Assembly (NCBI RefSeq): GCF_900091475.1
Contig: NZ_FMIB01000002.1
Location: forward strand, 3,534,001-3,598,000
Source: Micromonospora chersina
GTDB taxonomy: Bacteria; Actinomycetota; Actinomycetes; Mycobacteriales; Micromonosporaceae
Length of the DNA: 64,000 nucleotides
Direction: 5' to 3'
Numbering within the stretch: position 1 is the first letter of the stretch; each line of letters begins with the position of its first letter. The translations under genes and the position numbers were made by a program. This document shows, one piece after another, positions 1-64,000 of this stretch. The notes beneath the pieces were generated by a model that worked only from the letters and a program-made list of their open reading frames with translations, was not told the origin of the DNA and ran no database searches.

Positions 1-1005
1 GTCAGCGGGGACCTTGCTGTCGAAGTCGTGGTACGGCGCGATCGAGACGCCGTTGTTGGCCAGGGTGCCGACGAAGCCGGGCTTGGCCTGGAGCTTCTCG
101 CCGTTGGCGGCCTTCAGCACGGCGTCCTTGACGGCGTCCGGGATGTTCTTGACGACAGTGGTCAGGATCGCGGAGCAGTCCGGGGTGCTCTCGCAGCCGT
201 CGACGTCCACCCAGACGACCGAGTACTTGCCACCCGAGGCCTTGGCCGCGGCGGTGGTGCCGAGGCCGGCGCCGCCGGCGACCGGCATGATGATGTCCGC
301 GCCCTGGGCGACCAGCGCGTCGGAGACCTTCTTGCCCTCGTCCTGCTTGACGAAGTCGTTGGTGAAGGAGCCCTTCTGGGTGGCCTTGTCCCAGCCGATG
401 ACCTGGACGGTCTTGCCCTTGGCCTTGTTGTAGTACGCCACGCCGTCGGCGAAGCCGTCCATGAAGATGGTGACCGGCGGGATCGGCAGACCGCCGTAGG
501 TGCCGACCTTGCCGGACTTGCTCATCCCGGCGGCCAGGTAACCGGCCTGGAAGCCGGCCTGCGCGGTGTCGAACTGCATGGGGTAGATGTTGTCCACGCC
601 CGGGTTCGCGTCCACGATGGCGAACTGCTGGTTCTTGTTCGCCTCGGCGGCCTTCTTGGTGGCGTCCGACATCAGGCCACCGACGGCCAGGATGAAGTCG
701 CACTTCTGGTTGACGAACCCGGTCAGGTTGACCTCGTAGTCCGCCTCGGCCTTCGACTGGACGTTCTTGATGTCGATGTTGTCGTTCTCCTTCTTCGCCT
801 CCTGAAGGCCCTTCCAGGCTGAGGTGTTGAAGGACTTGTCATCGATGCCGCCGACGTCGGTCACCATGCAGGCGCTGAACTTCTTGCCGCCGTTGCCGCC
901 GGCGTTGTTGTCGTCCTTGGGGGCCTCACCACACGCGGCGGCGCCCAGCACGAGGCCACCCGCCACGATGGCGGAGGCGATCCGCATCCCACGCACAGAG
1001 CGCAA
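1..1005 (-). CDS. BMP-family ABC transporter substrate-binding lipoprotein (partial, C-terminus off the left edge)
   Basis: The product begins with a short basic segment, a hydrophobic stretch and a lipobox ending in a cysteine at about residue 27 (LGAAAC), so it should be a lipid-anchored extracellular protein. The mature part carries the BMP/PnrA signature VTDVGGIDDKSFNTSAWKGL in abbreviated form (VTDVGGIDDKSFN, then AWKGL), later DADPGV-like and GGAGLGT segments. Family members bind nucleosides or related ligands for an ABC importer. The preferred start is TTG at 1005, five bases after a GGAAGGAG ribosome site; in-frame GTG (996) and ATG (987) are alternatives. About 335 residues are present and only the extreme C-terminus is missing; the permease and ATPase genes would lie beyond the left edge. 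The ligand cannot be told from sequence. Confidence 0.85.
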   Translation of the reverse strand, partial: MRSVRGMRIASAIVAGGLVLGAAACGEAPKDDNNAGGNGGKKFSACMVTDVGGIDDKSFNTSAWKGLQEAKKENDNIDIKNVQSKAEADYEVNLTGFVNQKCDFILAVGGLMSDATKKAAEANKNQQFAIVDANPGVDNIYPMQFDTAQAGFQAGYLAAGMSKSGKVGTYGGLPIPPVTIFMDGFADGVAYYNKAKGKTVQVIGWDKATQKGSFTNDFVKQDEGKKVSDALVAQGADIIMPVAGGAGLGTTAAAKASGGKYSVVWVDVDGCESTPDCSAILTTVVKNIPDAVKDAVLKAANGEKLQAKPGFVGTLANNGVSIAPYHDFDSKVPAD

Positions 1006-1154
1006 GACGTCTCCTTCCCATTGCACACCGCGTCGTGCGCGGTGGCAGCCCTTGCGCCGGCCTGCGGTGTGCCGCCGGCGTCCCACGTTACGGACGGGAG
1101 CGTACGCCCGCGCCCACCCACCGGCCGACAATCGTGCACGACTGTTGAACGGTC

Positions 1155-1170
1155 GTTACCCCTACGTAAC
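1155..1170. promoter_or_regulatory. Inverted repeat GTTAC-N6-GTAAC upstream of the BMP gene
   Basis: Arms GTTAC (1155-1159) and GTAAC (1166-1170) lie in the 259-bp gap between the BMP lipoprotein gene and the next gene, about 150 bp upstream of the BMP start. It could be an operator, but no regulator gene is adjacent and arms of five bases are weak evidence. Nothing else recognisable was seen in 1006-1264. Confidence 0.25.
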
Positions 1171-1264
1171 CCGCACGTGGGGCACATCACCTTTCGTGCC
1201 GAAGGCCCTCCGGAGAGGTGTCGCGAACGTCCGTTTCCCGGGGTCTTCCCACCGTGCCGGGAGG

Positions 1265-1615
1265 CTAACGCCAGAAGACCGCCACCGCCGCGTTGACCAG
1301 CGTCAACCCGATGATCGCCAGGAAGTGCCCGCGGTTCACGGACTCCCGCTTACGCGAGAAGAAGACCATGACAAAGATCAGCAGCGCGAGCACCAACTTG
1401 GTAACAAGCTTGGCCGGTGCCGGCTCGTCGCCGTCGCGCAGCGGGGCGGACAGACCGATTCCGGTCAGCAGCCCGATCACCGAGCCCCAGAGCATGGCCG
1501 CGTTGATCCGCAGCCGGCCGCTGACGAACTGGGCGATCGAACCGCCGAGCAGCAGCGCGAACCCGATCAGATGGACGTAGAGAAGGATCAGTCGAAGAGC
1601 TTCCACGCCGGCCAT
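1265..1615 (-). CDS. Small four-helix membrane protein, function unknown
   Basis: A 116-residue, very hydrophobic protein with four likely membrane segments, at about residues 5-27, 38-56, 68-86 and 95-114, joined by short charged loops (RDGDEPAPAK between helices 2 and 3, FSRKRESVNRG between 3 and 4). Codon use matches the neighbours and the ATG start at 1615 opens directly into the first helix. No catalytic motif is visible. It stands alone between the BMP gene and the ABC-2-like membrane protein, separated by 48 bp from the latter, with which it may be co-transcribed. It resembles small integral membrane proteins common in actinomycetes, but no function can be assigned. Confidence 0.7.
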   Translation of the reverse strand: MAGVEALRLILLYVHLIGFALLLGGSIAQFVSGRLRINAAMLWGSVIGLLTGIGLSAPLRDGDEPAPAKLVTKLVLALLIFVMVFFSRKRESVNRGHFLAIIGLTLVNAAVAVFWR

Positions 1616-1663
1616 CCTCCCCCATCAACGACGCTTTGTAGTAGCCGGCCCGCCGAGGTGCCG

Positions 1664-2659
1664 TCATACCGTGACCTCGGCGGGCCGCCCGGCCGGCGTC
1701 GGGCTGCCCGCGCCGACCCGTGGGCTCCGGCTGCCGACGAGGACCAGGGCGAGGCCGACCAGCGCGTAGCCGGCCAGGACGGCCAGCGACCGGCCGGCGC
1801 CCGCCCCGTCGAAGAACGCGGCCGAGCGCAGCAGCGTGCCGCCCGCTCCGACGGGCAGGAACTGCCCCACCACACCCCAGGGCTGGGGCAGCAGTTCGGG
1901 CGCGGCGGCGACCGCGGAGAGCGGGTTGCCGACCAGGAAGACGAGCAGCGCGCCGAGCCCCAGCCCGGCCCGGCCGAGCAGCGCGCCGAGGCCCGCCACG
2001 GTGGCCGCCGTGGCCAGCGCGAACAGCCCGATGGCCCCCGCCTCGCGCCACGGGTCCCCGGCGAGGACACCGAGCCAGCCGTGCAGCACCGCGGTCCCGG
2101 CCAGGCCGGCCAGGACGGCGTAGCCGAGCAGGCCGGCCAGCCGCACGGCACGGCGGGCCACCAGCACGGTGAGCAGCACGCCGGCCAGCATGCCGGTCAG
2201 CGCGAGGGGCAGGAACCCGGCGGCGAAGCCGGCCCCGCGCGGGTCGTCCGGGTCGGCCGGCACGACCTGCACCACCGGCACCGGTCGGCCGGCGGAGAGG
2301 TGCCCGGCGGCCTCGGTGAGCAGCGCGGCGACGGTCGGGCTCGCGGCCGGGGCGGTGTGCAGGGCAACCCCGTCCGGGCCCACCACGAAGGCGGCGTACA
2401 CCTCCCGGTCGCGCAGGGCCCGGTCGGCCGACGCGGCGTCCGGCAGCGTGGTCACGGCGAAGCCGCCGGGCCGGGCGGCGGCGAGCCGGGCGGCCAGGTC
2501 GGCTGTGGCGGGCGGCGGCCCGGCGACGGCGACCGGCAGGTCGCGCGGCGCGAGGTGCGCGGCGGGCGCCGCGAAGAGGGGTACGAGCAGCGCCTGCACC
2601 ACGACCACGAGGCTGGCGAGCAGCGCGGCGAGCGCCCAGGGCGAGCGGGACCGGAGCAT
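1664..2659 (-). CDS. Membrane protein of ABC-2 permease/DUF3533-like architecture, TetR-controlled
   Basis: A 331-residue protein with one N-terminal membrane helix (residues about 8-30), a roughly 135-residue external domain, and five or six C-terminal helices starting near residue 175 (GFLPLALTGMLAGVLLTVLV and following). This one-plus-five layout is that of ABC-2-type export permeases and YhgE/Pip/DUF3533 proteins. The start is ATG 2659, preceded by AAGGAGA at good distance; a longer reading upstream would run through the operator. No ATPase gene is adjacent, so the transport mechanism is open. It is divergent from a TetR regulator, and an operator palindrome lies 12-26 bp upstream of its start, which suggests repression lifted by a small molecule, typical of efflux or lipid-export genes. 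The substrate is unknown. Confidence 0.7.
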   Translation of the reverse strand: MLRSRSPWALAALLASLVVVVQALLVPLFAAPAAHLAPRDLPVAVAGPPPATADLAARLAAARPGGFAVTTLPDAASADRALRDREVYAAFVVGPDGVALHTAPAASPTVAALLTEAAGHLSAGRPVPVVQVVPADPDDPRGAGFAAGFLPLALTGMLAGVLLTVLVARRAVRLAGLLGYAVLAGLAGTAVLHGWLGVLAGDPWREAGAIGLFALATAATVAGLGALLGRAGLGLGALLVFLVGNPLSAVAAAPELLPQPWGVVGQFLPVGAGGTLLRSAAFFDGAGAGRSLAVLAGYALVGLALVLVGSRSPRVGAGSPTPAGRPAEVTV

Positions 2660-2673
2660 CGTCGTCTCCTTAA

Positions 2674-2687
2674 AACGAATGTTCGTT
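2674..2687. promoter_or_regulatory. TetR operator, copy 1 (AACGAA-TG-TTCGTT)
   Basis: Perfect six-base arms AACGAA and TTCGTT around TG lie immediately upstream of the ribosome site of the membrane-protein gene. The same core recurs at 2731-2742 in front of the divergent TetR gene, so both genes are probably repressed by that protein. Confidence 0.7.
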
Positions 2688-2729
2688 CTCTTGGGATGAG
2701 CGTGCGCCGCCGCCGCGAGATTCGTCAAG

Positions 2730-2744
2730 AACGAACGTTCGATT
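2730..2744. promoter_or_regulatory. TetR operator, copy 2 (AACGAACGTTCGAT)
   Basis: The core CGAACGTTCG is a perfect 10-bp palindrome and shares the ACGAA/TTCG arms of the copy at 2674-2687. It lies just upstream of a TAGAAT hexamer (2745-2750) that fits a -10 box, so binding would cover the TetR promoter and give autorepression. Confidence 0.7.
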
Positions 2745-2750
2745 TAGAAT
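2745..2750 (+). promoter_or_regulatory. -10 hexamer TAGAAT for a leaderless TetR mRNA
   Basis: TAGAAT ends seven bases before GTG 2758. No ribosome-binding sequence precedes that codon, so transcription probably starts at or next to the start codon. Confidence 0.5.
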
Positions 2751-2757
2751 GTGGGCC

Positions 2758-3360
2758 GTGCCACGCGTCTCCGAGCAGCATCTGGCCGCCCGCCGTCAGC
2801 AGATCCTCGACGCGGCCCGGCGCTGCTTCGTGCGCGACGGCTTCCACAACACCTCGATGCAGGACGTGATCAAGGAAGCCGGTCTCTCGGTCGGCGCGGT
2901 CTACCGCTACTTCCCGAGCAAGAACGACCTGATCACGGCCATCGCCCAGGCGGTGATCGGCACCGCCGACGCGACCTTCGCCGACCTGGCCACCGCCGAC
3001 CCGCCGCTGCCCCTGACCGGGGTGCTGGAGCGGGCGCTGACCTTCGTCGACACCCAGCTCGGCCCGGACGGCGTGCTGCCGCTGGCGCTTCAGGTGTGGA
3101 GCGAGGCCCAGCGCGACCCGGTGCTGGCCGAGTTCGTCCGGGCCACCTACACCCGGCTGCGTGGCCACTTCGTGGCCGCCGCCGCACGCGCGCGCGACGC
3201 CGGCGAGCTGCCCGCGGACGCCGACCCGGAAGCCGTCGGCACCGCGCTGTTCGGCCTGGTACCCGGCTACTTCACCCAACGCATCCTGACCGGCTCCCCG
3301 AACCGCGCCACCTACCTGGCGGGCGTCCACACCCTGCTCAACCCCACCCCCCACCCCTGA
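2758..3360 (+). CDS. TetR/AcrR family repressor
   Basis: A 200-residue regulator. Residues about 8-55 form the TetR DNA-binding domain: RRQQILDAARRCF, then the recognition region IKEAGLSVGAVYRYFPSK. The remaining 145 residues are a helical ligand-binding domain of ordinary length. GTG 2758 is preferred because homologous TetR proteins begin shortly before the first helix and because a TAGAAT box lies seven bases upstream; ATG 2749 is an in-frame alternative three codons earlier. It is divergent from an export-type membrane protein with matching palindromes before both genes, so it most likely represses that gene and itself. The inducer is unknown. It converges on the GH13 gene across a strong hairpin. 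Confidence 0.9.
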   Translation: MPRVSEQHLAARRQQILDAARRCFVRDGFHNTSMQDVIKEAGLSVGAVYRYFPSKNDLITAIAQAVIGTADATFADLATADPPLPLTGVLERALTFVDTQLGPDGVLPLALQVWSEAQRDPVLAEFVRATYTRLRGHFVAAAARARDAGELPADADPEAVGTALFGLVPGYFTQRILTGSPNRATYLAGVHTLLNPTPHP

Positions 3361-3443
3361 CCCCCGCGATCTTGCAGTTCCCGCCCCGGCATAAAGGGGC
3401 GAAAGCCCCAGGGTGCGGGCCGCAACTGCAAGATCGCCGGGGG
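3361..3443. repeat. Bipartite intergenic palindrome (GATCTTGCAGTT type), probable bidirectional terminator
   Basis: Outer arms GCGATCTTGCAGTT (near 3366-3379) and AACTGCAAGATCGC (near 3424-3437) enclose an inner hairpin GGGGC-GAAA-GCCCC (3396-3409). The element fills the whole gap between the convergent TetR and GH13 genes. Two elements of the same design occur at 53525-53574 and 61668-61729, so this looks like a dispersed repeat family that also serves as a terminator. Confidence 0.7.
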
Positions 3444-3449
3444 CTGGGG

Positions 3450-5261
3450 TCAGGTGAGGCGCCAGACCTGGAAGGTCGGGCCGTCTCCGGGCAGGAGGAC
3501 CGTGCCGTCGGGGGTCGGGCTTAGGGCGGGGGCGTTGCCGTAGACGTTTTCTCCCGCACCGAGGGCGGTCAGGCGGAGCGGGGTGCCGGGGGCGCGGCGG
3601 GCCAGCACCAGCACCGCGCCCGTCGGCGCCTCGCGGAGGAAGACCAGGGTGTCCGCGTCGGCGTACACCCAGCGCAGGCCGCCGTGCCGCAGCGCCGGCT
3701 CGTTCCGGCGCAGCGCCAGCAGCGACCGGTACGCCTCGAAGGTGCCCCGGTCCCAGCTCTCCGGCCGGTGCCACGGCATCGGGGTGCGCGACCCCTCCCC
3801 GTTGGTGCCGGTCAGGCCCAGCTCGTCGCCCGCGAAGATCACCGGGGTGCCCGGCATGGTGGCGAGCAGGCCGGCGGCCACCTCCTGCCGGGCCGCGTCG
3901 CCGACCACGGTCCGGATCCGGGCCGAGTCGTGCGAGCCGAGCAGCTGCCACGAGTGCGTGTACGACCGCCAGGACACCAGCGACCGGTAGGTGTTCATGG
4001 TGGCCAGCACCGCGCCCGCGTCCCGCCGCCGCACCCCGCCGGGCGTGCCGAGGAAGTTCGGCACCGGGTCGTCGCCCTGGCGCAGCCAGGACCAGACCGG
4101 ATCGGTGAAGCCGACGTAGTTCATGGTGCCGTGCCAGCCGTCCCGGTCCAGGTCACCGGTGTGGTCGTGGCCGTGCTCGGCGAGCAGCAGCCCGTCGGCG
4201 CGGGTCTCGGCGACCACCTCGCGCAGCAGCCGGGCCACCTCGTGGGTGTACGCGTCCGCGCCCCGCCGGCCGGTCATGTTCGCGACGTCCACCCGCCAGC
4301 CGTCCAGGGCGTACGGCGGGCGCAGCCAGCGGCGCAGCAGCGAGTCCTCGGCGGTGGCGAAGCGGCGGCGCAGCTCGGCGCTGCCCCAGTTGAGCTTCGG
4401 CAGCGACTTGACCCCGTTCCACGACTCGTAATCACCCGCCGCCAGGTCGAAGTAGTACAGCTCCCGTTCGGGCGCGTGCACGTCGGAGACCGCCGCGGTG
4501 AACCACTGGTGGGCGTCGCCCGTGTGGTTGCTGGTGATGTCGCCGAGCAGGCGCCAGCCCCGGGCGTGCACCGCGTCGGCCAGCCGGGCCAGGGCGGCGT
4601 CCCCGCCGAGCAACGGGTCGACGGTGTCGAAGCTTGCCGCGTCGTACCGGTGGTTGGAGCGGGCCGGGAAGATCGGCGTGAGGTAGACGGTGTTCACGCC
4701 GAGCCGGTCCAGGTGGTCCAGGCGCTCGGTGATCCCGTCGAGGTCGCCGCCGTAGAACTGGCGGGGCGTCTCCGGGCCGCGCCCGATCACCGGGGTGTCC
4801 CAGTCGCACGGGATCGCCCAGTCCGGCGCGGTGCGGCCGGCCGCGGCGGCCGAGCGGGCGAACCGGTCCGGGAAGATCTGGTAGATCACCGCGTCCCGGG
4901 CCCAGGCCGGCGGCGGCGCGTGGCTGACCAGCTTGAAGTCGCCGTTGTCCGGCACGTCGTGGTCGACCAGGCCGGCGGCGTTCAGCCAGCGGGCGCCCGC
5001 CGGGCCGTCGAGCAGGAAGCGGTAGTTGCTGACCGGGTTGCGGACCTCGACGTCGGCCCGCCACCACACGTCACCGCCCTCGGTGCGGTCGACCACCGCC
5101 TCGGCGAAGCGCGGCTCGCCGTCGCCGGTGGTCCGGACGTGCACCTGGCGGACGCCGGAGCCGGCTGGGACCCGGACGAACACCGGGACGGTCTGCCCGA
5201 GCGCGGGTTCCTGCTCGGGCACGTAGGTGGCGGATCCGTCGTGGTGCGGCTGGAGAGACAT
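3450..5261 (-). CDS. malZ: GH13 alpha-glycosidase (maltodextrin glucosidase / neopullulanase type)
   Basis: A 603-residue amylase-family enzyme. An N-terminal beta-sandwich of about 115 residues resembles the CBM34/MalZ N domain. The catalytic barrel shows the four conserved regions: DITSNHTGDAH (region I), DGWRVDVANMTG with the nucleophile Asp (region II), LLAEHGHD with the acid Glu (region III) and LLGSHDSARIRT (region IV). There is no signal peptide, so it probably acts in the cytoplasm on imported maltodextrins. The start at ATG 5261 follows AAAGG by eight bases; a longer reading to 5306 lacks support. It follows malG after 141 bp that contain a hairpin, so it may be partly uncoupled from the transporter operon. 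The symbol reflects family; substrate range is inferred. Confidence 0.85.
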   Translation of the reverse strand: MSLQPHHDGSATYVPEQEPALGQTVPVFVRVPAGSGVRQVHVRTTGDGEPRFAEAVVDRTEGGDVWWRADVEVRNPVSNYRFLLDGPAGARWLNAAGLVDHDVPDNGDFKLVSHAPPPAWARDAVIYQIFPDRFARSAAAAGRTAPDWAIPCDWDTPVIGRGPETPRQFYGGDLDGITERLDHLDRLGVNTVYLTPIFPARSNHRYDAASFDTVDPLLGGDAALARLADAVHARGWRLLGDITSNHTGDAHQWFTAAVSDVHAPERELYYFDLAAGDYESWNGVKSLPKLNWGSAELRRRFATAEDSLLRRWLRPPYALDGWRVDVANMTGRRGADAYTHEVARLLREVVAETRADGLLLAEHGHDHTGDLDRDGWHGTMNYVGFTDPVWSWLRQGDDPVPNFLGTPGGVRRRDAGAVLATMNTYRSLVSWRSYTHSWQLLGSHDSARIRTVVGDAARQEVAAGLLATMPGTPVIFAGDELGLTGTNGEGSRTPMPWHRPESWDRGTFEAYRSLLALRRNEPALRHGGLRWVYADADTLVFLREAPTGAVLVLARRAPGTPLRLTALGAGENVYGNAPALSPTPDGTVLLPGDGPTFQVWRLT

Positions 5262-5306
5262 GGGGATGCCTTTCGCGTCGTTCTCGACAGGGAGTCGGGC
5301 GGGCAC

Positions 5307-5336
5307 CCGCCGCGATCGGTCACCCGACCGCGGCGG
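5307..5336 (-). terminator. Hairpin between malG and the GH13 gene
   Basis: Thirteen-base arms (CCGCCGCGATCGG at 5307-5319 and CCGACCGCGGCGG at 5324-5336, one wobble) with loop TCAC. There is no T-run. It may attenuate read-through from malEFG into the GH13 gene or protect the malG 3' end. Confidence 0.5.
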
Positions 5337-5402
5337 TCCGCCCGAAGACCGCTCCGGTGTACGTCGACAGGACGCCCTTGCCGCAGCGTGAGCCGAGGAG
5401 GC

Positions 5403-6302
5403 TCAGCCTTTGACCGCCCCGGCGGTGAGGCCGGAGACGATGTAGCGCTGGAGCAGTTGGAACACCAGCACCGTCGGGATGGCGGTGAGCAGGGTGCCCG
5501 CCGCGAACATCCCGAAGTTGTTGTTGCGCTCGCCCGCCACCAGGCCGAACATGCCGACCGCGAGGGTCTTCGACTCGGTGTTGGTGAGGAACACGTTGGC
5601 GATCATGAACTCGTTGATCGTGCCGATGAACGACAGCAGCGCGGTCACCGCCAGGATCGGCGCCACGAGGGGCAGCATGATCCGGAAGAAGACCTGGGCG
5701 TGCGTGGCGCCGTCCATGGTCGCCGACTCGTCCAGCTCGCGCGGCAGGGTGTCGAAGAAGCCCTTCATGAGCCAGGTGTTCACGCCCAGCGCGCCACCCA
5801 TGTAGAGCAGGAACAGGCCCCACGGGGTGTTGAAGCCGAGCACCGGCCACAGGTCGGTGACCGTTGTGAAGATCAGGAAGATCGCCACGATGGCCAGGAA
5901 CTGCGGGAACATCTGGATCAGCAGCAGCGTGAGCAGGCCGATCCGGCGACCGGCGAACCGCATCCGGGAGAACGCGTACGCCGCCAGCGCGGACAGGAAG
6001 ATCGACACGAAGCTGGCCGTGCCGGCGATCAGCAGCGAGTTGAGGAACCAGTGCCCGAACGCGGTCTTGTCGAACAGGTTGGCGAAGTTCTCGAAGGACG
6101 CGCCGGTCGGCAGCAGCTCGGTCGAGGAGAGCGTGCCGAGCGGGTTGAGCGCCGCCGAGAGCACGAACAGGATCGGGAAGAGGCTGAACACCACCGCCAG
6201 CACCCCGACGAGGTGCCGCCAGCCCACCTGGGCGAACCAGCGGTTCCTGGCCCTCCCCGTCGCGTTCCGGTTGGCGACCGGTGCGTCCGCGTAGGTCGTC
6301 AC
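5403..6302 (-). CDS. malG: Maltose/maltodextrin ABC transporter permease MalG
   Basis: A 299-residue inner-membrane permease of the carbohydrate CUT1 class with six likely helices, the first at about residues 25-48. The cytoplasmic EAA loop that docks the ATPase is visible as ESATMDGATHAQVFFRIMLP in the last third. The start is GTG 6302, which overlaps the malF stop by four bases (GTGA), a clear sign of translational coupling. It forms the channel with MalF for sugars delivered by MalE. No ATPase gene is present in the cluster; in actinomycetes a shared MsiK-type ATPase encoded elsewhere usually powers such importers. Confidence 0.92.
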   Translation of the reverse strand: MTTYADAPVANRNATGRARNRWFAQVGWRHLVGVLAVVFSLFPILFVLSAALNPLGTLSSTELLPTGASFENFANLFDKTAFGHWFLNSLLIAGTASFVSIFLSALAAYAFSRMRFAGRRIGLLTLLLIQMFPQFLAIVAIFLIFTTVTDLWPVLGFNTPWGLFLLYMGGALGVNTWLMKGFFDTLPRELDESATMDGATHAQVFFRIMLPLVAPILAVTALLSFIGTINEFMIANVFLTNTESKTLAVGMFGLVAGERNNNFGMFAAGTLLTAIPTVLVFQLLQRYIVSGLTAGAVKG

Positions 6303-7942
6303 GAGTACACCTCCTCCTGCTTGCGGGTACGCCGGAAGCTGATCGCCGACACCGTCGCCACGATCGCGAAGATGAAGATCGAGACCGCGGCGGCCATGCC
6401 GAACTCCGCGCCCTGGGCGCCGAAGGCCAGCCGGTAGGTGTAGGTGATGAGCAGGTCGGTGGCGCCGTTCGTCGGGTTGTCCGGCGCGAACGGTCCACCC
6501 TCGGTGGTCAGCCAGATCGCGTTGATGTTGTTGAAGTTGTACGCGAACGACGCGATGAGCAGCGGCGACAGCGCGACAAGCAGCAGCGGCAGGGTGACCG
6601 CCCGGAAGGACTGCCACGGGCTGGCGCCGTCGACCGAGGTGGCCTCGGTCAGCTCGCGCGGGATCGCCTGGAGCGCGCCGGTGGCCACCAGGAACATGTA
6701 CGGGTAGCCCAGCCAGAGCTGCACCAGCAGCACCGCGGCACGGGCCGACCAGCTCTGGCCGAACCAGTCGACGTCCAGCCCGAACAGGTTGTTGACCAGG
6801 CCGAAGTCGGTGTTGAACATGTCCCGCCAGACCAGCAGCATGGCGAACGACGGCATGGCGTACGGCAGGATGAGCAGCACCCGGTAGAGGTTGGTCCCGC
6901 GCATCCGGGGCGAGTGCAGGGCGAGCGCGATGGCCATGCCGAGCAGGAAGGTCAGCCCGGTCGAGCCGATCGCGAAGGCGAAGTTCCACACCAGCGTGCC
7001 GAAGAACGGCCCGGAGATGTTCGGGTCGGTGAGCACCCGGCTGAAGTTCTTCAGCCCGACGTTCACCTTCCAGCCCTGGGTGAGCCGCTCGCCGTCGGCG
7101 GCCACGAAGGCGCCGGTCGCCGCGTCGGCGGTCCAGGTCTTGCCGGTCTCGCTGTCCTTGACGCAGTCGCAGCCCGCGTCGTACGCCCGGACGGCCTTGC
7201 CCTCGTAGGCGCGGGTGAGGCCGTTGGACCGGATGGCGCCGCCGGAGGTCGGCACCACCAGGTCGGTGATCTCCTTGCTCCGGCCGCTGGCCTGGCCGAT
7301 GTTCAGGATGGTGTAGCCGTCCGCGGCGGTGATCTTGCCGGTGAGGCTGCTTGCCTCCACCTGGCCGGCGTCGAGCTTGCGCAGCCCGCCCGCGTCGCCC
7401 GCGAAGACGTCCTTGGTCTTCGGGTCGCTGAGCAGGAAGACCAGCGCGCCGGTGGCTGGGTCGCCCTTGGTGGCGATGGAGAGGGCGTACTCGGTGGAGC
7501 CGGGGACCTGCTTCACCGAGGAGGTCTGGATGGCGACGATCGCGTCGTCCTTGCTGCCGCGGTGGCCGTCGCCGAAGTTCGTGAACGCGGTGCTCGCCGT
7601 GTAGAGCACCGGGAAGACCTGGAAGGCGATGAGGAAGATCGTGCCGGGGACCAGGTACTTGGCCGGGATGTGCCGGCGGCCGAGGTAGAGGTAGAACAGG
7701 CCCGCGGTGGTGGCGGCGAGGATCGCCAGCCCGACCCAGTGTTCGGCCTCGATGAGCGGGAACGCCGCCCAGATCGCGATCCCGGCCACGAGGCCGAGCA
7801 GGACCACCTTGACGACGAGGCCGGTCGCGGTGATCGGCGCGTGGTTCCGCGCGGTACGGGACGTGCGCGGGAGCCCGCGGCGAACGGGCTCCCGGCCCGG
7901 GGCCTGCTCAGCAGACCCCGGGCCGGACAGCGACGTGCTCAT
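6299..7942 (-). CDS. malF: Maltose/maltodextrin ABC transporter permease MalF
   Basis: A 547-residue permease, long as is usual for MalF because of a large external loop: two or three N-terminal helices (about residues 40-130), then roughly 165 residues of polar sequence (containing DCVKDSETGKTW), then six helices. The EAA loop appears as TEATSVDGASPWQSFRAVTLP. The ATG start at 7942 overlaps the malE stop by one base (TAATG) and its own stop overlaps malG, so malE-malF-malG are translated as a coupled operon. It pairs with MalG to form the maltodextrin translocation path. Confidence 0.92.
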   Translation of the reverse strand: MSTSLSGPGSAEQAPGREPVRRGLPRTSRTARNHAPITATGLVVKVVLLGLVAGIAIWAAFPLIEAEHWVGLAILAATTAGLFYLYLGRRHIPAKYLVPGTIFLIAFQVFPVLYTASTAFTNFGDGHRGSKDDAIVAIQTSSVKQVPGSTEYALSIATKGDPATGALVFLLSDPKTKDVFAGDAGGLRKLDAGQVEASSLTGKITAADGYTILNIGQASGRSKEITDLVVPTSGGAIRSNGLTRAYEGKAVRAYDAGCDCVKDSETGKTWTADAATGAFVAADGERLTQGWKVNVGLKNFSRVLTDPNISGPFFGTLVWNFAFAIGSTGLTFLLGMAIALALHSPRMRGTNLYRVLLILPYAMPSFAMLLVWRDMFNTDFGLVNNLFGLDVDWFGQSWSARAAVLLVQLWLGYPYMFLVATGALQAIPRELTEATSVDGASPWQSFRAVTLPLLLVALSPLLIASFAYNFNNINAIWLTTEGGPFAPDNPTNGATDLLITYTYRLAFGAQGAEFGMAAAVSIFIFAIVATVSAISFRRTRKQEEVYS

Positions 7943-9192
7943 TACTTGATCTGACCCTGGATGGTCTTGCCGGCGGCGGTGATCGTCTTGGCCGGGTCGG
8001 CGCCGCCGATGATGGCGGCCTCCGCCTTGCCGAACGGGTCCCAGATCGCGGCCATGGCCGGGATCGCCGGGAGCACCTGGCCGTTCTTGCCGGCCTCCTG
8101 GAACTTGGCCAGGTCCGGGTCCTCACCCTTGACCTGGTCGAAGGCGGCGGTCAGCGCCGGCGGGCGCGGCTCGGCCTTGTACAGCGCGACGGCCAGCTCG
8201 GGCTTGGTCACGTAGTTGGTGACGAACTCCTGGGCCAGGGCCTTGTTCTTGCCCTTGGCGGCGACGTAGAACGCCTGGACGCCCACGAACGGCTGGGCCT
8301 CCTTGCCACCGGCGAAGCCGGGGACCGGGGAGATGTCGTACTTGATGTTGGCCTTCTTGGCGTCGGCGATGGCCCACGGGCCGGAGACCAGGAAGGCGCA
8401 CTTCTTGCCGGTGAAGGTGGCGATGGAGTTCTCGCCGGTGATGGAGCGCTTCAGCGCGCCCTCGCCCTTCTCACCGAGCTTCGCGATCTTCTGGAAGGCC
8501 GCGATCGACTCCGGCTTGCCCACGCCCAGGTCCTTGGGGTCGTAGTCGCCGTTGGCCGCGGTGCCGAACAGGTAGCCGCCGCCCGAGGTGTACAGCGGGT
8601 AGACGTGGTACGCGTCGCCGTTCTGGCCGGACTGGAGGCAGAGGATCTCGCTGGCCTTCTTCTCGGCCTTGAGCTTCTTGCCGGTGGTGACCAGCTCCTC
8701 GATGGTCTTCGGCGCCTCGGGGGCCAGCTCGGTGTTGCGGATCAGCGCGACGTTCTCGGTGGCGTAGGGGACGCCGTAGAGCTGGCCGTTGAAGGTGACG
8801 GCCTTGACGGCGGTCTCGTTGAACGCACTCTTCTGCTCGGCGGCGAGCTGCACCGGGTCGATGGCGCCGTTCTGGACCAGGTTGCCGATCCAGTCGTGCG
8901 CGCCGACCACGACGTCCGGGCCGCTGCCCTGCTGCGAGGCGGTGACGAAGTTGGTCTGCAGGTCCTTGGAGACGGCCTGGACCTCGACGGTCACACCGTT
9001 CTCCTTGCCGAACTCCTCGGCGAACGGCTTCAGGGCGGCGGTCCGCTTGTCGTCGGCCCAGATGACCAGCTTGCCGCCGGTGGCCTTGGCGGACTCCTTC
9101 GCGGCCGGCTTGTCGCTGTCACTGCCGCCGCAGCCGGACGCGGCGAGCGCCAGGCCGAGGACAGCGACCACACCCGCGGTACGGATGCGCAT
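7942..9192 (-). CDS. malE: Maltose/maltodextrin-binding lipoprotein MalE
   Basis: A 416-residue extracellular solute-binding protein family 1. The N-terminus MRIRTAGVVAVLGLALAASGC is a lipoprotein signal with the lipidated Cys near residue 21. The mature part has GKLVIWADDKRTAALKPFAEEF and VTVEVQAVSKD, typical of MalE-type binding proteins, and a GPWAIADAKKA segment later. ATG 9192 is preferred because AGGAG lies five bases upstream; an in-frame ATG at 9210 has no such site. It is the first gene of malEFG and reads away from a LacI-type regulator, with CTTGC/GCAAG operators between them, so repression relieved by maltodextrin is expected. Confidence 0.92.
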   Translation of the reverse strand: MRIRTAGVVAVLGLALAASGCGGSDSDKPAAKESAKATGGKLVIWADDKRTAALKPFAEEFGKENGVTVEVQAVSKDLQTNFVTASQQGSGPDVVVGAHDWIGNLVQNGAIDPVQLAAEQKSAFNETAVKAVTFNGQLYGVPYATENVALIRNTELAPEAPKTIEELVTTGKKLKAEKKASEILCLQSGQNGDAYHVYPLYTSGGGYLFGTAANGDYDPKDLGVGKPESIAAFQKIAKLGEKGEGALKRSITGENSIATFTGKKCAFLVSGPWAIADAKKANIKYDISPVPGFAGGKEAQPFVGVQAFYVAAKGKNKALAQEFVTNYVTKPELAVALYKAEPRPPALTAAFDQVKGEDPDLAKFQEAGKNGQVLPAIPAMAAIWDPFGKAEAAIIGGADPAKTITAAGKTIQGQIK

Positions 9193-9260
9193 CGGTACTC
9201 CTGTCGTCATGGCGGCCCGCCGGGGGAAGGGCGGCCCACCAGTGGAAACCTCGGAAATTT

Positions 9261-9370
9261 CTTGCTGACCGGCGCGGGGGTACTGCGCCGCTGCTCTCGC
9301 ATGTTGCGGGGACGTTAGCAAGAGGTTGCAGAGAATGGAAGGGCTTGCAGGAGTGTACGCAAGAACTTGC
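9261..9370. promoter_or_regulatory. LacI/MalR operator cluster between malE and its regulator
   Basis: Several copies of the CTTGC half-site occur: CTTGC (9261-9265), GCAAGAGGTTGC (9318-9329), CTTGCAG (9344-9350) and the near-perfect dyad GCAAGAACTTGC (9359-9370). CTTGCAG is the motif described for the Streptomyces malE/MalR system. The same half-sites recur before the alpha-glucosidase gene at 10501-10529. Confidence 0.75.
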
Positions 9371-9390
9371 CCGTGAGCTAAAGTGCCGCC

Positions 9391-10470
9391 ATGCGCGCTC
9401 GACTGTCCGACATCGCCCAACAGGCCGAAGTCAGCGAGGCCACGGTGTCGCGGGTGCTCAACGACCGCCCCGGAGTGGCCCCGGAGACCCGGCAGGCCGT
9501 CCTCACCGCCCTCGACGTGCTCGGCTACGAGCGCCCCGCCCGGCTGCGCAAGCGCAGCGCCGGGCTGGTGGGCCTGGTCGTGCCCGAGCTGGACAACCCC
9601 ATCTTCCCGGCCTTCGCCCAGGTCATCGAGTCGACGCTGGCGCAGAGCGGGTTCACCCCGGTGCTCTGCACGCAGACCCCCGGCGGCGTCACCGAGGACG
9701 AGTACGTCGAGATGCTGCTCGACCGGCAGGTCTCCGGGATCGTCTTCGTCTCCGGCCTGCACGCCGACACCGCCGCCAACCACGACCGCTACCGGGCGCT
9801 GATCGCCCGACCGCTGCCGATCGTCATGATCAACGGGTACGCGCCCGGCATCGCGGCCCCCTTCGTCTCCTGCGACGACGGCGAGGCCACCGAACTGGCC
9901 GTCGCGCACCTGGTCGCGCTCGGCCACCGGCGGATCGGCCTGATCACCGGCCCGGACCGGTTCGTGCCCGTGCAGCGCCGCGTGGCCGGCTTCCGCACCG
10001 CCATGAAGCGGCTGGTCGGCGCCACCGAGGCCGAGGTGGGCGAGCTGGCCGAGCTCTCCCTGTTCGGTGTGGAGGGCGGCGAGGCGGCCGCGGGCCGGCT
10101 CATCGAGCGCGGGGTGACCGGCCTGGTCTGCGGCTCCGACCTGATGGCCCTGGGCGCGATCCGGGCCGCCCGGCAGCGCGGGCTTGCCGTCCCCGGCGAC
10201 ATCTCGGTGGTCGGCTACGACGACTCCCCGCTGATGGCCTTCACCGACCCGCCCCTGACCACCATGCGCCAGCCGGTCACCGCCATGGCGGTGGCCGCCG
10301 TGCGGGCCCTGGTCGACGAGATCAACGGGCACGCCGCACCGAACTCCGAGTACGTGTTCCGCCCGGAGCTGGTGGTGCGCGGCTCGACGGCGGTGGCCCG
10401 CCCGGCCGAGGCGGGCGGCGGCCCGCAGCGGCAGCGCACCACCCCGCCCACCCTCGCCGTCCCGGCCTGA
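9391..10470 (+). CDS. malR: LacI-family transcriptional regulator of the maltose genes (MalR/AglR-like)
   Basis: A 359-residue LacI-family repressor. The helix-turn-helix is at residues 5-24 (LSDIAQQAEVSEATVSRVLN), followed by the hinge helix ending in RPARLRKRS, and a periplasmic-binding-protein-like sensor with the usual GYDDSPLMAFTDPPLTT segment near residue 275. ATG 9391 has no ribosome site; a TAAAGT hexamer ends six bases upstream, which points to a leaderless mRNA. Its position between malEFG and an alpha-glucosidase, with shared CTTGC operators before both, supports control of the whole island. The likely effector is maltose or a maltodextrin; the assignment to MalR rather than another sugar regulator is inferred from context. 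Confidence 0.88.
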   Translation: MRARLSDIAQQAEVSEATVSRVLNDRPGVAPETRQAVLTALDVLGYERPARLRKRSAGLVGLVVPELDNPIFPAFAQVIESTLAQSGFTPVLCTQTPGGVTEDEYVEMLLDRQVSGIVFVSGLHADTAANHDRYRALIARPLPIVMINGYAPGIAAPFVSCDDGEATELAVAHLVALGHRRIGLITGPDRFVPVQRRVAGFRTAMKRLVGATEAEVGELAELSLFGVEGGEAAAGRLIERGVTGLVCGSDLMALGAIRAARQRGLAVPGDISVVGYDDSPLMAFTDPPLTTMRQPVTAMAVAAVRALVDEINGHAAPNSEYVFRPELVVRGSTAVARPAEAGGGPQRQRTTPPTLAVPA

Positions 10471-10500
10471 GCCGCAGCGGACCGCCCGACCCCGTCATTT

Positions 10501-10529
10501 CTTGCGCAAGGAATGCTTGACTCTTGCAG
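10501..10529 (+). promoter_or_regulatory. MalR-type operator and promoter of the alpha-glucosidase gene
   Basis: A perfect palindrome CTTGCGCAAG (10501-10510) is followed by GCTTGACT and CTTGCAG (10523-10529). TTGACT (10517-10522) fits a -35 box with CATTCT 18 bases downstream, so a repressor bound here would cover the promoter. Confidence 0.65.
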
Positions 10530-10624
10530 CGGTCGGGCGGCATTCTGCTCAGACACCCTGCGCCCACCACCACGCCCGCGCCGGGGCGTCACCGCCCCGC
10601 GCCAGAGAACGGGGATCTGAACCG

Positions 10625-12259
<1,635 letters not shown>

Positions 12260-12353
12260 GCCGGGTAACCCGCCATTGACCTGGTCGTCCGTTGTGCCCC
12301 GCGCCGACGGGCGGCTGGGCTACCGACCCCTTGTGGTGGGGGGTGAGGTGGCG

Positions 12354-12387
12354 CCGGCCCCTCGGGGACTCGTTCCCGAGGGGCCGG
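12354..12387 (+). terminator. Perfect 13-bp hairpin after the alpha-glucosidase gene
   Basis: Arms CCGGCCCCTCGGG (12354-12366) and CCCGAGGGGCCGG (12375-12387) with an eight-base loop, about 95 bp downstream of the aglA stop and 33 bp before the VOC gene. It has no T-run, as is common in GC-rich actinomycetes. Confidence 0.65.
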
Positions 12388-12420
12388 TGTCCATCTGGGA
12401 CGCCGGGGTACCACGTGGTG

Positions 12421-12783
12421 ATGACCGCACACGTGGCGCAGTACACCCTCGACGTCGGCGACCTCGACCGGATGGCCGACTTCTGGTCGGCCGCCCTCGG
12501 CTACACCGTCGGCCGGGGCGACGACGGCAGCGCGAAGCTCTACCCGCCACCCGGCCGGCCCGGCCCCACCGTCTGGTTGCAGGGCAGCGGGACGCCGAAG
12601 AACGGCAAGAACCGGCTCCACCTGGACCTGGTGGCGGACGGGGACCCGGCGGCGGAGGTCGACCGGCTGGTCGGGCTCGGCGCCCGGCACGCCGACGTCG
12701 GGCAGACCGGCGGCGAGGGCTTCGTGGTGCTGGCCGACCCGGAGGACAACGAGTTCTGTGTGCTCGATGGGCCGCCGAGCTGA
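12421..12783 (+). CDS. VOC-family (glyoxalase/bleomycin-resistance-like) protein
   Basis: A 120-residue single-domain protein of the vicinal oxygen chelate superfamily. It opens with AQYTLDVGDLDRMADFWSAALGYTV, the usual first beta-alpha-beta unit of this fold, continues with a GxLHLDLV-type strand (NRLHLDLVADG) and ends with VLADPEDNEFCVL, the DPxGNEFC signature. The His in LHLDL and Glu in NEFC are at metal-ligand positions of the fold. ATG 12421 is used; GTG 12418 directly before it is equally possible. Its stop lies three bases from the stop of a convergent gene. The substrate is not predictable; many such actinobacterial proteins are uncharacterised. Confidence 0.8.
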   Translation: MTAHVAQYTLDVGDLDRMADFWSAALGYTVGRGDDGSAKLYPPPGRPGPTVWLQGSGTPKNGKNRLHLDLVADGDPAAEVDRLVGLGARHADVGQTGGEGFVVLADPEDNEFCVLDGPPS

Positions 12784-12786
12784 GCC

Positions 12787-13275
12787 TCAGTCCCCCTTGG
12801 TGGTGAGCAGCGCGGCGATCCGGGCGAGCCCGGCCCGCACCTCGTCCCGGCTGGGCGGGGTCACCGGCTCCGGCTCCGGCTGCCGCTCGGCGGCCAGTTC
12901 CAGCTCCTCGTCGATGACGTCCTCGAAGTCGCCGTAGAGGTCGGCCTCGTCGACCCGGGCCGCCTCGTCCTCGGCGGCGATCTGCGCGGCGGCGATCTCG
13001 CCGCGGATCTCCTCGGGGGTCAGCGCCGGCAGCAGCGGCTCCACCACCGCCATGAGCTGCTCCTCGGCCACCACCGCCTCGGCCAGGGCGAGCGCGTGCG
13101 GCCGCTCGTACGGGCCGCACACCACCGGCTCCCACTCGTCGTCGTCGCCGAGCGGGCCGAAGGTGATGATCCACGGCAGGCCCAGCATCGGCGAGTCGTC
13201 CGGCAGGTCCAGTGTCACGAGTGCGCCCACCGGCCCATCATGGTCGGTGGCGACGCGGACGTGCGCCTCATTCAC
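12787..13275 (-). CDS. Conserved acidic protein, function unknown
   Basis: A 162-residue, strongly acidic soluble protein. The N-terminal 60 residues contain a beta-rich stretch (VATDHDGPVGALVTLDLP, ITFGPLGDDDEWEPVVCGPY); the rest is helical and Glu/Ala-rich, with TPEEIRGEIAAAQIAAEDEA and a C-terminal PPSRDEVRAGLARIAALL. GTG 13275 is preferred because a GGGGGAG site precedes it by six bases. It lies 30 bp downstream of the GntR gene in the same direction and may be the last gene of that operon. No domain is recognised. Confidence 0.65.
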   Translation of the reverse strand: MNEAHVRVATDHDGPVGALVTLDLPDDSPMLGLPWIITFGPLGDDDEWEPVVCGPYERPHALALAEAVVAEEQLMAVVEPLLPALTPEEIRGEIAAAQIAAEDEAARVDEADLYGDFEDVIDEELELAAERQPEPEPVTPPSRDEVRAGLARIAALLTTKGD

Positions 13276-13304
13276 GCCAACTCCCCCCTCTCCGGCGGCC
13301 GCTC

Positions 13305-13679
13305 TCACCCGCGCGTACCGGCGTCCAGAGCCGCACGGACCAGGGCGACCGCACGCTCCGGCGGGACGCCCAGGCGCAGCGCCTCGGCCGCGTACGCCAC
13401 GGCGGCCCGGTGCAGGCGGTCGGCGGCGTCGTCGCGCCCCGGCGCCACCACGGTGCCGTGCCGGCCGCGGGTCTCCACCAGCCCGGCGGACTCCAGCTCC
13501 CGGTACGCCCGGGCCACGGTGTTCACGGCCAGGCCCAGGTCGGCGGCGAGCTGCCGGACGGCGGGCAGCCGGGTGCCGACCGCCAGCCGACCGTCCCCGA
13601 TCATGCCGGCGAGCTGCCCGCGCACCTGCTCGTACGGGGGCACCGCCGAGTCCTCGTCGATGCGGACGCGGGTGCTCAT
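13305..13679 (-). CDS. GntR-family regulator (YtrA-like short form)
   Basis: A 124-residue regulator with a winged helix at the N-terminus: PPYEQVRGQLAGMIGDGRLAVG and then LPAVRQLAADLGLAVNTV with ARAYRELESAGLVETRGRHG. The effector domain is only about 45 residues of helix, the YtrA pattern, in which the regulator usually controls adjacent membrane-protein or transporter genes. Its ATG overlaps the stop of the upstream BrkB-type gene by four bases (ATGA), so the two are co-translated. It probably regulates this operon; the signal is unknown. Confidence 0.88.
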   Translation of the reverse strand: MSTRVRIDEDSAVPPYEQVRGQLAGMIGDGRLAVGTRLPAVRQLAADLGLAVNTVARAYRELESAGLVETRGRHGTVVAPGRDDAADRLHRAAVAYAAEALRLGVPPERAVALVRAALDAGTRG

Positions 13680-14611
13680 CCCGCTCCTCCCGGCGTGCCC
13701 GGGTCGGTCTCCTCGTCGACCTCCACGTCCACCTCCCGCGCGGCGCCGCCCTCGGCCAGGTCCACCACCCGACCGTAGCGGCTGGTGGCGGCCAGCGCGG
13801 CGCCGAAGAGCACCATCTGGTTGAGCAGGTAGAGGTAGAGCAGCAGCCCCACAGCGGTGGCCACCACGGTGTACGCCGGGTTCCGCTCGGTGCGCACCAC
13901 GTAGTAGCGCCCGACCGTGTTGAGCAGCGTGATGCCCACGGCGACCGCCAGCACGGCGGGGCGCAGCCGGCGCCGGCTCATCCGCAGCCGGGGCACCGCC
14001 ACCAGCAGCGCGGTGGCCAGCACCGCGTTGACCAGCACGCTGAGCACCGCGCTGACCGTGGTCAGCCCGACCGACCCGGTGCTGCGCAGCAGGAAGCGCA
14101 GCAGCGACTCCAGGGCGTCGACGGCGGCCACCGAGACACCCAGCAGCACGAAGACCGCGACCAGCACCCCCAGGTCGACCAGGCGGCGGACCACCAGGTT
14201 GCCGGGCTGCTGGTTGAACCCGTACATGAGCCGCTGCGAGGAGCGGATGGCCTCGACCCAGCCGATCCCGGTGAAGACCAGGATGACGAGGCCGACCACG
14301 CCGACGGTGTTGCTGCTCTCGGCGATCTGCTGGGGGTCGAGGAACGGCAGGTTCCCCTCCAGGAAATCGGCCGCCGCCCGGCTGACCTCGCGGTTGTCCT
14401 GGAGGATCGTGCCGAAGATCCAGTACCCGACCAGGGCCAGCGCGAACACGGCGAAGAAGCCGTAGTAGGCGATCGCCGCGGCCAGCCGGCCGGCGAGCAG
14501 GTCGGCGTAGAGCGTCCCGGCCCGCCACACGTGGTCGAAGACCGCCGACCGGTCGCGGGCCGCGTCGATGCGGCGCCCCAGCGCGGCCTCGATCCGGCCG
14601 ATGACGTTCAC
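13676..14611 (-). CDS. YihY/BrkB-family integral membrane protein
   Basis: A 311-residue membrane protein with about six helices. It has the family start (RAGTLYADLLAGRLAAAIAYYGFFAVF) and the internal GWVEAIRSSQRLMYGFNQQPG, the counterpart of the conserved loop in YihY/BrkB proteins. The family was once annotated as RNase BN or a serum-resistance factor; its real role is unclear. GTG 14611 is chosen because GAGGA precedes it by seven bases and an overlapping ATG runs into a stop after three codons. It is the first gene of an operon with the GntR regulator. The C-terminal 35 residues are hydrophilic and acidic, an ordinary actinobacterial tail. Confidence 0.85.
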   Translation of the reverse strand: MNVIGRIEAALGRRIDAARDRSAVFDHVWRAGTLYADLLAGRLAAAIAYYGFFAVFALALVGYWIFGTILQDNREVSRAAADFLEGNLPFLDPQQIAESSNTVGVVGLVILVFTGIGWVEAIRSSQRLMYGFNQQPGNLVVRRLVDLGVLVAVFVLLGVSVAAVDALESLLRFLLRSTGSVGLTTVSAVLSVLVNAVLATALLVAVPRLRMSRRRLRPAVLAVAVGITLLNTVGRYYVVRTERNPAYTVVATAVGLLLYLYLLNQMVLFGAALAATSRYGRVVDLAEGGAAREVDVEVDEETDPGTPGGAG

Positions 14612-14672
14612 CCCGCCATCCTCGCCGAATCCCGGACCCGGTGGAGGCAGGCCGGCCGGCCGCGCGCTCAGC

Positions 14673-15254
14673 TCAGCCGCCGAGGCGGAAGTCGCGGCGG
14701 GGCTGCCACCGGGTGGCCCCGCTGTGCGAGAAGAGGGTGAACGCCTCCACCTCGAAGAGCGCGGAGAAGTCGGCCAGGTCCTCGTACGCCTTGTCGAGCA
14801 CCTCGGGCGGCACGTCCTGGGCCACCGTGACGTGCGGGTGGTACGGGAAGCGCGCCTCGCGGTGCAGCTCGGGGGCCGCGTTGATGGCGGCGGCGAGCAG
14901 TTCGCACTCGCTGATCCCGGCGGCCACCGCCACGAAGACCACCTGGGTGACCGGCCGGAACGTGCCGGTGCCCCGCAGGTGCAGGGTGAACGGCAGGTGC
15001 GTGGCCGCCACCCGGGCCAGGTGCTCCTCGACGGCGGGCAGCGCGCGCACCGGGATCTCGGTGGGCCCGAGAAGAGTGACGTGCGCCGGGACGGCCTGCG
15101 GGTCGCCGGCCTCGACCCGCCGGCGGGTGAGCATCCCGCCCCACGGCTCGGGGATGTCGACCGCGATCCCGATCTGGATGGTGTCGCCGGCGTCCGGCGA
15201 ACCGTCCCTGCCCTCCACGCTGCGCGCCACCCCTCCGGCCACCGACCGCTTCAC
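14673..15254 (-). CDS. 2H phosphoesterase, 2'-5' RNA ligase-like
   Basis: A 193-residue protein with the two HxT/S motifs that define 2H phosphoesterases: HVTLLG near residue 58 and HPHVTVAQ near residue 140, about 80 residues apart as usual. The family hydrolyses cyclic phosphodiesters or 2'-5' linked nucleotides; a ligase role in vivo is doubtful. GTG 15254 is the longest plausible start; about 25 N-terminal residues before IQIGIAVDIP are not conserved in appearance, so a later start is possible. It lies 24 bp downstream of trpS in the same direction and is probably co-transcribed with it. Acts in the cytoplasm on an unknown substrate. Confidence 0.8.
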   Translation of the reverse strand: MKRSVAGGVARSVEGRDGSPDAGDTIQIGIAVDIPEPWGGMLTRRRVEAGDPQAVPAHVTLLGPTEIPVRALPAVEEHLARVAATHLPFTLHLRGTGTFRPVTQVVFVAVAAGISECELLAAAINAAPELHREARFPYHPHVTVAQDVPPEVLDKAYEDLADFSALFEVEAFTLFSHSGATRWQPRRDFRLGG

Positions 15255-15278
15255 CCGTTCCCGCCCTGCCCGGGACCG

Positions 15279-16337
<1,059 letters not shown>

Positions 16338-17363
16338 TCATGACGGGCCGCCCGGTCGGGTGGGCACGGGCGGGAGCGGGGCGGTGACCTCGCGCCGCGG
16401 TTCGGGCAGGCGCGCCGTGGAGACCGCGAGGCGGGACACCCGCCGCCCGTCGAGCGCCACCACCCGCAGCAGCCAGCCGCCGGGCGGGTCGTCCGGATCG
16501 GGCCCTCCGGCCTCGTCCCCGTCGACGGCCACCGGCACCTCGTCGCCGGCCACCGGCAGCCGGCCGAGGGCGGCCATCACGAAGCCGCCGACCGTCTCGT
16601 ACGGCCCGGCGGGCAGCGGCACCCCGGTCCGCTCGGCGAAGTCGGCCAGGTTGAGCCGGCCGTCGACCACGGCGGGCAGGCCGGCGTGGGCCGGGTCGGG
16701 CGGGGCGTCGTGCTCGTCGTGGATCTCCCCGACCAGCTCCTCCACCAGGTCCTCGCAGGTGACGATGCCGGCGGTGCCGCCGTACTCGTCGACCACCACG
16801 GCCAGGTGGTGGCCCTCCCGCCGCATCTCGGTGAGCGCGGCCAGCACCCGCTTGCTGCCGGGGAGGCGCTTCACCTCGCGGGCCAGGTCGCCGACCGTGG
16901 CGCGCGGGTCCCGATCCGGGCGCAGCAGCACGTCCCGCAGGTGGACGAGGCCGACCACGTCGTCGTGGGTGCCGTCGACCACCGGGTAGCGGGTGTGCGG
17001 CTCGGCCCGGACCAGCCGCTCGGCCTCGGCGACGGTGAGCCCGGCGGCGAGGAAGACCACCTCGGTGCGCGGCACCATGACCTCCCGGATCAGCCGGGCG
17101 CCGGCCACCAGCACCTCGTCGATGATCCGCCGCTCGTCCGGGTCGAGCACCGTGTTGGCCGCGACCAGGTCACGCAGCTCGGCCTCGCTGATCCGCTCCC
17201 GGCCGGCGGTCGGGCTCGCGCCGAGCAGGTCGGTGACCAGGCGGGTGGCGCCGTCGGCGGCCCGCACCACGAGGCGGGCGACGGTGCGGGCCACGGGTCC
17301 CGGGTCGCGTCTGGGCCGCCCCGACGAACGCCGCCGGGGCCCGGGACCACCTCCCTCCCGCAT
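16338..17363 (-). CDS. CBS-pair and CorC/HlyC-domain protein lacking the DUF21 membrane domain
   Basis: A 341-residue protein related to hemolysin C/CorC and to magnesium or cobalt efflux proteins. It has two CBS motifs (residues about 95-225, with MVPRTEVVFL, TRYPVVDGTHDDVVGLVHLRD, and HLAVVVDEYGGTAGIVT plus EDLVEELVGEI) and a C-terminal CorC/HlyC transporter-associated domain (VDGRLNLADFAERTG to about residue 320). The four-helix DUF21 domain of the full-length family is missing; only an amphipathic ARTVARLVVRAADGATRL segment remains. CBS pairs usually bind adenine nucleotides. ATG 17363 has a TACCAT box seven bases upstream and no ribosome site, so the mRNA may be leaderless. Short CorC-type proteins are known, so this is not necessarily a truncation. 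Confidence 0.85.
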   Translation of the reverse strand: MREGGGPGPRRRSSGRPRRDPGPVARTVARLVVRAADGATRLVTDLLGASPTAGRERISEAELRDLVAANTVLDPDERRIIDEVLVAGARLIREVMVPRTEVVFLAAGLTVAEAERLVRAEPHTRYPVVDGTHDDVVGLVHLRDVLLRPDRDPRATVGDLAREVKRLPGSKRVLAALTEMRREGHHLAVVVDEYGGTAGIVTCEDLVEELVGEIHDEHDAPPDPAHAGLPAVVDGRLNLADFAERTGVPLPAGPYETVGGFVMAALGRLPVAGDEVPVAVDGDEAGGPDPDDPPGGWLLRVVALDGRRVSRLAVSTARLPEPRREVTAPLPPVPTRPGGPS

Positions 17364-17370
17364 GAGAAGG

Positions 17371-17376
17371 ATGGTA
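17371..17376 (-). promoter_or_regulatory. -10 hexamer TACCAT before the CBS/CorC gene
   Basis: TACCAT on the minus strand is separated from ATG 17363 by seven bases, with no ribosome site between, as expected for a leaderless transcript. Confidence 0.4.
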
Positions 17377-17539
17377 GACAGCAGGCGCCGCGCGCTCCGG
17401 GCAATGTTCGGATCTGTTCAATCATGAAGGATTGTGATGGAATGGTGGACGGCCTCACTCGCAGCCGCGGTACAGCCCGCGGCCGTAGGGTGATCACGGA
17501 CGGCCGCCGCGCCACGCGGCCAGGCAGAGGAGGACCGAC

Positions 17540-18519
17540 GTGAAACTGCTCGTCACCGGCGGCGCCGGTTACATCGGCAGCGTGGTGACCCGGATGCTGC
17601 TGGACCACGGTCACGAGGTGACCGTGCTGGACGACCTGCGCACCGGCCACCGGGCGGCGCTCGCCCCCGAGGCGACCCACGTCGACCTGCCGATCCACGA
17701 GGCCGCCCGGGTGCTCACCCCCGACGCCGGCTTCGACGGCGTGCTGCACTTCGCCGCCCTGATCGCCGCCGGCGAGTCGATGGTGAAGCCGGAGCTCTAC
17801 TGGCAGACCAACACCGTCGGCTCGCTCGCCCTCATCGACGCGGTCCGCGCCGCCCGGGTGCCCCGGCTGGTCTTCTCCTCCACCGCCGCCGTCTACGGCA
17901 ACCCCACCGAGCTGCCCATCCCGGAGACCGCCGTCAAGGCCCCCACCAACACCTACGGGGCCACCAAACTGGCCGTCGACATGGCGCTCACCTCCGAGGC
18001 GATCGCGCACGACCTGGCCGCCGTCTCGCTGCGCTACTTCAACGTGGCCGGGGCGTACCGGCACGACGGGCGGGTCATCGGCGAACGGCACGACCCCGAG
18101 ACCCACCTCATCCCGCTCGCCCTCGAGGTGGCCGCCGGCCGGCGCGACAAGCTGCAACTCTTCGGCGACGACTACCCGACCGTCGACGGCACCTGCGTCC
18201 GCGACTACATCCACGTCGAGGACCTGGCCCGCGCGCACCTGCTGGCCCTCGACGCCGCCACGGCGGGCCGGCACCGCATCTACAACCTGGGCAACGGCAA
18301 CGGCTTCACCAACCGGCAGGTGATCGAGGTGGTCCGGGAGGTCACCGGGCACCCGGTGCCCGTCGAGGTGGCGCCGCGCCGCGAGGGCGACCCGGCCGAG
18401 CTGGTCGCCTCCTCGGCGCTGGCCCGCGCCGAGCTGGGCTGGGTGCCGGAGAAGGCCACCCTCCAGGACATGGTCGGCGACGCCTGGGAGTTCTACCGCA
18501 CGCACATCCTGGAGCAGCG

Positions 18520-18523
<4 letters not shown>
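17540..18523 (+). CDS. galE: UDP-glucose 4-epimerase
   Basis: A 327-residue extended short-chain dehydrogenase that interconverts UDP-galactose and UDP-glucose. The NAD-binding glycine motif is at the very N-terminus (LLVTGGAGYIGSVV), the catalytic Ser in FSSTAAVYG and the YxxxK pair in NTYGATKLAVDM. The GTG start at 17540 follows a strong GAGGAGG site. Its stop overlaps the galK start by four bases (GTGA), so galE and galK are translationally coupled and form a Leloir operon; galT is not adjacent. An inverted repeat CAATC-N6-GATTG lies at 17419-17434, 106 bp upstream, and might be regulatory. Confidence 0.95.
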
Positions 18524-19680
<1,157 letters not shown>

Positions 19681-19696
19681 TCTACCGCTCGAGCGA

Positions 19697-19736
19697 AAGG
19701 GGGTGGCCGTCCCGCACGGGACGGCCACCCCTCTTT
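19697..19736. terminator. Bidirectional terminator between galK and cysN
   Basis: A perfect stem of 14 bases, GGGGTGGCCGTCCC (19700-19713) with GGGACGGCCACCCC (19718-19731), loop GCAC, is flanked by AAAG on the left and CTCTTT on the right. It can end galEK on one strand and cysQDN on the other. Confidence 0.85.
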
Positions 19737-19754
19737 CACGCCTTGCCGAAGCGG

Positions 19755-21059
19755 TCAGCCGGCCTCGACGATCATGCCGGCGCCGACGGTGCGGTTGGTG
19801 GTCTCGTCGATGATGACGAAACCGCCGGTGGTGCGGTTGCGGCGGTACTCGTCGGCCAGCAGCGGGACCGTGGTGCGCAGCCGCACCCGGCCGATCTCGT
19901 TGAGCTTCAGCTCGCCGGCCGTCTCGTCGCGGTGCAGCGAGTTGATGTCCAGCCGGTAGTGCAGCCCGCGCACGATCGCCCGGGCGGACCGGGTGGTGTG
20001 CTTGATGGCGTACTTCCCGCCGACCTGCAGCGGGCGGGTCTCGTCCATCCAGCAGATCATCGCCTCGATGTCCTGCGCGACGGTCGGGGCGTTGTTCGGC
20101 CGGCAGATCATGTCGCCGCGCGAGATGTCGATCTCGTCGGCCAGCCGGACGGTCACCGACATCGGCGGGAACGCCTCGTCCACCGGGCCGTCGGCGGTCT
20201 CCACGGCGGCGATCCGGCTGGTGAAGCCCGAGGGCAGCACCATCACCTCGTCGCCGGCCTTGAGCACGCCCGAGGCCACCTGGCCCGCGTAGCCGCGGTA
20301 GTCGGTGACGGTGGTGGACTGCGGCCGGATCACGTACTGCACCGGGAAGCGGACATCGACCAGGTTGCGGTCCGAGGCGATGTGCACCCGCTCCAGGTGG
20401 TGCAGCAGCGACGGGCCCTCGTACCAGGGCATGTTCTCCGAGCGGGTGACGATGTTGTCGCCCTGGAGCGCGGAGATCGGCACCACGGTCAGGTCCGGCA
20501 CGTCGAGCTTCGCGGCGAACGCGGTGAACTCGTCGGCGATCTGCTCGAACACCTCCTGCGACCAGTCGACCAGGTCCATCTTGTTCACGCAGAGGACCAG
20601 GTGCGGCACCCGCAGCAGCGAGCAGAGGAACGCGTGCCGGCGGGACTGCTCCACCAGGCCCTTGCGCGCGTCCACGAGGATCAGCGCCAGGTCAGCCGTG
20701 GAGGCGCCGGTGACCATGTTCCGGGTGTACTGGATGTGCCCCGGGGTGTCGGCGATGATGAACTTCCGCCGCGGCGTGGCGAAGTAGCGGTACGCCACGT
20801 CGATGGTGATGCCCTGCTCCCGCTCGGCGCGCAGGCCGTCGGTGAGCAGCGCCAGGTTGGTGTACTCGTCGCCCCGGGCCGCGCTGACCGCCTCGACGGC
20901 GGCGAGCTGGTCGGTGAAGAGCGACTTCGTGTCGTAGAGCAGCCGGCCGATCAGTGTCGACTTGCCGTCGTCGACGCTCCCGGCGGTCGCGAACCGCAGC
21001 AGGTCCATCGGCCGGGCCGACGCGTCGGCCTCGGCCGGCGCAACAGTCTCGACGCTCAT
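19755..21059 (-). CDS. cysN: Sulfate adenylyltransferase subunit 1 (GTPase)
   Basis: A 434-residue EF-Tu-like GTPase that couples GTP hydrolysis to adenosine 5'-phosphosulfate synthesis by CysD. The G motifs are clear: G1 GSVDDGKST near residue 27, G3 DTPGH, and G4 NKMDLVDW. The length shows a CysN without a fused APS kinase domain, so CysC, if present, is encoded elsewhere. The ATG overlaps the cysD stop by one base (TGATG), indicating coupled translation. It is the last gene of cysQ-cysD-cysN and ends at the hairpin shared with galK. Confidence 0.95.
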   Translation of the reverse strand: MSVETVAPAEADASARPMDLLRFATAGSVDDGKSTLIGRLLYDTKSLFTDQLAAVEAVSAARGDEYTNLALLTDGLRAEREQGITIDVAYRYFATPRRKFIIADTPGHIQYTRNMVTGASTADLALILVDARKGLVEQSRRHAFLCSLLRVPHLVLCVNKMDLVDWSQEVFEQIADEFTAFAAKLDVPDLTVVPISALQGDNIVTRSENMPWYEGPSLLHHLERVHIASDRNLVDVRFPVQYVIRPQSTTVTDYRGYAGQVASGVLKAGDEVMVLPSGFTSRIAAVETADGPVDEAFPPMSVTVRLADEIDISRGDMICRPNNAPTVAQDIEAMICWMDETRPLQVGGKYAIKHTTRSARAIVRGLHYRLDINSLHRDETAGELKLNEIGRVRLRTTVPLLADEYRRNRTTGGFVIIDETTNRTVGAGMIVEAG

Positions 21060-21970
21060 CAGAAGTAGCCCTCCCGCTTGCGGTCCTCCATGGCGGCCTC
21101 GCTGACCCGGTCGTCGCCGCGGGTCGCGCCGCGCTCGGTGATCCGCGTGGCGGCCACCTCCTCGATGACCTTCTCCACCGTGTCGGCGTCCGAGCGGACC
21201 GCCGCGGTGCAGGAGGCGTCACCCACGGTCCGGTACCGGACCTGGGCCTTGAACGGCTGCTCACCGGCGCGGCCCCGGAAGAACTCGTTGACCGCGTAGA
21301 GCATGCCGTCGCGCTCGATCACCTCGCGCTCGTGCGCGAAGTAGATCGACGGCAGCGGGATCCGCTCCCGGGCGATGTAGTGCCAGACGTCCAGCTCGGT
21401 CCAGTTGGAGAGCGGGAACACCCGGATCGACTCGCCCGGGTGGTGCCGGCCGTTGTAGAGCGCCCACAGCTCGGGGCGCTGGTTCTTCGGGTCCCACTGG
21501 CCGAACTCGTCGCGGAAGCTGAACACCCGCTCCTTGGCCCGGGCCTTCTCCTCGTCCCGGCGGGCGCCACCGAACAGCGCGTCGAAGCGGTGCTTCTCCA
21601 CCGCGTCGAGCAGCACCGGCGTCTGGATCCGGTTGCGCATGCCGTCGGCCGACTCGCGCACCAGCCCCTTGGCCAGGGCCTCCGGCACGCTGGCCACGAT
21701 GAGCTGGAGACCCAGCTCCGCGACGCGCTGGTCCCGGTATTCGAGAACCTCGGGGAAGTTGTGCCCGGTGTCGACGTGCATCACCGGGAAGGGAATGTTG
21801 GCCGGGGCGAACGCCTTCTGGGCCAACCGGAGCATCACGATCGAGTCCTTGCCGCCCGAGAAGAGCAGCACGGGCCGCTCCATCTCGGCGACGACCTCGC
21901 GCATCACGAAGATGCTCTCCGCCTCGAGGGCGTCCAGGTGGGACACCTGGTACGCGGCGGGGGCCGTCAT
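21059..21970 (-). CDS. cysD: Sulfate adenylyltransferase subunit 2
   Basis: A 303-residue ATP pyrophosphatase-fold enzyme that makes APS from ATP and sulfate. The PP-loop is LLFSGGKDSIVML near residue 38, and RTVGDASCTAAVRSDADT is the usual C-terminal motif. ATG 21970 gives the common family N-terminus (MTAPAAYQVSHLDALEAES); GTG 22000, ten codons upstream, is the alternative and has GGA eight bases before it. The gene lies between cysQ and cysN and works in assimilatory sulfate activation. The 80 bp between it and cysQ contain no obvious terminator, so the three genes are probably one operon. Confidence 0.94.
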   Translation of the reverse strand: MTAPAAYQVSHLDALEAESIFVMREVVAEMERPVLLFSGGKDSIVMLRLAQKAFAPANIPFPVMHVDTGHNFPEVLEYRDQRVAELGLQLIVASVPEALAKGLVRESADGMRNRIQTPVLLDAVEKHRFDALFGGARRDEEKARAKERVFSFRDEFGQWDPKNQRPELWALYNGRHHPGESIRVFPLSNWTELDVWHYIARERIPLPSIYFAHEREVIERDGMLYAVNEFFRGRAGEQPFKAQVRYRTVGDASCTAAVRSDADTVEKVIEEVAATRITERGATRGDDRVSEAAMEDRKREGYF

Positions 21971-22050
21971 GACACGAACTCGATTCGCTCGGATCCGCAC
22001 ATCGGAATTCCAGACCTTTCCGGTCGGACTCGTGAAGAAGAACGCTCAGG

Positions 22051-22884
22051 CTACCCGGAATGCCTCTGCAGCGCTGCAAGCAACCGGCTGGCGAGATCCT
22101 TGCGGCAGACCAGCAGGTCCGGCAGGCGCGGGTCGGCCTCGTTGTATTTCAGCGCAGATCCGTCGATCCGGGAAGCGTGCAGTCCGGTGGCCGTCGCCAC
22201 AGCGACCGGAGCGGCCGAGTCCCACTCGTACTGACCGCCCGCGTGGATGTACGCGTCGACCTCCCCGGTGACCACAGCGGCGATCTTCGCGCCCGCCGAG
22301 CCCATCGGAACCAGATGCGCGCCGATGTCCTCTGCCAGATCGGACAGGAAAACCGGCGGACGGCTACGACTGGCCGCCAACCGGATGGTCCTGCCGCCGC
22401 CCGCCGTGGCCGCCTCCAGGGTCATGGGCGGGTACGCCGGCGGGTAGTCCGTGCCCAGCACCCGGTGCTGCGCCGGCAGCCCCACCGCCCCCGCCACCAG
22501 GCCGTGCGGCGTCGGCGCGCTGCGCGCCCAGAGCGCCACGTGCACCGCCCAGTCCGAGCGGCCCTCCTCGGCGAACTCCCGGGTGCCGTCCAGCGGGTCG
22601 ATGATCCACACCCGGTCGGCGTTCAGCCGGGACACCGCGTCGCCGCTCACCTCGGCCGTCCAGGCCAGCCGGGAACCCTCGTCCTCCTCCGACAGCACCG
22701 CGTCCGCCGGCCGCCACTTCGCCAGCTCGGTGCGGATCAGGTCGTGCGAGACCTTGTCCCCGGCCGACTTCAGCGCCCCCGCGTCGGCGAAGCCCAGCTC
22801 CGCGCGCAGGCCCATCAGCGCCTGCCCCGCCCGCGCCGCCAACCACCGGGCGAACGCGCCGTCGATCATCGGAGGACTGCCCAT
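22051..22884 (-). CDS. cysQ: 3'(2'),5'-bisphosphate nucleotidase
   Basis: A 277-residue enzyme of the inositol monophosphatase-like, lithium-sensitive superfamily. It has LSEEDEG (metal-binding Glu-Glu), the signature WIIDPLDGTREFAE near residue 95 and the C-terminal EWDSAAPVAVA. It removes the 3'-phosphate from PAP or PAPS, recycling the by-product of sulfate reduction or sulfation, which fits its position before cysD-cysN. ATG 22884 is used; an internal ATG five codons later is possible. Specificity for PAP over inositol phosphates is inferred from the neighbours. Confidence 0.9.
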   Translation of the reverse strand: MGSPPMIDGAFARWLAARAGQALMGLRAELGFADAGALKSAGDKVSHDLIRTELAKWRPADAVLSEEDEGSRLAWTAEVSGDAVSRLNADRVWIIDPLDGTREFAEEGRSDWAVHVALWARSAPTPHGLVAGAVGLPAQHRVLGTDYPPAYPPMTLEAATAGGGRTIRLAASRSRPPVFLSDLAEDIGAHLVPMGSAGAKIAAVVTGEVDAYIHAGGQYEWDSAAPVAVATATGLHASRIDGSALKYNEADPRLPDLLVCRKDLASRLLAALQRHSG

Positions 22885-22935
22885 GCCGTTCCCGCTCCCG
22901 TCGCCCGCCTTCGCACGCCAGAAAGGCGCAGACTA

Positions 22936-22959
22936 CCGGGCCGGACGCGACCGGCCCGG
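22936..22959 (-). terminator. Hairpin downstream of pth
   Basis: Perfect nine-base arms CCGGGCCGG (22936-22944) and CCGGCCCGG (22951-22959) with a six-base loop, 18 bp past the pth stop on the minus strand and before cysQ. Confidence 0.5.
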
Positions 22960-22976
22960 CACGCCCCGCCCGCGCC

Positions 22977-23567
22977 TCAGGCTCCGTGGTACAGGTTCTG
23001 CGTCGGCTCCACGCCCTTGGCGACCACCGACTCCACCACGTCCGCCGCCCGGTCCACCACGAACTCCAGTTCTTTGCGCTCGGCCGAGGAGAAGTCCGAC
23101 AGCACGTAGTCCGCCGGATCCTGCCGGCCCGGCGGCCGGCCGATCCCGAACCGCACCCGCACGTAGTCCTTCGTGCCCAGCGACTTCGACATCGAACGCA
23201 GGCCGTTGTGGCCGCCCTCGCCGCCGCCGCACTTCACCCGCAGCTGGCCGTACGGGATGTCCAGCTCGTCGTGCACCGCGATCACCCGCTCCGGCGGGAT
23301 CTTGTGGAACTGCGCCAGCGCGACCACCGGGCCGCCGGAGAGGTTCATGTAGGTCAGCGGCTTCAGCAGCACCAGCTTCGGGCCACCGAAACCCAGCCGC
23401 CCCTCGGCCACCTCGGCCATCGCCCGCTTGTGCCGGCCGAACTTACCGCCCACCCGGCCGGCCAGCAGCTCGGCCACCATGAAGCCGACGTTGTGCCGGT
23501 TGCCCGCGTACTCCCGACCGGGGTTGCCCAGGCCGACCACCAGCCACGGCCCCGCCTCGTCCGTCAC
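22977..23567 (-). CDS. pth: Peptidyl-tRNA hydrolase
   Basis: A 196-residue hydrolase that releases tRNA from stalled peptidyl-tRNA. It has the family landmarks [22 protein letters not shown] (catalytic His in RHNVGF, Asn in GNPG), [20 protein letters not shown] with the catalytic Asp, and [11 protein letters not shown] 23567 is the start. It lies 96 bp downstream of rplY on the same strand, with a hairpin between; the pth-rplY pairing is widespread in actinomycetes. Confidence 0.96.
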
Positions 23568-23611
23568 GCCACGTCCCTTCCGCTCTCCCCCACGACCCGC
23601 CTCCGATACGC

Positions 23612-23646
23612 CGACAGGCGCCCCCGGGAACCGGGGACGCCTGTCG
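23612..23646 (-). terminator. Hairpin between rplY and pth
   Basis: Sixteen-base arms, CGACAGGCGCCCCCGG (23612-23627) and CCGGGGACGCCTGTCG (23631-23646), with one wobble and loop GAA. It should end or reduce rplY transcription before pth. Confidence 0.7.
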
Positions 23647-23663
23647 CACAGCCTGCGGGCCGA

Positions 23664-24356
23664 TCAGGCCTCGGTCTTCGGCTCCTCGGCAGCCGGCTCG
23701 CCCTCGGCCGGAGTGCCCTCCTCGCCCTCGGCGGTCTCCTCGCCGACCTCGGCCTCGGCCTCCTCCTCGGCGACCTCGACCTCGGGCAGGGTGGCCTCGA
23801 GCTGCTCGGCGGTCGGAGCGGCGGTCACCGAGGCGACCGGCATCTCCGCGTCCGCGACCAGCTCGACACCGGCCGGCAGCTCGACGTCGGCGGCGGTGAT
23901 CTGGGTGCCGGCCTCGGCGCCCTCGATCGACGCCTCCAGGTGGTCCGGCACCTTGGTGGCGTCGGCGGTCACCGAGAGGGTGTCGTGGTCGTGCACGATC
24001 AGGGTGTCCTTCGCGGCCTCACCGGTCAGCTGGACCGGGACCTCGACGGTGACCTTCTCGCCCCGGCGGACCAGCAGCAGGTCCACGTGCTCGAAGGTGT
24101 CCTTGATCGGGTCACGCTGGATCGCCTTCGGCAGCGCCAGCACCTGGGTGCCGTCGCTCACCTCGATCGCGAAGAGCTGGTTCGCGCCACCCTTGCGGAT
24201 CGCGGCGGCGAACTCACGCGCCGGGAGCGCGATGTGCTTGGGCTTCTCGCCGTGGCCGTACAGCACGGCGGGCACCTTGCCGGCCCGGCGGGTACGACGG
24301 GCACCACCCTTGCCGAACTCGGTACGGGGCTCGGCGCTGATCTTTACCTCGGACAC
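23664..24356 (-). CDS. rplY: Ribosomal protein L25 (CTC/TL5 form)
   Basis: A 230-residue long-form L25. Residues 1-95 are the 5S rRNA-binding domain (VKISAEPRTEFGKGGARR, VPAVLYGHGEKPKHI, QRDPIKDTFEHVDLLLVRRGEK), the rest is the TL5/CTC beta domain (LPAGVELVADAEMPVASV) and a very acidic Glu/Ala/Pro tail of about 40 residues. GTG 24356 is correct because GGAG lies seven bases upstream; longer readings add unrelated sequence. It is a large-subunit protein, often stress-induced as Ctc. Confidence 0.94.
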   Translation of the reverse strand: MSEVKISAEPRTEFGKGGARRTRRAGKVPAVLYGHGEKPKHIALPAREFAAAIRKGGANQLFAIEVSDGTQVLALPKAIQRDPIKDTFEHVDLLLVRRGEKVTVEVPVQLTGEAAKDTLIVHDHDTLSVTADATKVPDHLEASIEGAEAGTQITAADVELPAGVELVADAEMPVASVTAAPTAEQLEATLPEVEVAEEEAEAEVGEETAEGEEGTPAEGEPAAEEPKTEA

Positions 24357-24602
24357 GGGGAAACTCCTGATGCTTCGCTGCGGCGGCTTGTCGTCTGGCG
24401 GTGCTGGGCGAGGGGCTCGCTGGGGCTCAAGGTCATGAACGACCGCCCGGAGCACCGCGTCGATGACGGCGCCTCCGTGCGGTGCTTTTCAGCGGCCCGC
24501 CGGGCACCCTCGCCGTGGCAACCGCACCAGTCTACCCGAGCGATTTCCGAGCCATCCGGCAGTCCCCACATCACCGCCGGCCACACCTCAACGACCGAAC
24601 TT

Positions 24603-24643
24603 CCCGCCGGTGGCGGCCGTCCGCGACGGCCGCCACCGGCGGG
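24603..24643 (-). terminator. Perfect 19-bp hairpin terminator after prs
   Basis: Arms at 24603-24621 and 24625-24643 are perfectly complementary over 19 bases with a three-base loop. It sits ten bases past the prs stop. The remaining 246 bp up to the rplY start (24357-24602) hold no gene and should contain the rplY promoter. Confidence 0.85.
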
Positions 24644-24652
24644 CGCCGGAAC

Positions 24653-25633
24653 TCAGCTCAGGCCACCGAAGAGGGTGGTCACCGAACCGTCGTCGAAGAC
24701 CTCCCGGATCGCCCGCGCCAGCAGCGGGGCGATCGACAGCACGGTCAGCTTGTCGAGCTGCTTCTCCGGCGGCAGCGGCAGCGTGTTGGTCACCACGACC
24801 TCGCTGATCGGGCTGTTCTTCAGCCGCTCGGTCGCCGGGTCGGACAGCAGCGCGTGGGTCGAGGCCACCACGATCTCCGCCGCGCCCTGCTCCTTGAGGA
24901 TGTCGGCGGCCTTCGTGATCGTGCCACCCGTGTCGATCATGTCGTCGACGATCAGGCACACCCGGCCCTCGACCTCACCGACCACCCGGTTCGCCACCAC
25001 CTGGTTCGGCTTCAGCGGATCCCGGGTCTTGTGGATGAACGCCAGCGGGCAACCACCCAGCCGGTCCGTCCACCGCTCCGCCACCCGCACCCGGCCCGAG
25101 TCCGGCGCCACCACCGTCATCGGTCGGCCCGCGTACTTGTGCTCCACGTACTCGGCCAGCACGTCCATGGCGAACAGGTGGTCCACCGGGCCGTCGAAGA
25201 AGCCCTGGATCTGCGCGGTGTGCAGGTCCACCGTCAGGATCCGGTTCGCGCCCGCCGTCTTCAGCAGGTCGGCCACCAGCCGGGCCGAGATCGGCTCCCG
25301 GCCACGGTGCTTCTTGTCCTGCCGCGAGTAGGGATAGAACGGCAGGACCACGGTGATCCGCTTGGCCGAACCACGCTTCAGCGCGTCGACCATGATCAGG
25401 GTCTCCATGACCCAGGTGTTGACCCCGTGCGTCACGGACTGCACCACGAAGGCGTCCGAACCGCGTACCGAGTCCTTGAAGCGCACGAAGATCTCGCCGT
25501 TGGCGAAATCGTACGAGTCGGAGGGCGTCGGCGCGACGCCGAGCACCTCACCGATCTCCTTGGCCAGCTCCGGAAAACCCCGTCCGGAGAAGAGCATCAG
25601 GCTCTTGCGGTTTTCGGCGACGATGCTGCCCAT
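24653..25633 (-). CDS. prs: Ribose-phosphate pyrophosphokinase
   Basis: A 326-residue enzyme making PRPP from ribose 5-phosphate and ATP for nucleotide, His and Trp synthesis. Visible motifs are the ATP-binding VVLPFYPYSRQDKKH, the VDLHTAQIQGFF segment, the pyrophosphate loop VVAPDSGRVRVAERW and the PRPP-binding LIVDDMIDTGGTI. The ATG at 25633 is preceded by GGGAG. It lies 115 bp downstream of glmU on the same strand, the usual actinobacterial glmU-prs order, and ends at a perfect hairpin. Confidence 0.96.
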   Translation of the reverse strand: MGSIVAENRKSLMLFSGRGFPELAKEIGEVLGVAPTPSDSYDFANGEIFVRFKDSVRGSDAFVVQSVTHGVNTWVMETLIMVDALKRGSAKRITVVLPFYPYSRQDKKHRGREPISARLVADLLKTAGANRILTVDLHTAQIQGFFDGPVDHLFAMDVLAEYVEHKYAGRPMTVVAPDSGRVRVAERWTDRLGGCPLAFIHKTRDPLKPNQVVANRVVGEVEGRVCLIVDDMIDTGGTITKAADILKEQGAAEIVVASTHALLSDPATERLKNSPISEVVVTNTLPLPPEKQLDKLTVLSIAPLLARAIREVFDDGSVTTLFGGLS

Positions 25634-25748
25634 GGGCCCGTCTGCTCCCGTATGTCGGTGGTTCCCGGCGGCGGTGAGCCGGGGACTATTCGGTTGCAGT
25701 ATCCCCCGCGTTCACCGGTCCTCCCACCGTCTCCGGCCCCCCGTGGAT

Positions 25749-27212
25749 TCAGTCACCTTCGCTTGCGGCTCCGCCGGATTCCGACGCACCCTCACGGGCC
25801 CGCTGCGCCGCCTCCGCGGCCGCCGTGCCGGACCGCTTGCGCAGCACCCAACCCTCGACGTTGCGCTGCTGGCCCCGGGCCACCGCCATGGCGCCCGGCG
25901 GCACATCCGCGATGATCACCGAGCCGGCCGCCGTGTACGCCCCGTCGCCCACCCGCACCGGCGCCACGAACATGTTGTCCGCCCCGGTGCGCGCGTGGCT
26001 GCCGATGGTCGTGTGGTGCTTCTTCACCCCGTCGTAGTTCACGAACACCGTCGCCGCGCCGATGTTGCTGTGCTCGCCGATCGTCGCGTCACCCACGTAC
26101 GACAGGTGCGGCACCTTCGAGCCCTCACCGATCGCGGCCTTCTTCGTCTCCACGAACGTGCCGACCTTCGCCTTGCGGCCCAGCCGCGACTCCGGCCGCA
26201 GGTAGGCGTACGGCCCCACGCTGGCCTCCGGACCCACCTCGGCGCCCACCGCGTGACTGCGCACCACGCTCGCGCCCGCGCCCACGGTCGTGTCCACCAG
26301 CGTGGTGTCCGGCCCGACCAGCGCCCCCGCGCCGACCACCGTCGCGCCCTGGAGCTGGGTGTTCTGGTCGATCACCGCGTCCCGCTCGACGGTCACCGTC
26401 ACGTCGATCCAGGTGGTGTGCGGGTCCAGGATGCTCACCCCGGTCCGCATCCAGCCCTCGTTCACCCGGTCCCGCAGCAGCCGCCGCAGCGCCGCCAGCT
26501 CGACCCGGTCGTTGCAGCCCAGCGTCTCCACGTGGTCGGCGGCGCAGTGCACCGCCACCGGCTCCCCCGCGTCCCGCAGCAGGCCGAAGACGTCGGTCAG
26601 GTACTCCTCGCCCTGGTCGTTGTCCGTGGAGAGCTTGCCCAGCGCGTCCCGCAGCCGCGCCACGTCGAACGCGTAGATGCCCGCGTTGATCTCCCGCAGC
26701 GCGCGCTGCTCCGGGGTGGCGTCACGCTCCTCGACGATCGCCGCCAGCCGCCCCTGCGCGTCCCGCACGATCCGGCCCAGGCCCGTCGGGTCGGGCACCT
26801 CGGCGGCCAGCACGGTCGCCGCCGCGCCGGCGCCCTCGTGTGCCTCGACCAGGGCCGCCACGGTCTCCGGCCGCAGCAGCGGCACGTCCCCGTTGATCAC
26901 CACGACCGTGCCGGCGGCCTCCGGGACCGCGTCCAGCGCGATCCGCACCGCGTGCCCCGTGCCGAGCTGCTGCGCCTGGAGCACCGGGGTGGCCCCCGGG
27001 GCGACCTCGGCGAGGTGCGCGCCCACCTGGTCGGCGCCGTGGCCGACGACGACCACCGTGCGGTCCGCGCCCAGCGGCGCGGCCGCGGCCAGCACGTGAC
27101 CGAGCAGGGTACGACCGAGCAGCGGGTGCAGCACCTTGGGCAGGGCCGACTTCATCCGCTTGCCCTCACCGGCGGCGAGCACGACAACGGTGCGGAGGTG
27201 GGGCTGGGGCAC
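25749..27212 (-). CDS. glmU: Bifunctional GlcN-1-P acetyltransferase / GlcNAc-1-P uridylyltransferase
   Basis: A 487-residue bifunctional enzyme that produces UDP-GlcNAc for peptidoglycan. The N-terminal uridylyltransferase starts with [19 protein letters not shown]; the C-terminal half is a left-handed beta-helix of hexapeptide repeats with [24 protein letters not shown] and [16 protein letters not shown] segments that form the acetyltransferase site. GTG 27212 is chosen since GGGAG lies eight bases upstream; the longer reading crosses the tRNA spacer. The last 40 residues are a Ser/Ala/Glu-rich tail. It follows tRNA-Gln and precedes prs. Confidence 0.96.
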
Positions 27213-27329
27213 GACGTGGCTCCCGTCGGGACGGCGACAGTCTCGCGGCCATGCTAACCACGCGGCTCGCTGCAATTCGCATCCGGCCACACAAATGCCG
27301 TCATCACGCGTGGGATCCGACAGGGCGAG

Positions 27330-27401
27330 CTGGGGTGCCTGGATTCGAACCAGGAGCTCAAGGCTCCAAAGGCCTGCGGGTTGCCGTTACCCCACACCCC
27401 A
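27330..27401 (-). tRNA. tRNA-Gln (anticodon TTG)
   Basis: Reading the minus strand, the acceptor arm TGGGGTG pairs with CACCCCA, the D-loop contains GGGGTAACGGCAACCC, the anticodon loop is CTTTGGA (anticodon TTG, reading CAA), and the T-arm is CCTGGTTCGAATCCAGG. The discriminator base is G and CCA is not encoded. It begins 15 bp after the stop of the double-HTH protein gene and lies upstream of glmU. Confidence 0.95.
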
Positions 27402-27416
27402 TTGCCGTGTCAAGAC

Positions 27417-28277
27417 CTACGGCCCGTCATTTCGGGTCCGCGTTTCGTCCGCGATCCGGAACAGCTCGGCGATCATACCTTCGATCCGCCAGTAGAGCGC
27501 GCGGCTGCGCGGCACGGTGATCACGAGGCAGCCGTGGTAGCCGTCGCCGGTGTTCCGGCGCACCGTGGTCGGGTTGTGCCGCTTGAGCACCGACCGCCGG
27601 AACCGGTCCGGGGGCAACCGGAGCCGTTCCACCCACCACTGGACCGCCGCCTCCGCGTCGGCCGACTCGTGGATGCTCACCCGGTAGGTCGGCACCGCCG
27701 GGTCGACGCCGCACACCTCGAGGAACCTGAGGAACAGCGCCAGCAGGCCGGGGTCACTGTTGACGAACTCCAGGCGATCCTGCGCACGCCACGGCTTCGA
27801 CTTGCTTCCCTCGCACCAGTAGATCGCCGCGCCCAGCACCAGCAGGTCGCGTTCGTCGAGCCCGCCGACCACGCCGGCGGCCCGCTGGTGTTCGGCGGCC
27901 TGGGCCGCGTCCCGCGCCTCCCGGTACGCGCCCCACCGCGCGTCCGTCATCGCCTTCGAATGCGCCCGCCGGCGCCGGGCCGTCGCCTCGTCCGGATTCA
28001 ACGGCAGGTGCCGGACCCACTGGTAGGCCGTCGACTTCGCGACGCCGAGCTGCTCGGCGATCTCGTTGACCGACCGCCCCGCCGCCCGTAGCCGCTCCGC
28101 CTCGGCGCGGGTCGCGTCGCGAGCCCGGGGCCGCCGGGTCCATTCAGGTGGTGGCACGCCGCGCAGCAGCGCGTACGCCCGATCCCGGCCGATGCCCAGC
28201 CGGGCCCGGATCTGCTGGACGGAGAGCTGTTCCTCGACGCGCAGGCGGCGCGCCTCGGCGGCGAGCGGGTCGGTCAC
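27417..28277 (-). CDS. Double-HTH protein with LAGLIDADG-endonuclease-like core, function unknown
   Basis: A 286-residue protein. Two helix-turn-helix units occur in tandem: residues about 17-38 (LSVQQIRARLGIGRDRAYALL) and 67-90 (RSVNEIAEQLGVAKSTAYQWV). After a basic, Ala-rich linker comes a domain starting LLVLGAAIYWCEGSKSK, then LEFVNSDPGLLALFLRFLEV, YRVSIHESAD, a WW pair, RRSVLKRHNPTT and YHGCLVITVPRSR. This pattern recalls a widespread actinobacterial family whose G-x-x-YW-x-EG-K helix and NSDP strand look like a LAGLIDADG homing-endonuclease fold; that is my inference. It lies 15 bp upstream of tRNA-Gln on the same strand. It may be a domesticated endonuclease or a DNA-binding regulator; no intron or intein is seen nearby. 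Confidence 0.75.
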   Translation of the reverse strand: MTDPLAAEARRLRVEEQLSVQQIRARLGIGRDRAYALLRGVPPPEWTRRPRARDATRAEAERLRAAGRSVNEIAEQLGVAKSTAYQWVRHLPLNPDEATARRRRAHSKAMTDARWGAYREARDAAQAAEHQRAAGVVGGLDERDLLVLGAAIYWCEGSKSKPWRAQDRLEFVNSDPGLLALFLRFLEVCGVDPAVPTYRVSIHESADAEAAVQWWVERLRLPPDRFRRSVLKRHNPTTVRRNTGDGYHGCLVITVPRSRALYWRIEGMIAELFRIADETRTRNDGP

Positions 28278-28357
28278 GTCGGCAGGTTAGGACGGGCGTA
28301 CGACAGGTCCGCCATCGACGGATCCACGTGTCCGCTGCGATCTAGAGCGCTCCTGTT

Positions 28358-28369
28358 TACGGTGACGTA
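28358..28369 (+). promoter_or_regulatory. Dyad TACG-GTGA-CGTA before the desaturase gene
   Basis: Perfect four-base arms 40 bp upstream of the desaturase start, followed by another GCGTAG. It is a possible operator for the adjacent TetR-type regulator, but the arms are short. Confidence 0.3.
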
Positions 28370-28397
28370 GGCGTAGCCCGTACCACTGGGAGGTGCC

Positions 28398-29369
28398 ATG
28401 TCGACCACCCTGACCGGCCCGGACAGCGGGCCGAAGCCGCTGACCCAGGGTCACCAGTCCCCCGGCATCCTGATCGCCCTGTGGGCCTTCGTGGTCGTTC
28501 CGTTCCTCGCCCTGCTGGCCGCCGTGCCGGTGGCCTGGGGCGGCTGGCTGGGCTGGACCGACGTGCTGGTGGCCGGGTTCTGGTACGTGCTGTCCGGCCT
28601 CGGCATCACCGTCGGCTACCACCGCTACTTCACCCACGGCTCGTTCAAGGCGAAACCCTGGCTGCGGGCGGCGCTGGCGGTGGCGGGTTCGTTCGCCGTG
28701 CAGGGCGAGATCATCCAGTGGGTGGCCGACCACCGGCGGCACCACGCGTTCTCGGACCAGGAGGGCGATCCGCACTCGCCGTGGCGGTTCGGGGAGAGCA
28801 TCGCTGGGCTGACCAGGGGGCTGTTCCACGCGCACGTGGGCTGGCTGTTCAACCGGGAGCTGTCGAACCGGGAGCGGTTCGCCCCGGACCTGCTGGCCGA
28901 CCCGATCACCCGCCGCGTCGACCGGCTCTTCCCGGTGCTGGTGGTGGTCTCGGTGCTCGGGCCGGCGGCGATGGGCGGGCTGCTCACCGGGTCGTGGCAG
29001 GGCGCGCTGACCGCGTTCTTCTGGGGCGGGCTGGTCCGGATCGCGCTGCTGCACCACGTCACCTGGTCGATCAACTCGGTCTGCCACGTCTACGGGGAGC
29101 GCCCGTTCGCGGTGCGGCAGGGTGACCGGGCGTCGAACTTCTGGCCGTTGGCGCTGCTGTCGTTCGGGGAGAGCTGGCACAACCTGCACCACGCGGAGCC
29201 GACCAGCGCGCGGCACGGGGTGCTGCGGGGCCAGGTCGACCCGTCGGCGCGGGTGATCTGGCTGTTGGAGAAGGTGGGCGCGGCCTGGTCGGTGCGGTGG
29301 CCGAAACCGGAGCGGATCACGGCGAAGCTGGTGGAGCCGGGGCGGGTGCGCGGCCGGCCGGCGCGGTAA
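28398..29369 (+). CDS. Acyl-CoA/acyl-lipid delta-9 fatty acid desaturase
   Basis: A 323-residue membrane di-iron desaturase. The three histidine boxes are present: HRYFTHGSF near residue 75, HRRHHAFSDQEGDPHSP near residue 113 and HNLHHAEPTSARHG near residue 255. Two pairs of membrane helices (about residues 28-72 and 175-215) frame them, as in stearoyl-CoA desaturases. ATG 28398 follows GGGAGG. It introduces a double bond into saturated acyl chains to adjust membrane fluidity; the electron donor is not encoded nearby. The downstream TetR-type gene, 41 bp away in the same direction, may control it. Confidence 0.92.
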   Translation: MSTTLTGPDSGPKPLTQGHQSPGILIALWAFVVVPFLALLAAVPVAWGGWLGWTDVLVAGFWYVLSGLGITVGYHRYFTHGSFKAKPWLRAALAVAGSFAVQGEIIQWVADHRRHHAFSDQEGDPHSPWRFGESIAGLTRGLFHAHVGWLFNRELSNRERFAPDLLADPITRRVDRLFPVLVVVSVLGPAAMGGLLTGSWQGALTAFFWGGLVRIALLHHVTWSINSVCHVYGERPFAVRQGDRASNFWPLALLSFGESWHNLHHAEPTSARHGVLRGQVDPSARVIWLLEKVGAAWSVRWPKPERITAKLVEPGRVRGRPAR

Positions 29370-29410
29370 CCGGTCGATCGACGCGGGCCGGGTTTGGCAG
29401 GATGGGCCGG

Positions 29411-30094
29411 GTGACCGATGTTCCCGGCAGCGACGCCAGCACCGCCCGCCGGCGGGCCGTCCCGGCGGCGAAGCCTTCCCGGGTACGGATGTCCGCGACC
29501 CAGCGGCGCGAGCAGTTGATCTCGATCGCGCGGCAGATCTTCGCCGAGCGCGGGTTCGACGCGACCTCGATCGAGGAGGTGGCGGCCCGGGCGAAGGTCT
29601 CCAAGCCGGTGGTCTACGAGCACTTCGGCGGCAAGGAGGGGCTCTACGCGGTGGTGGTGGACCGGGAGGTCCGCTCGCTGCTGGACCGGATCACCACGGC
29701 GTTGACGGCGGGGCATCCGCGGGAGTTGCTGGAGCAGGCGGCGTTGACCCTGCTGACGTACATCGAGGAGGAGACCAGCGGGTTCCGGGTGCTGGTCCGG
29801 GAGTCGCCGCTGATGTCGGCGACGGGCAACTTCAGCAGCGTGATGAACGACGTGGCGCATCAGGTGGAGCACATCCTGGGCGCGGAGTTCTCCAGCCGGG
29901 GCTACGACCCGAAGCTGGCGGAGCTGTACTCGCAGGCGCTGGTGGGCATGGTGGCGTTGACCGGGCGCTGGTGGTTGGAGGTGCGCAAGCCGCGGAAGGA
30001 GACGGTGGCGGCGCACCTGGTGAACCTGGCCTGGAACGGCCTGTCGCACCTGGAGGCGAAGCCGGGTCTGATCACGGTGCGCAAGCGGGGCTGA
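29411..30094 (+). CDS. TetR-family regulator next to desaturase (possible lipid regulator)
   Basis: A 227-residue regulator. After about 28 variable residues, the TetR domain runs RREQLISIARQIFAERGFDATSIEEVAARAKVSKPVVYEHFGGKEGLY in outline (recognition helix VSKPVVYEHF). The C-terminal domain has a conserved-looking ALVGMVALTGRWWLEVRKP. GTG 29411 is chosen because AGGA lies nine bases upstream; ATG 29402 is directly abutted by that site. In M. tuberculosis a TetR gene (Rv1019) also follows glmU, so this may be the syntenic orthologue. Control of fatty-acid desaturation is suggested by the neighbour but not shown. Confidence 0.85.
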   Translation: MTDVPGSDASTARRRAVPAAKPSRVRMSATQRREQLISIARQIFAERGFDATSIEEVAARAKVSKPVVYEHFGGKEGLYAVVVDREVRSLLDRITTALTAGHPRELLEQAALTLLTYIEEETSGFRVLVRESPLMSATGNFSSVMNDVAHQVEHILGAEFSSRGYDPKLAELYSQALVGMVALTGRWWLEVRKPRKETVAAHLVNLAWNGLSHLEAKPGLITVRKRG

Positions 30095-30100
30095 GCCGGC

Positions 30101-30574
30101 TCAGCGGTGGGCCTCGGCGATGGGGTGTTCGCGGCGGCGGCGCTCGTCCTCGGCGTGCTCGTCGGTGCCGACCTTGTCGTAGAGGCCGGTGGCGAGCAGG
30201 ATCAGCCCGAACACCAGCGAGACGAGCACGGTGGACATCGAGAAGTTGAGGAAGTTCGCCGAGGTCTGGAGCACGGCCATCATGAGGATGCCGGTGACCA
30301 GGAAGACGGCTCCGGCGGTCAGGTTCATGTAGTGGCCGAGGTTGCCGCGGCGGGACGCGCCGATCAGCAGGAAGGCGCCGAACACCACGGAGACCAGGGC
30401 GAACGCCAGGTTGGTGCGGAGGCCGAGGGCGCTGGTGCTCTCCCGGCTGAACAGGCTGTTGCCCCAGGTCTCGAAGACCCCCCAGACGCCGAAGACCAGG
30501 ATGTAGAGGCCGATGAGCCCGGACAGCACCCGGTAGAGCGGCCGTGCGGGGTGGTTCACCGGGAAGTGCGCCAT
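30101..30574 (-). CDS. DUF4383 membrane protein, copy A
   Basis: A 157-residue protein with four membrane helices at about residues 14-35, 53-72, 82-103 and 112-134. It begins MAHFPVNHPARPLYRVLSGL and contains FETWGNSLFSRES; these are DUF4383 hallmarks. The cytoplasmic tail DKVGTDEHAEDERRRREHP is charged. ATG 30574 follows GGAGG by five bases. Its stop lies seven bases from the convergent TetR gene. A paralogue at 30690-31145 with the same start motif shows a local duplication. The function of the family is unknown. Confidence 0.85.
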   Translation of the reverse strand: MAHFPVNHPARPLYRVLSGLIGLYILVFGVWGVFETWGNSLFSRESTSALGLRTNLAFALVSVVFGAFLLIGASRRGNLGHYMNLTAGAVFLVTGILMMAVLQTSANFLNFSMSTVLVSLVFGLILLATGLYDKVGTDEHAEDERRRREHPIAEAHR

Positions 30575-30646
30575 GGGAGCCTCCGGTCGACTGACTGATT
30601 TGGCGCAATTGTCCCCCGAGCGGGCCGCTCCCGTCCCCGGAAACGC

Positions 30647-30674
30647 CGAAGGCCCGGCGGTCGCCGGGCCTTCG
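30647..30674 (-). terminator. Hairpin between the two DUF4383 genes
   Basis: Thirteen-base arms CGAAGGCCCGGCG (30647-30659) and CGCCGGGCCTTCG (30662-30674). It should end copy B and leaves copy A with its own promoter. Confidence 0.7.
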
Positions 30675-30689
30675 GGAACGGGCTGCGGG

Positions 30690-31145
30690 TCAGAGCACCA
30701 GGCGGGCCTTCTGCCAGGCCTCGTGCTCGTCGTCGGTGCCGACCTTGCCGTACATGCCGGCCATGAGGAGCACCAGCGACAGGGTGAGCACCACGATGTC
30801 GGTGAGGATCGAGAAGTTGAAGATGTTGGCGTCGGTCTGGAGGAACGCCAGCTCGGCCAGGCCGAGGGCCATCAGGGCGTAGGCGAGCCACTGGTTGATC
30901 GCCACGTCGAGGTTGCGGCCGATCGCGGTGCCGACCAGGATCGCGGCCCCGAGCAGGATCGTGAGCATCGAGAAGCCGAGGTTGGTGCCCTGGCCGAGGA
31001 CCTTGGTGTCGTCCCGGGCGAGGACGTCGTTGCCGGCGCTGGCGATGATGCCGAGCACGCCGAACACGACGAAGTACAGACCAACGAGCCCGCCGATCGC
31101 CCGGTAGACAGGCCGCGCGGGGTGGTTGACGGGGGTGTGGGCCAT
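30690..31145 (-). CDS. DUF4383 membrane protein, copy B
   Basis: A 151-residue four-helix membrane protein whose N-terminus MAHTPVNHPARPVYRAIGGL and C-terminal MYGKVGTDDEHEAW mirror the neighbouring copy (MAHFPVNHPARPLYRVLSGL; LYDKVGTDEHAED), while the middle has diverged. ATG 31145 follows GGAG by eight bases. It is a tandem paralogue with unknown function; a hairpin separates the two, so they may be regulated apart. Confidence 0.85.
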   Translation of the reverse strand: MAHTPVNHPARPVYRAIGGLVGLYFVVFGVLGIIASAGNDVLARDDTKVLGQGTNLGFSMLTILLGAAILVGTAIGRNLDVAINQWLAYALMALGLAELAFLQTDANIFNFSILTDIVVLTLSLVLLMAGMYGKVGTDDEHEAWQKARLVL

Positions 31146-31237
31146 CTCTGCGTCTCCAAGACCGAACGGGAAAGGGGTCGCCTGCGATTGTCCCGTACGC
31201 CCGGGAGTGACGCCGCACACCCCCCACCCCGGCCGGG

Positions 31238-33037
<1,800 letters not shown>

Positions 33038-33058
33038 TGACCCACCTTTCATGATCAA

Positions 33059-33083
33059 GGGCGCCCCGGTGCCCGGGACGCCC
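33059..33083 (-). terminator. Hairpin between ispE and the ABC-F gene
   Basis: Eleven-base arms GGGCGCCCCGG (33059-33069) and CCGGGACGCCC (33073-33083), one wobble, loop of three. It lies 32 bp past the ispE stop. Confidence 0.5.
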
Positions 33084-33114
33084 ACCTCAAGGGTACGCGG
33101 CCGGGCGGCGGGGC

Positions 33115-34068
33115 TCAGACGACGCGGGCGCCGGCGACCGGGCCGTGCGCGACCCGGGCCTCCCGGCAGACGCCGGCGGCCGTGAGGTCGGCGGCGATCC
33201 GCCCGGCGTGTGCCTCGTCGGTGGCGAGGAAGACGCAGGTCGGGCCGGAACCGGACACGAGGCCGGCGAGCGCACCGGCCGCCTCCCCCGCCTTGAGCGT
33301 CTCGGCCAGCGACGGGCGCATGGCCAGCGCGGCGGCCTGGAGGTCGTTGCCGAGGGCGGCGGCGAGCACCCGGGGGTCGCGCTGGCGCAGCGCGCCGAGC
33401 AGCCCGTCGGTGCTGCCCAGCGGCTCGCCCGCGGTGCCCGCGTCGCGGAGCCGGTCCAGCTCCCGGTAGGCGGCCGGGGTGGAGAGGCCGCCGTCGGCGA
33501 CGGCCACCACCCAGTGCCAGGAGGTGGGGCGGGCCAGCACGGGACTGACCGCCTCGCCGCGCCCGGTGCCGAGCGCGGTGCCGCCGTGGATCAGGAACGG
33601 CACGTCGGAGCCCAGGTCGGCGGCGATGCCGGCCAGTTCGTCGCGGGACAGCCCGGTGCCCCACAGCGCGTCGCAGGCGACAAGCGCGGCGGCGGCGTCG
33701 GCGCTGCCGCCGGCCAGCCCACCGGCGAGCGGGATCTGCTTGCGCAGGTGCAGCCGGGCGTGCGGCAGGACACCCGCGTAGCCGGCGAGGGCGTGGGCGG
33801 CCCGGATCACCAGGTTGGTGTCGTCCAGGGCCAGCTCGCCGGCGCCCTCGCCCTCCATGGTGAGGGTGAGGGTGTCGCCCCGGCGGGCGGTCAGCTCGTC
33901 GTAGATGGAGATCGCGTGGTAGACGGTGTTCAGCTCGTGGTAGCCGTCCCGGCGCAGCGGTCCCACCCCGAGGTGCAGGTTGACCTTGGCCGGCACCCGC
34001 ACCTTCACCGGGCCGCTGGCCCCGCGCCGCTGCCCGTCCTCGTCGTCCGGTCGCCAGGCCTCGGTCAC
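33115..34068 (-). CDS. ispE: 4-diphosphocytidyl-2-C-methyl-D-erythritol kinase
   Basis: A 317-residue GHMP kinase of the non-mevalonate isoprenoid pathway. It has KVRVPAKVNLHLGVGPLRRDGYHELNTVY at the N-terminus in outline (PAKVNLHL, DGYHEL), the ATP loop PLAGGLAGGSADAAAAL near residue 117, and the C-terminal GLVSGSGPTCVFL. GTG 34068 leaves an 18-residue polar extension before the conserved start. It follows rsmA on the same strand with an 83-bp gap, the usual ksgA-ispE order. Confidence 0.95.
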   Translation of the reverse strand: MTEAWRPDDEDGQRRGASGPVKVRVPAKVNLHLGVGPLRRDGYHELNTVYHAISIYDELTARRGDTLTLTMEGEGAGELALDDTNLVIRAAHALAGYAGVLPHARLHLRKQIPLAGGLAGGSADAAAALVACDALWGTGLSRDELAGIAADLGSDVPFLIHGGTALGTGRGEAVSPVLARPTSWHWVVAVADGGLSTPAAYRELDRLRDAGTAGEPLGSTDGLLGALRQRDPRVLAAALGNDLQAAALAMRPSLAETLKAGEAAGALAGLVSGSGPTCVFLATDEAHAGRIAADLTAAGVCREARVAHGPVAGARVV

Positions 34069-34151
34069 GGGGCGATGTCCCGCGGGCGCAGGCGGATGTC
34101 GAACGGCTTCTGCACGGTCAGCTCCTCGGCGGGGTGGGCAACGGCGCCAGC

Positions 34152-35021
34152 CTAACGGGCGGCGGCCGGGGCGGTCGGGGCCGACGCGGCGATGGCGGCG
34201 AACTGCTCCACGGTGAGTGACTCGCCGCGGGCGCCGGGGTCCACGCCCGCGGCGGTGAGCGCCGCGGCGGCCCGGTCCGCGCCGCCGGCCCAGCCCGCGA
34301 GGGCGGCGCGCAGCGTCTTGCGGCGCTGCGCGAACGCCGCGTCGACGACGGCGAAGACCGCCTGCCGGGGTACGTCGGCGCGGGGCGGCTCGCGCCGGGT
34401 GAAGGCGACCAGCCCGGAGTCGACGTTCGGCACCGGCCAGAAGACGTTCGGCGGGACCTTGCCGGCGGCCCGGGACCGGGCGTACCAGGCGAGCTTGACC
34501 GACGGGATGCCGTACACCTTCGAGCCGGGACCGGCGACGAGCCGGTCGGCGACCTCCTTCTGCACCATGACGAGGCCGTGCCGCAGCGTGGGCAGCTCGG
34601 CGAGGAGGTGCAGCACCACGGGCACGGCCACGTTGTAGGGCAGGTTCGCCACCAGCGCGGTCGGCGCCGGGTCGGCCAGGTCGCCGGCGGTGACCCGCAG
34701 CGCGTCGCCGGGGTGCACGGTGAGCCGGGCGGCGTCCGGGCCGGCGAACCGGGCGGCGGTCTCCGGCAGCGCGGCGGCCAGCGCGGGGTCGAGTTCCACG
34801 GCGTGTACGTGCGCGGCCACCGGGAGCAGGGCCAGGGTGAGCGAGCCGAGCCCGGGGCCGACCTCCAGCGCCACGTCGTCCGGGGCGAGCCCGGCCGTGG
34901 TGACGATCCGGCGGACCGTGTTCGGGTCGTGCACGAAGTTCTGGCCGAGCTTCTTGGTCGGCGACACGCCGAGCCGCGCGGCGAGTTCCCGGATCTCCGC
35001 CGGGCCGAGGAGACCGGTCAC
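34152..35021 (-). CDS. rsmA: 16S rRNA (adenine(1518)-N6/adenine(1519)-N6)-dimethyltransferase
   Basis: A 289-residue SAM-dependent RNA methyltransferase (KsgA) that dimethylates two adenines near the 3' end of 16S rRNA. The N-terminus has [18 protein letters not shown], the SAM motif is [15 protein letters not shown] and motif IV is [13 protein letters not shown] 35021 is preferred because AAAGGA lies nine bases upstream; ATG 35030 is too close to that site. The tatD stop is at 35035, so the genes are only 13 bp apart. In many actinomycetes rpfB lies between them, but not here. Confidence 0.95.
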
Positions 35022-35034
35022 GCCGGGCATCCTT

Positions 35035-35919
35035 TCACCACGGCCCGAACGCGCGCTCGCCGGTCGCGGAGATCGCCGCGCAGAGCTCGTCGAGGTCGGT
35101 CCCCGTGGTCTCGGCGAGGAACCGGACGGTCAGCGGGATCAGGTACGAGGCGTTGGGCCGCCCCCGGTGCGGCATGGGGGTGAGGTACGGCGCGTCGGTC
35201 TCCACCAGCAGCTGCCCGGGCGGGGTCACCGCGGCGGCCTCGCGCAGCGCCGTGGCGCTGCCGAAGGTGACAGTGCCGGCGAAGCTCAGCAGGTAGCCGC
35301 GGCGGACGCACTCGCGGGCGAAGTCGGCGTCGCCGGAGAAGCAGTGCAGCACCACGGTGTCCGGCGCGCCCTCGTCGTCGAGGATCCGCAGCACGTCGGC
35401 GTGCGCGTCCCGGTCGTGGATGACAAGCGCCTTGCCGTAGCGCTTGGCGATGGCGATGTGCGCCCGGAAGCTCTCCTCCTGCGCGGCCCGCCCCTCGTCG
35501 CCGGTGCGGAAGAAGTCCATGCCGGTCTCGCCGATGCCCCGGACGCGGCTCCGGCCGGCGAGGGCCTCGATCTCACGCAGCGCCTCGTCCAGGTCGGCCA
35601 GTCGGGGCGCCTCGTTCGGGTGCAGCGCCACGGTGGCCAGCACCGCGCCGTAGCGCTCGGCGACGTCGGCGCTCCACCGGGACGACTCGACGTCCACGCC
35701 CACCTGCACGAGCCGGTCCACGCCGACACCGGCGGCCACCGCGATGGCCGCCGCCACCGGGTCGTCGGCCGGACCGCCGGGAACCCCGGCCTCGCTGACC
35801 GTGATGTCCAGGTGGGTGTGGCTGTCCAGCACGGGCACCGCGAGCGCCTCCGGGGCGGGCGGGAACTCGCCCGCCCGGCGGGCGGCGCGCTGCTTGCGGG
35901 TTTCGGTCTGCTCGCTCAT
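35035..35919 (-). CDS. tatD: TatD-family metal-dependent DNase
   Basis: A 294-residue TIM-barrel hydrolase. Metal ligands are visible in order: DSHTHLD near residue 32, GETGMDFF with the catalytic Glu near 125, IHDRDAH near 163, LHCFSGD and ETDAPYLTP. The family has 3'-5' DNase and related activities in repair or nucleic-acid turnover. ATG 35919 is the start of the conserved polypeptide; no clear ribosome site is seen. It is followed at 13 bp by rsmA. The longer reading to 36393 overlaps the divergent gene and is rejected. Confidence 0.93.
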
Positions 35920-36013
35920 CGCGGCCAGCATCACACACCGTGGGCGGCCGGCGTTTCCCGACCGCCACCGACTGTTCACGCGCGCAACATCTGCCGCGCC
36001 TACGGTCCGGGGC

Positions 36014-37252
36014 GTGACCGTCACTCCCCAGGCCGGCGGGGCCGCCTCCGAGCGGACCGGGCTGCGCGTGACGTACGACGGCCGCGTCCACCCGGCGGAG
36101 GAGATCGCCCGTGGCGCGGCGTACGAGCTGTTCAGCGCCGAGGAGGCGCCCGGTTTCGAGTGGGCGCCCCGGCCCGGGGTGGCGTACCCGTGGCGGAGGT
36201 TCGTGCACGTCACCGAGGTGAGTGCCGTGCACGGCGCGGCCGAGCCGACCGAGGACCTCGACCCGCCGCTGCTGATGCCGCTGCACCGGCAGCACGGCTG
36301 GGCGTACGTGCACCAGCTCAGCCAGCAGCCGGGCGCGGCCGGCGACCCGATGCTCGCGGCGGTGCGCGGCTCGGCGGTGATCCGGCCGGGCACCCGGATG
36401 GTGAAGGTGCTCTCCGCCCGCCAGCTCGCCGGCTACGTGCGGGGCTGGCTGCCGCACGGCTTCTGCCACCGGGAGCACGACGTGGCGCACCTGCGCACAC
36501 CGGCGGGGATGGCGGTGCTGCGCGGCGACTCCGAGGGCGGCGACGTGGCGTACGCGCTGCGCTGGCGTGCCACCGACCCGGCCGACTACGACGTGCCGGT
36601 CGGCCCGGCGTACCAGGGGCTGACCGCGCTGCCGCCGCGCGACCGGCTCGGGCCGCCGGTGCTGGGCACGGGCTTCGTGCCGAGCAACGCCCAGCTGGTC
36701 CCGGAGTTCGTGACCCGCGACTTCGCCGATCTGCCGATGCCGGCGAACGCCGCCCTGCTCGCCTACCCGGCGGAGGGGGTGGAGGTGGTGCTCTACACCT
36801 ACCAGGCCGAGCAGCGGGGCTGGCTGCGCATGGTGGGCCCGCAGTGGCGGCACCTGCTCGCCGCGGTGCCCGGCGTCTCCCCCGACCAGGAGTACGTGCC
36901 GACCGGCGACGCGCCCCGCTCCACGCAGCTCGTCGGCGTGTACGGCGGCGCCGAGTACGAGGCGGTGGCCGACCTGCCCGGCGGGTTCCGGGTGCTGGCC
37001 ATGACCCGGGCGGCCCGCTACCCGGTGGAGTCGGCGGCCCGCCGGCTGCGCTACGCCACCTGGCGTGGGGTGCCCTGCCTGGTGCTCCGGGAGGAGGCGG
37101 GCTGGCTGCGGCTGCGGCTGTGCCGTCCGGATCCGGACGCGGTGACCACGACCGGGGCGCAGTGCCACGAGCGGGGCGTCTACGAGACCTGGGCCCCGGG
37201 CGCCGAACTGACCGACGACCGGGTGGTGGACCTGCCGTACCGGACGGCATAA
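36014..37252 (+). CDS. Conserved hypothetical protein, about 412 residues
   Basis: A soluble protein without signal peptide or membrane segment. Segments such as RVTYDGRVHPAEEIARGAAYELF, MPLHRQHGWAYVHQLSQ and VEVVLYTYQAEQRGWLRMVGPQW suggest mixed alpha/beta structure, rich in aromatic residues, with the C-terminal half containing two similar VLxxxxRAARYPVES / LRLRLCRPDPDAV regions. No catalytic motif is recognised. GTG 36014 is favoured because TACGGT lies seven bases upstream and no ribosome site is present. It is divergent from tatD. Base composition is like the neighbours, so recent transfer is not indicated. Confidence 0.7.
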   Translation: MTVTPQAGGAASERTGLRVTYDGRVHPAEEIARGAAYELFSAEEAPGFEWAPRPGVAYPWRRFVHVTEVSAVHGAAEPTEDLDPPLLMPLHRQHGWAYVHQLSQQPGAAGDPMLAAVRGSAVIRPGTRMVKVLSARQLAGYVRGWLPHGFCHREHDVAHLRTPAGMAVLRGDSEGGDVAYALRWRATDPADYDVPVGPAYQGLTALPPRDRLGPPVLGTGFVPSNAQLVPEFVTRDFADLPMPANAALLAYPAEGVEVVLYTYQAEQRGWLRMVGPQWRHLLAAVPGVSPDQEYVPTGDAPRSTQLVGVYGGAEYEAVADLPGGFRVLAMTRAARYPVESAARRLRYATWRGVPCLVLREEAGWLRLRLCRPDPDAVTTTGAQCHERGVYETWAPGAELTDDRVVDLPYRTA

Positions 37253-37311
37253 CCGGGGCCGGGCCGGGAAAGCGCGGGCGTCCTAGACGCACCGCAAGGG
37301 GAGAGCCCGAC

Positions 37312-38163
37312 ATGCCTTTCGTCACCGTCGGTACGGAGAATTCCGCACCCATCGACCTCTACTACGAGGATCACGGCTCCGGCCAGCCGATCGTCCTGAT
37401 CCACGGTTTCCCGTTCAACGGGGCAACCTGGGAGAAGATGTCCGGTCCGCTGCTCGCGGCCGGCTACCGGGTGATCACGTACGACCGGCGGGGGTTCGGC
37501 AACTCCGCCCAACCGGCGTTCGGCTACGACTACAACACCTTCGCGGCCGACCTCGACGTGCTGATGACCGAGCTGGACCTGCGCAACGCGATCCTCATCG
37601 GGCACTCGATGGGCACCGGCGAGGTGACCCGCTACCTGGGGGCGTACGGGTCGGACCGGGTGGACCGGGCGGTGCTGATGGCCCCGCTGGCGCCGTTCCT
37701 GCTGAAGACGGCCGACAATCCGGAAGGTGTCGACAAGAGCCTGTTCGACGGCTTCCAGAAGGCGATCATCCAGGACCGGTTCGCGTACCTGACGCAGTTC
37801 TGCGACGCGTTCTTCAACTACAGCGAGACCAAGGGCAAGTGGGTGAGCGAGGAGGCGTACCGGGCGCACTGGCAGATCGGCGCGCAGGCGTCGGCGAAGG
37901 GCACCTACGACAGCGTCGACGCCTGGCTGACCGACTTCCGCGGCGACCTGCCGAACATCACCATCCCGGTGCTGATCATCCAGGGTGACAAGGACAACGT
38001 GCTGCCGTACCCGGTGACGGGCCAGCGGTTGCAGCACATGCTCCCCAACTGCCAGATGATCACCTTGAAGGGTGCGCCCCACGGCACGCCGTGGACGCAC
38101 CCCAGCGAGGTCAACCAGGCGATCATGGAGTTCATCGGCGCGCCGAGGATGGCCCGCGCCTGA
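37312..38163 (+). CDS. Alpha/beta hydrolase (non-heme chloroperoxidase/arylesterase-like)
   Basis: A 283-residue hydrolase fold enzyme. It shows the oxyanion segment VLIHGFPFNGATWEKM, YDRRGFGNSAQP, the nucleophile elbow GHSMGTGEV (Ser), the acid in IIQGDKDNVLPY and the catalytic His in KGAPHGTPWTH. The NS-x-Q and GHSMG context is that of cofactor-free haloperoxidases and related esterases. ATG 37312 follows GGGGAG. It has no signal peptide. It ends eight bases before a strong bidirectional hairpin. The natural substrate is unknown. Confidence 0.88.
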   Translation: MPFVTVGTENSAPIDLYYEDHGSGQPIVLIHGFPFNGATWEKMSGPLLAAGYRVITYDRRGFGNSAQPAFGYDYNTFAADLDVLMTELDLRNAILIGHSMGTGEVTRYLGAYGSDRVDRAVLMAPLAPFLLKTADNPEGVDKSLFDGFQKAIIQDRFAYLTQFCDAFFNYSETKGKWVSEEAYRAHWQIGAQASAKGTYDSVDAWLTDFRGDLPNITIPVLIIQGDKDNVLPYPVTGQRLQHMLPNCQMITLKGAPHGTPWTHPSEVNQAIMEFIGAPRMARA

Positions 38164-38170
38164 CCCACCG

Positions 38171-38208
38171 ACGACGCGGCCCCGGGGACATCCCCGGGGC
38201 CGCGTCGT
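38171..38208. terminator. Bidirectional hairpin between hydrolase and metG
   Basis: Eighteen-base perfect arms (38171-38188 and 38191-38208) centred on CA, located between convergent stop codons at 38163 and 38221. Confidence 0.85.
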
Positions 38209-38220
38209 GCGTCGGGCGGC

Positions 38221-40023
38221 TCAGCCGGCCAGCCGGGCCAGTTCCTCGTCGACGATGGACGGGTCGAGCTTGCGGAACACCGGCTTCGGCGCCGCGAGCG
38301 GCCGGCCCGCCTCCACGGGTACGGACTCCCAGCGCGCCCCGACCGTGTAGTCACCGGTCAGCACCGGGTACGCCGGCCCGCCGTCGAGGTCCTCGACCTC
38401 CTCGATCACCGGCATGGGCGCGTGCACCCCGGTGCCGCCGAGCAGCTCGTGGATCTTCTGCGCGGAGTGCGGCAGGAACGGGGTGAGCAGCGTGTTGGCG
38501 TCGCTGACCACCTGGAGGGCGACGTGCAGGATGGTGCCCATCCGGGGCTTGTCGTCCTCGCCCTTGAGCTTCCAGGGCGCCTGCTCGGACAGGTACCTGT
38601 TGGCCTCGGCGACAACCTTCATGGCCTCGCCGATGGCCTGCTTCTGCCGGTGCCGGGCGATGAGGTCGCCGACGGTGGCGAACCCCGCCCGGGCCGTGTC
38701 GAGCAGCGCCTGGTCGGCCTCGGTGAGCCCGGCCGGGTCGACCGGAGGGATCGCCCCGAAGTTCTTCGCCGCCATCGAGATGGACCGGTTGACCAGGTTG
38801 CCCCAGCCGGCGACCAGCTCGTCGTTGTTGCGGCGGAGGAACTCGGCCCAGGTGAAGTCGGTGTCGTTGCTCTCCGGGCCGGCCACCGCGATGAAGTAGC
38901 GCAGCGCGTCGGCGTCGTACCGCTCCAGGAAGTCGCGGACGTAGATGACCACCTTGCGCGAGGAGGAGAACTTGCGGCCCTCCATGGTCAGGTACTCGCT
39001 GGAGACCACCTCGGTGGGCAGGTTGAGCCGGCCCAGCGCGCCCGGCTCGCCGTCCCGGGAGCCCTCGCCGGAGTAGCCCCCGAGCAGCGCCGGCCAGATC
39101 ACCGAGTGGAAGACGATGTTGTCCTTGCCCATGAAGTAGTAGCCCCGGGCGTCCTTGCCCTCGCCGTCGGCGGACCACCACTTCCGCCACGCCTCCGGGT
39201 CGCCGGTGCGGCGGGCCCACTCGATGGACGCGGACAGGTAGCCGATGACCGCGTCGAACCAGACGTAGATCCGCTTGTCGGGCCGGTCGCGCCAGCCGTC
39301 GAGCGGGATGGGCACGCCCCACTCCAGGTCGCGGGTGATGGCTCGGGGCTGGAGGTCGTCGAGCAGGTTGCGGGAGAAGCGCAGCACGTTGGGCCGCCAG
39401 CCCTCCCGGGTGTCCAGCCACTGCCGCAGCGCGTCGGCCAGGGCGGGCAGGTCCAGGAAGAAGTGCTCGGTCTCCACGAACTCCGGCGTCTCGCCGTTGA
39501 TCTTCGACTTGGGGTTGATCAGGTCGACCGGGTCGAGCTGGTTGCCGCAGTTGTCGCACTGGTCGCCGCGGGCGCTGTCGTAGCCGCAGATCGGGCAGGT
39601 GCCCTCGATGTAGCGGTCGGGCAGCGTGCGGCCGGTGGACGGGGAGATCGCCCCGGTGGTGACCTTGGGGACGATGTAGCCGTTGCGGTGCAGACCCTCG
39701 AACAGCTCCTGCACCACCGCGTAGTGGTTGCGGGTGGTGGTCCGGGTGAACAGGTCGTACGACAGCCCCAGCGCCCGCAGGTCCTCGGCGATCACCCGGT
39801 TGTACCGGTCGGCCAGTTCGCGCGGGGTGACCCCCTCGGCGTCGGCCTGCACCTGGATCGGGGTGCCGTGCTCGTCGGTGCCGGAGACCATGAGCACGTC
39901 GTGACCGGCCATCCGCATGTACCGGGCGAAGACGTCGGAGGGAACGCCGAATCCGGATACGTGGCCGATGTGGCGCGGGCCGTTGGCGTAGGGCCAGGCG
40001 ACCGCGGCGAGAACGTGACTCAT
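38221..40023 (-). CDS. metG: Methionyl-tRNA synthetase
   Basis: A 600-residue class I synthetase. The HIGH motif is in [17 protein letters not shown] near residue 15, a zinc knuckle in [18 protein letters not shown] near residue 145, and the KMSKS equivalent is KFSSSRK. No C-terminal tRNA-binding EMAP domain is present, as in other actinobacterial short forms. ATG 40023 starts the conserved sequence; the longer reading is not supported. A TAGGCT hexamer lies eight bases upstream with no ribosome site, another leaderless candidate. Confidence 0.96.
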
Positions 40024-40170
40024 GAGCGTCAAGCCTAGTGAGTGCCGCGGGCGACCCGCGAACCAATAGGGCGCGTCCCACCGGCCGCACCCGGCCGTAC
40101 GTCCGATTTGTCGCCGACACGCGGCCTGAGCTGCCCGGCTGGCCCGGCCCGCCGGTGTCAAATGAACGGC

Positions 40171-41022
40171 GTGACCAGCAGACCAGCGGCGCCCGGGCCG
40201 GGCGGGTCCTCCGCGCCGGCGGCCGGGGAGGCCGCGCGGCGGACCCCGGCGCGCGGCGCGTCGGTCGCTCCCCAGCCCCGGCTGGACCCCGCCGATCCTC
40301 CGGTGGAGGTGGAGCCGACCACCGGGGCGCCGGTGGACGCCGTCCCCCGCCGGGTGCCGGTCCGGCAGCCGCGTTGGCACCGGCGTTCCGCGCCGGCGGA
40401 CGGCGGGACCGCCTGGGCACCGATCGAGGAGGTGCACTGGGACGGCACCCCGCTGCGGGAGGAGCCGCAGCGGCGGGCCGGCCGCTGGCCGCGCCGCCGG
40501 ACGGCGTCCCGGCGCGAGCGGCCGGTCCGTCCCCCGGACCCGGTCAGCGGCCTGTCCGTGCTGCTGTCTCTGACCCTGCTGGCCGCGTTCTTCGCCTGGG
40601 TGAGCGCCGGGCCGTTCTGGCTGGCCGTGGGACACGGGACGAACGGCACGGCGGTGATCACCGACTGCACCGGCGGCGGGCTGACCCAGCGCTGCCGCGG
40701 GCTCTTCCTGGCCGACGGCCAGCGCTTCCTGGCCCACGGTGTCCGGGTCAGCGGCGTCCCGGCCGAGCGCAGCGCCACCGGCTCGGTGCTGCCCGCCCGG
40801 ATGACCGGGCCGGCCGGCCGCACCGCCTACGCCGACGCCGGCGCCGGCCGGCACCTGCGCTGGCTGCTCGGGCTGCTGCTGGTGGCCGGCTGCGCCGCCG
40901 GGATCGCCCGGTGGACCGGCGCGACCCGGCTGCCGGACCCCCGGCAACGCCGTTGGGCGGTGGGTGTGGCGCTGGCCGGCCCGCTGCTGATCACCGTCGG
41001 CTTCCTGGGCGCGGCCTGGTAG
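40171..41022 (+). CDS. Membrane protein with Pro/Arg-rich N-terminus, function unknown
   Basis: A 283-residue protein. The first 120 residues are disordered, rich in Pro, Ala and Arg ([20 protein letters not shown]), followed by three membrane helices at roughly 133-160, 235-253 and 262-281. Between helices 1 and 2 is an external domain of about 75 residues with two cysteines ([13 protein letters not shown]) that could form a disulfide. GTG 40171 or ATG 40162 may be the start; neither has a ribosome site. It ends seven bases from the convergent rsmI. No family is recognised. Confidence 0.7.
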
Positions 41023-41029
41023 CCGTGCC

Positions 41030-41869
41030 TCAGCTGTGCACAACCGTGTAGACCTCGCGGCGGCGCAGCCCGAACTCGGTGGCGACCTCGGTGATGGCGT
41101 CGCGCCGGGACAGCCCGGCCGCCTCCCGCGCGGCCACCGCGGCGCGCAGCGTGTCGTCGTCGGGCCGGACGGCCGCGGCCGGCGGCGCCCCGGCCACGAC
41201 CAGTGTGATTTCGCCGCGCGGCTCGCCCGCCGCGGCCCACTCGGCCAGTTCGCCAAGCGGCCGGCGGACCACCTCCTCGTACGTCTTGGTCAGCTCGCGG
41301 CAGAGCGCGGCGGGCCGGTCCGGGCCGAACGCCTCGGCCAGGTCGGCGAGCGCCCCGGCGATCCGGTGCGGCGCCTCGAAGAGCACCAGGGTGCGCTCCT
41401 CGGCGGCGAGCGCGCGCAGCCGGGACCGGCGGGCGCCGGGCGTGCGGGGCAGGAAGCCCTCGAAGCAGAACCGGTCGCAGGGCAGCCCGGACAGCGCCAG
41501 GGCGGTCGTGACGGCGCTCGGCCCGGGGGCCGCGGTGACCGGGATCCCGGCGTCGAGGGCGGCCCGGACCAGGCGGTAGCCGGGGTCGGAGACGCTGGGC
41601 ATGCCACCGTCGGTGACCAGCGCGATCGTGTAGCCGGCGGCGAGCACGTCGACCAGTTCCGGGGTACGCCGCTCCTCGTTGCCCTCGAAGTAGGAGACGA
41701 TCCGGCCGGGCACGGTCACCGCCAGGTCCCGGGCCAGCCGGGTGAGCCGGCGGGTGTCCTCGGCGGCGACCACGTCGGCGGTGGCGAGCACCTCCCGGAA
41801 CCGGGCGGACGCGTCGGCCGGGTTGCCCAGCGGCGCGCCGAGCAGCACCAGGCGGCCAACCTCGGACAT
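41030..41869 (-). CDS. rsmI: 16S rRNA (cytidine(1402)-2'-O)-methyltransferase
   Basis: A 279-residue SAM-dependent tetrapyrrole-methylase-fold enzyme. It begins [19 protein letters not shown], has [27 protein letters not shown] and [18 protein letters not shown] with FEGFLPR, all RsmI landmarks. It 2'-O-methylates C1402 in the ribosomal P site. ATG 41869 is used; GTG 41878 is a close alternative. It is divergent from pmt across 92 bp, a pairing also seen in mycobacteria. Confidence 0.95.
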
Positions 41870-41949
41870 TTCACCCACGACGTGCGCTCCTTCATCGACG
41901 GCCGTACCAATCTCGGAGACGACGGGCGCCACCGGGCACCTTCGCAGCC

Positions 41950-41955
41950 TACGAT
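41950..41955 (+). promoter_or_regulatory. -10 hexamer TACGAT before pmt
   Basis: TACGAT ends six bases before GTG 41962, with no ribosome site, as expected for a leaderless mRNA. Confidence 0.5.
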
Positions 41956-41961
41956 CGCCGG

Positions 41962-43662
41962 GTGACGAGTGCGTCGACAGCACAGAGCGCGAACGCGGGC
42001 GGGTCCGCCGACGAGCCGACCCCCGCCGACCGGGCCGCCGGCCCCGCGACGAGCGGCGGCCGTGGCCGGATCCCGGCGATCGTCCGGCGACGGCTCGACA
42101 CGGTCGACGCCCACCTCGGCCGGGGGCAGGCGTGGCTGGCCACCGGGGTCGTGGTGGCGATCGCGGCGATCCTGCGCTTCGTCGGGCTGAGCGGCCCCAA
42201 CGGCAAGATCTTCGACGAGATCTACTACGCCCGCGACGCGTACGGGCTGATCGACCGCGGCGTCGAGTGGAACTACAAGGACAACGGCCCGTCGTACGTG
42301 GTGCACCCGCCGCTGGGCAAGTGGCTCATCGGCCTCGGCGAGTGGGCCTTCGGCTACCAGGACGCGGAGACGAAGATCTCCGTGCCGGGGCACCTCATGA
42401 CCACCGCCCCCGAGTTCGGCTGGCGCTTCGCGGCGGCCGTCGCCGGCACCCTGTCGGTGCTGCTGCTGGTGCGGATCGGCCGGCGGATGTTCCGGTCGAC
42501 CACGTTGGGCTGCGCGGCCGGGCTACTGCTCGCCCTGGACGGCTTCCACTTCGTGCTCTCCCGCACCGCCCTGCTCGACATCTTCCTGCTGCTGTTCGTG
42601 CTTGCCGCGTTCGGCGCCCTGGTGCTCGACCGGGACGCCCGGCGGCGGCGCTGGACGCGGGCGCTGGAGGCGGGGCTCGACCCGTCGCTGCCGGGGCGGG
42701 CCGGCCGGCCGCCGTCGACCTGGCGGGACTGGCCGTGGTGGCGGCTGGCCGCCGGCGTGCTGCTCGGCTGCGCGTGCGCGGTGAAGTGGAGCGGCCTCTA
42801 CTTCGTCCCGGCCTTCGCGCTCCTGGTGCTCCTCTGGGAGGTAGGCGTCCGCCGCTCGGCCGGGGTCCGCCGCCCGTGGCGGGACGCCCTGCTGGACGAG
42901 CTGCCGTGGCTCCTGGCGGCCGGCGTGCTGATGGTCGTCACCTACGTGCTCACCTGGTCGGGCTGGCTGCTCGGCGACGACGGCTACTACCGCCTGGCCA
43001 GCCGCTACCCGAACACCCCGGGCCTGAGCGACACCCCGGTCATCGGGCCGCTGATCAACCTGTGGGAATACCACAAGGCCGCGTACGGCTTCCACACTCA
43101 GCTCGACGACCCGCACAAGTACCAGTCGTGGCCGTGGCAGTGGCTGCTGCTCGGCCGGCCGGTCGCCTTCTACTGGTCCGGCGACGGCAACTGCGGCGCG
43201 CCGAGCTGCGCCTCGGAGATCCTGCTGCTGGGCACCCCGCTGCTCTGGTGGTCGTTCCTGCCGGCGCTGGCCGCGACGGTCTGGCTCGGGCTGGCCCGGC
43301 GGGACTGGCGGGCCGGGGCGATCCTGCTCAGCGTGGCCGCCGGCCTGCTGCCCTGGTTCTGGTTCGCCCTCGACGGCCGCACGATGTTCTCGTTCTACGC
43401 CGCGCCGGCCGTGCCGTTCCTGGTGCTGGCGGTGGTCTACGTGCTCGGCGCGATCATCTCGCCGGCCCCGGCCGTCGGCACGGCGGCGCCACCGAGCACG
43501 GAGGACACCTCCGACCGCCGCCTGGTGGGCGGGATCATCGCGGGCGCGTACGTGCTGCTTGTCGCCCTCTGCTTCGGTTACTTCTACCCGATCTTCGTGG
43601 GCCGGCTGATGGCCTACGCGGACTGGTCCGCCCGGATGTGGCTGGACGGTCGCTGGATCTGA
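41962..43662 (+). CDS. pmt: Dolichyl-/polyprenyl-phosphate-mannose-protein mannosyltransferase (GT39)
   Basis: A 566-residue polytopic membrane glycosyltransferase with around ten to twelve helices. The first external loop holds the catalytic acidic pair in GKIFDEIYYARDAYG near residue 80, followed by VHPPLGKWLIGLGE; a second luminal loop contains ASRYPNTPGLSDTP, and WQWLLLGRPVAFYW is the PMT C-terminal signature. It transfers mannose from a polyprenyl phosphate to Ser/Thr of secreted proteins. The secreted proteins encoded downstream are possible substrates. The start lacks a ribosome site but has TACGAT six bases upstream. Confidence 0.93.
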   Translation: MTSASTAQSANAGGSADEPTPADRAAGPATSGGRGRIPAIVRRRLDTVDAHLGRGQAWLATGVVVAIAAILRFVGLSGPNGKIFDEIYYARDAYGLIDRGVEWNYKDNGPSYVVHPPLGKWLIGLGEWAFGYQDAETKISVPGHLMTTAPEFGWRFAAAVAGTLSVLLLVRIGRRMFRSTTLGCAAGLLLALDGFHFVLSRTALLDIFLLLFVLAAFGALVLDRDARRRRWTRALEAGLDPSLPGRAGRPPSTWRDWPWWRLAAGVLLGCACAVKWSGLYFVPAFALLVLLWEVGVRRSAGVRRPWRDALLDELPWLLAAGVLMVVTYVLTWSGWLLGDDGYYRLASRYPNTPGLSDTPVIGPLINLWEYHKAAYGFHTQLDDPHKYQSWPWQWLLLGRPVAFYWSGDGNCGAPSCASEILLLGTPLLWWSFLPALAATVWLGLARRDWRAGAILLSVAAGLLPWFWFALDGRTMFSFYAAPAVPFLVLAVVYVLGAIISPAPAVGTAAPPSTEDTSDRRLVGGIIAGAYVLLVALCFGYFYPIFVGRLMAYADWSARMWLDGRWI

Positions 43663-43670
43663 CCGGCGTG

Positions 43671-43696
43671 GACCCGGCGGGGGCACCCGCCGGGTC
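43671..43696 (+). terminator. Hairpin terminator after pmt
   Basis: Arms GACCCGGCGGG (43671-43681) and CCCGCCGGGTC (43686-43696) with a four-base loop, nine bases after the pmt stop. The following gap to 44073 (411 bp in all) holds no convincing CDS; it contains an 18-bp perfect palindrome at 43740-43757 and the candidate small RNA. Confidence 0.75.
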
Positions 43697-43758
43697 GGAA
43701 AACCGATTGCGATCACGGGCCGGTCTGGTGCCGGTGCAGGTGCCCGGGCCCGGGCACG

Positions 43759-43812
43759 AAAAAGCGCGCCCCGATCGCCTGCCACGGGGGAAGCGGGCGA
43801 TTGGGGCGCGCA
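43759..43812 (-). ncRNA. Candidate small RNA: promoter-hairpin-T-run unit on the minus strand
   Basis: On the minus strand a -35-like TTGTGC (43847-43842), a 17-base spacer and a -10-like TAAGCT (43824-43819) predict a start near 43812. Directly after it comes a 16-bp stem (43811-43796 with 43779-43764, one wobble) with a C-rich loop containing CCCCC, then five Ts (43763-43759). The transcript would be about 55 nt and would consist of little but this hairpin. No minus-strand coding gene lies upstream that needs a terminator. It is not the two-hairpin 6C RNA as I know it. A terminator for an unseen longer antisense RNA is the alternative. Confidence 0.5.
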
Positions 43813-43818
43813 AGACAG

Positions 43819-43847
43819 AGCTTAACCACAGTGCGGCACTGGCACAA
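43819..43847 (-). promoter_or_regulatory. Putative promoter of the candidate small RNA
   Basis: TTGTGC and TAAGCT spaced by 17 bases, pointing at the hairpin-only transcript at 43812-43759. Confidence 0.45.
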
Positions 43848-44060
43848 CGGGTCGAGTGGGGTCAGATTTCCGACGAATGCGCCACCCCACAAAAGGTTTA
43901 CATCGGGCACCTTACGGTGGGTCACGCAGGGAAAACATTACGAATTCCTTACTATCCACGGCCGCGCCCGCGAAGCGCCGCGCAAGACCTGATCATGCCG
44001 CCTCTCGCATCGACCTGCCTCGATCACCCGACCCGGATGATCTTCCATTGTGGATCTCAC

Positions 44061-44066
44061 TACACT
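44061..44066 (+). promoter_or_regulatory. -10 hexamer TACACT before the VWA gene
   Basis: TACACT is followed by seven bases and GTG 44074. This favours GTG 44074 over GTG 44050, which lies upstream of the hexamer. Confidence 0.5.
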
Positions 44067-44073
44067 TCGCCCG

Positions 44074-45354
44074 GTGATCAACAAGAGACGATCGGCGGCC
44101 GTCCTTCTCGGACTGCTGGCGACGACCGCGCTGATCGGTACGCCGCCCGCCGCGGCCGACGACGAGACCGCGGAACCCCCCGCCGAGCCGCCCAAGGTCG
44201 AACTGGTCCTGGACGTCAGCGGCTCGATGCGGGCCCGGGACATCGACGGGCGCAGCCGGATCTCCGTCGCCCAGCAGGCGTTCAACGAGGTGGTCGACGC
44301 GCTGCCGGACGAGACCCAGCTCGGCATCCGGGTGCTCGGCGCCACCTACCGCGGCAAGGACAAGAAGCAGGGCTGCCTGGACACCCAGCAGATCGTGCCG
44401 GTCGGTCCGGTGGACCGTACGCAGGCCAAGGCCGCCGTCGCCACGCTGCGCCCGACCGGCTTCACCCCGGTGGGGCTGGCGCTCCGCTCCGCCGCGCAGG
44501 ACCTGGGCACCGGCAGCACAGCCCGGCGGATCGTGCTGATCACCGACGGCGAGGACACCTGCGCCCCGCCCGACCCCTGCGAGGTGGCCCGCGAGCTGGC
44601 CGCCCAGGGCACCAGGCTTGTCGTCGACACGCTCGGCCTGGCCCCGGACGAGAAGGTCCGCCGGCAGCTGCTCTGCATCGCCGGTGCTACCGGCGGCACC
44701 TACACCGCGGCGCAGAGCGCCGACGAGCTGACCGGGCGGATCAAGCAGCTGGTGGACCGGGCCCGGGACACGTACACCGCCACCCCGACCGTGGTGGGCG
44801 GGTCGGCCGGGTGCGACAACGCGCCGCTGCTCGCCCCCGGCGTCTACACCGACCGGGAGGCGTTCGCCGAGCACCGCTGGTACCGGGTGCCGGTGCGCCC
44901 CGGGCAGGAGCTGCGCGCCTCGGTGAGCGTCGCGCTGGACCGCCCGGTCAACCCCGACTACGGCGTGCTGCTGCGGGCCACCGCGCCGGACGGGCGGGAA
45001 CTCGTCCGGGGGGTCGACGCGGGCAGCGGGCGTACCGACGTGGTCTCCGCCGGGCTGCGCTGGTCGGCCGCCGAGGAGGCGAGCCCCGCCCCCGCCCCGA
45101 GCGGGGTACAGCCCGCGCGGACCGTCTGCCTGGTGGTCAGCAACTCGTTCGCCCCGCGCCCGGGCACCCAGGTCACCCCGGGCATGCCGGTGGAGCTGAC
45201 CGTGGACGTGGTCGCCGCGTCCCCCGCCCCGGACGGACCGGACCTCGGCCGGGGCTGGGCGCTGCTGCTCCTGCTCACCCTGGCCGGGCTGGTCACCGGG
45301 CTCGTCGCCGGGCTGCTCACCCGCTGGTGGGTGGCCACGTGGAGGGAGAACTGA
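44074..45354 (+). CDS. Secreted, membrane-anchored VWA-domain protein
   Basis: A 426-residue protein with an N-terminal signal peptide (INKRRSAAVLLGLLATTALIG, cleavage after AAA), a von Willebrand factor A domain at about residues 40-230, and a C-terminal membrane helix (WALLLLLTLAGLVTGLVAGLL) with a short basic tail. The metal-ion site is complete: DVSGSM, the Thr in GFTPVGLAL and ITDGEDT. Between the VWA domain and the helix are about 170 residues of beta-rich sequence with cysteine pairs. The stop lies two bases before the next ATG. It probably binds a protein or wall ligand at the surface. The partner and role are unknown. Confidence 0.85.
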   Translation: MINKRRSAAVLLGLLATTALIGTPPAAADDETAEPPAEPPKVELVLDVSGSMRARDIDGRSRISVAQQAFNEVVDALPDETQLGIRVLGATYRGKDKKQGCLDTQQIVPVGPVDRTQAKAAVATLRPTGFTPVGLALRSAAQDLGTGSTARRIVLITDGEDTCAPPDPCEVARELAAQGTRLVVDTLGLAPDEKVRRQLLCIAGATGGTYTAAQSADELTGRIKQLVDRARDTYTATPTVVGGSAGCDNAPLLAPGVYTDREAFAEHRWYRVPVRPGQELRASVSVALDRPVNPDYGVLLRATAPDGRELVRGVDAGSGRTDVVSAGLRWSAAEEASPAPAPSGVQPARTVCLVVSNSFAPRPGTQVTPGMPVELTVDVVAASPAPDGPDLGRGWALLLLLTLAGLVTGLVAGLLTRWWVATWREN

Positions 45355-45356
45355 GG

Positions 45357-46130
45357 ATGCGTACACTGATCCGCTCCGCGGCGGCGCTGGCCGCCGCCGG
45401 GCTCGCCCTCGCCCCGGGGGCCGCCGCGGCGGCGCCGACCCCGTCGCCGGGCGCGGCCACCGTCACCAAGGCCGGCACCTCGTTCCTGACCGCCACCCCG
45501 ATCACCCCCGGCCAGCCGGTCCGGGTGGACGCCTCCACCGGCGACCACCTCTACTGGTCGTTCCGGGCGGAGGCGGGCCAGGTCCACGAGGTCACCGCGA
45601 CGGTCGCCTTCCCGAAGGCGCGCACCGGCGCGTCCACCTGGACCGTCGACGTCTTCGACGGGCTGCGCCGCCGCCAGGCGTGCACGGCCGGCGCGCAGAC
45701 CCCGACCGCGGCGGCGACCGCGACAAGCGTGGCCCTCGGCTGCACGCTGCGCCGGGTCCGGCCCTGGGCGGAACCGTGGTCCGGCGACCCGCTGCCCGGC
45801 ACCTACTACCTCCGGCTCTCGGTCACCGACCTGCCCGAGCCCGACCTGGGCCTGCCGGTCGAGGTGGACCTGCTGGTCGGCGCGGACACCGAGGGCGGCG
45901 GGTCCGGCGACGACGGGGAACTGGAGGCGCCGCTGGTGCCGAACACCCGGGCCGGCCAGGTGCTCACCGCCGAGCCCGCCCCCGAGCCGGTCGCCGAGGA
46001 GGAAGGTGGCCTCATCGGCTGGCTGCCGGAGCCCGGCTCCCGGTGGGTGTGGACCGGCGTGGGCGGCGTGCTCGCCGCCGTGGCGGGCGTCGTGGGCTTC
46101 GCCGTGACCCGCCGGCCCCGCCGCCCCTGA
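45357..46130 (+). CDS. Secreted protein with C-terminal membrane anchor, operon partner of the VWA protein
   Basis: A 257-residue protein with a signal peptide (MRTLIRSAAALAAAGLALAPG, cleavage after AAAAA), a beta-rich external domain (GDHLYWSFRAEAGQVHEVTATV, two cysteines at CTAGAQT and LGCTLR, PGTYYLRLSVTD), a Glu/Pro-rich stalk and one C-terminal helix (GVLAAVAGVVGFAV) before RRPRRP. The external fold resembles the C-terminal part of the VWA protein just upstream. A GGAGGGAG ribosome site lies inside the VWA gene end, so the two are coupled. The pair likely forms a surface complex; function unknown. Confidence 0.8.
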   Translation: MRTLIRSAAALAAAGLALAPGAAAAAPTPSPGAATVTKAGTSFLTATPITPGQPVRVDASTGDHLYWSFRAEAGQVHEVTATVAFPKARTGASTWTVDVFDGLRRRQACTAGAQTPTAAATATSVALGCTLRRVRPWAEPWSGDPLPGTYYLRLSVTDLPEPDLGLPVEVDLLVGADTEGGGSGDDGELEAPLVPNTRAGQVLTAEPAPEPVAEEEGGLIGWLPEPGSRWVWTGVGGVLAAVAGVVGFAVTRRPRRP

Positions 46131-46184
46131 GCCCGCGACCGGTGGCCGCCGCGAACCCGACGCGGCGGCCGCCGGAAGCGCGGC

Positions 46185-46454
46185 TCAGAAGGTACGCGGG
46201 CCGCGCGGCACCCAGCCGATGAACCGGTCCTGGAGCGAGGAGACCGGGGCGGCGCGCAGGTCCTGCGTGGCGGCGGCCAGGCAGGAGCCGAGATAGACGC
46301 TCAACGAGGCGCGGTCCACCTGGTACTCGTCCAGCAGTTGCCGGCGTTTCGTGGCGCAGGGCCAGTCGTCGCCGCAGGAGCCACAGGTCCAGTCGGGGGT
46401 CACGGGGGCGTGCTCGCCGGGTCGTGATTCCGACGCCTTCGCGCCAGGCGTCAT
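46185..46454 (-). CDS. Small conserved actinobacterial protein with CxxC...C motif
   Basis: An 89-residue soluble protein. The centre has WTCGSCGDDWPCATKRRQLLDEY, a cysteine cluster that could bind zinc or a redox partner, then SLSVYLGSCLAAATQDL and WVPRGPR. Similar small proteins are common in Streptomyces and Micromonospora and are often given uninformative names such as flavin reductase; I see no flavin motif. ATG 46454 follows AGGA by eight bases. It is divergent from the PPTase gene. Confidence 0.75.
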   Translation of the reverse strand: MTPGAKASESRPGEHAPVTPDWTCGSCGDDWPCATKRRQLLDEYQVDRASLSVYLGSCLAAATQDLRAAPVSSLQDRFIGWVPRGPRTF

Positions 46455-46567
46455 CGGCCGATCCTCTCGTCAATGGACACACGTCAGTGGACGGTCGCCT
46501 CCCCGCAACGACCCAACAGCGCCCCGAAACGCTCCGGCGTTACATGGTTGCGGTACGTTTCCGCGTC

Positions 46568-47224
46568 ATGCGGGACCTACTGCCGCCCGAGGTCGCCGTG
46601 GCGGTGGCCGCCGCCGCGGACTGGACCGGCGCGCTGCTCCCGGCCGAGTGGGCCTGCCTGGGCGACCGCGCCGTGGCCAGCCGCCGCCGGGACTTCACCG
46701 CCGGCCGGGTGTGCGCCCGCCGGGCGCTGGCCGGGCTCGGGCTGCCGGCCACGCCGGTGCCCGCGGCCCCCGACCGCGCCCCGGTCTGGCCACCCGGCGT
46801 CGTCGGGGCCATCACCCACACCCGGGACTACTGCGCGGCCGCCGCCGCCCGCGCCACCGAGATCCGCGCGGTGGGCCTCGACGCCGAACGACACCGGGAC
46901 CTCACCCCGGGGGTACGCCGAAGGGTCTGCCTGCCCGAGGAGGAGGCGGACCTGGTTCGGCTGCCCGCCGGGGTGGCCTGGCCGACCGTGCTGTTCAGCG
47001 CCAAGGAGACCGTCTACAAGGTCTGGCACCCGCTCGTCGGGACCTGGCTGGACTTCGCCGACGCCCGGGTCACCCTCGACCCCGACGCGGGCACGTTCAC
47101 GGCCCGGATCGCGCCCGCCCGGCTCGCCGCCGCCCCCGTGACCGATCCGCCGCTGTCGATAGCCGGTCGGTTCGCGGTGGACGCCGAACTGGTGCGCACG
47201 GCGGCCGTTCTGGTACCCCGGTGA
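46568..47224 (+). CDS. 4'-phosphopantetheinyl transferase (EntD/Sfp-like)
   Basis: A 218-residue enzyme that moves phosphopantetheine from CoA to carrier proteins of polyketide, peptide or fatty-acid synthases. It has the magnesium-binding VGLDAERHRDL and the second motif FSAKETVYKVWHPL, with the preceding RRDFTAGRVCARRALAGLG typical of EntD-type members. ATG 46568 starts MRDLLPPEV, the usual start region; TACGTT lies eight bases upstream with no ribosome site. No synthase genes are present in the window, so it likely acts on remote clusters. Confidence 0.9.
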   Translation: MRDLLPPEVAVAVAAAADWTGALLPAEWACLGDRAVASRRRDFTAGRVCARRALAGLGLPATPVPAAPDRAPVWPPGVVGAITHTRDYCAAAAARATEIRAVGLDAERHRDLTPGVRRRVCLPEEEADLVRLPAGVAWPTVLFSAKETVYKVWHPLVGTWLDFADARVTLDPDAGTFTARIAPARLAAAPVTDPPLSIAGRFAVDAELVRTAAVLVPR

Positions 47225-47299
47225 GGGCCTGACGGTCGCGTTGCCGCCGGCTTGTACCGTCGTCCCGACCGACGATCTCGAAGGTGCCCAAGGAGTACG

Positions 47300-48334
47300 G
47301 TGAGCCACCCTCAGCCTCCGTTCGGACCGCAGGACCCGAACCAGCAGCCTCAGGAACCGCCGACCCAGGCGTTCCCCACCGCGCCGATGCCGCCGGTGTC
47401 CGGCAGCCCGTACGCGCCGCAGCCGCCGGTCTCCGGTGCTCCGCAGCCGCCCACCTCGGGTGCCCCGTACCCGCCGGCCCCGGAGTCGCCGTACGCGCCG
47501 CAGCCGCCGACGTCCGGCGCGCCGTACCCGCCGCAGCCGCCCACCTCCGGGGCGCCGTACCCGCCGCCGGCCGCGGGGCAGCCTCCGTACCCGCCGCCGG
47601 CCCCGGCCGCGGCGTTCCCGCCGCCGCCCGGGCAGTACCCGCCGCCCCCGGGTGGGGCGTACCCGCCGAGCGGGCCGTACCCGCCCGCGCCCGGGCAGTT
47701 CGGCCCGCCGCCCAAGAAGTCCAACAAGAACGTCTGGATCACCGTCGGCATCGTGCTGGCGGTCATGCTGCTGCTCTGCTGCGGCGGCGGCATCTTCGCC
47801 ATCTACAGCGGCGCGAAGAAGACCAAGGACGCCATCGACAACCTGCCCACCCCGGGGGTCACCTACAGCAACCCGGTCGACGACTCCCCGACCGGCGGCA
47901 CGTCGGCGACGCCCGAGCCGGGCAGGACCGACGGCGAGACCTTCAACATGCCGGCCGGCGACAAGCTGATCGTCGTCGACGACGACGGCACCGTCGAGAT
48001 CACCGTCGGCAACTTCCGGACCAAGGACAAGGCCTGCCAGGAGTTCATGCCGGCGCCGAAGAACGGCATGTACCTGATCGCCGACGTGACCGCCGAGGTC
48101 ACCAAGGGCACCGGCTCGATCAACCCGTTCTTCTTCAAGTGGGTCGGCACCGACGGCGCCGAGGAGAGCGGCGTCGGCGGCGCCTTCTCCGGCTGCGGCA
48201 AGCTGATGGGCTCGGGCAACAACCTGCCCACCGGCAGCAAGCGCAGCGGCCAGCTCATCTTCGACGTCAAGGACAAGAACGGCACGCTGGAGTACGAGCA
48301 CCACCTGCGTACGGCGGGCTCCTGGAAGCCGTAA
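47300..48334 (+). CDS. Pro-rich membrane-anchored protein with DUF4352-like domain
   Basis: A 344-residue protein. The first 135 residues are a Pro/Gly/Tyr-rich cytoplasmic region made of imperfect repeats of PPTSGAPYPP and PPVSGAPQP. A membrane helix follows (VWITVGIVLAVMLLLCCGGGIF), then an external linker and, from about residue 225, a beta-sandwich similar to DUF4352 (VEITVGNFRTKD, GMYLIADVTAEV, KRSGQLIFDV). GTG 47300 follows AAGGAG by four bases. A terminator with TTTT lies downstream. Such proteins are common in actinomycete envelopes and their roles are unknown. Confidence 0.85.
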   Translation: MSHPQPPFGPQDPNQQPQEPPTQAFPTAPMPPVSGSPYAPQPPVSGAPQPPTSGAPYPPAPESPYAPQPPTSGAPYPPQPPTSGAPYPPPAAGQPPYPPPAPAAAFPPPPGQYPPPPGGAYPPSGPYPPAPGQFGPPPKKSNKNVWITVGIVLAVMLLLCCGGGIFAIYSGAKKTKDAIDNLPTPGVTYSNPVDDSPTGGTSATPEPGRTDGETFNMPAGDKLIVVDDDGTVEITVGNFRTKDKACQEFMPAPKNGMYLIADVTAEVTKGTGSINPFFFKWVGTDGAEESGVGGAFSGCGKLMGSGNNLPTGSKRSGQLIFDVKDKNGTLEYEHHLRTAGSWKP

Positions 48335-48349
48335 CGGCCCGAGGGTCGA

Positions 48350-48382
48350 GGGGGTCGGTCCCGCGTGGACCGGCCCCCTTTT
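48350..48382 (+). terminator. Terminator with T-run after the DUF4352-like gene
   Basis: Arms GGGGGTCGGTCC (48350-48361) and GGACCGGCCCCC (48367-48378), one wobble, then TTTT. Confidence 0.85.
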
Positions 48383-48498
48383 CGCGTCGCTTGGGGAACG
48401 GACGAGGAAGGCCGCCCAGCCCGGGTTTCAGTTCCCGACGGCCGGGGACGCCGCTGCCGGTGGGGCGCGACGGCGCCCACGACGACACGGGAGGCGGC

Positions 48499-48690
48499 AT
48501 GAGCGTCGAACGGGCGAAGGACGACCTCGAGGACCTGGCCGGCCCGGCCCGAGCCCGGTTGGGCGACATGACCCGGGACGAACGGTCCGAGGCGGACCAG
48601 GTGCGGCGCCAGGACGAGATCCGGGGCAAGCGACCCGGCGAGCACGTCCAGCAGGACGCCCGGGACGCACGGGACGACTTCTCCGACTGA
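48499..48690 (+). CDS. Small hydrophilic CsbD-like stress protein
   Basis: A 63-residue, highly charged protein (MSVERAKDDLEDLAGPARAR followed by LGDMTRDERSEADQVRRQDEIRG and an acidic end). The length, the helix-favouring composition and the pattern of Gly and Asp recall CsbD/YjbJ stress proteins, but the match is weak. ATG 48499 follows GGGAGG by four bases, good evidence that it is translated. Confidence 0.6.
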   Translation: MSVERAKDDLEDLAGPARARLGDMTRDERSEADQVRRQDEIRGKRPGEHVQQDARDARDDFSD

Positions 48691-48835
48691 GGTGTCCCGG
48701 GTCCCGGCCGGTGGCGACGGCGTGGCGGGAACGCGGGCGTCGTGATCGGTCGCCGGTCCGACCTGAACCCGGCTGACCAGCGTTCACGGTGAGCCGGGTA
48801 GCGGATCACAGTTCGGCGCGGTCCCGCCGTACCCC

Positions 48836-49531
48836 ATGGCGCCGCCGCGGCAGTCCTGGTGGGGCCGGCTCTCCCGCGGCGCGCGGGTCGCCGTCGTGGC
48901 GGCGGGCGTCATGGTGCTCTGCTGCTGCGGCGGCGTGGCCATCGGCGCGGTCACCGACCCGCCGGCGAGCACCGACAAGAAGGACGCCGCCCCGGCCTCC
49001 TCCGCGCCGGTGAACGGCGGGGAGGCCGCCGCACCCGCTCCCGCGGTGGCCGATCTCGCCACGCCGTCGGCGACGGCCAGCCCGACCGAGGCGGCGCCGA
49101 GCGAGTCACCGTCGCCGTCCCCGCAGGTGCGGATCCGGACCGTCACGGCGACCCAGAAGATCGCCTACTCGACCAGGACGGTCAAGGACTCCACCCTGGC
49201 GGAGGGCACCACGAAGGTCCGGACCAGGGGTGTGGCCGGCGTCCGGACCCTCACGTACCAGGTGACCCTCACCGACGGCGTGGAGACCGGGAGGAAGCTG
49301 GTGCGGTCGGTGGTCACCAAGGCTCCCGTCACGCAGGTGGTAGCCGTCGGGACCAAGCAGACACGGCAGTGCGACCCGAACTACAGCGGGGCCTGCGTGC
49401 CGATCGCCAGCGACGTCGACTGCTCGGGCGGCAGCGGCAACGGCCCCGCGTACGTCGACGGTCCGGTCTACGTGGTGGGCCGGGACATCTACGACCTCGA
49501 CCGCGACGGCGACGGGGTGGGCTGCGACTGA
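48836..49531 (+). CDS. Membrane-anchored G5 and Excalibur domain protein
   Basis: A 231-residue protein with an N-terminal membrane helix (VAVVAAGVMVLCCCGGVAIG), a Ser/Thr/Pro linker, a G5 domain at about residues 98-175 (IAYSTRTVKDSTLAEGTTKV ... GVRTLTYQVTLTDGVETGRKL) and a C-terminal Excalibur calcium-binding-like motif (DLDRDGDGVGCD) with paired cysteines (CDPNYSGACVP). G5 domains bind glycans or wall polymers. ATG 48836 lacks a ribosome site. It is co-directional with two other surface or stress genes. No peptidase or lysozyme domain is present, unlike RpfB. Confidence 0.9.
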   Translation: MAPPRQSWWGRLSRGARVAVVAAGVMVLCCCGGVAIGAVTDPPASTDKKDAAPASSAPVNGGEAAAPAPAVADLATPSATASPTEAAPSESPSPSPQVRIRTVTATQKIAYSTRTVKDSTLAEGTTKVRTRGVAGVRTLTYQVTLTDGVETGRKLVRSVVTKAPVTQVVAVGTKQTRQCDPNYSGACVPIASDVDCSGGSGNGPAYVDGPVYVVGRDIYDLDRDGDGVGCD

Positions 49532-49572
49532 CGCGCATCCGCCGGGGCGCGGCATCCGCGCCCCGGCGGCCC

Positions 49573-50679
49573 TCACCGCGGCGGCGGGAGGAACAGGTGG
49601 CCGTGCCAGGCGCCGCGGACGGTGCGCGCCGCCACCGTCGTCCAGGCGGCCACCAGCAGCCCGTACAGCAGCACCGCGAGCGTGGTCAGCACGGCCGAGC
49701 CGGCCCGGGTGGCCAGCCCGGTGACCCCGGTGACCAGCGTGCCGACCGGGAAGGTGAAGCTCCACCAGGTGAGCGAGAAGGGCAGCCCGGCGCGCGCGGT
49801 GCGCACCGTGATCGCGGCCGCCAGGGCCAGCCACACCAGGGCGAACCCCAGCACGGGTACGCCGTAGAGCACGGCGAGCATCTGCGCCCCGGCCGCGTAC
49901 GGCTCGGGCAGCACCCCCGCGGCGGCCCGGCCGAGCAGGTGGGCCGCGGTGATGGACTGGCCGAGCGGCCCCAGCACGATCCACAGGGTGGGGACCATCC
50001 GGGCGGCGCCGACCCGGTGCACGACCAACCGGTTCCAGAGCTGCGGCAGGATGACCAGGGTGGCGACCAGGCTCACGCCGAACATCGCGTAGCAGGCGAG
50101 CACCAGGTCGAGCCGGGCCTGCCCGGCCGGCAGGTGCGGCACGAGCAGCGCGCCGTTCGCGGCCGAGACCATCGGCGGCACCACCGGCATCAGCCAGCCA
50201 CCGAACGCGGCGTCCGGCCCGATCCGGTGCCGGGTCATCATCAGGTACGGGATGGCCACCGCGGTCAGCAGGCCCAGCCCGGTCCCGACGCCCCACAGCA
50301 GGAGGTCGACCGCCACGGCGGCGGACTGCCCGATCAGCGCCGGCCCGAGCAGCAGCGCGCCACCGCCCACGGTCATCAGCGCCATGGGCGGCGCGCCCCA
50401 GAACTGCGCCATGACCGGGTCGGCCGCGTATCCGAGGGCGGTCTCCCGGTCCCGGCGCAGGTGCACCGCCCACGCGACGACCAACGCCACGAGCAGCGCC
50501 GCCGCCGCGAGCCAGACGACGGTCGCCACGAACCGCAGCCCGGGCAGGTGCACGGGCAGACCGGCGGCTGCGGTGGCCACGATCCCGGTGCCCATCACCG
50601 AGGCGAACCAGTTCGGGCCGAGGTGGGCGGTGGGGCTTGCGGGACGCGGCAGCACGGCCGGTTGGTGCAGGCTGTTCAT
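49573..50679 (-). CDS. TDT-family transporter (TehA/SLAC1-like)
   Basis: A 368-residue membrane protein with about ten helices. The start GPNWFASVMGTGIVATAAAGLP is the family signature, and WGAPPMALMTVGGGALLLGP and LTWWSFTFPVGTLVTG follow. Members export tellurite, C4-dicarboxylates, sulfite or anions. It is divergent from a LysR gene with an inverted repeat between them, so it is probably LysR-regulated. The substrate is open; sulfite or malate-type anions are plausible for actinomycetes. Confidence 0.9.
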   Translation of the reverse strand: MNSLHQPAVLPRPASPTAHLGPNWFASVMGTGIVATAAAGLPVHLPGLRFVATVVWLAAAALLVALVVAWAVHLRRDRETALGYAADPVMAQFWGAPPMALMTVGGGALLLGPALIGQSAAVAVDLLLWGVGTGLGLLTAVAIPYLMMTRHRIGPDAAFGGWLMPVVPPMVSAANGALLVPHLPAGQARLDLVLACYAMFGVSLVATLVILPQLWNRLVVHRVGAARMVPTLWIVLGPLGQSITAAHLLGRAAAGVLPEPYAAGAQMLAVLYGVPVLGFALVWLALAAAITVRTARAGLPFSLTWWSFTFPVGTLVTGVTGLATRAGSAVLTTLAVLLYGLLVAAWTTVAARTVRGAWHGHLFLPPPR

Positions 50680-50711
50680 GTCGCCAACCCTCGGACCGCC
50701 ACGGCCGACCC

Positions 50712-50732
50712 GGTAGGCGGGGATCTCCTACC
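50712..50732. promoter_or_regulatory. Inverted repeat GGTAGG-N9-CCTACC between TDT and LysR genes
   Basis: Perfect six-base arms within the 71-bp divergent gap; probably the LysR recognition site. A TAACCT hexamer (50739-50744) six bases before ATG 50751 could be the -10 box of the regulator gene. Confidence 0.55.
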
Positions 50733-50750
50733 GAGCCATAACCTCTGCCT

Positions 50751-51662
50751 ATGCCTCTGCCGCCGCAGGTGACCGACCTGAGCAGCCTCGACCTGCTGCT
50801 CTCCGTCGCCCGGCTCGGCAGCATCGGCCAGGCCGCGGCGGAACACCGCATCTCCCAACCGGCGGCCAGCGCCCGCCTCCGTCACCTGGAACGCCGGCTC
50901 GGCCTCACCCTGCTGCACCGCACGCCGCGCGGGTCCGCGCTCACCCCGACCGGCGCGCTGATCGCCGACTGGGCCCGCACCGTGGTGGACGCGGCCGACT
51001 CGTTCGCCGCCGCCGTGCAGGCGCTGCGCGTCACGAAGGAGAGCCGGCTCACCGTCGCGGCCAGCCAGACCGTCGCCGAGTACCTGCTCCCGGCGTGGCT
51101 CGTGGCACTGCGCGTACGGCAGCCGGACCTCGCCGTCACCCTCCAGGCCGCCAACTCCGCGGAGGTGGCCGCCCGCCTCCTCGCGGACCGGGCCGACCTC
51201 GGGTTCGTGGAGGGTCCCGACCTGCCGGGCGGGCTCGACGCCGACACGGTGGCCACGGACCGGCTCACGGTGGTCGTCGCCCCTTCCCACCGCTGGGCGC
51301 GCCGGCGGCGCGGCATCACCCCGGCCGAGTTGGCCGCCGCGCCGCTGGTGGCCCGGGAGGCGGGCTCGGGCACCCGCCGGGCGCTGGAGAGCGCGCTGCG
51401 CGAGCAGGGTGCGGGCGAGCTCGCCGCGCCGATCCTCGAACTCTCCTCGACGACGGCGATCAAGCACGCGGTCGGTGCGGGCAGTGGACCGGCCGTGCTG
51501 AGTTCGCTGGCGGTGAGCACCGAACTGGCCGCCGGCGTGCTGGTCGCGGTGCCGGTCCACGGGCTCGACCTGCGCCGCCGGCTGCGGGCGGTGTGGCCGG
51601 CGGGACGGCAGCTCACCGGCCCGGCGCGGGATCTCCACGCGATCGCCCGCCGGCACGGGTGA
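50751..51662 (+). CDS. LysR-family transcriptional regulator
   Basis: A 303-residue regulator. The winged helix-turn-helix is at residues about 8-66 (LDLLLSVARLGSIGQAAAEHRISQPAASARLRHLERRLG in outline), followed by a type-2 periplasmic-binding effector domain (LTVAASQTVAEYLLPAWL, then LTVVVAPSHRWAR). It is divergent from the TDT transporter, the typical LysR-target arrangement. The ATG opens the mRNA almost directly and no ribosome site is seen. The coinducer is unknown, likely the transported anion. Confidence 0.92.
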   Translation: MPLPPQVTDLSSLDLLLSVARLGSIGQAAAEHRISQPAASARLRHLERRLGLTLLHRTPRGSALTPTGALIADWARTVVDAADSFAAAVQALRVTKESRLTVAASQTVAEYLLPAWLVALRVRQPDLAVTLQAANSAEVAARLLADRADLGFVEGPDLPGGLDADTVATDRLTVVVAPSHRWARRRRGITPAELAAAPLVAREAGSGTRRALESALREQGAGELAAPILELSSTTAIKHAVGAGSGPAVLSSLAVSTELAAGVLVAVPVHGLDLRRRLRAVWPAGRQLTGPARDLHAIARRHG

Positions 51663-51801
51663 CCTGGCCGACCGGGCCTCGGACGCGCGATGGCGGGCTC
51701 GTCGTCGGGGCCGGCGAGCAGGAGGCCAAGATGCCCGCCGGCCCTATCCGGTCATGGTCGGCGAGGTCAGCCGCGCCGGACCGAGCGACCCGCTCACCCG
51801 G

Positions 51802-52548
51802 TCACTCGGGGGCCGTCCGCACGTGGGTGGTGAGGGTGCCGTCGTCGTCGAGGACGTGGAACATCACGCCGGGCGGGTCAGTCAGGTCGGCGGTGTTGGC
51901 CCACGTGAGCGCGTCGGTGGTGGTCCACGGCAGGCGGGTGGTGGACACCACGCCGGGCGCCGCGAGCAGCGGTCGACCGGCGAACGACCCCGCGGCGGCC
52001 GCGTGGGCGTGTCCGCAGAGGACGGCCACCACCCCCTGGGCCCGCTGGAGGATCGCGGCGAACTCGTCGGCGTTGCCGAGCCCGATGCCGTCCACCAGCG
52101 GGTTGTGCAGGCGGATCGGATGATGGTGCAGCCCGACGACCACGGGCGCGTCAGCCTCGGCCAGGACCCCGCGCAGCCATTCCAGGGTCTCGGGAGCGAG
52201 CGCACCGTCGTCGCGACCGGGGATGGTGGAGTCGCAGAGTGCGAACAGCACGCCACCCACCCGGTGCAGCTGGTTGATCGGCGCGTCACCGTCAGTCCCC
52301 AACAGCACGCTGCGGTACGCCGACCGTTTGTCGTGGTTGCCCGGCAGCATGAGCACCGGAACGTCGGCGACGAGTTCCGCCTTGACCTGCTCGTACTCGG
52401 AGATCTCGCCGTGGTCGGCCAGGTCACCGGAGACGAGGATCAGGTCGATGGCGCAGCCGCGCAGGTAGCGCATCACCCGCCGGGCGCGGGCCAGGGCGCG
52501 TTCACTCCCGTCGAGGTGGGTGTCGCTGATGTGCGCGATGATCATCAT
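51802..52548 (-). CDS. Calcineurin-like metallophosphoesterase (CpdA-like)
   Basis: A 248-residue phosphoesterase with the full metal-binding set: HISDTHLDG, VSGDLADHG, LPGNHDKR, GLHHHPIR and CGHAHAAA. The order and length fit the class III cyclic-nucleotide phosphodiesterase CpdA group. ATG 52548 (or 52545) is placed just before the first strand; the longer reading adds 34 unlikely residues. It converges on the LysR gene. Hydrolysis of cAMP is a guess from the family. Confidence 0.85.
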   Translation of the reverse strand: MMIIAHISDTHLDGSERALARARRVMRYLRGCAIDLILVSGDLADHGEISEYEQVKAELVADVPVLMLPGNHDKRSAYRSVLLGTDGDAPINQLHRVGGVLFALCDSTIPGRDDGALAPETLEWLRGVLAEADAPVVVGLHHHPIRLHNPLVDGIGLGNADEFAAILQRAQGVVAVLCGHAHAAAAGSFAGRPLLAAPGVVSTTRLPWTTTDALTWANTADLTDPPGVMFHVLDDDGTLTTHVRTAPE

Positions 52549-52730
52549 GTACCGATGGTGCGCACCGCCGAGTCCGCCGCGAAAGCACCAATCACCCTCG
52601 ACTGGCCCGGCCACCGTGGATGCCGGTCCCGGGAAAAATCCTTCCGGCATGGCGTCGGATCCGGGACGAGTCGTTCGTAGAACAGGTGAGAGGCGGCCGG
52701 CAAGAGCCGCCGGGACAAGGGAGCCATGGG

Positions 52731-53105
52731 ATGACCCGGTACCTGATCTCGTTCAACGCCGGCGCGATGGACCACATCCCCGAGGAGGAGATCCCCGACG
52801 TCTCCAAGACCACGCACGCGGTGATCCAGGAGGCCGTCAACGCCGGCGTCTGGGTGTTCGGCGCCGGACTGCAGAGCCAGCGGGCGAGCGTCGTGGGCAC
52901 GGACGGGGTGGTCACCGACGGCCCTTACCCGGAGACCAAGGAGGTCATCGGCGGGTTCTGCGTCGTCGACGTGGCCTCACGCGAGGAGGCGCTGGAGTGG
53001 GCCGCCAAGGTCGCCGCCTCCTGCCGCTGCGCACAGGAGGTCCGGGAACTCCTGCCCGACCCCGAGCACGACGCGATGCTCCGCCAGGCCGGCCGGCGAT
53101 GGTGA
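52731..53105 (+). CDS. YCII/DGPF-domain protein
   Basis: A 124-residue ferredoxin-like fold protein of the YCII-related (DGPF) group, with MTRYLISFNAGAMDHIP, the hallmark TDGPYPETKEVIGGF and a helix EEALEWAAKVAASC. In this group DGPF proteins often sit beside ECF sigma factors of the SigJ/ECF41 type, but none is adjacent here. ATG 52731 follows AAGGGAG. A 240-bp stretch follows that holds no gene apart from a terminator for tRNA-Ala on the other strand. Confidence 0.85.
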   Translation: MTRYLISFNAGAMDHIPEEEIPDVSKTTHAVIQEAVNAGVWVFGAGLQSQRASVVGTDGVVTDGPYPETKEVIGGFCVVDVASREEALEWAAKVAASCRCAQEVRELLPDPEHDAMLRQAGRRW

Positions 53106-53302
53106 CATCCCGCTGATGACTGATCGACGGAGACCTGCCGCGCTGGAGCGGAACGCGCGTCGGCACGGTTGACAATGCGGGCCACCGACCGGGGATCGGG
53201 CGTGGAACGAAGCCCGGTCCCCGGTTTCGGCCGATGGATGCACCCGACGCCGCTGCCGGATCAGCTCACAGCCAGCCTGCCGATGACCGCTGCGCAAGAT
53301 CG

Positions 53303-53337
53303 AAAAAGGCCGTCCCCCACGACGGGAAACGGCCTTT
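53303..53337 (-). terminator. Terminator of tRNA-Ala
   Basis: AAAGGCCGT (53305-53313) pairs with ACGGCCTTT (53329-53337); on the minus strand the stem ends in TTTTT (53307-53303). It begins nine bases past the tRNA 3' end. Confidence 0.85.
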
Positions 53338-53345
53338 GAACTGGG

Positions 53346-53419
53346 TGGAGCTGAGGGGATTTGAACCCCTGACCCCCTCGATGCGAACGAGGTGCGCTAC
53401 CGGTCTGCGCCACAGCCCC
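53346..53419 (-). tRNA. tRNA-Ala (anticodon CGC)
   Basis: On the minus strand: acceptor GGGGCTG with CAGCTCC (one wobble), D-arm GCGCAGACCGGTAGCGC, anticodon arm CTCGTTCGCATCGAG (anticodon CGC, reading GCG), T-arm AGGGGTTCAAATCCCCT and discriminator A. CCA is not encoded. A T-run terminator follows. Confidence 0.96.
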
Positions 53420-53524
53420 TCCGCTGGCGTACCAGCGTCGGTCCCACCCGGCTTTCACCGGGCGGGCCGGCGACAAGGCTAACAGGTTCGGCACCTCGGA
53501 AGCGAACCGCCCCACCGCCTGAGC

Positions 53525-53574
53525 AGATCTTGGAGGGAATAGGCCCCCAGAGGGGCCCAAACCCTCCAAGATCT
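53525..53574. repeat. Bipartite intergenic palindrome (AGATCTTGGAGGG type)
   Basis: Perfect 13-base outer arms AGATCTTGGAGGG (53525-53537) and CCCTCCAAGATCT (53562-53574) surround an inner stem GGCCCC/GGGGCC (53542-53547, 53552-53557). It lies 13 bp past the stop of the DHFR-like gene and can end it. Same architecture as the elements at 3361-3443 and 61668-61729. Confidence 0.75.
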
Positions 53575-53587
53575 CGCGGGGACCGGA

Positions 53588-54139
53588 TCAGGCGGGGGCG
53601 TAGGTCAGGTTCAGGACGCCGCTCTTCAACGTGGCGCTGTCGACGAGGCGCAGGGGGTAGGTGGGCGTGCCCTCGAAGAGGCGCTGGCCGTGGCCCACGG
53701 CGATCGGGTGGACCAGCAGCCGCAGCTCGTCCAGCAGCCCGTTGGCCAGCAGCCACCGGACCGTGGTGGCGCCGCCGGACATGGCGATCTCCCCGTCGGT
53801 CTGCTCCTTCAGCTCTCGCAGCCGGGCGGCGACCTGGTCGGTGTCGCCGGAGATCAGGTGCGAGTTCTGCCAGGTGGTCTCGGTGAGGGTGTTGGACAGC
53901 ACGTACTTCGGCACCGAGTTGATGAACGACGCGAACTCCATGTCGTCCCCGCTCTGGTTGGGCCAGAACTCCGACCACTCCTGGTACTGCGTGCGGCCCA
54001 TGAGGAACGCCGTGGTCGCCGCCACCCCGCGGCCGACGACCGCGCCCATCTCGTCGTCGAAGTAGGGGAAGTGCCACTGGTCGGGCCGCTCCACGACACC
54101 GTCCAGCGAGATGAAGAAGTTCGACACGATCTTGGCCAT
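53588..54139 (-). CDS. Dihydrofolate reductase-like (RibD C-terminal) reductase
   Basis: A 183-residue protein of the RibD-C/DHFR-like group: VSNFFISLDGVVERPDQWHF, TAFLMGRTQYQEW, YVLSNTL, ISGDTDQVAARLRELKEQ, IAMSGGATTVRWLLANGLLDELRL and VHPIAVGHGQRLF. These are NADPH-dependent reductases of unknown substrate, widespread in actinomycetes. ATG 54139 follows GGAG by seven bases; the longer reading is not supported. It stands alone between glpR and tRNA-Ala. Confidence 0.88.
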   Translation of the reverse strand: MAKIVSNFFISLDGVVERPDQWHFPYFDDEMGAVVGRGVAATTAFLMGRTQYQEWSEFWPNQSGDDMEFASFINSVPKYVLSNTLTETTWQNSHLISGDTDQVAARLRELKEQTDGEIAMSGGATTVRWLLANGLLDELRLLVHPIAVGHGQRLFEGTPTYPLRLVDSATLKSGVLNLTYAPA

Positions 54140-54234
54140 CACAGGCTCCCCTGTCCGCGGCCGGCCCTTGCGCCGGCCCTCACCAACCCGTCGAACGGCA
54201 CCCGCCGGATTCGACAACACCGGCGGAAGAACTT

Positions 54235-55014
54235 CTAAGCGCCCCGCCCGCTCTGGTACGGCCGCCCCCGCAGGCCACCCGCCCGCCGGTAGGAGACCGA
54301 GCCGCCGCTCGCCGCGGGCGGCAGGTCCGCGGGCCGGTCCAGCCCCATGGCGGTACGCCGGACCGCCTCGCGCTGGGCCGCCAGGCGGCGCTGCGCCTCC
54401 CGCCGGGCGGCGGCACGCCGCGCCTGCTCGCGCCGCACCTCGGCCTGGCGGGCGGCCAGCCACGCCGCCTCCCGGGCCTCCGCGCGCCGCCGCCGGCGCT
54501 CGGCCAGGGCCCGCTGCCGCAGGTGTACGACGTACGCCACGAGCAGTGCGCCGGTGACCGAGACGCTGATCCAGAACCCGGGGCTGACCAGCACCACGCC
54601 GATCAGCTCGACGAAGTTGAGCAGCAGCAGCGCGGCGAGGACCCGCCGGCGGCGGTAGATGGCCGGGGTGTGCTGCCGGCGCTTCGGTGGGTGCCGTCGG
54701 CGGGACCTGGCCGGGGCGGGCGGCACCGACCGGAGCCGGCCCGAGCGACGCCGGGCGGGTGGCGCCGACACCGGCCGGGCGAGACCGCCCGTGCCCGAGT
54801 CCTCACTGAGGGTGACGACGAGGGAGCGCGGCGGGTGCACCGGCCGCCGTCCGGGCACGGTGCGACGCCGACGGCGGCGCTGGAGCACCCGGGCCGTCGA
54901 CTGCGCCCGCTCCGCCACCAGCCGCTCGGTGGCGTCGTACCGGCGGACCAGCGCCGGCGCGAGGGCGAGCAGACCGGCGGCGGCGAGGACGGCGAGGAGC
55001 ACCGAGGTCGGCAC
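54235..55014 (-). CDS. glpR: GlpR-like membrane protein (receptor of gephyrin-like Glp)
   Basis: A 259-residue protein with an N-terminal helix (SVLLAVLAAAGLLALAPALV) followed by RRYDATERLVAERAQSTARVL, an Arg/Pro-rich linker, a second hydrophobic hairpin of two helices (about residues 135-180: LAALLLLNFVELIGVVLV, ISVSVTGALLVAYVV) and a long Arg/Ala/Glu helix. This layout and its position near rimJ-like and glp match the Rv0996/GlpR protein, reported in corynebacteria as the membrane receptor for Glp in cell division. GTG 55014 gives the typical MPTS start with GGGAGG six bases upstream. Confidence 0.8.
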   Translation of the reverse strand: MPTSVLLAVLAAAGLLALAPALVRRYDATERLVAERAQSTARVLQRRRRRRTVPGRRPVHPPRSLVVTLSEDSGTGGLARPVSAPPARRRSGRLRSVPPAPARSRRRHPPKRRQHTPAIYRRRRVLAALLLLNFVELIGVVLVSPGFWISVSVTGALLVAYVVHLRQRALAERRRRRAEAREAAWLAARQAEVRREQARRAAARREAQRRLAAQREAVRRTAMGLDRPADLPPAASGGSVSYRRAGGLRGRPYQSGRGA

Positions 55015-55198
55015 CCTCACCCCTCCCGTCACCAAGTTCGGGGCGAGCGCCACACGACCGCAACTTCTTCCGTCGCCCGTCGTTTACGGCGCAGATCGTG
55101 CGGGCAGGCAGCGCTTGCCACAGCTTGCAGTTACTTGAGGTTACGGGCCGCCGACCGACTTCACCGTGCGCCGCGCCGGGCGCGGCAGGTGGGACGCT

Positions 55199-55843
55199 TC
55201 ACCCGCGGTTGTCACGTACGCGGTGCCACCGGGCCAGCAACCCGCCCTCGGCGGCCACTTCCTCACTGGTCATCGCGTATCCGATGTGGTCCCGCCAGGC
55301 GCCGTCGATGTGCATGTAGCGCACGTGGTAGGCCTCCTCGCGGAAGCCGAGCTTCTCCACGACCCGGCGGGACGGCTGGTTCTCCGGCCGGATGTTGACC
55401 TCGATCCGGTGCAGCCCGCCGGGGCCGAACGCGTGGTCCACGGCCAGGGCCACCGCCGTGGGAATGACGCCGCGACCGGCCACCCGGGAGTCCACCCAGT
55501 AGCCGATGTAGCCGGAGCAGAACGCGCGCCGCACGATGCTGCCCACGTTGACGTGGCCGACCAGCCGTTCCGCGCCGTTCTCGCGTAGGCAGACCGCGAA
55601 CGGCATGCCGTCGCCGGTGCGCGCGGACCTCCGCTGGTCGGCGTGGACGAAGCGGAACGCGGCCGGCGAGTTCGTCTCGTCCCAACTGCCCGGCACGTGG
55701 GACTCCCAGGGGGACAGCCAGGCCCGGTTGGCCCGCCGGATCTCCGACCAGGCCAGCGCGTCGGATCGCCGGTACGGCCGCAGCACCACCGGACCGTCCA
55801 CCAGCACCGCCGGCCACCCGGGCGGCCGCCGGAACCAGCTCAT
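55199..55843 (-). CDS. rimJ: GNAT acetyltransferase, RimJ-like
   Basis: A 214-residue N-acetyltransferase of the RimJ/RimL type: VVLRPYRRSDALAWSEIRRANRAWL, GHVNVGSIVRRAFCSGYIGYWVD, the acetyl-CoA loop VAGRGVIPTAVALAVDH and LHRIEVNIRPENQPSRRVVEKLGF. ATG 55843 follows AAGG. In M. tuberculosis the orthologous gene (Rv0995) lies between moeA/glp and Rv0996, the same order as here. The protein or peptide substrate is unknown. Confidence 0.88.
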   Translation of the reverse strand: MSWFRRPPGWPAVLVDGPVVLRPYRRSDALAWSEIRRANRAWLSPWESHVPGSWDETNSPAAFRFVHADQRRSARTGDGMPFAVCLRENGAERLVGHVNVGSIVRRAFCSGYIGYWVDSRVAGRGVIPTAVALAVDHAFGPGGLHRIEVNIRPENQPSRRVVEKLGFREEAYHVRYMHIDGAWRDHIGYAMTSEEVAAEGGLLARWHRVRDNRG

Positions 55844-55895
55844 CGGGTCAGCCTTCCACACGCGACCGGGGGGCCCGCAAGCTCACTCCCCACGC

Positions 55896-57209
55896 TCACC
55901 GGCGCCGGTCCAGCAGGAGCACGTCCACCGTGGAGCCGGCCGCCGCGGTGGTGACCCGCTCACCGAGGACGAGCAGGCCGTTGGCCTCGGCCAGGCCGGA
56001 GAGGGTGAACGGCCCACCGGCGAGCGGCTGCACGGTGTAGCCCCCGCCGCGCCGCTCGGCGACGTGCGCCGGGCGGAACTCGCGCAGCCCCACCGGGGAC
56101 GAGACCGTCTCCAGCAGGTGCGCCCGGACGCTGGGCCGGAACACCGGCTCGGCGCCGGCCAGCAGCTGGATGGCGGGGCGGGCCAGCACCTCGAAGCCGA
56201 TCAGCGCCGCACCGGGCTCACCGGGAAGACACACCACCGGCACCTCCTCGGCGCCGACCGTACCGAATCCGAGGGCCGTTCCGGGATAGAGGGCGACCTC
56301 GGTGAAGGCGACCGGTCCGGCCCGGCCGCCCTCCTTGCGGGACAGGATCCGGCGGACCATGTCGCCGGGGCCGGTGCCCGTGCCGCCGGTGGTGATGATG
56401 AGGTCGGCCCGCAGCGTCTGGTCCTCCAGCAGGCCGCGCAACGCCTCCGGGTCGTCGTCGCAGATCCCGACCCGGTACGCCAACGCGCCCGCCTCGGCCG
56501 CCGCGGCGGTCAGCGCGTGCGAGTTGGTGTCCACCACCTGGCCGGGCTGGCTGCCCCGGCCGACGTCGACCAGTTCGTCGCCGGTGGCCACGATGACCAC
56601 CCGCGGGCTGGGCCGGACCACCACGTGCCCGATGCCCGTGGCCGCGAAGACCGCGACCAGGGCGGGCGAGACGTACGTGCCGGCGCGGGCGAGCAGGGTG
56701 CCGGCCGGCAGTTCCTCACCGGCGCGGCGGACGCCGTACCCCCGCTTGGGGGCGCGGAAGATCTCCACGGCGGCCATGCCCTGGTCGGTCCACTCGACCG
56801 GAACCACCACGTCCGCGCCGACGGGCAGCGGCGCTCCCGCGGCCACCGAGAAGCAGGAGCCGGGGGTGAGCCGGACCGGCCGCCAGCTCGCCGCGCCCAG
56901 GTCACCGACCACGTTCAGCCGGATGCTGCGGCCACCGGGGATACCGGAGGGGGCCGGGACGTAGCCCGGCCCCCGGCTCCCTCCGGAGATGTCCTCCCAG
57001 CGCGCGGCGTACCCGTCCACCGCCGCCTGGTCGAAGGCGGGGAACGAGTGCGGGGCGACCACGTCCTCGGCGAGGACGTTGCCGTACGCCTGGGTGAGGT
57101 CGAGGTCGAGCGGAGGCAGCGCGCGTAACCTGCGCAGCACGCTGCCCAGGTAGTCGGCGAGCGGCGTCAACTCGTTCGCGGCCGCCTCGGCGTCGGCCGT
57201 CGCGGTCAT
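55896..57209 (-). CDS. glp: Gephyrin-like molybdotransferase Glp (MoeA family)
   Basis: A 437-residue MoeA-family protein. It begins with LTPLADYLGSVLRRLRALPP, has VDGYAARWEDI, the molybdopterin-binding VVIVATGDELVDVGRGSQPGQVVDTNSHAL and TTGGTGTGPGDMV, and a C-terminal domain. MoeA inserts molybdate into molybdopterin; the Glp branch in actinobacteria is reported to bind FtsZ and the GlpR receptor. The presence of rimJ-like and glpR genes downstream favours Glp. The ATG overlaps the galU stop by four bases (ATGA), indicating coupling. No other molybdopterin genes are present. Confidence 0.88.
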   Translation of the reverse strand: MTATADAEAAANELTPLADYLGSVLRRLRALPPLDLDLTQAYGNVLAEDVVAPHSFPAFDQAAVDGYAARWEDISGGSRGPGYVPAPSGIPGGRSIRLNVVGDLGAASWRPVRLTPGSCFSVAAGAPLPVGADVVVPVEWTDQGMAAVEIFRAPKRGYGVRRAGEELPAGTLLARAGTYVSPALVAVFAATGIGHVVVRPSPRVVIVATGDELVDVGRGSQPGQVVDTNSHALTAAAAEAGALAYRVGICDDDPEALRGLLEDQTLRADLIITTGGTGTGPGDMVRRILSRKEGGRAGPVAFTEVALYPGTALGFGTVGAEEVPVVCLPGEPGAALIGFEVLARPAIQLLAGAEPVFRPSVRAHLLETVSSPVGLREFRPAHVAERRGGGYTVQPLAGGPFTLSGLAEANGLLVLGERVTTAAAGSTVDVLLLDRRR

Positions 57210-58201
57210 GTACCGGCACCGCCGGACCGGTCGCGCATGCCGTTCAGGATCGCCGCGGTGACCGTCTCGTCGCCGTTGTTGACGAACTCGGTAAGCCACT
57301 TGCGGAACTCGGCGCCCAGGTCCTCGCGCTCGACGGCGATCTGCACCACGGTCTGGAGGTAGCCGAGCGGCTGGCCGGTGTCGTAGCGGGTGCCCCGGTA
57401 GACGATGGCGTGCACCGGCACCCCCTCGGTACGCAGGAGCTCCATGGCGTCGGTCAGCTGGATCTCCCCGCCGCTGCCCGGCTCGGTGCGCCGGATCGCG
57501 TCGAAGATCTTCCCGGGGAGCACGTAGCGGCCGAGGACGGCGAGGTTGCTGGGCGCGTCCTCCGGCTTCGGCTTCTCCACCATGCCGGTGACCCTGACGA
57601 CCTCGGCGAGGTCGCCGAACTCGTCGCCGGCCGGCTCGACGGAGGCGATCCCGTAGCGCGAGGTCTCCGCCGGGTCGACCTCGAAGAAGGCCAGCACGAT
57701 GCCGCCGGTGCGGGCCTGAAGGTCCAGCATGGCCGGCAGCAGCGGCTCGTCCAGCTTGACGAACTCGTCGCCGAGCAGCACCGCGAAGGGCGCGTCGCCC
57801 ACGTGCGACTCGGCGTAGCCGACGGCGTGGCCCAGGCCGAGCTGCTCGGGCTGCCGGCAGGTGTAGATCTCGGCCAGCTCTTCGGGGCGGCGTACGGCCT
57901 CCAGCAGGTCGGGCTTGCTCTCCAGCCGCGCCTCCAGGTCGGGCCGGCGGTCGAAGTGGTCCACCATCGACGTCTTGCCGCGCCCGGTGATCAGCAGCAC
58001 GTCGGTCAGGCCGGCCTGTGCGGCCTCCTCGACGATGTACTGGAGCACCGGCCGGTCGACGACCGGCAGCAACTCCTTGGGGACCGCCTTCGTGGCCGGC
58101 AGGAACCGGGTGGCCAGGCCTGCGGCCGGGATGACGGCCTTGACCGCGCGGGAGCGACCGGTCGCGGCGGTCGCTGAGGGGTTCGCTGAGTGCTCCGACA
58201 T
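57206..58201 (-). CDS. galU: UTP-glucose-1-phosphate uridylyltransferase
   Basis: A 331-residue nucleotidyltransferase that makes UDP-glucose. It has KAVIPAAGLATRFLPATKAVPKELLPV, VLQYIVEEAAQAGL, GLGHAVGYAE and LLGDEFV, the standard GalU sites. ATG 58201 has no ribosome site; TAGTCT (58213-58208) lies six bases upstream, so a leaderless promoter is likely within the end of the preceding gene. It overlaps glp. UDP-glucose feeds envelope sugar synthesis and the galE pathway. Confidence 0.95.
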   Translation of the reverse strand: MSEHSANPSATAATGRSRAVKAVIPAAGLATRFLPATKAVPKELLPVVDRPVLQYIVEEAAQAGLTDVLLITGRGKTSMVDHFDRRPDLEARLESKPDLLEAVRRPEELAEIYTCRQPEQLGLGHAVGYAESHVGDAPFAVLLGDEFVKLDEPLLPAMLDLQARTGGIVLAFFEVDPAETSRYGIASVEPAGDEFGDLAEVVRVTGMVEKPKPEDAPSNLAVLGRYVLPGKIFDAIRRTEPGSGGEIQLTDAMELLRTEGVPVHAIVYRGTRYDTGQPLGYLQTVVQIAVEREDLGAEFRKWLTEFVNNGDETVTAAILNGMRDRSGGAGT

Positions 58202-58207
58202 GTCGCG

Positions 58208-58213
58208 AGACTA
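58208..58213 (-). promoter_or_regulatory. -10 hexamer TAGTCT before galU, overlapping the upstream stop codon
   Basis: The TAG of the hexamer is the stop codon of the diguanylate cyclase gene. Six bases separate it from ATG 58201. Confidence 0.45.
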
Positions 58214-60400
58214 TCGGCCACGGCTCTGCCGCGGCGGGTGAGGACCGGAAGACGCGCCGCCCTGTGCCACCGGCGCGGCCTCTCCGGCGCCCGCCCGGGG
58301 CAGTCCGTCGGGCGGGCTGACCGCCGCCGCCACCACGGGGATCTCCTGGGTGGGGACCGGGTCGGGGGCCCGGGCCAGCCGGTAGCCGTCCCGGCCGGCG
58401 GCCTTGGCCGCGTAGAGCGCGTCGTCGGCGGCGTCGAGCACCTGCTGGCCGCCGGCCGCGTGATCCGGGTAGACGGCGATGCCGATGGAGACGGTGACCG
58501 GCACCGCGATCGGCTCCCCGTTGTGCCCCTCCACCCGCACCGGCTGGTCCCGGACCACCGAGCCGAGCCGCTCGGCGACGATGGTGGCGCCCCGGGCGTC
58601 GGTCTCCGGCAGCAGCACCACGAACTCCTCGCCACCCTGCCGGAACGCCAGGTCGACCTCGCGGATCTCGCCGCGTACCCGGCGGGCGAACTCGATGAGC
58701 ACCGCGTCCCCGGCGGCGTGCCCCCAGGTGTCGTTGACGTCCTTGAACCGGTCCAGGTCGAGGGCGAGCACGCTGAGCATCCGGCCGAAGCGGTTGGCCC
58801 GTTCGACCTCGCGCCGGATCGACTCGCGCAGGTAGCGGTAGTTCCACAGCCCGGTCAGCGGGTCGGTCAGGGAGAGCCGCTGCGCCTCCTCGTGCACCCG
58901 GACGTTCTCCACCGCCACGGCCGCGTGGCCGGCGAAGGTGCGCAGCGTGACCAGGTCGCCGTCGTCGAACTCGTCCGCACCGGGCCGGTCGTAGAGGGCC
59001 AGCACACCGAGCGCACAGCTTTCGGTGGCGTCGTCGTCGGCCGGCGGGTGGCCGGGCCGGTCCGGGCCGCCGCGCGGTTCCGCGCCGCGGGGGGCGGCGA
59101 AGGGCACCGCCACGTACGTCTCGCAGGACGGTTCCCCGGTCGGCGGGTCCGCCGCCTCCCACCGGCCGCGCAACGGCTCCCCGGTGGCGGCCACCGTGCC
59201 GAGCACCCCGGCGCCGACCGGCACCCGCAGCGTCGCGGGATCGGCCGGGTCCTCCGTCGGCCAGCGCCCGTCCAGCCCTTCGACGCACTGGCCGACCAGC
59301 ACGCCGTCGCCGTCCAGCAGCAGCACCGCGCCGGCCCGCGCGCCCGTGGCGGCGATCGCGCTGTGCAGGATGACCCGCAGGATGCGTTGCAGGTCGTGGG
59401 TGCTGGCCAGGGTGTCGCCGAGCACGGTCAGGTGGCCGCGGAGCTGATCCCGGCTGCTGGTCAACGCGGCCACGTAGCTGCCCGTCTCCCGGGTCATCCG
59501 GTTGAACGCGGCGGCCAGCCGCCCGATCTCGTCCCGGCTGCGGACCGGCACCCGGGCGGTCAGGTCGCCGTGCGCCACCCGGTCCACCGCGCCGGCCAGC
59601 TCGACCAGGGGCCGGGTGGTCGCCCGGGCCAGCCGCCAGGCCGCCAGCACGGCCAGCAGGGCGGCCAGCACCACCGCGCCGACCAGGGCGGCGTAGAGGC
59701 CGGGCGGGCGCTCCCCCGGCACCGACAGCACCAGCGGCAGCGGCTGGCCGGGGGACGGGCCGACCCGGCGCACGTACCGTCCGTCCGCCGTGTCGGCCAC
59801 CCGGTCCCCGTCCGCCTCGCGGGCGGCGGCCAGCACCGCTGCGCGTACCTCCCGGTTCTCGGTCGTGTGGGTGATGCGGCCCGGGTCGTCGAGGAGGGTG
59901 ACCCCGACGCCGGTCACCGCGGCGAGCCGCGCCACGAAGGCCGGGTCGACGGGCTGCGCGGCGGCGACCGTGCCCAGGTCGGTGCCGGCCGGATCGCGCA
60001 GCCGGACCCGGGCGGCGAGCGCGCGCACCGGGCCGGCCGCCGCGTCGGCGGCGCAGTCCTGCCAGGGCCCGGCCGGACCGCCGATGGTGGCATAGCTGGT
60101 CCGGCCGGCGGTGTCGACGATCTGCACGGCGGCGGCCAGGCCCCGGCCGACCACCTGGTCGGCCGCGCGCGGCCGGGCGGCCGGGTCGGAGACGAGCGCG
60201 ACCGCGTCGGCCGCCGCGCGGAGCTGCTGGCAGAGGGCGTCGACGGAGGTGCGCACCCCGGCCGCCGCCAGGCCCAGCCGCTCGGTGGCGCGGCCCCGGT
60301 CGACGGCGCTCAGGGTGGACCCGACGAAGAACGCGCCGAGCAGGACGGGGCCGAGCACCACCGTGAGGAACGCCGCCGTCAACCGCCCGCGTAGCGTCAA
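58211..60400 (-). CDS. Membrane diguanylate cyclase (sensor-HAMP-GAF-GGDEF)
   Basis: A 729-residue protein that should make cyclic di-GMP. Helix 1 (about residues 6-28: LTAAFLTVVLGPVLLGAFFVG), an external sensor of about 240 residues, helix 2 (LYAALVGAVVLAALLAVLAAW), a HAMP domain (RPLVELAGAVDRVAHGDLTARV), a GAF domain (about 370-535) and a GGDEF domain near the C-terminus: DPLTGLWNYRYL, DLDRFKDVNDTWGHAAGD and the active GGEEF. The RxxD of the product-inhibition I-site (REVD) lies exactly five residues before GGEEF. TTG 60400 is the only workable start before helix 1. The C-terminal 60 residues are disordered. It sits between fthC and galU, where many actinobacteria have nothing. Confidence 0.9.
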   Translation of the reverse strand: MTLRGRLTAAFLTVVLGPVLLGAFFVGSTLSAVDRGRATERLGLAAAGVRTSVDALCQQLRAAADAVALVSDPAARPRAADQVVGRGLAAAVQIVDTAGRTSYATIGGPAGPWQDCAADAAAGPVRALAARVRLRDPAGTDLGTVAAAQPVDPAFVARLAAVTGVGVTLLDDPGRITHTTENREVRAAVLAAAREADGDRVADTADGRYVRRVGPSPGQPLPLVLSVPGERPPGLYAALVGAVVLAALLAVLAAWRLARATTRPLVELAGAVDRVAHGDLTARVPVRSRDEIGRLAAAFNRMTRETGSYVAALTSSRDQLRGHLTVLGDTLASTHDLQRILRVILHSAIAATGARAGAVLLLDGDGVLVGQCVEGLDGRWPTEDPADPATLRVPVGAGVLGTVAATGEPLRGRWEAADPPTGEPSCETYVAVPFAAPRGAEPRGGPDRPGHPPADDDATESCALGVLALYDRPGADEFDDGDLVTLRTFAGHAAVAVENVRVHEEAQRLSLTDPLTGLWNYRYLRESIRREVERANRFGRMLSVLALDLDRFKDVNDTWGHAAGDAVLIEFARRVRGEIREVDLAFRQGGEEFVVLLPETDARGATIVAERLGSVVRDQPVRVEGHNGEPIAVPVTVSIGIAVYPDHAAGGQQVLDAADDALYAAKAAGRDGYRLARAPDPVPTQEIPVVAAAVSPPDGLPRAGAGEAAPVAQGGASSGPHPPRQSRGR

Positions 60401-60510
60401 GCTTCCCCCCGGAAGTTCCGCGCCCCTCCCTGCGATGCTGACACAGAGCGACCGGGAGGCAAGCGTTGCGTCAGGAGTGTTGCGTGCCGGAATTTTCTGA
60501 TGGAGCGGAT

Positions 60511-61131
60511 GTGGCCAAGCGCGACCTGCGCGTCGCCCTGCTCGCCCACCGCCGGTCGCTGCCGGCGTCGCGCCGGGCGGAGGCGGCGGCGTCCGTCCAG
60601 GCCGAGCTTGTCGCCCTGGTACGCCGGCTGCGCCCCACCCGGATGACCGCGTACGTGCCGGTCGCCTCGGAGCCCGGCGGCGACGACCTGCCCGCGGTGC
60701 TGCGGGCGGCGCTGCCGCCGGCGGCGGAGCTGCTGCTGCCGGTGCTCCTCGACGACCTCGACCTGGACTGGGCGGCCTACACCGACCCGGAGTCGCTGCG
60801 GGCCGCCGGCCGGGGCCTGCGCGAGCCGACCGGCCCGCCGCTGGGGAGCGCGGCGGTCGCCGGGGCCGACCTCGTGGTGGTGCCGGCGCTGGCGGTGGAC
60901 CGCCGGGGCTTCCGGCTGGGCCGGGGCGGCGGCTCGTACGACCGGGCACTGGCCCGGGTGCCCGCCACGGTCCCCACGGTGGCGCTGCTGCACGACGGGG
61001 AGCTGGTCGAGGCGGTACCGGCCCAGCCGCACGACCGGCCGGTGCGCTTCGTGATCACGCCGGGCGGCGGGCTGGCGGCGGTGCCGGATGTGGCCCGGGG
61101 CGCTTCCGCTGGACGAACCCGGGTTCCATGA
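60511..61131 (+). CDS. fthC: 5-formyltetrahydrofolate cyclo-ligase
   Basis: A 206-residue enzyme that converts 5-formyl-THF to 5,10-methenyl-THF using ATP. It has the N-terminal KRDLRVALLAHRRSL, the VPVASEPGGDDL segment and the nucleotide loop GFRLGRGGGSYDRALAR near residue 143. GTG 60511 is preferred because GGAG lies five bases upstream; GTG 60484 or the first codon at 60466 are longer alternatives. It is divergent from the diguanylate cyclase and is followed by the CIRCE-controlled fmdB-type gene. Confidence 0.93.
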   Translation: MAKRDLRVALLAHRRSLPASRRAEAAASVQAELVALVRRLRPTRMTAYVPVASEPGGDDLPAVLRAALPPAAELLLPVLLDDLDLDWAAYTDPESLRAAGRGLREPTGPPLGSAAVAGADLVVVPALAVDRRGFRLGRGGGSYDRALARVPATVPTVALLHDGELVEAVPAQPHDRPVRFVITPGGGLAAVPDVARGASAGRTRVP

Positions 61132-61138
61132 CGCACCA

Positions 61139-61165
61139 TTGGCACTCGAATCCGTCGAGTGCCAA
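61139..61165 (+). promoter_or_regulatory. CIRCE element (HrcA operator)
   Basis: Arms TTGGCACTC (61139-61147) and GAGTGCCAA (61157-61165) are perfect inverted repeats separated by nine bases. The CIRCE consensus is TTAGCACTC-N9-GAGTGCTAA, so eight of nine bases match in each arm and the spacing is exact. It lies 29 bp upstream of the FmdB-type gene. This predicts HrcA repression and heat induction. Confidence 0.9.
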
Positions 61166-61193
61166 CCGGCCGTGCCAAGATCCGGAGGAGAAC

Positions 61194-61568
61194 GTGCCCA
61201 CGTACCAGTACGCCTGCACCGCGTGCGGCCACCAGCTCGAGGCGGTGCAGTCCTTCTCTGACGCGCCGCTGACCGAGTGCCCGGCGTGTGAGGGGCGGCT
61301 GCGCAAGGTCTTCAACTCGGTCGGCATCGTGTTCAAGGGCTCCGGCTTCTACCGTACGGACTCCCGTTCGTCCGGTTCCGAGAGCGCCACGAGCACCGCG
61401 AGCAAGCCGGCCAAGTCGGAGTCGTCGACAAGCGGATCGTCCGGCAGCTCCACGAACGGGTCGAGCAACGGCTCGTCCGCCGCGTCGTCCAGCTCGTCTT
61501 CCGGGTCGTCGTCCGGCTCGTCCTCCGGTTCGTCGACCAGCAAGGCGCCGGCCAGCAGCTCCTCCTGA
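61194..61568 (+). CDS. FmdB/Ruc-family zinc-ribbon protein with Ser-rich tail
   Basis: A 124-residue protein. Residues 1-50 form a zinc ribbon: TYQYACTACGHQLEAVQSF and LTECPACEGRLRKVFNSVG, with four cysteines in two CxxC pairs. From residue 60 the chain is low-complexity, Ser/Gly/Thr-rich (many SSGSS units), so probably disordered. In M. tuberculosis the gene next to the 5-FTHF ligase (Rv0991c, Ruc) encodes a redox-controlled chaperone of this shape that belongs to the heat-shock regulon. GTG 61194 follows GGAGGAG. The CIRCE element supports the same role here. Confidence 0.88.
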   Translation: MPTYQYACTACGHQLEAVQSFSDAPLTECPACEGRLRKVFNSVGIVFKGSGFYRTDSRSSGSESATSTASKPAKSESSTSGSSGSSTNGSSNGSSAASSSSSSGSSSGSSSGSSTSKAPASSSS

Positions 61569-61583
61569 CCTCATCAGGTCTCC

Positions 61584-61620
61584 CGAAAAGTGGTCATCCG
61601 TGCGGGATGGCCACTTTTCG
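61584..61620 (+). terminator. Terminator after the FmdB-type gene
   Basis: Arms CGAAAAGTGGTCATCC (61584-61599) and GGATGGCCACTTTTCG (61605-61620), one wobble, 16 bp past the stop. Confidence 0.85.
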
Positions 61621-61667
61621 CGTTCCCGGACGGTTTCCCCCGGCACGCGTTGCCCCACCCACCCCGG

Positions 61668-61729
61668 CGTTGATCAAGAAGTTTGCGTCAAAATCTCGCG
61701 CCATCGCGACGCAAACTTCTTGATCAACG
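61668..61729. repeat. Bipartite intergenic palindrome (TTGATCAAGAAGTTTGCG type)
   Basis: Perfect 22-base outer arms (61668-61689 and 61708-61729; core TTGATCAAGAAGTTTGCG) with an 18-base centre containing TCGCG. It is the longest of the three related palindromes here. It lies in the 303-bp gap 61569-61871 between the FmdB-type and SAF genes, which holds no other gene. Confidence 0.8.
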
Positions 61730-61741
61730 ATGTCTTGGGCG

Positions 61742-61788
61742 TTCCACAGGCTGGCGTGTTTTCCACAGGTCGGCGGGTTTTCCACAGG
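61742..61788. repeat. Three TTCCACAGG repeats with 19-base period (DnaA-box-like)
   Basis: TTCCACAGG occurs at 61742, 61761 and 61780; the last two are preceded by TT (TTTTCCACAGG), and the spacers are similar (TGGCGTG, CGGCGGG). They resemble the actinobacterial DnaA box TTGTCCACA with mismatches. The array sits between the palindrome and the SAF-domain gene. Confidence 0.5.
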
Positions 61789-61871
61789 TGGGTTCCTTGG
61801 GGCGGCGGCCACCGGCGGCTGCTGCCTAACCTGCCCGCGTACTTGTCGGATCGGTGGGCGGGAGGGGCGAC

Positions 61872-62471
61872 GTGGCGGGTGGGGAGGCATCGCTGCGGCC
61901 GGTGCGTTGGCGTGGGCTGCCCCGGGGCCGGACACTGCTCCGGGTGGCGCTGGTCGCGGTGCTGCTCGGGCTGGCGGCAGCCGTGCTGAAGACTCCGGCG
62001 GGTTGTCAGCCCGATGGGAGCCCGGCCCGGGACCCCGCCTCGACCGGCGGCGCTCCGGCTGCCGGCGCTCCGGGTGTCGGGGCCCCGGCCGCCGGTGGCG
62101 GCGTGCCGGGTGGTGGCGTCCAGGCCGGTGGTGGCGGTCCGCCTGGCGGCGTCCAGGCGGGTGGTGACCGTCGGGGCACTGCCCTTCCGCTGCCGGCCGG
62201 GGCGGTCGGGGTGCCTGTCCGGCTCGCCGAGCCGGCCGCACTGGCCGTGCTCCGCCCCGGCGCCCGGGTTGACCTGCTGGTCGTACCGGCCGGCGGGGCG
62301 ACGGGAACGGCCACCCTGCTCGCGCCGCGGGCGCTCGTCCTCGACGTGGTGGGCGCGGCCGGGGCGGTGGACGGCTCCTCGGCGCTCTACCTGGCGCTCC
62401 GCCCCGAGCAGGCCCAGCGGGCGGTCGGCCTGCCCGAGGGCAGCCGCTTCGCCGTGGTGGTCCGCGAATGA
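61872..62471 (+). CDS. SAF/CpaB-like membrane-anchored protein
   Basis: A 199-residue protein with one N-terminal helix (TLLRVALVAVLLGLAAAVL), a Gly/Pro/Ala linker of about 65 residues with GGGVQAGG-type repeats, and a small beta-rich domain (VGVPVRLAEPAALAVLRPGARVDLLVV, RALVLDVVGAA, LYLALRPEQAQRAVGL) like the SAF/RcpC domain of Flp pilus protein CpaB. GTG 61872 follows GGAGGGG. No other Tad/Flp pilus genes are in the window, so its role is uncertain; orphan SAF proteins are common in actinomycetes. Confidence 0.75.
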   Translation: MAGGEASLRPVRWRGLPRGRTLLRVALVAVLLGLAAAVLKTPAGCQPDGSPARDPASTGGAPAAGAPGVGAPAAGGGVPGGGVQAGGGGPPGGVQAGGDRRGTALPLPAGAVGVPVRLAEPAALAVLRPGARVDLLVVPAGGATGTATLLAPRALVLDVVGAAGAVDGSSALYLALRPEQAQRAVGLPEGSRFAVVVRE

Positions 62472-62535
62472 CCCGGTCGGTCGGGGCGGCCTTGTCCGCC
62501 GGGGGCCCGGAACCTTCGCTCGCGGCGCAGGCGGG

Positions 62536-62712
62536 TCAGTCCCAGTGCGGGGGGCGCTCGGCGAGCAGCCAGTCCTCGTTGCCGTAGGACCGCTCGCCCC
62601 AGCCACGGTCGGTGTCGTCGGTGGTCTGCTCGGGCAGCACCACGAAGTCTTCGCTGAGGTCGACCACGCGGTCGTCGTCGCCGCGCGGGACACGGATGCC
62701 GGGATCGCTCAC
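62536..62712 (-). CDS. Small conserved acidic protein, function unknown
   Basis: A 58-residue acidic protein (MSDPGIRVPRGDDDRVVDLS, then FVVLPEQTTDDTDRGWGE and NEDWLLAERPPHWD). The Trp-rich C-terminal half and the GNEDWLL...PPHW pattern look conserved in actinomycetes. GTG 62712 has TATCCT eight bases upstream and no ribosome site, so a leaderless mRNA is possible. Longer readings add low-complexity sequence and are rejected. Confidence 0.65.
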   Translation of the reverse strand: MSDPGIRVPRGDDDRVVDLSEDFVVLPEQTTDDTDRGWGERSYGNEDWLLAERPPHWD

Positions 62713-62978
62713 GAGCGGCAAGGATACCGCCGGAAGGACACCAGTTCGACCGTCGCGGGGCGAACGCCCGGCACGGCGGGCCGTCCGGGTGCGGCAGGCC
62801 TCGGGCGCGGCGGGCCGCCCGGCGCAGCAGGCCGGGTCCGAGCCGGGCGGCACGCCGGGGGTCCGCGCGGGGCGGCAGGCCGGGGGCTCCGCGCGGTGCG
62901 GCAGGCGGGGCCCGCGTGTAGACCCGGCCCGTCGCGTCGGACGGCCGACCGGCCCGGGCGTTGGTAGCGTCGGACGGC

Positions 62979-63608
62979 GTGACGACGCCGAGCGGTGGCA
63001 GCCCTGAGGACGAGACCTGGCGACGCCCGGACCAGCCGGCCGGCGAGGCCCCGGCGCCCGGCACCCACCGACCGGAGCCGGCGACCGGCAGCGACCAGCC
63101 CGACGGTTCGAACACTGAAGAACCCGGGCCCGGTAGCTCATCCGGCGGCGAAGCCGGGTCCGGTGGCTCGGCCGGCGGCGTCGCTATGGACCCGGAGGCC
63201 AGCCCCTGGTCGCGCGCCGGCCACACCGACAACCCGTGGGCGAGGCCCGGCCAGGGTGCCGCCTCGACCGGAGGCTGGCCCGGTCAGGCTGCTCCGACCG
63301 GAGGCTGGCCCGGTCAGGTCGCCCCGGCCGGTGGCTGGCCGCAGCAGCCCGCTGGGGCAGGCGGCTGGGGCCCGGGTGGCGCGCCGGGTGGCTACGCCGG
63401 GCCGCCGCCGACCATCCCACCGCCGCCGGGTTGGCGCCCGCCGGTGCACGTGCGGCCCACGCCGCCCCGCCAGCTCCCGGCGCAGGACATGGCCGCCATG
63501 GACCAGGCCGAGGGACGGGCCCAGCGGCTCACCTACGGCATCGGCGCCGTCGTCGGCGTCGTGCTGGTGCTGCTCACCTGCCTGCTCTGCTCGCGCCTGC
63601 TCTTCTGA
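62979..63608 (+). CDS. Gly/Pro-rich tail-anchored membrane protein
   Basis: A 209-residue protein. The first 175 residues are disordered and rich in Gly, Pro, Ser and Trp, with GGWPGQ repeats (GGWPGQAAPT, GGWPGQVAPA) and a GWRPPVHVRP segment; the C-terminal 25 residues are one membrane helix (GIGAVVGVVLVLLTCLLCSRLLF). GTG 62979 has TAGCGT eight bases upstream and no ribosome site. Orientation and composition suggest a cytoplasmic disordered domain anchored at the membrane. Function is unknown. Confidence 0.7.
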   Translation: MTTPSGGSPEDETWRRPDQPAGEAPAPGTHRPEPATGSDQPDGSNTEEPGPGSSSGGEAGSGGSAGGVAMDPEASPWSRAGHTDNPWARPGQGAASTGGWPGQAAPTGGWPGQVAPAGGWPQQPAGAGGWGPGGAPGGYAGPPPTIPPPPGWRPPVHVRPTPPRQLPAQDMAAMDQAEGRAQRLTYGIGAVVGVVLVLLTCLLCSRLLF

Positions 63609-63651
63609 GCCGGCCGAACACCGCTGATCCGAGCACCCGGCCGGAACGAAG

Positions 63652-64000
63652 TCAGACGATGCCGCTCCAGACCATCTTCGCCCCGCTGTCACCGGTCAGG
63701 TAGACGTACATGAGCGCGAAGACGGCAAGCACGACCACCACGCCGGTGAGCACCAGGGGCAGCCAACGGGGCAGGTCACGGGTTCGGGGCAGGCCGCTGG
63801 TCACCAGCAGCAGGAGGAGCGCCGCGACGGCCAGCCCGACGGTGAACCAGAGCAGGTTCTCGCCGTACTCGGAGTGTTCGTGGATCTTCTGGAGGCCCTC
63901 GGGCGGGTAGCCCCGCTTGCGGAGCACCTCCTCCAACTCCTCGCCGGACTCCGTCGCCACCCAGGCGATGATGGGGGTGAGCACGGCGAGGACCGCCACC
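63652..64000 (-). CDS. DUF2231-like membrane protein (partial, N-terminus off the right edge)
   Basis: The C-terminal 116 residues of a membrane protein with three visible helices (the edge helix VLAVLTPIIAWVAT, LLWFTVGLAVAALLLLLVT and WLPLVLTGVVVVLAVFALMYVYLTG). The acidic segment ATESGEELEEVL, EHSEYGENLLW and the end YLTGDSGAKMVWSG match the DUF2231 pattern. The true start is beyond 64000, because the first helix and the usual HP motif are missing. Function unknown. Confidence 0.7.
   Translation of the reverse strand, partial: VAVLAVLTPIIAWVATESGEELEEVLRKRGYPPEGLQKIHEHSEYGENLLWFTVGLAVAALLLLLVTSGLPRTRDLPRWLPLVLTGVVVVLAVFALMYVYLTGDSGAKMVWSGIV

Follow-up and report, generated by a model that had tools for sequence, protein, structure and literature searches.

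The window analysed here is a 64,000-nucleotide stretch of the Micromonospora chersina genome, in which a 5-formyltetrahydrofolate (5-FTHF) cyclo-ligase gene is followed by ruc, encoding an FmdB/Ruc-family zinc-ribbon protein, with a CIRCE dyad lying between the two (Table 1). The ligase scored 117.5 bits against its family profile (cut-off 84.9) and its stop codon occupies positions 61129-61131. The ruc product scored 74.2 bits against TIGR02605 (cut-off 31.3) and 60.9 bits against PF09723 (cut-off 34.4), and its N-terminus is a zinc ribbon of the FmdB/TIGR02605 type. We read ruc from a GTG codon at 61194, which is preceded by a GGAGGAG ribosome binding site, and a longer frame opening at ATG 61128 in the mechanical ORF list was rejected because the match to the family profile already starts with the first residue of the protein read from 61194.

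Table 1. Features of the ruc locus (positions are those of the window; a point marks features given no strand).
Feature	Position	Strand	Basis
5-FTHF cyclo-ligase, neighbour on the 5' side of ruc (approximate start codon)	60466..61131	+	TIGR02727
Promoter-like block TGGACGAA-N10-ATGACGCACCAT	61110..61139	+	Alignment on CIRCE across relatives
CIRCE operator, predicted HrcA binding site TTGGCACTC-N9-GAGTGCCAA, perfect dyad	61139..61165	.	Motif and orthologue conservation
Ribosome binding site GGAGGAG	61184..61190	+	Sequence; motif recurs in Micromonospora relatives
ruc, FmdB/Ruc-family zinc-ribbon protein, 124 aa	61194..61568	+	TIGR02605 and PF09723 profile matches
16-bp hairpin 3' of ruc with A-rich 5' and U-rich 3' arms; possible terminator	61584..61620	.	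Folding

The Ruc protein has cysteines at positions 8, 11, 29 and 32 (Cys8-Cys11-Cys29-Cys32), and these are the sole cysteines in 80 of 81 proteins compared (that of the window and those from the best 80 of 537 loci), with the odd one carrying an additional Cys13. Beyond residue 56 the Ser fraction is 0.56, and S/G/T/A together make up 85% of residues. An alignment with the 78 available residues of a Mycobacterium orthologue gave identity in 54 of 89 columns (61%), with gaps in 11.

On the 3' side of ruc, the hairpin folds with an energy of -27.5 kcal/mol (z -4.83); a scan for consensus terminators found none, and this hairpin was not called. Between ruc and the next gene there is also a long inverted repeat of TTGATCAAGAAGTTTGCGTC (61670-61689 and 61708-61727, 18 bp apart). 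This 20-mer has 57 copies in the genome at ≤2 mismatches (28 forward and 29 reverse, with 0 in the control), frequently arranged as facing pairs with roughly equal spacing, as a dispersed REP-like element. The next gene itself (61854-62468) encodes 205 aa, with a sub-threshold match to RcpC/CpaB (16.3 bits against a cut-off of 28.8), and gave tblastn matches in 10 of the 80 relatives' loci (best 80 of 537). No Rfam family matched at its gathering score within 58000-64000, and four sub-threshold matches within 61400-61900 were judged to be chance: three were microRNA families falling on the inverted repeat, the best of which reached E 4.7e-05 and 33.8 bits where the gathering score is 100, and the fourth was a Mycobacterium sRNA family (E 0.099).

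The dyad in front of ruc matched TTRGCACTC-N9-GAGTGCYAA with 0 mismatches, and a motif scan of the window returned it as the sole CIRCE site at ≤3 mismatches, with a mean of 0.01 in 100 shuffles. It begins 7 nt downstream of the ligase stop codon, ends 28 nt upstream of the ruc GTG, and folds with 11 bp per arm around a 5-nt loop. The strict form of the CIRCE consensus is TTAGCACTC-N9-GAGTGCTAA, against which each arm matched at 8 of 9 positions. A first-pass annotation, made from the letters of the window, had described a perfect dyad with these 8/9 matches and a nine-base spacer, standing before a zinc-ribbon gene with a Ser-rich tail that adjoins a 5-FTHF cyclo-ligase gene, and both the dyad and its setting were borne out. 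HrcA is predicted, from the motif, to bind at 61139-61165.

We examined whether the genome (6.68 Mb, 99.99% complete) holds the repressor on which the proposed link depends, and found a single copy of hrcA (311.8 bits, profile search). Likewise, the genome-wide scan that had been suggested alongside the operator returned six CIRCE sites at ≤2 mismatches, with 0 for the reversed-pattern control, and these are distributed over four units: ruc (one site), a lone groEL (two), groES-groEL (two) and hrcA-dnaJ (one). The groES gene was confirmed as Cpn10, and the hrcA CIRCE ends 63 nt ahead of the HrcA family match, with the dnaJ gene following hrcA. Allowing 3 mismatches added a seventh CIRCE-like site (C2:3762237), which is at chance level because the reversed control gives 5 per strand at that tolerance. 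A second FmdB paralogue is also encoded in the genome (L010; 73 aa, 57.9 bits for TIGR02605), and has no CIRCE even when 3 mismatches are allowed.

Conservation was first assessed in a named set formed by the best 80 of 537 confirmed ruc loci, a selection that makes this set lean to close relatives; the closest among the matches listed were Micromonospora loci, whose best segments reached 96% identity. CIRCE was present at ≤2 mismatches within 250 bp upstream of ruc in 72 of these 80 loci. Of the outcomes that the first-pass annotation had named as refuting its reading, two thus did not occur: hrcA is present, and the dyad stands before most of the orthologues examined. In the remaining eight the best CIRCE had 7-8 mismatches, with the reversed control never below 6, and across the named loci and the phylum sample described below the reversed pattern gave 0/190 at ≤2 mismatches. 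Among these eight, the Catellatospora locus L032 has a CIRCE whose spacer is 10 bases long, while the other seven, which by title are metagenome-assembled bins, had none at spacers of 7-11. The 72 loci include those of Streptomyces, Mycobacterium, Nocardia, Rhodococcus, Amycolatopsis, Nonomuraea, Thermobifida, Nocardioides and Cellulomonas, and among them 12 of 18 arm positions never vary, an invariance that is partly built in because the loci were selected by ≤2 mismatches to the motif; the spacer positions vary. Since most of the relatives examined have CIRCE before ruc, the site in the window is not unusual for this gene. An upstream ligase match was found in 57 of the 80 named loci (best 80 of 537), and CIRCE was kept in 18 of the 23 loci lacking one, a group in which one locus has only 1,169 bases upstream; dependence of the dyad on its ligase neighbour was rejected on this count. 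As a separate observation, the ruc locus L055 (CALQPL010000006.1) comes from a MAG titled Bifidobacterium breve, and its pre-start bases match those of L071, from the actinobacterial bin LacPavin; L055 is possibly a mislabelled or contaminated bin.

Across the phylum, an FmdB-type match was detected in 282 of 298 genomes and an hrcA match in 265 of 298. Our phylum sample covered 110 of the 282 FmdB-bearing genomes with one listed FmdB place per genome, and was made up of 30 loci from the listing and 80 hand-picked to spread over families. CIRCE stood before 31 of the 110 FmdB-type genes at ≤2 mismatches and before two more at 3, and 77 had none at ≤3 mismatches; the reversed control gave none at ≤3 and one at 4. 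Some of these 77 genes are probably paralogues, and since the top-scoring FmdB gene of a genome may be a paralogue, the phylum fraction probably underestimates ruc. Within the class, closer kin included, CIRCE was present in 18 of 27 (families f1 2/2, f2 7/7, f4 6/6, f5 1/1, f9 1/1, f6 1/3, f7 0/1 and f8 0/6), and outside the class in 13 of 83, spread over eight families. When compared by eye, all 31 CIRCE-bearing genomes had an hrcA match, and CIRCE was found in none of the seven sampled genomes without a listed hrcA match, a number too few for a strong test. In f8, a family of the same class, hrcA was present in 6/6 genomes but CIRCE in 0/6 at the gene read, and therefore the link between ruc and HrcA can be lost. 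The same state, with hrcA retained and CIRCE absent at the gene read, extends over f8, f7 and part of f6 (L139-L142, L144-L147 and L113), where the link has apparently been lost within the class.

Directly ahead of the operator lies a promoter-like block, which can be read as a -35 element TGGACG (61110-61115), an 18-bp spacer and a -10 element CACCAT (61134-61139), such that its 5' part overlaps the 3' end of the ligase gene and its final T is the first base of CIRCE. Micromonosporaceae ruc loci have this block in common as TGGACGAA-N9/10-ATGACGCACCAT, abutting CIRCE in most. We counted its columns ungapped in 24 sequences (the window and 23 loci that are Micromonosporaceae by title), leaving out L023, where CIRCE is shifted, and L032, with its 10-base spacer. 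Counted back from CIRCE, G -27, A -11, T -10, G -6, A -4, C -2 and A -1 were invariant in 24/24, and further positions varied in one to several sequences; the block is one base shorter in L022, L024 and L025. In L023 the block is kept with CIRCE 16 bp further on, so that block and operator are separable. By its sequence the block may be a sigma-70-like promoter with a weak -10; a sigma-70 promoter scan found nothing, and CACCAT departs from the consensus. At ≤1 mismatch, TGGACGAA-N10-ATGACGCA occurs in the genome at the ruc site alone, and a genome-wide regulon of this pattern was rejected, as the sites with 2-3 mismatches did not clearly exceed the reversed control (forward/reverse counts of 24/26 compared with 24/17). 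The looser form TGGACN-N16..19-CANNAT was found in 34 of 81 upstream regions (the window and 80 loci) compared with 0.20 in single-base shuffles, a control that overstates the strength of the result because the motif was derived from the sequences counted.

A second type of promoter site, the SigH/SigR-type GGAAY-N18-GTT, was found in 16 of the same 81 upstream regions (0.40 in shuffles), and in Streptomyces, Mycobacterium, Rhodococcus and Amycolatopsis loci it touches CIRCE or stands just before it. This placement fits with the overlap of SigH and HrcA sites at M. tuberculosis ruc, reported in PMC7448276, and with the SigH consensus GGAAYR-N17-GTT given in PMC4803200. With the form GGAAT-N17..19-GTT, the GTT began 1-7 bp before the CIRCE start in 11 of 73 regions (the window and 72 loci), always with a spacing of 18, and one more such site lay elsewhere. 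Four loci, three from Streptomyces and one from Mangrovactinospora, carry both TGGAC-type and SigH/SigR-type sites. In the phylum sample GGAAY-N18-GTT was present in all f4 (6/6) and f2 (7/7) genomes; three of the latter have GGAAT within the CIRCE spacer and GTT starting 32 bp after the CIRCE start, and one has GTT 18 bp ahead of CIRCE. None was seen in the f5 (1), f6 (3), f7 (1) and f8 (5) genomes scanned. For ruc in the window, GGAAY-N18-GTT was absent from the 250 bp upstream and from 3,027 bp of L001 on both strands, and GGAAT-N17..19-GTT was absent from the 200 bp before CIRCE. Likewise, the SigH/SigR-type site was found in 0/24 Micromonosporaceae sequences, in neither L023 nor L032, and in 0/2 same-genus genomes of the phylum sample. 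The M. chersina genome does encode a sigma factor of the SigH_actino family (354.1 bits against a cut-off of 251.55).

We propose, with a probability of roughly 0.88, that HrcA represses ruc at its promoter until stress releases it, and that the product is a zinc-locked, oxidation-activated holdase. In an unstressed cell HrcA on the CIRCE dyad would block RNA polymerase, and with CIRCE abutting the -10-like element the bound repressor would cover the transcription start. Inactivation of HrcA, which in other bacteria occurs through titration of the chaperonin that supports it, would then allow ruc to be made along with groEL, groES-groEL and hrcA-dnaJ. Reduced Ruc would hold zinc on its four cysteines and stay idle; oxidation would eject the zinc and activate the protein, and oxidised Ruc, needing its Ser-rich tail, would hold unfolded proteins for Hsp70. 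For M. chersina itself we infer the repression, the inducing signal, the transcription start, zinc binding and chaperone activity.

Three other readings were weighed against this proposal. The dyad could be a true HrcA operator in front of an FmdB-like zinc-ribbon accessory protein, involved in metal handling or linked to transcription, that is not a chaperone in this lineage. The breadth of the TIGR02605 family and the CIRCE-less second member L010 would allow this, but the protein shares its four cysteines, its Ser-rich tail and identity in 54 of 89 columns with the mycobacterial orthologue, and CIRCE is common to the ruc and groE units; we regard such a role as unlikely. It is more improbable still that the dyad acts chiefly at the RNA level, as a 5' UTR hairpin affecting stability or translation, and not as an HrcA operator: although the transcript strand forms an 11-bp stem (z -3.55) and three Streptomyces loci have just 10 nt between the end of CIRCE and the start codon, the arms keep the CIRCE sequence, only 5 to 26 of 72 loci retain pairing at the inner spacer positions, and the same motif stands before groE and hrcA. 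A chance match, or a by-product of coding constraint on the ligase, has a negligible probability despite the 7 nt between CIRCE and the ligase stop codon and the overlap of the promoter-like block with the ligase 3' end, given the shuffle expectation of 0.01 in the window, the empty genome control at ≤2 mismatches and the retention of CIRCE in loci that lack a ligase match.

Repression by HrcA remains the preferred reading, and on a wider scale ruc may have been part of the HrcA regulon since the ancestor of the actinobacteria, with its promoter rewired around a retained operator. In this tentative scheme, which we hold somewhat less probable than its negation, the ancestor would have carried a TGGAC-type promoter and an overlapping SigH/SigR promoter, and the Micromonosporaceae would have kept only the old TGGAC-type of the two; the four Streptomyces and Mangrovactinospora loci with both types of site and the three genomes of f2, a family of the same order, with a SigH -35 within the CIRCE spacer are cited for it. 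If this were true, Micromonosporaceae Ruc would be made on protein-folding stress and not on a thiol-oxidation signal, even though oxidation activates the protein. The ruc locus also offers a case of a repressor site that is retained while the adjoining sigma-factor input appears to change. A link known from one pathogen is seen to be widespread among actinobacteria, and therefore Ruc can be studied in harmless soil actinomycetes.

The link to M. tuberculosis Rv0991c (Ruc), which the first-pass annotation had placed in the heat-shock regulon, is in print: PMC7448276 reports that ruc is repressed by HrcA and induced by SigH, and proposes degradation of HrcA during heat stress. According to PMC8557902, the HrcA targets of M. 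tuberculosis are groEL2, groES-groEL1, rv0991c-rv0990c and hrcA-dnaJ2; the four units found here correspond to these, and therefore the link itself is known. For M. intracellulare, a study of acid and oxidative stress gives values of 3.44 and 2.16 for OCU_09740, a gene of the FmdB family, in a table of differentially expressed genes (PMC11022373). We found no open-access paper that joins CIRCE, HrcA and FmdB, or Rv0991c and CIRCE, and, in titles and the starts of abstracts, no open-access report of CIRCE at ruc outside mycobacteria, which is weak evidence of absence. These searches likewise turned up no published account of how widely the CIRCE-ruc arrangement extends in the phylum, or of a promoter type that changes while the operator stays, and this too is weak evidence of absence.

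In comparison with M. tuberculosis Rv0991c, the locus in the window has in common the HrcA site, the Ser-rich tail and cysteines 8/11/29/32, the positions that were mutated in M. tuberculosis Ruc; in that species, reduced Ruc has little or no chaperone activity, oxidised Ruc prevents luciferase aggregation, and a tail-less form fails to do so (PMC7448276). The two differ in that GGAAY-N18-GTT is not found at ruc in the window, which has the TGGACGAA-N10-ATGACGCACCAT block instead, and in what follows: M. tuberculosis ruc shares one operon with the adjacent rv0990c (PMC8557902), whereas in the window a hairpin and then the gene with the sub-threshold RcpC/CpaB match come next. PMC7448276 draws an analogy with the redox-regulated holdase Hsp33, in which oxidation likewise releases a zinc switch of four cysteines in the way reported for Ruc, a likeness of mechanism only. 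Finally, the dyad, the 9-base spacer and the presence of hrcA in the genome are shared with the CIRCE-HrcA control of groES-groEL, although here the gene behind the dyad is of ruc type and has one CIRCE, whereas the two groEL units have two each.
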